Source: a virus
Reading direction: 5' to 3' (one strand)
Virus record (IMG/VR): IMGVR_UViG_3300020478_000094
Span: 1-20,159 of that record
Length of the DNA stretch: 20,159 nucleotides
The number at the start of each line of letters is the position of its first letter. Positions within the stretch are counted from its first letter, which is position 1. Position numbers and translations under genes: made by a program. This document shows, piece after piece, positions 1 through 20,159 of this stretch. The notes under the pieces are model-generated. The model searched no databases, was not told the origin of the DNA, and saw only the letters and a list, made by a program, of their open reading frames with translations.

Positions 1-962
1 GGAAAATCTATTATAATAAATCCCCAGGAATTATGATATGAACATCCATATAGGTATGCGTTACCATCAGATCGTGCTGCAGGTTTATAGTAATAACGAC
101 AACAATCTTTCCATTCAGTAGTATACTTTTTATGCTCAAAGTCAGTCGCATAATCTCCAACTTCTAACTGTAAGCCTGTAATTTCAAATGTTGCATCATT
201 CGTTGTCCACCAAGTAGATGTCATGTCTGGGAGAGTAGCCGACCCACTATATGTAATCCAGCTATTTGTAGAAACACCACTAGCTGTATGATCAGTCCCA
301 AGAAAAGGAACTATAATAAGACTTAACCCAAGACCATTATCATTATCAATTTGAAGATTAGAATTACCTGGTATAGTTGTTGTTATTTTTGTCCACGTGT
401 CTGCACTTAAAGTTATTGGAAAATTATAATTATAAGCTGTTCCATCCCAAGTTCTAAAGTATCCGTAGAAAGTCTGTCCAACACTTGATTTTGCCCAAAA
501 AGATACAGTGGCTTTACTTGAGCTAGAAGTATAATCCCAACCACTTGATACTATGTCTTGTGCTTCTAATGTATAATGTATATTTACAAAATCGGTTGCA
601 CCAGCACCACTTGTTTGGTTTCCATTTTGTATATGGAAAGAATGTCTAAATCCTTTCCCCCAGGGTCCAGTATCACTAGACGTTAAATCATGTTGTGATT
701 GGGTAATTGCTTCGTCAGTACCTCCAAAATCATTCTGGATTCTATCAACAGTTTTATATCCAGTTGCAGTAGATGTAGTAGCACGTTGTGCAACATTCAT
801 TGCACCATTAATTATTAAATTTCTATTAGGTAAGTTAGTGAATTTACCTGTATCTGCCGTAATAGTAGATCCAGTTACTGCACATTTACCGTTGGAAGCA
901 AGAGTTATTGCATCACTTGATGCACTTGTATGCCTGATTGCATCGACATTTATTTGACTCAT
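1..962 (-). CDS. Tail fibre / receptor-binding-like protein, 3' end missing
   Basis: A start codon at 962 opens a frame that stays open to the left edge: 320 codons are visible and no stop is reached. The start overlaps the stop of the 86-residue gene upstream (ATGA), which suggests coupled translation. Near residues 49-61 is NLIINGAMNVAQR, a motif I know from many phage tail and fibre proteins. It is followed by a Ser/Thr/Gly-rich, beta-rich stretch (about 80-250) resembling a jelly-roll or lectin-like domain. Near residues 259-290 is GLQLEVGDYATDFEH followed by a Cys-Cys-Arg-Tyr-Tyr-Tyr segment, the usual C-terminal signature of this family. That signature usually sits close to the C-terminus, so perhaps only a short tail is lost. 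It is likely a structural virion protein contacting the cell surface. The exact ligand cannot be read from the sequence. Confidence 0.8.
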   Translation of the reverse strand, partial: MSQINVDAIRHTSASSDAITLASNGKCAVTGSTITADTGKFTNLPNRNLIINGAMNVAQRATTSTATGYKTVDRIQNDFGGTDEAITQSQHDLTSSDTGPWGKGFRHSFHIQNGNQTSGAGATDFVNIHYTLEAQDIVSSGWDYTSSSSKATVSFWAKSSVGQTFYGYFRTWDGTAYNYNFPITLSADTWTKITTTIPGNSNLQIDNDNGLGLSLIIVPFLGTDHTASGVSTNSWITYSGSATLPDMTSTWWTTNDATFEITGLQLEVGDYATDFEHKKYTTEWKDCCRYYYKPAARSDGNAYLYGCSYHNSWGFIIIDF

Positions 963-1219
963 AATATTCTTTTGGTTTCAGGGAACATTGCATGTAATAT
1001 TGAATCAGGTGCAAAATTATCATCTATATGTTTTTGAGCTTCTGCTTTAGTTACAGTACGAGCTCCTCCATATAATTCCTTTTCTTGTGCCCATCTTTTT
1101 GCAGCTTTACTGTCATCTAAAACAATGACATTACAACCGACTTCTTCATATTCAAAAGTGTCCCTTCTTTTATCAATGAAATCTTTTCCTGAATTAGGAC
1201 ATATAACATAAATAGACAT
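959..1219 (-). CDS. Hypothetical 86-residue protein in the tail-fibre cassette
   Basis: I do not recognise this family. It is a small soluble-looking protein with no signal peptide or membrane segment, mixed charge, two cysteines (residues 7 and 29) and a C-terminal half rich in Lys, Glu and Asp. Its start overlaps the stop of the 381-residue kelch-like protein by one base (TAATG), and its own TGA stop overlaps the ATG of the next fibre gene. It is therefore translationally locked between two receptor-binding-type proteins. Small proteins in this position are often fibre chaperones or assembly factors. That role is inferred from position only. Confidence 0.7.
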   Translation of the reverse strand: MSIYVICPNSGKDFIDKRRDTFEYEEVGCNVIVLDDSKAAKRWAQEKELYGGARTVTKAEAQKHIDDNFAPDSILHAMFPETKRIL

Positions 1220-2364
1220 TATTCTGCTTCCTCCACTTGAATACTGCCAGAAGGTGCTAATTCTTCAACACTGTTTAAATATACAGCACCAGATACTTGA
1301 TAACCACCTATAACTAGTCCATTACCTGTAGTTCCTGTATCTCCCAGATTATTATTCCTTGAAGTGCTTAGGTTATCAAAAGCTGACCAGCTAGTTCCAT
1401 CATATTGTTCGCAAGAATTTGTATTAGTATTTGAATTTGGGTAACCTCCTGCACAAACAGCAGAAGTTTGAACTCCAATAGTTCCATTAGAATGTCTAGC
1501 AGTTCCTAATTGTCCTCCTTGACTCCATGAAGTACCATCATACTCATCAGAGTATCCATAATATCCACTAGCTAATGCACCTCCTACTTGAAGAGCTGCA
1601 TTTACAGTTCCACAAGCAGCATGACTACTCCTAACTGATGACAAAGCTCCACCTGTTGACCATGATGAGCCATCCCATTCTTGTGTAGTAGTAATTCTTT
1701 CACTAGCAGTATCGTTATACCCACCAGCTACTAATGCGGCTGTAGTTGTACCGCAGCTTGCTAATAATCTTACTGTTGTACCTATATTACTTGAAGCTGA
1801 CCATGAAGAACCATTCCATATTTCAGTTGCTGCAGTAACGGCACTTCCAGTATATCCAGCAAGCTTAAAAGCTGCTGATTGAGCACCTGTCATAGTACCC
1901 ATAGAAGTTGTTGTACCAGGTGCTGTAATAGATGACCATGAGGAACCATCATATGTATCACCACCAGCTTGAGTACCAGAACCGTTGGTATTACCAGTTG
2001 TTATTGTTGCTGTACCAGTTCCAGCTCCAGCTTTACCATATCCTGAATCTGGATGATTAGCTCCATTGCTCCAAGTACCAACAAGACCTGCTGTATAGAA
2101 ATGAAACTTCTTATCAGTATCATACCAAAAATCACCTGCACCTTTAGATGAATTAGCAGCACCAGTTAAAGTTAATTTAGAAAAGGAAGTAGGTTGAGTA
2201 ACCCATCCGAAATTTTTTGATCCGTCAGTTTTCAAGTATTGACCTGCTGATCCATCAGCTACAGGTAGCACGAAAGCTACATGGGCATTACCTGTTGTAG
2301 TTGATGGACCTTTGAGAGATATACTCCCACCGCCTGAATCAGCGGCTATTTTTACTTCTGCCAT
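1219..2364 (-). CDS. Kelch-like beta-propeller tail/fibre protein
   Basis: This 381-residue protein has a collar-like N-terminus (about 1-100) with a DGSAGQYLKTDG...GWV module also seen in the gp17-like fibre of this window. It then has five regularly spaced copies of an aromatic/Asp(Asn)-Gly-Ser/Thr-Ser-Trp-Ser motif at about residues 138, 183, 230, 275 and 321. The 45-47 residue period, with a GG-Tyr pair in most units, is the blade pattern of kelch-type beta-propellers. A sixth, less clear blade may follow at 350-368. It is probably a tail-tip or fibre ligand-binding protein. Start and stop overlap both neighbours: TAATG at 2364 with the 102-residue gene, and TAATG at 1219 with the 86-residue gene. 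The propeller fold is inferred from periodicity. A non-propeller repeat fibre remains possible. Confidence 0.8.
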   Translation of the reverse strand: MAEVKIAADSGGGSISLKGPSTTTGNAHVAFVLPVADGSAGQYLKTDGSKNFGWVTQPTSFSKLTLTGAANSSKGAGDFWYDTDKKFHFYTAGLVGTWSNGANHPDSGYGKAGAGTGTATITTGNTNGSGTQAGGDTYDGSSWSSITAPGTTTSMGTMTGAQSAAFKLAGYTGSAVTAATEIWNGSSWSASSNIGTTVRLLASCGTTTAALVAGGYNDTASERITTTQEWDGSSWSTGGALSSVRSSHAACGTVNAALQVGGALASGYYGYSDEYDGTSWSQGGQLGTARHSNGTIGVQTSAVCAGGYPNSNTNTNSCEQYDGTSWSAFDNLSTSRNNNLGDTGTTGNGLVIGGYQVSGAVYLNSVEELAPSGSIQVEEAE

Positions 2365-2672
2365 TATGGTTTAGGATATTTATCTTTGGTTGCTTTAATT
2401 GCTTTCGCAAATTCGCCTGTGGCATCGACCTTGCCAGCGATTATGTCTTTATAGAGAAGATCAAATTGTTCTGATAATGCAGGATATTCTATTTTCCTCT
2501 CATTCTTATATGTTTGTTTTGTAAATTCTGCGTCAACTGCTGACTGATCTATAGATAATACATCTTGACCTTTAAAAACTGTAAGTGTCCCATCTTTATT
2601 AGATCTACATCCTGTAGCATCTGGGTATAATTGATAGACAATATCGTGTTTAGTTACTGCAGTTTCAATCAT
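2364..2672 (-). CDS. Small tail-fibre-associated protein (YP..QxDxLY motif)
   Basis: I place the start at the ATG at 2672, giving 102 residues (MIETAV...), rather than at 2687. The codons after the 2687 ATG contain a strong Shine-Dalgarno sequence (GGGAGG) ideally spaced for the 2672 ATG, and the 2672 start forms an ATGA overlap with the stop of the 198-residue gene. The C-terminal half carries EYPALSEQFDLLYKDI, matching the YP-x-QxDxLY motif seen in many small proteins encoded next to phage tail fibres. I recall some of these as tail assembly or fibre-associated proteins, but their function is not firmly known. No membrane or signal sequence is visible. The stop overlaps the next start as TAATG. 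Confidence 0.75.
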   Translation of the reverse strand: MIETAVTKHDIVYQLYPDATGCRSNKDGTLTVFKGQDVLSIDQSAVDAEFTKQTYKNERKIEYPALSEQFDLLYKDIIAGKVDATGEFAKAIKATKDKYPKP

Positions 2673-3265
2673 GCTGATACCTCCCATAAGTTAAGAGTAC
2701 ATACATCATAATTATTTGTTCCAACATGATAACCTGTACCACTACTTGAATAACCAACAATAAAAATTCTATATGTTAAAGCACTTGTTGAGTTTGGTGA
2801 GTGTAGATAAGACCATGCTCCAGGACCGCCATGAGTTGCAGACGCATAGAAAACATAATCATCGTCACCACCATCTGTTATAGCTAAATAATCAGCTTGA
2901 CCATCTATTTTACATGCCATACTTACATAATCTGTACCATTACCTCTAACAACTCCTGTCCAATGAATTAAGACTTTATTACTTGTAGAGGACGGTGTTA
3001 TTGTTGTTGCTAGTCCTGTATCTACTGCATTATTTATACCCCAACCAGTAGCGGAAGTTTGGTTATCAATTGATGTTGATTGTAATTGTAAAAGTTTACC
3101 ACCTACACCTGATGCAAGTTTTCCTCCTGTTACATTTGCATCGAGTATCTTTGCAGTTGTTACCGCATTTGCTGCTAGAGCATCTGCGTCTATTGAGCCG
3201 TCAGGTACACCACCTACGGCTAATCCTCCGATAGTATTTGCACTACCATTTAAAACTAATGCCAT
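2669..3265 (-). CDS. Short tail-fibre-like protein with fibre repeat module
   Basis: This is a 198-residue protein. Residues about 20-60 (DGSIDADALAANAVTTAKI...) repeat the Ala/Asp/Ile-rich units of the gp17-like fibre encoded immediately upstream. The C-terminal part (about 60-198) is a Ser/Thr/Gly/Tyr-rich beta domain of the kind found in virion-attached receptor-binding proteins. The start codon shares one base with the gp17 stop (TAATG), so the two are probably made in a coupled way and assembled together. The short leader plus repeat plus globular head suggests a second, short fibre or a head that caps the main fibre. The sequence does not decide between these. Confidence 0.75.
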   Translation of the reverse strand: MALVLNGSANTIGGLAVGGVPDGSIDADALAANAVTTAKILDANVTGGKLASGVGGKLLQLQSTSIDNQTSATGWGINNAVDTGLATTITPSSTSNKVLIHWTGVVRGNGTDYVSMACKIDGQADYLAITDGGDDDYVFYASATHGGPGAWSYLHSPNSTSALTYRIFIVGYSSSGTGYHVGTNNYDVCTLNLWEVSA

Positions 3266-5847
3266 TAGCTAATCACCCAACGTCCGTTTACAGTTACAGT
3301 GGCGTTTAAAGTTATAGGACCAACACTGTGCGCCCCTTTAGTAGATGCTATTGTATGATCATCACTAATAGTTAAGTTATTCTCCCACATTGCACCGTTT
3401 GCTGTAGCAGCTACTACATCAGCCCATTCAGGATCATTAGCACCTATCTTAAGATATTGACCTGCTGTTCCTTTAGCTAATCTTTGATCTCCAGATGCAT
3501 CTCTAAAGAGTATGTCACCTCTAGTAGTTAAAGGTGTAGTATATTGAGCAGGTGAAGCCCATGTAAGACCACCTGTGTTACCTGATTGCTTCTGTAAATA
3601 CTGACCATCAGATCCAGCATTACTAATTTGAATTCTAGCTTCATCTACAGCTTCATCAGCTATATGTTCTTGAGCTACGGCATCATCAGCAAGTTTAGTA
3701 CCATCTATAGCATCTGCAGCAATCTTAGCAGTCGTAACTGCAAGGTTCTGTATCTTAGCTGTAGATACTGTGTTATCTCCTGGTGTAGGAATACTTACAG
3801 CAGAACCTATTTGTACTATAAATATACTAGAACCAACACCAGGTGCTGCACCAAATATAATAGTATTAGCATCTACAAGTGCAAAGCCTTCAGTAGGAGC
3901 ACTTGTTCCAGTATTAGCTTTCTGTACAACACCATTTATACTAACTATAAGTTGTGCTGCATTAGTTACACTAGCTGCACTACCTGAATTACTACCTTCT
4001 CTTAAATCAAATGTTGTATTAGTAAGTGTAGGTGCTCCAGTTCCACCTGTAGGACATAAGAATAGATACTTAAATTGACCTGTAGATGTTACTTCTTTCC
4101 ATGCTGATGTGGTGGTATCATACACCTTCATTTTATCAGCATTAGTATCATATACTAAATCACCTTCATGAAGACTAGAAGATGGTTCTCCTGCATGTAC
4201 ACGATATCTTTCATTAAAGTCATCAACTGCAGTTTTAGCAGAAGTAATATCAGCAGGTGCTAAAGTCTCTCTATGGAAAGTATATGTATGTAATGTAGAA
4301 GTTGTCTCAACTAATATACCTTTACCAGCTTCAATAGTATCGCTATTAGCCATACCATTAATAGTAACAGTATTACCTGTACCTGCGCCATTAGCTATTG
4401 TTGCTACACCACTACCATTAGAAGTAAGGTTACTAGCTAGTGCTTTTACACTGACAATAGTACCTGCATTATCTTCAGGATCTGGGTTAGTAGCAGGAAA
4501 ACTTGTTTCATTAGCTATAGGTCTAAAACCACCTACATCTGTTACTAAGTCTACTATCCTTTCTTCGACAGCTTGAGCTGTAGGAAGCTGTACATCAGTA
4601 GGGTTGCTAATTGATGTGACGATGCTCTTCCCATCCAGCAAGTTAAGCTCAGAAAGAGTAGCGGTAAGAGCAGTACTGCCCGCCAAAATAGAAGCAGTAC
4701 CTGCCTGCATACCAGCAAGCGTTGTGAGTTCAGCATCAGCTATATGTTCAGTTCCTATAGCATCATCAGCTATTTTAGCACTAGTAATTGCATCAGCTGC
4801 TATTTCAGAAGTACCAACAGTACCATTAGATGCTGCGGTTAATCTACCTTGAGCATCTACTGTAATATCAGCAGCAGTATAACTACCAGCAGTTACAGCT
4901 GTATTAGCTAGTTTATCTGCAGTTACTTGATCGTCAGCAATGTGAGCAGTGTCAATAGAACCGTCAACATAATGCTCAGAATTAATTGAATCATCAGCAA
5001 TCTTAGTTCCATCTACAGCATCAGCTGCAAGTTTAGCTGTTGTAACTGATGTATTACCTAGAGCTGTAGTGTCTACAGACCCTGCTGCATAATGTTCAGT
5101 ATCAATAGAATCGGCAACTAAGTGTTCTGAATCAATCGAATCGTCTGCTATCTTTGCTCCTGTTACAGCATCAGCATTAATCTTAGCTGTAGTTACTGCA
5201 TTAGATGCTATATGAGCTGCATCTATAGATCCATCTACATAGTGTTCTGAGTTGATAGAATCATCTGCTATCTTAGCTCCTGTTACAGCATCTGCTGCTA
5301 TATCAGCTGTAGCTATCGTACTATCAGCAATCATAGCTGAAGTTACAGTACCAGTGTCTCCAGTCGTTACTACTGTACCTGTTACGTTAGGTAAACTTAT
5401 AGTTCTATCAGCTGTAGGATCAACTACAGTTAATCTAGTTTCATGATCATTAGCAGTAGCTCCTTCAAATATAATATCAGCATCCTCATCCATCGTGAGG
5501 TCTCCAACCATGGTACCACCAAGGTTACTTAAATATCTAGCACTAATCTCTTGTGTTGAATATAGGTTTTGTGTAAAGTTATCATTTAGATCTTCTGACT
5601 TAATAGCTGATCCTGCATAGAATGTAGCTGTAAGCGCATCATCACTCGTTTCTCTATATATTTTGATTTTGGTGCCATTAGCTGGCGCAGTATTAAATTG
5701 TAATGTCGTAGCAGTTGGAAGGGTGAAAGCTGTTGTTACCGTAGCATCAAGTTGAGCTTTTATGTCTGCCGACTTAAGATATGGAAATGTGAAGGAATAA
5801 GTGGTGGTAGACCCATTCCCAACGTATGAATTTTGTGTAACAGCCAT
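3265..5847 (-). CDS. Tail fibre protein, T7 gp17-like N-terminus
   Basis: This 860-residue fibre begins with the conserved T7-type virion-anchoring domain (about residues 1-115: YVGNGSTTTYSFTFPYL, then a bound-residue pattern ending in KIKIYRET and SEDLNDNF). Next comes a short conserved segment with DLTMDEDADIIFEGAT. A long degenerate repeat array follows (about 160-380) built from units such as AADAVTGAKIADDSI and SEHYVDGSID, with a second small array near 690-740. The central and C-terminal parts contain the LVYDTNADKMKVYD module and two GQYL...W modules. The protein ends in a compact segment with NLTISDDHTIASTKG. By homology of the N-terminus and position after gp16, it attaches to the tail and binds the host cell. 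No tailspike-type enzyme motif is visible. It starts six bases after the gp16-like stop. Confidence 0.9.
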   Translation of the reverse strand: MAVTQNSYVGNGSTTTYSFTFPYLKSADIKAQLDATVTTAFTLPTATTLQFNTAPANGTKIKIYRETSDDALTATFYAGSAIKSEDLNDNFTQNLYSTQEISARYLSNLGGTMVGDLTMDEDADIIFEGATANDHETRLTVVDPTADRTISLPNVTGTVVTTGDTGTVTSAMIADSTIATADIAADAVTGAKIADDSINSEHYVDGSIDAAHIASNAVTTAKINADAVTGAKIADDSIDSEHLVADSIDTEHYAAGSVDTTALGNTSVTTAKLAADAVDGTKIADDSINSEHYVDGSIDTAHIADDQVTADKLANTAVTAGSYTAADITVDAQGRLTAASNGTVGTSEIAADAITSAKIADDAIGTEHIADAELTTLAGMQAGTASILAGSTALTATLSELNLLDGKSIVTSISNPTDVQLPTAQAVEERIVDLVTDVGGFRPIANETSFPATNPDPEDNAGTIVSVKALASNLTSNGSGVATIANGAGTGNTVTINGMANSDTIEAGKGILVETTSTLHTYTFHRETLAPADITSAKTAVDDFNERYRVHAGEPSSSLHEGDLVYDTNADKMKVYDTTTSAWKEVTSTGQFKYLFLCPTGGTGAPTLTNTTFDLREGSNSGSAASVTNAAQLIVSINGVVQKANTGTSAPTEGFALVDANTIIFGAAPGVGSSIFIVQIGSAVSIPTPGDNTVSTAKIQNLAVTTAKIAADAIDGTKLADDAVAQEHIADEAVDEARIQISNAGSDGQYLQKQSGNTGGLTWASPAQYTTPLTTRGDILFRDASGDQRLAKGTAGQYLKIGANDPEWADVVAATANGAMWENNLTISDDHTIASTKGAHSVGPITLNATVTVNGRWVIS
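3620..3790 (-). repeat. Second fibre repeat block (coding)
   Basis: Within the fibre gene, residues about 690-740 again show the ADAIDGTKLADDAV / QEHIADEAVDEARI type of unit, separated by some 300 residues of unrelated sequence from the larger array. This suggests internal duplication or exchange of a repeat module. Confidence 0.65.
4715..5365 (-). repeat. Degenerate coding repeat array in tail fibre
   Basis: Residues about 161-378 of the fibre are imperfect repeats with consensus A-D-A-V-T-x-A-K-I-A-D-D-S-I followed by a variable x-E-H-Y/I-x-D/A-G-S-I-D unit. On the DNA this appears as recurring 'atctgctgc' / 'catcagcaat' / 'atagtgttc' words. The DNA copies are diverged at many third positions, so this is an old protein repeat kept by selection, not a recent tandem duplication. 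Confidence 0.85.
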
Positions 5848-5853
5848 AGTATG

Positions 5854-8800
5854 TTATTTAGCCATTTGTAGTAATTGTCTAGTTTCTAGTTCTTTCTTTT
5901 GTAATTCGGTGGCTCTTTGTACATTACCTTCTTTCATAGCTTCTTGAGCTAATTTCTGATGTAATATAATGTTAGCTATGTCAGGTCTATCATTAAGTAA
6001 TCTTTGTTCTGCTGCCCATTGTGCATCTTTTACTATCTCATTGATCTTACTAATAACTGGTAACCAATCAGAATCTAACTTAATCTTGTCATTTTCTAAG
6101 TCAGAACCAGTAGCACGATGGAATCTTAATTGACCTATTTGTTTATTATAGGTTTTATTCTTCATTAAATTCTTAATCTTCTTAGACATATTCTGTTCTG
6201 CCATATACTGATGTATCAGTTTACGTTCAGCAGTACTATATTCATATGATCCAGAAGAATCTTTATTTAATTTATGAAGTCCATTCCATCCTGTTTGACG
6301 TAACCATATTCTCCAAGGTTCTTCTTTCTGGCTAACATTAATCTTAGTAACAGAATGAATTAGTTTAGCAAATGGATGGTGTATATCATCAATAGGATCA
6401 CCTGTCCAAATATCAACTCTTTCATCTAATGCCATATTAGCTAAAGGAAGTTTATTTGCCATGTATTCCCAGATTTCACCTTGAATATCTTTCTGACTTG
6501 TAGATATTGCATCAGCTAATACTGCTAAAGCACTACTATTTGGTAAATAAGACCTAGCTGTATTAGCTATCAGTCTATTCCACTGTCCTAATTCTCCATT
6601 TATAGCAGCAATTAATGGTTCTATACTTTGTAAAGGAGTATCATTTAAGAAGTTAGCAGCTAGAGACCAAGTTAATTTATCAAACCAATTAGCTAACATA
6701 GGTTCTTCAATATCTGCAGCATAGTATGATAGATCTCCTATAGTAGATAGGACTTGTTCTACACCTGGTATACCATCATAAGGTAACCATTTACCAGCTA
6801 TTTTTATTTCTTTAGGTGTATATCCCATCTGATCTCTTTCTTTCTTTCTACGATCTGGGTTGTAATGACCATTACCTCTGATATTACCATCCATAGCATA
6901 CTGCCAAAGTGACTGGGCGAGTAAACCAGAGAATGCTATACGACCTATATACTCATTTCTTAGATTCTCAAATAAATGTCTTCCACCAACATCATTTAAA
7001 CTTGCACCATGTTCAGCTAATGCAGCTGCTATTTCATCATCAGTTCTAGCCCAGATAGTTTTACCATATTTAGATTGCATTCCTGGTATTGAACTAAAAC
7101 CAGTCCAAGATAAAGCATGTTTGAAATCATTTAGCTGTGTTCTTGGGAACATGAAAAGATGTCTACTAATGGGCACTGTTGTTGTAGCTTGATTAAGCCA
7201 AGAAGCTACCCTATCATCTAAGTTAAGTGTTATTTCACCAGAGATATTTTTTAATACTGAATCTTTAATTAAACCATTATCATCAAAGAAGTTTTTATAA
7301 TGTTTCTTTTCAGCTACAAATATCTTTTTCCAATCAGCAAAACCAAATTCAGAGAAGATCTCATCATAAGCTCGTATTCTAGATAATTGATGTGCTATAT
7401 GTGTCCATACAAATGCATCAGGTCCAGTAAGACCTGTCATTCCAAAGCGCATCCAAGGAGCTTTAGATAAATTCCTCAAAGCGATAACAAAATCAAGTAA
7501 CATAAGTTTACCTTGATTACCTTCTGCTTCCCAAACTGATCTCATTTGCTCCATCAGATCCCACTTAGCAGTATCTGTTTTTTTAATTGCTAAGTCTTTT
7601 CTATATGCTTTAAGCATTAGTTCTGGATCTTTATGAGCTTTCTTCATAAGACTCCAGGCATCAGTAAGTGATCTTCTATTAGTTTCAAACATAGCACCAT
7701 TATAATACATGGTTCTTCTGAATGAATCAAATCCATCTAATGGACCCCATAAAGCACTACCCATTATTTGAGTAATAGGTCTAAGAGTTAATTTAGAAGT
7801 TACATCTAATCCTGCTCTAAATGCAGATAAACCAGATAGTACATTATTAAATACTACAGAAAAAGCATTCCTAGCAAAGAGATTCATTTCTCTTGGATTA
7901 GGACTTACAAGCATTCCTCTAGGAGTTATCTGATCTCCAGCCCATCTCATTAATTTAGCAAAACTATCTACATCACCTTTAGTATAAGCAAAGGCATCCA
8001 TTAAAGGACGCATAGCTAGTGGATTAGTTTTAGCTAATTGTTTAAGTTCTTTAGTTAATTTTAAATTAGCCCGATGTATTGTATTCTCTGCTTTTTTAAA
8101 TTCACTAGTAAGTGTTTTAATAGTAGATTCAAAGTCTGCAGGAGGGATAGCATCTGCCCAATCTTTATTTTTTAACTGCCAACCAGAAATATATTTATTA
8201 AGAGCATACTCATCCATTAGAAATTGAAGCTTATCAATAACAAGATCCATACCTTTCTGATCATCCATGAAAGGTTTTAAATCTTGAACAGCTTCTGCTA
8301 ATGTTGCAGCTTCTCTACCCATGGTATCCATTACCCTAGCAGAGTTCATTGCAATATCTCTACCTAAGAATCTATCAACTAGATCACGCATAGCAAATGC
8401 AGCACCTCTAGCTTGTTCTTCAGTAATATATTCTACTTTTAATTTACCACCAAGAAGTGTTTTAGTATCTTTATAATCTAAGAATATACCTCTTAGATCA
8501 TCCATATTCTCTGCAGCTATGATACTTGTATAAACATCAAAAGCAAGTGCATCCATATTCTTTTTACTGAATCTGAATCCATTTACTAAAGCATCAAATC
8601 TACCTAAATCTCTTGCTTGTTCTGCTACACCCATAACAGCATCACGTGAAGTAGAGCCTACCATTAGACCCTTATTTCTCATAGATTCTGTTATAATAGG
8701 TGCTGGATCACCAGTTGCTTGACCTGCTTTAATAGCAGCAACATCTGCTTGGTTACGTGCTACATTACCTGGAGGTACAGCTGGTTTTGTATTATCTGCT

Positions 8801-9966
8801 ACAGGGGTTACATCTGGATCATATTGATTTGGTTGTACATCTCCTCTAGCTATTTTACCTTTAGCAGCTTCATCTACTTCTCTAGCAGCAGAAACTTCTT
8901 GTTGTCTTAAAGCTTCTTCAAAACTATCTATACCACCCATTGAGTCTTTTAATGTTTCTAGCTCATCAATTAGTTGAGCTTCAACTTTTCTGGATAGTTT
9001 TTTAGTAGTTAAAGCATTATTAATTTCTTGTATACGGATAAGCTTATCTGGATCAGAAGCTCTTGATAGTTCTCTAGTTTTATATGCTGCAGCTGTATTA
9101 TTTAAAGGTTGGAACCAAGATAAACCTTTAGCACCTTTACTGATTTCAATCCAAGCTCCTAATATTGTAGCAGCTCCAGAGAAAACAGTATTCTCTAGCA
9201 TATTTTTATACTTCCTTACTTCAGGAGAATCACTATCTAAAGTTCTAGACCATTTAGGTAAAGGTAACCATCCCTTTGGACCAAAGACACCAGGGAATCC
9301 TTCTGCCATAGCTTGAGTGATAGTATTTTCATATCCTTCATCACTAAGACCTATAATAGCAGCATCTGTAACACCAAATGCACCAATAGCTGTAGCTACT
9401 TGTTGTACTCTAGGAGCATTAGCAAGACCCATTTTACCTAGCTGACCAGTAACAGCCCTTCCAGCCCATATAGAAGGTATTACAACTGACATTATATTCC
9501 TGAACTTCTGGATAGCAGGATCATCAAATTCTGTTTGTTTATCCCACCAGTTATCTATAGGTGCAGCACCAGGAAGATTACCAATAGCATCCATTCCAAA
9601 GTCTATTAGACCCATACCAGGAGCTGACATTGTTTGAAATACCTTACCCATATGCTGACCATATCCTCTTAATCCCCCTGCTGTTCCATACATTCCTCCA
9701 GATATTGCTTGTTCTTTTTCTTCTTCTATCTCACTTAATGGTTTATCATACCATTTTTGATAGTATCGTTCTTTCTTTAAGATACGATTAGGATCTTCAT
9801 TAGGTAGATTCCACCACTCATTATACTCATTATCCATCTGTTCTTTTATATCCTTATTAGAAGGAGGTGGTGGAGGCTCAGAGTATTGAGTAGTTTGTTT
9901 TTCAGCTTGTTCTTGGGGTGTGATAGAAGGCAGCTGATCCTTCTCATCATGATAATGACTAGGCAT
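5854..9966 (-). CDS. Internal virion (ejection) protein, T7 gp16-like
   Basis: This 1370-residue protein is the largest gene of the window. It sits exactly where T7 gene 16 lies, after the gp15-like gene and before the tail fibre, and its length is close to T7 gp16 (about 1318). In T7 this protein forms part of the inner core and enters the cell envelope to help DNA enter. The N-terminus is polar with a five-proline run near residue 32. Gly/Ala-rich amphipathic segments near 90-130 and 150-210 could insert in membranes. The middle and C-terminal parts are mostly predicted helical with many Trp and charged residues. I see no lytic transglycosylase signature at the N-terminus, unlike T7 gp16. 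No Shine-Dalgarno is visible at the start, which lies five bases after the gp15-like stop, so translational coupling is likely. Confidence 0.85.
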   Translation of the reverse strand: MPSHYHDEKDQLPSITPQEQAEKQTTQYSEPPPPPSNKDIKEQMDNEYNEWWNLPNEDPNRILKKERYYQKWYDKPLSEIEEEKEQAISGGMYGTAGGLRGYGQHMGKVFQTMSAPGMGLIDFGMDAIGNLPGAAPIDNWWDKQTEFDDPAIQKFRNIMSVVIPSIWAGRAVTGQLGKMGLANAPRVQQVATAIGAFGVTDAAIIGLSDEGYENTITQAMAEGFPGVFGPKGWLPLPKWSRTLDSDSPEVRKYKNMLENTVFSGAATILGAWIEISKGAKGLSWFQPLNNTAAAYKTRELSRASDPDKLIRIQEINNALTTKKLSRKVEAQLIDELETLKDSMGGIDSFEEALRQQEVSAAREVDEAAKGKIARGDVQPNQYDPDVTPVADNTKPAVPPGNVARNQADVAAIKAGQATGDPAPIITESMRNKGLMVGSTSRDAVMGVAEQARDLGRFDALVNGFRFSKKNMDALAFDVYTSIIAAENMDDLRGIFLDYKDTKTLLGGKLKVEYITEEQARGAAFAMRDLVDRFLGRDIAMNSARVMDTMGREAATLAEAVQDLKPFMDDQKGMDLVIDKLQFLMDEYALNKYISGWQLKNKDWADAIPPADFESTIKTLTSEFKKAENTIHRANLKLTKELKQLAKTNPLAMRPLMDAFAYTKGDVDSFAKLMRWAGDQITPRGMLVSPNPREMNLFARNAFSVVFNNVLSGLSAFRAGLDVTSKLTLRPITQIMGSALWGPLDGFDSFRRTMYYNGAMFETNRRSLTDAWSLMKKAHKDPELMLKAYRKDLAIKKTDTAKWDLMEQMRSVWEAEGNQGKLMLLDFVIALRNLSKAPWMRFGMTGLTGPDAFVWTHIAHQLSRIRAYDEIFSEFGFADWKKIFVAEKKHYKNFFDDNGLIKDSVLKNISGEITLNLDDRVASWLNQATTTVPISRHLFMFPRTQLNDFKHALSWTGFSSIPGMQSKYGKTIWARTDDEIAAALAEHGASLNDVGGRHLFENLRNEYIGRIAFSGLLAQSLWQYAMDGNIRGNGHYNPDRRKKERDQMGYTPKEIKIAGKWLPYDGIPGVEQVLSTIGDLSYYAADIEEPMLANWFDKLTWSLAANFLNDTPLQSIEPLIAAINGELGQWNRLIANTARSYLPNSSALAVLADAISTSQKDIQGEIWEYMANKLPLANMALDERVDIWTGDPIDDIHHPFAKLIHSVTKINVSQKEEPWRIWLRQTGWNGLHKLNKDSSGSYEYSTAERKLIHQYMAEQNMSKKIKNLMKNKTYNKQIGQLRFHRATGSDLENDKIKLDSDWLPVISKINEIVKDAQWAAEQRLLNDRPDIANIILHQKLAQEAMKEGNVQRATELQKKELETRQLLQMAK

Positions 9967-9971
9967 AATAT

Positions 9972-12677
9972 TTAAGAAGGATAAGGTACAAATTCATTGG
10001 TAGTATAGTCAAACCAATAATCAGTTAATAAAGTATTTAAAGCTTTTATAGCTTCACTAGGTTCACTAAATATAACATTACCATTTGGTAGTTCTTGATA
10101 TTCGATACCAGTTTCAAGTTTAAAACCTTCTAATGCTGGATTAAACCCATGTACTGGAACTTCTCTTCTACCTCCCCACCATGTTCTTATATGTCTTTTC
10201 ATAGGCATTTCACCTGTAGCATGGAAGTAGTCTGCATACTGACCTACTACAGCTTTTTCATAACTATTGAATTCTGTAGGTAATGTCCATCCTATATTCT
10301 CTGCTTTTCTAGCTGCTTCATCTGCTTGATTAGGTCTTACTATCTCCTGTATAAGACTGTTATCTAATTTCCAGTCTTTAGTTATGTCATCTTTCTTGTA
10401 ATTAGGTAAATTAAAGAAAGCGTTCCAAACTTCTGCTTCTGATTTATTATATAGACGAGATAATAAAGTGATATTTGCATCACCAGGTACTGGGGTTCCA
10501 TTGGCTAATGCTTTATAAGCTTGATCTATTTTATGTTCTGAAAGAATAGCACCATAACCATCTTCTGCTTTTTCTGCTTTCAAGGTTTCGGGATTATCTC
10601 TATTATTAGCTATTTCAGCATGAGTGGCTATGAATGTATCCCAATCATGACCGTTAGCAACAGCTTTCTCTCTTATATAATCTGGACTCATAATCGCTAC
10701 ACTATCTTCTGCATCTGTTGGTACTGATGGTAAAAAGTGTTCAAATATGATCATCCCTTTTTCATTTTCAGGCTGATTCCTTCTAAAAATACCTATACCT
10801 TGTGCTCCCAACTCTACTTGTTCATCAACTTTTGCAAGTGCTGCTTCATATCTAGAAGTTGGATCTTCTATTTTTGATAATTCTTCTGAATAATAATTAT
10901 TCCAAACAGACTTTGCATAAGCAAATGCAGCTGAAGAAGATGATTCATGTATAGCAACACCTTCCATTTTAGATTTATTCAGTCTTGCAATAACTTCTTT
11001 CCCTTTTTTTATAGTAGAAGCAGCAATATCTGTACCATACCCTCTTATTTGTTGTGTAGTTTCTACTTTACCTAAAAGACCTTCCATGTCTATCTGTTGT
11101 TTTCTAGGTAATTGATTATAATATTCACTAAATGTTACCATATCACCTTCTTCTACTGCCTTTTCCATCCACATCTGTGTCATCCAAGGTGTTTCAGATT
11201 TAGGATTATAGACAGCATATTTCCATAGACCAAGTTTTTTATAGTGTTCGTTATGAGGATCACCTTGTATTATTCGGATTAGTTCTTTTCTATGTGACCA
11301 GTCATCTTTTTCACTAGCTACATCAAGATAGTCTTCTGCCTCTGGATTAGTTATCCTTACTAATAAAGCACTAGCAGCTTCAAATTGTTTACTATCAGCA
11401 GCTTCTATAGATCTCTCTTTTTGTTTCTTATATTTCTGTTCCCATACTTGATCATACTCTACTTCTTGATTCTTTCCATGTCTTTCTCGCCAAGTCTGTG
11501 TAATCTTTTTACCTGGGTCTGTTACCTCCATATCTGTAGTCCATTCTACATCATAATCTAAGGTTGCCAGGTCTATTGACATAGCGTCAAGTTGCTGTTT
11601 ACTTGTCCAGTCTCGTGAAGCAGAAAGTACTTTATAAGTTAACAAATTAGCTGCTGCTAGATTAGAACCACCACGATCATTCATTCGCTGTGGTAATCCT
11701 CCATTCTCACCTCTACGTGTTTGAGAATCTATTGCTTCTACTAACGCATTATAACTAGCAGCTTTTACTTCTGGAAGAACGTCAGCACCTAGATTTGCTA
11801 AATGTTCCTGTATTTTCTTCTTAACTATATCTGCATCTCGTATAACTTCCCAATCAAGCTTCATTGTTATTCCTTGAGCATTACCTAGACTCGTAGCAAG
11901 CTGCATAGCGTCTTTGTAACCTTTTGTCCTATTACTTACACCAGCATCTGCAAGGATTCCTTTAACAAAATCTTTGTATCTTTGCTGGACATTAGTATGA
12001 TCTAGATCAGGATGAAGTTCTTTTATTTTACCTTCTATAAATTTACTCTGATCTTTTAATCTCTGAGCAATAACTTTAGAATACTTAGTATGGAATAAAG
12101 AACCTGTCTTTCGAATTTCTGCAGCTACATCATGGTTATCTCTATTTTGATGACTATCACGTGTTCCTGTATTAGTTCTTTCTGCTTCAAATTTTTCTGA
12201 TGCATCTATAAGTCCTGCAAGACCACCACTTTCATCTAATTCTGCTAATGCTTGATCACTAATTATATCATCAGCTAGATCTAAAGATGCTTGGGCTAAA
12301 GCACCAAAGTTCTTAGCCATTTTAGGTGTTAACCCTGCCCAATAATCAGCTTTTTTTCCATAGATCTTAGCTTGTTCTTTATAGCGGTTTACTTCAGTTT
12401 CTTTACGTTTTTTAACGTTTTGAACTTTAAGGTTATGTTTCTTATTTTCTAGGTCTTGTATTATGTTTCTATTCTTTTCTTCTGCTCTAAATGTATCACC
12501 AAGACTATCTTCATAGTCTCTATTATACTCTCTTTGGCGTGCCGAATTGAGTTTCAGAGCATCTGTAATAGTTTTAGATTGTTGTGCTATTGCACCAAGA
12601 CCTAAGTCACCGAAATCTTTTGTATCAAAACGTCCCCCCTTAGAGTGACGTAATGATACTTTTCTTTGTCTTCCCAT
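9972..12677 (-). CDS. Internal virion (ejection) protein, T7 gp15-like
   Basis: This 901-residue protein is assigned mainly by position between the gp14-like and gp16-like genes and by size (T7 gp15 is about 747). The N-terminus is basic and Gly-rich (GRQRKVSLRHSKGGRF), followed by a highly charged, probably coiled-coil helix at about 40-115. The rest is rich in Lys, Glu and Asp and predicted helical. No signal peptide, enzyme motif or clear membrane segment is seen. In T7, gp15 assembles with gp14 and gp16 into the core that is ejected and spans the periplasm. The extra ~150 residues compared with T7 are not explained by any motif I recognise. Its start lies two bases after the gp14-like stop (TAACTATG). 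Confidence 0.82.
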   Translation of the reverse strand: MGRQRKVSLRHSKGGRFDTKDFGDLGLGAIAQQSKTITDALKLNSARQREYNRDYEDSLGDTFRAEEKNRNIIQDLENKKHNLKVQNVKKRKETEVNRYKEQAKIYGKKADYWAGLTPKMAKNFGALAQASLDLADDIISDQALAELDESGGLAGLIDASEKFEAERTNTGTRDSHQNRDNHDVAAEIRKTGSLFHTKYSKVIAQRLKDQSKFIEGKIKELHPDLDHTNVQQRYKDFVKGILADAGVSNRTKGYKDAMQLATSLGNAQGITMKLDWEVIRDADIVKKKIQEHLANLGADVLPEVKAASYNALVEAIDSQTRRGENGGLPQRMNDRGGSNLAAANLLTYKVLSASRDWTSKQQLDAMSIDLATLDYDVEWTTDMEVTDPGKKITQTWRERHGKNQEVEYDQVWEQKYKKQKERSIEAADSKQFEAASALLVRITNPEAEDYLDVASEKDDWSHRKELIRIIQGDPHNEHYKKLGLWKYAVYNPKSETPWMTQMWMEKAVEEGDMVTFSEYYNQLPRKQQIDMEGLLGKVETTQQIRGYGTDIAASTIKKGKEVIARLNKSKMEGVAIHESSSSAAFAYAKSVWNNYYSEELSKIEDPTSRYEAALAKVDEQVELGAQGIGIFRRNQPENEKGMIIFEHFLPSVPTDAEDSVAIMSPDYIREKAVANGHDWDTFIATHAEIANNRDNPETLKAEKAEDGYGAILSEHKIDQAYKALANGTPVPGDANITLLSRLYNKSEAEVWNAFFNLPNYKKDDITKDWKLDNSLIQEIVRPNQADEAARKAENIGWTLPTEFNSYEKAVVGQYADYFHATGEMPMKRHIRTWWGGRREVPVHGFNPALEGFKLETGIEYQELPNGNVIFSEPSEAIKALNTLLTDYWFDYTTNEFVPYPS

Positions 12678-12679
12678 AG

Positions 12680-13696
12680 TTATCTATCACTTGCTAGATA
12701 TGTATTTATTCCGCTAGCTACTGAACCAGCGATACCTGTTATAGTTGTACCCCATACCTGATTAGCAGCTGCTGAAGGAGAATGGTATACACCTTTAACA
12801 GGTCTAGGTCCGAAATCAAATTCACCAATTTCTCTAGGATATAAGAAGTCAGATACAGGTGTAGCTAATGGTTGTATTGGATCTGGTAATATACCAGGGT
12901 CTAACATTTTAGCTCCGTAAGCAGCTAAATCTGCTGATGTTTTATCATTTGCAATTTCTCTAAGTACTGAACGCATTTCAGATTGAGCACCAGTAAGAGA
13001 TTTATTAAACAAATGGACTTGCGTACCGTAGTCTGCAAGTGTTGATTGTTTTCCTTTTGCTGCACTACGACCAGATGATCCTATTGAAGCCATCTGTCCT
13101 TTTGCTTGAAGCATCTCTATATAAGCAGTATTCTGATCATACTTATTTTCTGCAGATACTTCTTCATATTTTCTATATTCATCTTCCCTAGCACTTTGAG
13201 CTGCCATCTCATTAACTGAGATCTGCATATCATAGATTTCATTCGACTTACCATATTGTTGATCTAGAGATTGTTGTTCTCTATCTCGAATCATTAAGTC
13301 ATAATTATATCTATTTAGATTACTAGCATCTTTCCATTCAGCTAATCTTTGTTCATTACCTGCTTGTATCTCTACAGACTTAGTTGCTTGTGCATGATCG
13401 GCATAGATCTTATCAATGCCCATATCATATAGCTCATTATCATATCTGAATTGAGCATCAGTAGCAGCATTTTGTGCATTAGCTTGCTGTCTTGCAGCAG
13501 AGGCTTGTTTATTACCACCGATGATACCAGAAACAATACTAACTGCAGGTGCAATGAGCCATTCTAATCCAAAGTTATTTTCTAAACCACTAGTAGCTAG
13601 TTCTTTATCTATAAATCTATTTCCTACACCTTTAGGACGCATTGCTTCTTCAGCTTCGGTAAATGGTGTACCGAATTCATTCATCATTTGATACAT
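12680..13696 (-). CDS. Internal virion (ejection) protein, T7 gp14-like
   Basis: This 338-residue protein directly follows tail tube B. A hydrophobic segment at residues 43-61 (GLEWLIAPAVSIVSGIIGG) is followed by an Ala/Gln-rich helix (NKQASAARQQANAQNA), the typical layout of small ejection proteins that embed in the outer membrane. Long Gln/Glu/Tyr-rich helical stretches follow to about residue 240, then a Pro-rich C-terminal part. A good Shine-Dalgarno (AGAGG) lies seven bases before the ATG at 13696, which fixes the start. The gene begins one base after the tail tube B stop. By analogy with T7 gp14 it is part of the internal core and leaves the capsid early during infection. T7 gp14 is shorter (about 196 residues), so the match is by position and character. 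Confidence 0.8.
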   Translation of the reverse strand: MYQMMNEFGTPFTEAEEAMRPKGVGNRFIDKELATSGLENNFGLEWLIAPAVSIVSGIIGGNKQASAARQQANAQNAATDAQFRYDNELYDMGIDKIYADHAQATKSVEIQAGNEQRLAEWKDASNLNRYNYDLMIRDREQQSLDQQYGKSNEIYDMQISVNEMAAQSAREDEYRKYEEVSAENKYDQNTAYIEMLQAKGQMASIGSSGRSAAKGKQSTLADYGTQVHLFNKSLTGAQSEMRSVLREIANDKTSADLAAYGAKMLDPGILPDPIQPLATPVSDFLYPREIGEFDFGPRPVKGVYHSPSAAANQVWGTTITGIAGSVASGINTYLASDR

Positions 13697-13697
13697 A

Positions 13698-16532
13698 TTA
13701 TAACCTCTTATAGAATCGTGGAGAGTAGTTACCTTCCCACATCATTGAATTTAACGAGGCAGGGAATGGTGAGTCATTGAATAATCTCACTTGAAAGTTT
13801 TCTGTTTTTTGATGGATAGGTAAGACAAATACTGATTGTTCTGATATAGCAATATCATTAGCTAAATAAGTATCTGCTATTTGTGTAGGTGATAAGTTAT
13901 ACCATTCATCTAGGTAGATAAGTATATCATCAGCACTATATATTATAACTCTAGCACCTGTTGTAACTGCAGCAGGAGCTCCAGTACCATCAATGAAAAT
14001 AACATTTTTACCAGTTATTCTGAAATGAGTACCTTCTGTTTGAGTTTGATATAAGTTAGTACCGTTACCTGTTTCTTTTAATACTTTTATTTTAGTAACA
14101 TCTGTTCTATCAAATGTCCATGCAAATGTAGTATCACCAGCACTAGCTGTAAAAGTTTGAGATGGTATAGAATTAAGTCTTATAGTTGTATCATTAACAA
14201 AAGTAAAAGCAGTAGATTCTATATTATTTATCTTTACTTTTACTTGATCTCTATCCACATAACTTAGATCATCATTAATAAATGGGAAATCAGTTGTAGT
14301 ATAATCACCAGTATAAGTCTTCTTTCCTTGTCTTACACCAGTAGATTTAACTTTAAAACCCATAACTCCTGAAAGACCAACAGCAAATTTCATTCTAGAT
14401 ATTGTTAACCTGGCTGTAAAATCAGTCATGGTTTTTGCATCATCTAGTCTAAAGTAAGTCTTAGGTAAGGTTACATCTAAATCATATTTCCATCCTACAA
14501 TAACATCATCCTCAACACCTGTTAAATCTTTACCTACAACTTTAAAATAAGGATCACCATCATTAGTTATTACAGTTGGTGTAGTAGTGAAACCAGATTC
14601 AATAAACTGACCTGTAGCTGTAGTACCTTTAATTACTATAACAGGTGTTAATGTAGAGATATTATCCCATGGTATGAAACATTTAGAGAAGTCATTAGTA
14701 GAATCATAATCTACTTTATTATTTCCTGCAACATTACTAGCTTCAGTATATAAATCCATACAAGGATTAATCTTTTGTCCTTGGTTATTAACAATGATAG
14801 CATCATCTGGACTTTGACTTAGACTTGCTTTACTTAATGTTACTTGTGTACCTTGTTTAGTTACTGCAAATAAATCGTCTTGATCAACAAATATTGTTTG
14901 TACGTTTCCTGGGAGTTGCCAATTAAACCACGCTTGTACTAGGCTCTTTTCTCCGTCACTATATGTACGATAGAAATATACCTTGTCAGAAGATTGACTT
15001 GACAGTGCGAGGAATTGATTCTGAGGGCTAGCAATGAACGTATCCACTGTAGCGGGTACCCACTCATTTACAATTCTTCCAACGTCTAATACTTCAGGGT
15101 TCTCATCTTGACCACGTGTGGCCATACCAAATATACGAGTGTAGCTAGGCGTTTTACTTATGAAATTTATATGTGTTCCTATATCTACAGGATTAATTTC
15201 TGTGTCTACTTCATAGTTAGAGAGTGCTCTGATCGTAGTCTTTGTTGGAGTCAAAACCATATCATCAGCTGACATGAGGAATTGCTGATTCTTACTAAAG
15301 AGTACTAGACCCTGTGTAGTAGGTATCACCGCATGTAGAGCTGCAGGTCGGATTGTTGAACAACTTAAATCGACTGGATCTGCATCTGTAATTGTTTGAG
15401 CAGATTCAAAATAGAAATTAAAACGTTTACCAGCTCTTCCCATGATTACATTATCTTCTGATAAGAATCCTAATCTATTATTATGGAAGAAGCTTTGCTG
15501 TATTTTATTACCTAGAAAACTAGGATGTTCGTTTGTTACATCATCTCCTACTAATCTATCAGCCCATGTAACTGCTTTAAATGTGAAAGCATTTGCACCA
15601 GTATTGACTAATTGATGAGGCATAGTAGAAGCTGTTAAGCCTGGAGACTTACTAGGATCTATAGTTTCAGGCCAAGATCCAGGTCCAGACGTACCATCAA
15701 TAGCTGAAAATTTAACCCAATATGAATCTTCAGCTAATTTAGCAGTATTTGTAATTTTTATAGTATGACCATCAAAGGATTCAAGAGGTAAATCTTCTAT
15801 ACCATTTACTTCATCTTGAAAGACTCTTATAGAATCTCCTTGAGGACCACCTGTTGCACTGATAGCAATGGCTGTTGACTTAGATACCTGCAATGTAGAT
15901 TTATATTTTGTTACAGTTATACCTGTTATACTTGCAGCATCTATTGAAGCTTTTATTTTTGTTAAAGCATCATCATAGGTATCATCACTATCTGTAGTAG
16001 TGTTAGTCGTAGTACCATCTATTATAACAGTATAAGTATTACTTATAGATGATCCGTTCAATACAAGTGTAGCTTGTTTCTTTGCTACAAATGTAGGATC
16101 AGCTTGTTTAGTTACTGTTATTAAATTGTTTGTAATTATAGATGTATCTTGTAAATTGAGTACATGATAATTCTCACGTGCTCCTGTTAAGTAATCATAA
16201 TCTGAACTATTTTCAGTTACAGAACAAGCTGCACCTGTAGTAGCATTCCATATAGCTATAGTACCATGCGGACCACTGTTAGGTTTAGGTGTAATACATC
16301 CTATATATTTATTTGTAGCATCTCTATTGATATAAAACCAATAGGAGGAATCATATGTAGTACCAGAACCTAAGTTAGAAATCCATTTAAAGCCTGGTCT
16401 TTTAGTTAAACCAAACGTTGGGTCTGGATAACCATTAAGACACTCTCGGACTTGACCTGGAAGCTTCTTATCATCAGATTGTCTAGATACTCCACCTAAG
16501 TAATTGTCAATTCGTTGAGTTACAGCTGGCAT
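13698..16532 (-). CDS. Tail tubular protein B, T7 gp12-like (nozzle)
   Basis: This 944-residue protein has the conserved N-terminus of this family (about residues 8-50: DNYLGGVSRQSDD, then LPGQVRECLNGYPDPTFGLTKRPGF). It forms the tail nozzle below the gp11 ring. It is about 150 residues longer than T7 gp12 (about 794). The extra length fits a segment at about 735-870 that looks like two successive copies of the fibre N-terminal-type beta domain (pattern Tyr/Phe-x-Gly/Ala-Asp-x-Thr-Thr-x-Phe, then strands ending Val-x-Ile-Tyr-Ser). The C-terminus (YSPRFYKRL) is compact and basic. The start shares one base with the tail tube A stop (TAATG), so the two tail proteins are coupled. Confidence 0.92.
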   Translation of the reverse strand: MPAVTQRIDNYLGGVSRQSDDKKLPGQVRECLNGYPDPTFGLTKRPGFKWISNLGSGTTYDSSYWFYINRDATNKYIGCITPKPNSGPHGTIAIWNATTGAACSVTENSSDYDYLTGARENYHVLNLQDTSIITNNLITVTKQADPTFVAKKQATLVLNGSSISNTYTVIIDGTTTNTTTDSDDTYDDALTKIKASIDAASITGITVTKYKSTLQVSKSTAIAISATGGPQGDSIRVFQDEVNGIEDLPLESFDGHTIKITNTAKLAEDSYWVKFSAIDGTSGPGSWPETIDPSKSPGLTASTMPHQLVNTGANAFTFKAVTWADRLVGDDVTNEHPSFLGNKIQQSFFHNNRLGFLSEDNVIMGRAGKRFNFYFESAQTITDADPVDLSCSTIRPAALHAVIPTTQGLVLFSKNQQFLMSADDMVLTPTKTTIRALSNYEVDTEINPVDIGTHINFISKTPSYTRIFGMATRGQDENPEVLDVGRIVNEWVPATVDTFIASPQNQFLALSSQSSDKVYFYRTYSDGEKSLVQAWFNWQLPGNVQTIFVDQDDLFAVTKQGTQVTLSKASLSQSPDDAIIVNNQGQKINPCMDLYTEASNVAGNNKVDYDSTNDFSKCFIPWDNISTLTPVIVIKGTTATGQFIESGFTTTPTVITNDGDPYFKVVGKDLTGVEDDVIVGWKYDLDVTLPKTYFRLDDAKTMTDFTARLTISRMKFAVGLSGVMGFKVKSTGVRQGKKTYTGDYTTTDFPFINDDLSYVDRDQVKVKINNIESTAFTFVNDTTIRLNSIPSQTFTASAGDTTFAWTFDRTDVTKIKVLKETGNGTNLYQTQTEGTHFRITGKNVIFIDGTGAPAAVTTGARVIIYSADDILIYLDEWYNLSPTQIADTYLANDIAISEQSVFVLPIHQKTENFQVRLFNDSPFPASLNSMMWEGNYSPRFYKRL

Positions 16533-17161
16533 TATCTTTGAAGTGCTTGGAAAGGTTGATAACTTTGATAGTAATTCTGTTGTCCTTGTGGGTGTCCAAA
16601 GAAAGTATACTGTCCTTGTTGTGTTTCATATTCTAAAGCTGTTGCTCTTGCATAAGCTTCTTGTTGTTGTAGCATTTGGTATTGATCTGCATTTCCTATA
16701 ATCCGTTGGGATACAAGGGAAGCAGTTCTAGATACAATGAAATTCTGTATAGGTTCAGGTAGATCTACCCAGTCAAATTCCCATACAATATCACACTCTA
16801 CTTCATCTCCTGATATTTCACTTAGATCATATGTGTGATGCTGTCTATCATATAGCTTACCATTACGTCTTACACAATCGAATTCTGCATTAGCAGAGTT
16901 CTCAGTAAGTTTAATTTGAAGCATATTAGCTGGTATTACTATTTCATTATCAGAATTTCTAGCTACTTTATAATGGTATTCTTTATTAAATGTCCAGCCT
17001 TCTGCCTGTATCTCTTTTGATACCTGTAATAACGTATCGTATGCAATCGCAACGTCAGGGTTGGTTGTGTCCAACGTGGTTACAGGTGCCTGACCACATG
17101 ATGACAGTATCTGGTTTATGGCTGGTAATTCGGCAGTGGCATTAGTGGTTGGAAAAGGCAT
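16532..17161 (-). CDS. Tail tubular protein A, T7 gp11-like (adaptor ring)
   Basis: This 209-residue protein matches T7 gp11 (about 196) in length and position after the capsid gene. The N-terminal stretch (ATAELPAINQILSSCGQAPV) and the later GWTFNKEYHYKV pattern are characteristic of this family, which bridges the portal and the tail nozzle. The C-terminal 30 residues are rich in Gln, Tyr and Phe (GQQNYYQSYQPF), a low-complexity tail of unknown role. No Shine-Dalgarno precedes the ATG at 17161. The gene starts 52 bases after the capsid stop, beyond a stable hairpin, and its TAA stop overlaps the next start. Confidence 0.92.
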   Translation of the reverse strand: MPFPTTNATAELPAINQILSSCGQAPVTTLDTTNPDVAIAYDTLLQVSKEIQAEGWTFNKEYHYKVARNSDNEIVIPANMLQIKLTENSANAEFDCVRRNGKLYDRQHHTYDLSEISGDEVECDIVWEFDWVDLPEPIQNFIVSRTASLVSQRIIGNADQYQMLQQQEAYARATALEYETQQGQYTFFGHPQGQQNYYQSYQPFQALQR

Positions 17162-17180
17162 AATATTAATTAGTTAGGGT

Positions 17181-17198
17181 GGGGAGCCGAAACTCCCC
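17181..17198 (-). terminator. UUCG hairpin downstream of the capsid gene
   Basis: On the minus strand GGGGAG and CTCCCC form a 6-bp stem closing a TTTCGG loop, equivalent to an extra-stable UUCG tetraloop closed by U-G. It lies 15 bases after the capsid stop, where T7 has its T-phi terminator. No U-run follows, so it is either a weak terminator or an mRNA-stabilising / processing hairpin that raises capsid over tail expression. Confidence 0.6.
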
Positions 17199-17213
17199 GT
17201 ATATATAAAGCTA

Positions 17214-18389
17214 TTAAGAAGCGTTAGCTGGATATGTAGATCCAAATGCGGCTGGCTTAGTAGTTGTACCTGCGAATAGTTCAACGCAAGCAGCAGGGTT
17301 TAGGAAGTCGGCACCCATGGCGAGACGTCCGAGTATCACATCACCTTGGTAGATGACTGATACATCTCCTGAAGTTACTTGAACTTGAGGTCCAATTGCT
17401 TCAACAACACCTGCAGCTTCTTTCTGGAAGATTAGTCCACAGCTGTTAGCGAAGTTTGAAGCTTGTCCGTATTCATTGTTAACACCTGTAACAGAAGCAC
17501 GGGCATCTTCAATTCCTACATCTACAAACGATCCAGTATTACCAGGATTGGTTGTATTAGTATCTACGGTATTATCATTACCAGATGATGGTATGTACTT
17601 AGTACCGTACTTACTTAGGAATGGTACATTCATTGATTTGAAGATCTTAATGCCTGCAATTTCAATGATTCCATTTCCTGACTGAAGAGCATCACCTTGC
17701 TCATCACGGTTAATTAGGTTGTTACCATTAACGTCTTTGATGAGAGCATAGTATTGCCTTGGATTCAGTACAGCAACACGACCATCACCACTAATTCCTT
17801 TCTCGTCTAATGCTGCAGCTGCATCATAGAATGCAGTCACAAGATTAGCTGAAACTAGAGAGTCGTTTGCATCTGAACCAGCTCCAACTTGGATCTGTGT
17901 TCCACCTGGTTCTACGAAGTTAGCCTTCGTGATAGGTGATGCAATACGAGCACCTTTAGAAATAGCTCTAAAGATTAAACGGTCATATTTTTCTGCGAGT
18001 GCGTAGCCGATCTTCTTTGAGATCTCACCACGTAACTCATAATGTGCAAGTGTTTCATCTAATTCATAGACGAAGGCACTTGATACTAGAAGATCATCTA
18101 CTGTGATAGTCTTCTCTGCTACTGGAGGAGCACCGTCAGTGTTACCTAAGATAGCGTTTCCTGGAGTATGATACTCAGCTGTGGTGCGACCTGTGTAAAT
18201 GAACTGTAATGACTTACCGTTCTTTAAGGTACGCTTCATAACTAGATCCCTTGCAATAGTATTGCGTTGGAATCCTTTGAACATCTCTCCACTAAACAGC
18301 TTCAGGTATAAAGCACGGGCATCGTTAGCAGCATTCAGTTGACCTGGCCTGGTGAGGCTGGTCGTTAAGTCTGAACTCTGATGAGCCAT
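17214..18389 (-). CDS. Major capsid protein, T7 gp10-like
   Basis: This 391-residue protein has the typical cyanopodovirus capsid start (MAHQSSDLTTSLTRPGQLN) and the early conserved pattern LYLKLFSGEMFKGFQRNT, corresponding to the T7 gp10 HK97-fold N-arm. Further family-like segments are the TAEYHTPG region near residue 70 and VAVLNPRQYYALIKDVNG near residue 205. The length is close to T7 gp10A (345) and to marine relatives. It forms the icosahedral shell. It has its own structured leader and a promoter-like sequence upstream, and a stable hairpin downstream, suggesting strong separate expression. There is no Shine-Dalgarno at the start (TTAAACAATG). No frameshifted longer form like T7 gp10B is evident. 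Confidence 0.93.
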   Translation of the reverse strand: MAHQSSDLTTSLTRPGQLNAANDARALYLKLFSGEMFKGFQRNTIARDLVMKRTLKNGKSLQFIYTGRTTAEYHTPGNAILGNTDGAPPVAEKTITVDDLLVSSAFVYELDETLAHYELRGEISKKIGYALAEKYDRLIFRAISKGARIASPITKANFVEPGGTQIQVGAGSDANDSLVSANLVTAFYDAAAALDEKGISGDGRVAVLNPRQYYALIKDVNGNNLINRDEQGDALQSGNGIIEIAGIKIFKSMNVPFLSKYGTKYIPSSGNDNTVDTNTTNPGNTGSFVDVGIEDARASVTGVNNEYGQASNFANSCGLIFQKEAAGVVEAIGPQVQVTSGDVSVIYQGDVILGRLAMGADFLNPAACVELFAGTTTKPAAFGSTYPANAS

Positions 18390-18596
18390 TGTTTAATGTA
18401 AAATAAAAGTTTATATAATTTCTTCAGCTGAAAATTTTTGCGCTATATTTAATCAAGTTGTGGTCTTTCCCACCGTCTAGACGGCTAAGGGTATCCGACG
18501 TATCGGGCCAAAGCCAATTAGTCAGAGGTCCGACACTGAGGTGCCTCTAACCAAGCCTTACCTTGTCTATGATAATTGACATGTAAGGTTTCTATC
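18390..18596 (-). ncRNA. GC-rich structured leader of the capsid mRNA (candidate RNA element)
   Basis: This intergenic stretch has no open frame. Its core (about 18473-18560) is near 55% GC in an otherwise AT-rich genome and folds into successive minus-strand hairpins. They are: 18588-18556 (CCTTAC/GTAAGG with inner TGTC/GACA); 18554-18518 (an 11-bp stem TTGGTTAGAGG/CCTCTGACTAA with two G-U pairs); 18506-18495 (CCGA-UACG-UCGG, a UNCG-type tetraloop); 18484-18473 (CCGT-CTAG-ACGG palindrome); and 18473-18460 (GTGG/CCAC). The last 60 bases before the capsid ATG are AT-rich and unstructured. It could be a stabilising 5' leader, a processing region or a regulatory RNA. I match it to no known RNA family. 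Confidence 0.55.
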
Positions 18597-18604
18597 ATTA
18601 TAAA
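18576..18604 (+). promoter_or_regulatory. Consensus-like sigma-70 promoter, antisense direction
   Basis: On the plus strand TTGACA (18576-18581, exact consensus), a 17-base spacer and TATAAA (18599-18604, 5 of 6) form a textbook promoter. It would start near 18611 and transcribe rightwards, antisense to the 62-residue gene and the exported-protein gene. Its -10 shares bases with the minus-strand TATAAT. Confidence 0.45.
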
Positions 18605-18624
18605 AAAGGATAGGAGTAAGTAAA
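18597..18624 (-). promoter_or_regulatory. Sigma-70-like promoter for the capsid transcript
   Basis: On the minus strand an exact TATAAT (18602-18597) lies 16 bases after TTTACT (18624-18619, 4 of 6 to TTGACA). A start near 18590 would give the capsid mRNA a leader of about 200 bases containing all the hairpins described above. The -10 box overlaps the U-tract of the upstream terminator. It could alternatively be chance in AT-rich DNA, and a phage RNA polymerase promoter elsewhere is not excluded. Confidence 0.45.
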
Positions 18625-18633
18625 CCCCTATCC
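18602..18633 (-). terminator. Intrinsic terminator after the 62-residue gene
   Basis: The minus strand reads GGATAGG, a 12-base loop, CCTATCC, then TTTTTT: a perfect 7-bp stem followed by six U. It begins 8 bases after the TAA stop of the 62-residue gene, and so separates the psbA/oxygenase/exported-protein block from the capsid gene. Confidence 0.75.
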
Positions 18634-18641
18634 ATAATTCA

Positions 18642-18830
18642 TTAACTCGTGAGAGCTTCTTCCAAAGAATTGTAATCAATGTCATCATCAACTCCAGGTG
18701 GTTGTTGATCGCTAGGACTGGTATCTACATGCTCTTCAGGTTTATCGTGATGAGCATATGCATCTGCTGGTTCTTCAATGAGAGAGTAAGCAGATGGACC
18801 TGCTCTCATTTGCGAGGATTGATGTGCCAT
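18642..18830 (-). CDS. Hypothetical acidic 62-residue protein sharing MAHQSS with the capsid
   Basis: I do not recognise this protein. It opens with MAHQSS, identical to the first six residues of the major capsid protein. It becomes Pro-rich and strongly acidic (14 Asp/Glu against 2 Lys/Arg overall), ending in DDDIDYNSLEEALTS. It has no membrane segment or signal. At DNA level the shared hexapeptide uses different codons (for example TCC against AGT for serine), so it is not a recent copy. It starts 9 bases after the stop of the exported-protein gene and is followed by a terminator. Small acidic proteins beside a capsid gene may be scaffolding fragments, decoration or assembly factors. T7 scaffold is far longer (about 300 residues). 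The role remains open. Confidence 0.65.
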   Translation of the reverse strand: MAHQSSQMRAGPSAYSLIEEPADAYAHHDKPEEHVDTSPSDQQPPGVDDDIDYNSLEEALTS

Positions 18831-18839
18831 AATTAGAAT

Positions 18840-19196
18840 CTAGAATTTGAATTTAGCGCCTATCTTTGTACCATAAGCTGTATCATTAACAGAATCTGTT
18901 AGGAAAGATACTTCACCGTAGATGTCAAGCTTCTCTGAAGCAGCAACGGATACTCCGCCTTTGCCTGAGAAATCTGTGTCACCATCGGCTCCATCAGGAG
19001 AACCGAATGCAGGACCACCTTGAATGTAATATCCAAGAGCACCTACCTCACCTTCATAACCAAGATGAAGATCAGTATTTCTACCTGTATAATTATTTCC
19101 TGTATAAGATGCGTTAGACTCAGCGTTGATATAGACGCCAGCCATTGCAGGAGTCGAAGCGAGAGTTGCCGCTAGGGCTAGTGCAATTTTTTTCAT
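18840..19196 (-). CDS. Sec-exported outer-membrane beta-barrel-like protein
   Basis: This 118-residue protein has a classic signal peptide: MKK, a hydrophobic core ALALAATLAS, and an Ala-Met-Ala site before Gly at about residue 20. The ~99-residue mature part alternates polar and hydrophobic residues in about six strands rich in Gly, Tyr and Phe (DLHLGYEG, LGYYIQGGPAFG, LDIYGEVSFL), and ends in KIGAKFKF with a C-terminal Phe. These are hallmarks of outer-membrane proteins recognised by BamA. The start is fixed by the signal peptide. It has no Shine-Dalgarno and lies 9 bases after the stop of a 16-codon micro-ORF, suggesting coupled translation. The family is unknown to me. Superinfection exclusion by masking a receptor, or solute uptake, are inferences. 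A small secreted non-barrel protein is the alternative. Confidence 0.75.
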   Translation of the reverse strand: MKKIALALAATLASTPAMAGVYINAESNASYTGNNYTGRNTDLHLGYEGEVGALGYYIQGGPAFGSPDGADGDTDFSGKGGVSVAASEKLDIYGEVSFLTDSVNDTAYGTKIGAKFKF

Positions 19197-19205
19197 GTAA
19201 ATAAA

Positions 19206-19256
19206 TTAAATGTTTTTTGTGTAAGTTACACCACGATACTTAAGTCTTACTGACAT
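19206..19256 (-). CDS. 16-residue micropeptide with YRGxxY motif (downstream-peptide type)
   Basis: A 16-codon frame reads MSVRLKYRGVTYTKNI. A good Shine-Dalgarno (GGAG) lies seven bases before the ATG at 19256. The KYRGVTY core resembles the YRGxxY motif I recall from short cyanobacterial proteins (DUF4278-type), including peptides encoded directly after 'downstream-peptide' glutamine RNAs. Here the frame lies about 20 bases after just such an RNA-like sequence. Its stop is 9 bases before the start of the exported-protein gene, which lacks its own ribosome site, so it may act as a leader for that gene as well as encode a functional peptide. It is too short for ordinary gene finders. The recognition rests on motif memory and position. 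Confidence 0.6.
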   Translation of the reverse strand: MSVRLKYRGVTYTKNI

Positions 19257-19271
19257 AGTAATTCTCCAGTA

Positions 19272-19328
19272 CCACAACCCCGTTCCATGCTGTGGTTTCA
19301 TGCGTCCTAATAAAAGGATGAACGGACG
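19272..19328 (-). ncRNA. Glutamine riboswitch-like RNA (downstream-peptide / glnA family)
   Basis: The minus strand carries the conserved words CGTTCATCC (19324-19316), GGACGCATG (19307-19299) and GGAACGGGG (19286-19278) in the order and spacing of the cyanobacterial glutamine aptamers (glnA and Downstream-peptide motifs). CCGTTC pairs with GAACGG (6 bp), TCC with GGA in a hairpin, and CATG with CATG. A further CCACA/TGTGG pairing just before the ribosome site could act as the expression switch. It lies between the oxygenase stop and a YRG micropeptide, the known context of the downstream-peptide class. By established knowledge these RNAs bind glutamine. The direction of control here is not visible from sequence. 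Confidence 0.7.
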
Positions 19329-19338
19329 TGGTGTTAGG

Positions 19339-19884
19339 CTACTGTGTTAGCCAAGTGTTTATAGTATATCTATAGGTGTCATTAATTGGAGCTGCTACTT
19401 CATGAGGATGTGTAAAGTATACAGGGAATGTAATTACATCTCCAGCTTCAAGTCTTAGATGTAAGTCTTGTTTAGGGAAATGAAATAACCCTCCCTCATA
19501 GTTACTGTTCAATGCCATAATCAAACTAACATTTCTTAGCTGATTAGTTGTTGGACATAGCGGACCATCCACATGTAATCTAGTAGCTCCATATATTTTT
19601 CTAAGTTGATATGTAACTGAACCAGATATTGTTATAAATTTATCTCGTTCTCTTAGTTTGTTTACAACTTTATCTACAATTTTAAATACCTTTTCATCTA
19701 GTGATTTGTATTTAGGATTATTTAATAGTAGATAATTAGCTTGTACATTATGTCCTTTACCATAGACTTCTTCTTGAGCTAGATCTTCATCCTTGTCATA
19801 TGTATCTATTAGTAATTGACATAATGAAGGAGGTACAATTCTATGAAAAACTTTTACCTCCTCATGTGGGTGGGACGTAGACAT
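19339..19884 (-). CDS. 2-oxoglutarate/Fe(II)-dependent oxygenase
   Basis: This 181-residue protein carries the Fe(II) triad of the prolyl-4-hydroxylase-like superfamily: His104-x-Asp106 (in RLHVDGP) and His161 (in HPHEVAAPI). Arg172 (in TYRYTINTWL) sits where 2-oxoglutarate is bound. The GGLFHFP and LEAGDVITFP segments between them match the double-stranded beta-helix core, so the enzyme looks intact. Such oxygenases are common in cyanophages. Their substrates (protein, nucleic acid or small molecule) are generally unknown, and nothing here identifies one. The start shares one base with the psbA stop (TAATG) and lacks a ribosome site of its own, so it should be translated from the psbA message. 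The stop is TAG, ten bases before the glutamine-riboswitch-like element. Confidence 0.88.
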   Translation of the reverse strand: MSTSHPHEEVKVFHRIVPPSLCQLLIDTYDKDEDLAQEEVYGKGHNVQANYLLLNNPKYKSLDEKVFKIVDKVVNKLRERDKFITISGSVTYQLRKIYGATRLHVDGPLCPTTNQLRNVSLIMALNSNYEGGLFHFPKQDLHLRLEAGDVITFPVYFTHPHEVAAPINDTYRYTINTWLTQ

Positions 19885-20159
19885 TACGCTAAGTCAAGTG
19901 GAAAATTATGAGCGTTCCTTTCATGCATTACTTCCATACCTAGGTTAGCCCTGTTGAGCACATCAGCCCATGTCGGAACCACCCTGCCATTGGAATCAAC
20001 AACTGATTGATTGAAGTTGAAACCGTTGAGATTAAAAGCCATGGTGCTGACTCCCATAGAGGTAAGCCATATGCAAATGACGGGGAAAACAGCAAGGAAA
20101 AAGTGAAGGCTGCGACTATTATTAAAGCTGGCGTATTGAAAGATAAGCCTACCAAAGTA
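19884..20159 (-). CDS. psbA: Photosystem II D1 protein, C-terminal part (5' end outside window)
   Basis: The last 91 codons and stop of psbA run in from the right edge. Counting back from the final Ala as residue 344, the landmarks fall in place: Phe255 and Ser264 of the QB pocket, His272 (non-haem iron ligand), His332, Glu333, His337, Asp342 and Ala344 (Mn4CaO5 cluster ligands, in [15 protein letters not shown]). D1 is the fast-turning-over reaction-centre protein, and phage copies keep photosynthesis running during infection. The frame stops directly after Ala344, without the C-terminal extension that most cyanobacterial D1 precursors carry. Local GC is clearly higher than in the virion genes, as expected for a gene of cyanobacterial origin. 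The TAA stop overlaps the oxygenase ATG. Confidence 0.95.

What the first reader, a model, noticed from the sequence alone, without database searches (positions are those of the whole stretch)
13930..14330. Tail tube B carries two fibre-anchor-like domains in tandem
Residues about 735-870 show two copies of the strand pattern that forms the virion-binding N-terminus of the gp17-like fibre in this same window. This accounts for most of the extra length over T7 gp12. It suggests that the nozzle and the fibre attach through like-with-like domains, or that the fibre domain was captured.
Basis: partly seen in the sequence, partly recalled or inferred. Interest (0 to 1): 0.5.

Follow-up and report, generated by a model that had tools for sequence, protein, structure and literature searches.

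The report
Phage nozzle with captured fibre-anchor domains
The tail nozzle of this uncultured marine T7-like virus carries two copies, one nested inside the other, of the small domain that normally anchors the tail fibre, apparently captured from a fibre gene and passed between related viruses as a cassette.

Summary
Nozzle (gp12-like) residues 737-876 are two copies of the beta-sandwich that starts the gp17-like fibre, and account for about 138 of the 150 residues by which this nozzle exceeds T7 gp12. A fibre profile run against whole nozzles finds these two places; controls do not. Of 50 single-copy relatives, 47 match PHROG tail-fibre families; plain BLASTP reaches 56% identity to a cyanophage fibre. 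One correction: copy B is not in simple tandem but nested in the last loop of copy A. Relatives have 0, 1 or 2 copies in the same platform hairpin; in P-SCSP1u that hairpin touches the adaptor beside the fibre. Most two-copy cassettes form one clade in a domain tree although their nozzles are scattered, so they travel by recombination. Copy A co-varies with the fibre N-terminus beyond the nozzle background (n=34, partial r 0.52), about as strongly as the best adaptor window. Best reading: a captured fibre-anchor sandwich, without its helical part, now an extra pad on the nozzle at the fibre base. Homology is shown and capture likely; contact with the fibre is inferred. An exposed decoration is the main rival. 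New variant of a known kind.

The parts
13698..16532 (-). Nozzle protein (T7 gp12 / tail tubular protein B homologue), 944 aa
   Evidence: Pfam Phage_nozzle PF25675 E 2.8e-185; PDB 8i4m_A E 7.6e-59; full model matches nozzle structures
14172..14324 (-). Copy A, first part (residues 737-787): fibre-anchor-like beta-sandwich inserted in a hairpin of the platform domain
   Evidence: hhalign, PF03906 match at 14157-14318, strands E738-741 to E783-786
13929..14171 (-). Copy B (residues 788-868): second fibre-anchor-like sandwich, nested in the last loop of copy A; a second copy is present in 35 of 130 distinct nozzles
   Evidence: hhalign; AF2 plus VIA-align Z 9.3 to T7 gp17 N-terminus 7boz_b; copy counts by length
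13905..13928 (-). Copy A, closing strand (residues 869-876)
   Evidence: Alignment of one- and two-copy nozzles; strand E869-874 after all of copy B
13701..13904 (-). Rest of the C-terminal platform (residues 877-944)
   Evidence: Aligned with T7 and P-SCSP1u C-termini
3265..5847 (-). gp17-like tail fibre, 860 aa; the kind of gene from which the domain is thought to have been captured
   Evidence: PF03906 E 5.5e-15 at residues 4-101; 8i4m_e E 1.6e-50
5542..5841 (-). Fibre N-terminal anchor (sandwich plus helical part)
   Evidence: PF03906 60.7 bits, profile 3-108
16532..17161 (-). Adaptor (T7 gp11 homologue), expected neighbour of the insertion hairpin
   Evidence: Pfam Tube PF17212 E 3.5e-36; contact by analogy with P-SCSP1u D737-N24

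Best explanation
The nozzle carries a captured beta-sandwich of the T7-fibre N-terminal (anchor) family, set into a hairpin of its platform domain at the nozzle-adaptor-fibre junction. A second, more variable sandwich is nested inside the first. If the tail is built as in P-SCSP1u, with six nozzle subunits and six fibre trimers, this puts twelve sandwiches round the fibre bases. Copy A most likely packs against the fibre's own N-terminal sandwiches and/or the adaptor fibre dock and holds or orients the fibre base. Copy B is an accessory, swappable module further out. SHOWN by computation: homology, nesting, 0/1/2 states, spread of the cassette by recombination, purifying selection on both copies, co-variation of A with the fibre N-terminus. 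INFERRED: direction of capture, physical contact with the fibre, stabilising role, outward place of B.
For: Homology; 47 of 50 single-copy domains match tail-fibre PHROGs at E<=0.01; 49 of 50 match PF03906 at E<=1, best 5.2e-10; up to 55.6% identity. With a nozzle domain as query, 43 of 53 matching phage records are labelled tail fibre at the match, one nozzle, nine unlabelled or hypothetical. Zero-copy relatives: S-B28, S-CBP3. Site: between R736 and D737 of P-SCSP1u, where D737 hydrogen-bonds adaptor N24 (PMC10575957, passages). Cassette exchange: L010 against L025 is 94% identical over residues 1-736, 49% in copy A, 92% after it, and the same pattern in DNA; the AU test rejects one clade for 19 type-2 nozzles on the backbone, p 7e-45. 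Selection: median dN/dS 0.20-0.22 for A, 0.27-0.44 for B, 0.18-0.24 backbone. Co-variation of A with the fibre N-terminus given the backbone: r 0.44, n=22, 0 of 33 nozzle windows reach it; new loci r 0.57, n=12, 1 of 33; combined r 0.52, n=34, 0 of 33; intervening genes 0 of 114 windows; distal fibre 0.16 (n=32); the adaptor, a known fibre partner, has windows up to 0.52.
Against: The fibre-contact step rests on a distance correlation with modest n, overlapping windows and a test known (recalled) to be liberal. One nozzle window reaches 0.70 in the new set of 12 and a gp14-like window 0.50 in the combined set. The fibre's helical part, which the nozzle copies lack, also co-varies (0.40 against 0.50 for the sandwich). 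A with the adaptor also gives p 0.0005, yet 9 of 33 other nozzle windows do as well or better. In P-SCSP1u the F3 sandwich makes no hydrogen bond with the nozzle, so such contact is not needed in a related phage. Copy A of a genome is no closer to its own fibre than to others (0.308 against 0.317). The platform is poorly modelled (several stretches under pLDDT 50). The fibre profile misses 9 of 132 nozzles at E<=1e-3, all two-copy.
Confidence: 0.55

Rival explanations
1. Exposed decoration: the sandwiches project from the tail and bind the host surface weakly, as proposed for Ig-like domains on other phages (recalled); they do not touch the fibre.
For: Copy B comes in two subtypes, is gained or lost often (label 'two' needs 14 changes, 13 forced by starred branches, quick tree) and has the highest dN/dS. 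A second nozzle site in relatives takes unrelated modules, one carbohydrate-binding-like by eye. Weak rows to carbohydrate-binding family CBM_X2 in 3 of 28 two-copy segments (best E 0.016).
Against: Copy A is found in 132 of 132 nozzles of this set by its profile (the set was picked by likeness), is consistent with one origin, and co-varies with the fibre N-terminus. No ligand-binding family matched better than the weak rows named.
Confidence: 0.25
2. Neutral plug-in: a platform loop that tolerates insertions; the domains have no specific role.
For: Zero-copy relatives exist in culture; repeated gain and loss of B.
Against: Purifying selection on both copies; A kept in 132 of 132 nozzles of the set; A-fibre co-variation.
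Confidence: 0.12
3. Not a capture from the fibre gene: both derive independently from a sandwich common in phage tail proteins.
For: Similar sandwiches occur in T4 and P1 baseplates and a tailspike at Z 6.8-7.9 (the tool warns that Z under 8 may be a common arrangement) and in the nozzle of cyanophage A4, 9k09_U residues 741-821, Z 8.9. The origin of copy B is unresolved (A and B as one clade not rejected, AU p 0.44).
Against: Copy A is up to 55.6% identical to cyanophage fibre N-termini by BLASTP, while the A4 nozzle gives no significant match to the profiles (best E 0.054).
Confidence: 0.08

Closest known systems
T7 gp17 tail fibre N-terminal domain (Pfam PF03906; 7boz)
   Same: Same sandwich fold: copy B against 7boz_b Z 9.3, rmsd 2.0 over 71 residues; 7ey9_a, titled only 'tail proteins', Z 10.5. 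Of 50 single-copy nozzle domains, 49 match PF03906 at E<=1 (best 5.2e-10)
   Different: In the nozzle only the sandwich is kept (profile 10-63 of 157), it is internal not N-terminal, and in a nozzle rather than a trimeric fibre
P-SCSP1u nozzle gp23 (8i4m_A) and T7 gp12 nozzle (6r21)
   Same: Same nozzle family
   Different: No insert: residues R736 and D737 of P-SCSP1u are adjacent where the window has 140 residues
Nozzles of Synechococcus phage S-B28 (MK016662) and of uncultured phage S28-C3 (AP013539)
   Same: 54.1% identity over 85% and 51.2% over 92% of the window nozzle
   Different: S-B28 has no copy; S28-C3 has copy A only
Cyanophage A4 (Anabaena A-4L) tail tubular protein B, 9k09_U
   Same: A solved nozzle with a sandwich at residues 741-821 like copy B (Z 8.9, rmsd 1.8 over 68; chain identity)
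   Different: Other virus family (Saffermanviridae), no significant profile match; whether it is an insert at the same site was not tested
Ig-like domains inserted in phage structural proteins (Fraser et al. 2006; recalled, seen only as a reference in passages of PMC10684548)
   Same: Promiscuous beta-sandwich modules in virion proteins
   Different: Here the module is of the fibre-anchor family and nested in itself

Membership tests
T7-like nozzle (Phage_nozzle PF25675) | Match over most of the profile above the curated cut-off | tested here: met
   618 bits against cut-off 27, best stretch profile 1-777 of 794
T7-like nozzle (Phage_nozzle PF25675) | Gene order adaptor, nozzle, internal proteins, fibre | tested here: met
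   Adaptor, nozzle and fibre by family match in the order of P-SSP7 and T7; the internal proteins are named by position only
T7 fibre N-terminal domain (PF03906) | Sequence match above the curated cut-off (window copy A) | tested here: inconclusive
   18 bits against 25.2, E 0.0024; E 4.6e-5 in the window search; the best single-copy relative reaches 5.2e-10
T7 fibre N-terminal domain (PF03906) | Beta-sandwich fold | tested here: met
   Copy B Z 9.3 to 7boz_b (T7 gp17 N-terminus) and Z 8.9 to residues 2-78 of 8i4m_M, taken to be the P-SCSP1u fibre; copy A has the same strand order but was not aligned on its own
T7 fibre N-terminal domain (PF03906) | Helical segment after the sandwich | tested here: not met
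   Matches stop at profile 63; 38 of the 40 best BLASTP rows end at fibre residue 63-69, two run to 86; the model goes straight on to a platform strand
T7 fibre N-terminal domain (PF03906) | Binds adaptor/nozzle fibre docks | not testable with these tools
   Co-variation only

The most novel reading that the evidence does not exclude
Copy A is a nozzle-borne mimic of a fibre subunit: it packs beside each fibre trimer as a pseudo-subunit that fixes the fibre's pose before infection, and the A(+B) cassette is traded between marine podoviruses so that nozzle and fibre base stay matched, a recombining docking interface.
Probability: 0.35. Interest if true: 0.78.

Novelty: new variant of a known kind. 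Interest (0 to 1): 0.6.

Why it matters
Tail nozzles are usually treated as a conserved conduit and fibres as the variable part. Here a fibre-anchor domain sits inside the nozzle, in 0, 1 or 2 copies among relatives, at the junction where fibre movement is thought to trigger DNA release. If copy A touches the fibre, these natural 0/1/2 states give a direct way to test how the fibre base signals to the nozzle.

Tried and rejected
Chance or motif likeness: rejected by profile controls. Simple tandem duplication: rejected, since the A closing strand follows B. Gene conversion between A and the fibre of the same genome: no sign (own 0.308, other 0.317, permutation p 0.858). A special link of copy A with the adaptor: not found (9 of 33 windows as high or higher).

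Foldseek on the segment model gave no PDB hit under E 0.001; the fold case for copy B rests on VIA-align, whose rows barely test copy A. The viral structure library gave 26 hits under E 0.001, those listed with large rmsd, of little use. Whether A and B share one origin could not be settled (60 columns, long branches). Literature searches (open-access library, capped listings) listed nothing that by title or abstract start describes fibre-like domains in a T7-like nozzle; no paper with 'cyanophage A4' was found. Four papers were seen as passages only: PMC10575957, PMC6702177, PMC10684548 (no 'nozzle' in it) and PMC3909814.

Dropped rows: L032 and L069 (no complete single frame); L005 from alignments A1 and A2 (X residues); A2 held 56 of 79 nozzles; S-RIP1 left out of the named set (broken frame), and not every listed record was fetched; of 65 complete new nozzles 53 were new and distinct; the dN/dS sets leave out L005, L008 and L017 and the pairs named; L017, whose B is of type 2 but whose A is not in the type-2 clade, was left out of the type-2 AU test.

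Full report
OBSERVATION. The window is a 20,159-base linear virus record. On the minus strand adaptor, nozzle, further ORFs and fibre follow the T7 order. The nozzle (944 aa) matches Phage_nozzle PF25675, the fibre (860 aa) PF03906 at residues 4-101 and the adaptor PF17212. Nozzle residues 737-876 hold two copies of the fibre's first domain. A comparison of the fibre N-terminal profile with whole nozzle profiles finds these places, every other row being at 0.1%, far above shuffled, reversed and zero-copy controls.

HOMOLOGY. Single-copy relatives make it plain. Of 50 single-copy domains, 47 match PHROG tail-fibre families 21412 and 2710 at E<=0.01 and 49 match PF03906 at E<=1, best 5.2e-10 (the one shown in full, L034, scores 21.8 bits, under the cut-off of 25.2). 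Of 28 two-copy segments 19 match PF03906 at E<=1, best 3.5e-6. BLASTP of nozzles against 18 fibres finds the fibre N-terminus at up to 55.6% identity over 63 residues (L075 against S-B28, 1.9e-14 in that small set); the window's own copy A gives 34.5%, 2.3e-6. With the L034 nozzle domain as query 53 phage records match: AP013539 best in its nozzle (it has two places), 43 labelled tail fibre, nine hypothetical, predicted or unannotated. Copy B is more divergent (hhalign 94% to the fibre, 97% to single-copy A, 66% to two-copy A). Over 132 nozzles the single-copy profile hits all 132 at E<=1e-3 and the fibre profile 123, the nine misses being two-copy.

STRUCTURE. AlphaFold on residues 725-892 with 28 sequences gives pLDDT 83.9. 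Copy B superposes on the T7 gp17 N-terminus (7boz_b, Z 9.3, 2.0 A, 71 residues), on 7ey9_a (Z 10.5, titled 'tail proteins'), on residues 2-78 of 8i4m_M (Z 8.9, 1.6 A, 68; taken to be the P-SCSP1u fibre) and on chains of other podophage tail complexes. Foldseek alone gave no hit under E 0.001. Copy A shows the same strand order but was not aligned on its own. The full-length model (pLDDT 71.7) matches nozzle structures (8i4m_A first). Its strands show nesting: platform 723-732, A 738-786, B 791-866, A closing strand 869-874, platform 877-885.

SITE. Of 16 named nozzles compared, 15 lack the insert and one (AP013539) has one copy. In P-SCSP1u the site lies between R736 and D737. The paper (PMC10575957, passages) says D737 hydrogen-bonds adaptor N24, that fibre helices touch adaptors and the nozzle platform, and that F1 and F2 sandwiches bind adaptor docks, while F3's makes no hydrogen bond with the nozzle. 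In T7 the platform is a C-terminal jelly roll with three N-terminal strands (PMC6702177, passages).

EVOLUTION. Four scans chosen by likeness to window-type nozzles gave 132 nozzles, 130 distinct: by length of the region 95 have one copy, 35 two, none zero. On a backbone tree of 86 rows the three states need 16 changes (quick tree, SH-aLRT only). In the domain tree copy A is one clade (96/94), B has two subtypes (98/97 and 99/98), and the 18 distinct type-2 A copies form one clade (100/90), although the backbone rejects one clade for the 19 type-2 nozzles (AU p 7e-45). For the window's subtype, seven of nine nozzles are a backbone clade and the nine together are rejected (p 3.6e-5). L017 has a type-2 B in an A of another kind, so B can also move on its own. 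L010 and L025 are mostly 85-100% alike in 100-base DNA windows except in the cassette, 65-72%. So the cassette moves by recombination between nozzle genes. Both copies are under purifying selection, B less so.

CO-VARIATION. If copy A touches the fibre, the two should diverge together beyond the nozzle background. They do: partial r 0.44 (n=22, p 0.0005), still 0.35-0.37 without basal rows and 0.41-0.49 on dropping single rows. New loci agree (n=12, r 0.57, p 0.001; one of 33 control windows is higher, 0.70). Combined r is 0.52 (n=34), no nozzle window reaching it (largest 0.25). Of the intervening genes 0 of 114 windows reach it (largest 0.50, gp14-like; the gp15-like gene in 18 rows only); the adaptor's best window is 0.52; the distal fibre gives 0.16 (n=32); within the fibre N-terminus the sandwich gives 0.50 and the helical part 0.40. 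Windows overlap and the test is liberal, so this is suggestive. Copy A is not unusual against the adaptor (r 0.23, p 0.0005, but 9 of 33 nozzle windows as high or higher).

READING. Capture of the fibre-anchor sandwich by the nozzle is very likely (about 0.9). Packing on the fibre base is the likeliest role (about 0.55); exposed adhesion comes next. The copies lack the fibre's helical part, so they are anchor-like pads rather than complete anchors. A solved nozzle of another virus family, cyanophage A4, also has such a sandwich, so nozzles may have gained it more than once.

Noticed in passing
L029, L065, L070 and L045, L064, L080, nozzle near window residues 84-111: A second nozzle insertion site holds unrelated modules of about 57-74 residues: one Gly/Thr-rich, one with a W..Y..GD..Y.C pattern that looks carbohydrate-binding-like by eye.
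   Followed up: no
window 3745-4017 (fibre residues about 611-701): The fibre seems to hold a further sandwich of the same general kind inside (phrog_18673 E 2.4e-12); the copy B profile has 18 hits away from the N-terminus in ORFs of relatives, mostly in the like region of fibres.
   Followed up: partly
L179:29973-33020 (Anabaena phage A-4L, 9k09_U): Solved nozzle of another virus family with a sandwich at 741-821 that resembles copy B.
   Followed up: partly
L173 about 560-3088 (Synechococcus phage S-RIP1): The nozzle is not annotated and its open pieces lie in two frames (112 and 778 aa).
   Followed up: no
window fibre, residues about 192-290: Three repeats of the type KIADDSINSEH in the fibre, starting at residues 192, 232 and 282.
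   Followed up: no
window 16532-17161 (adaptor) and nozzle residues 23-110: N-terminal nozzle stretches co-vary with the adaptor more than most others (partial r up to 0.45, n=77), as expected if they form the platform.
   Followed up: no
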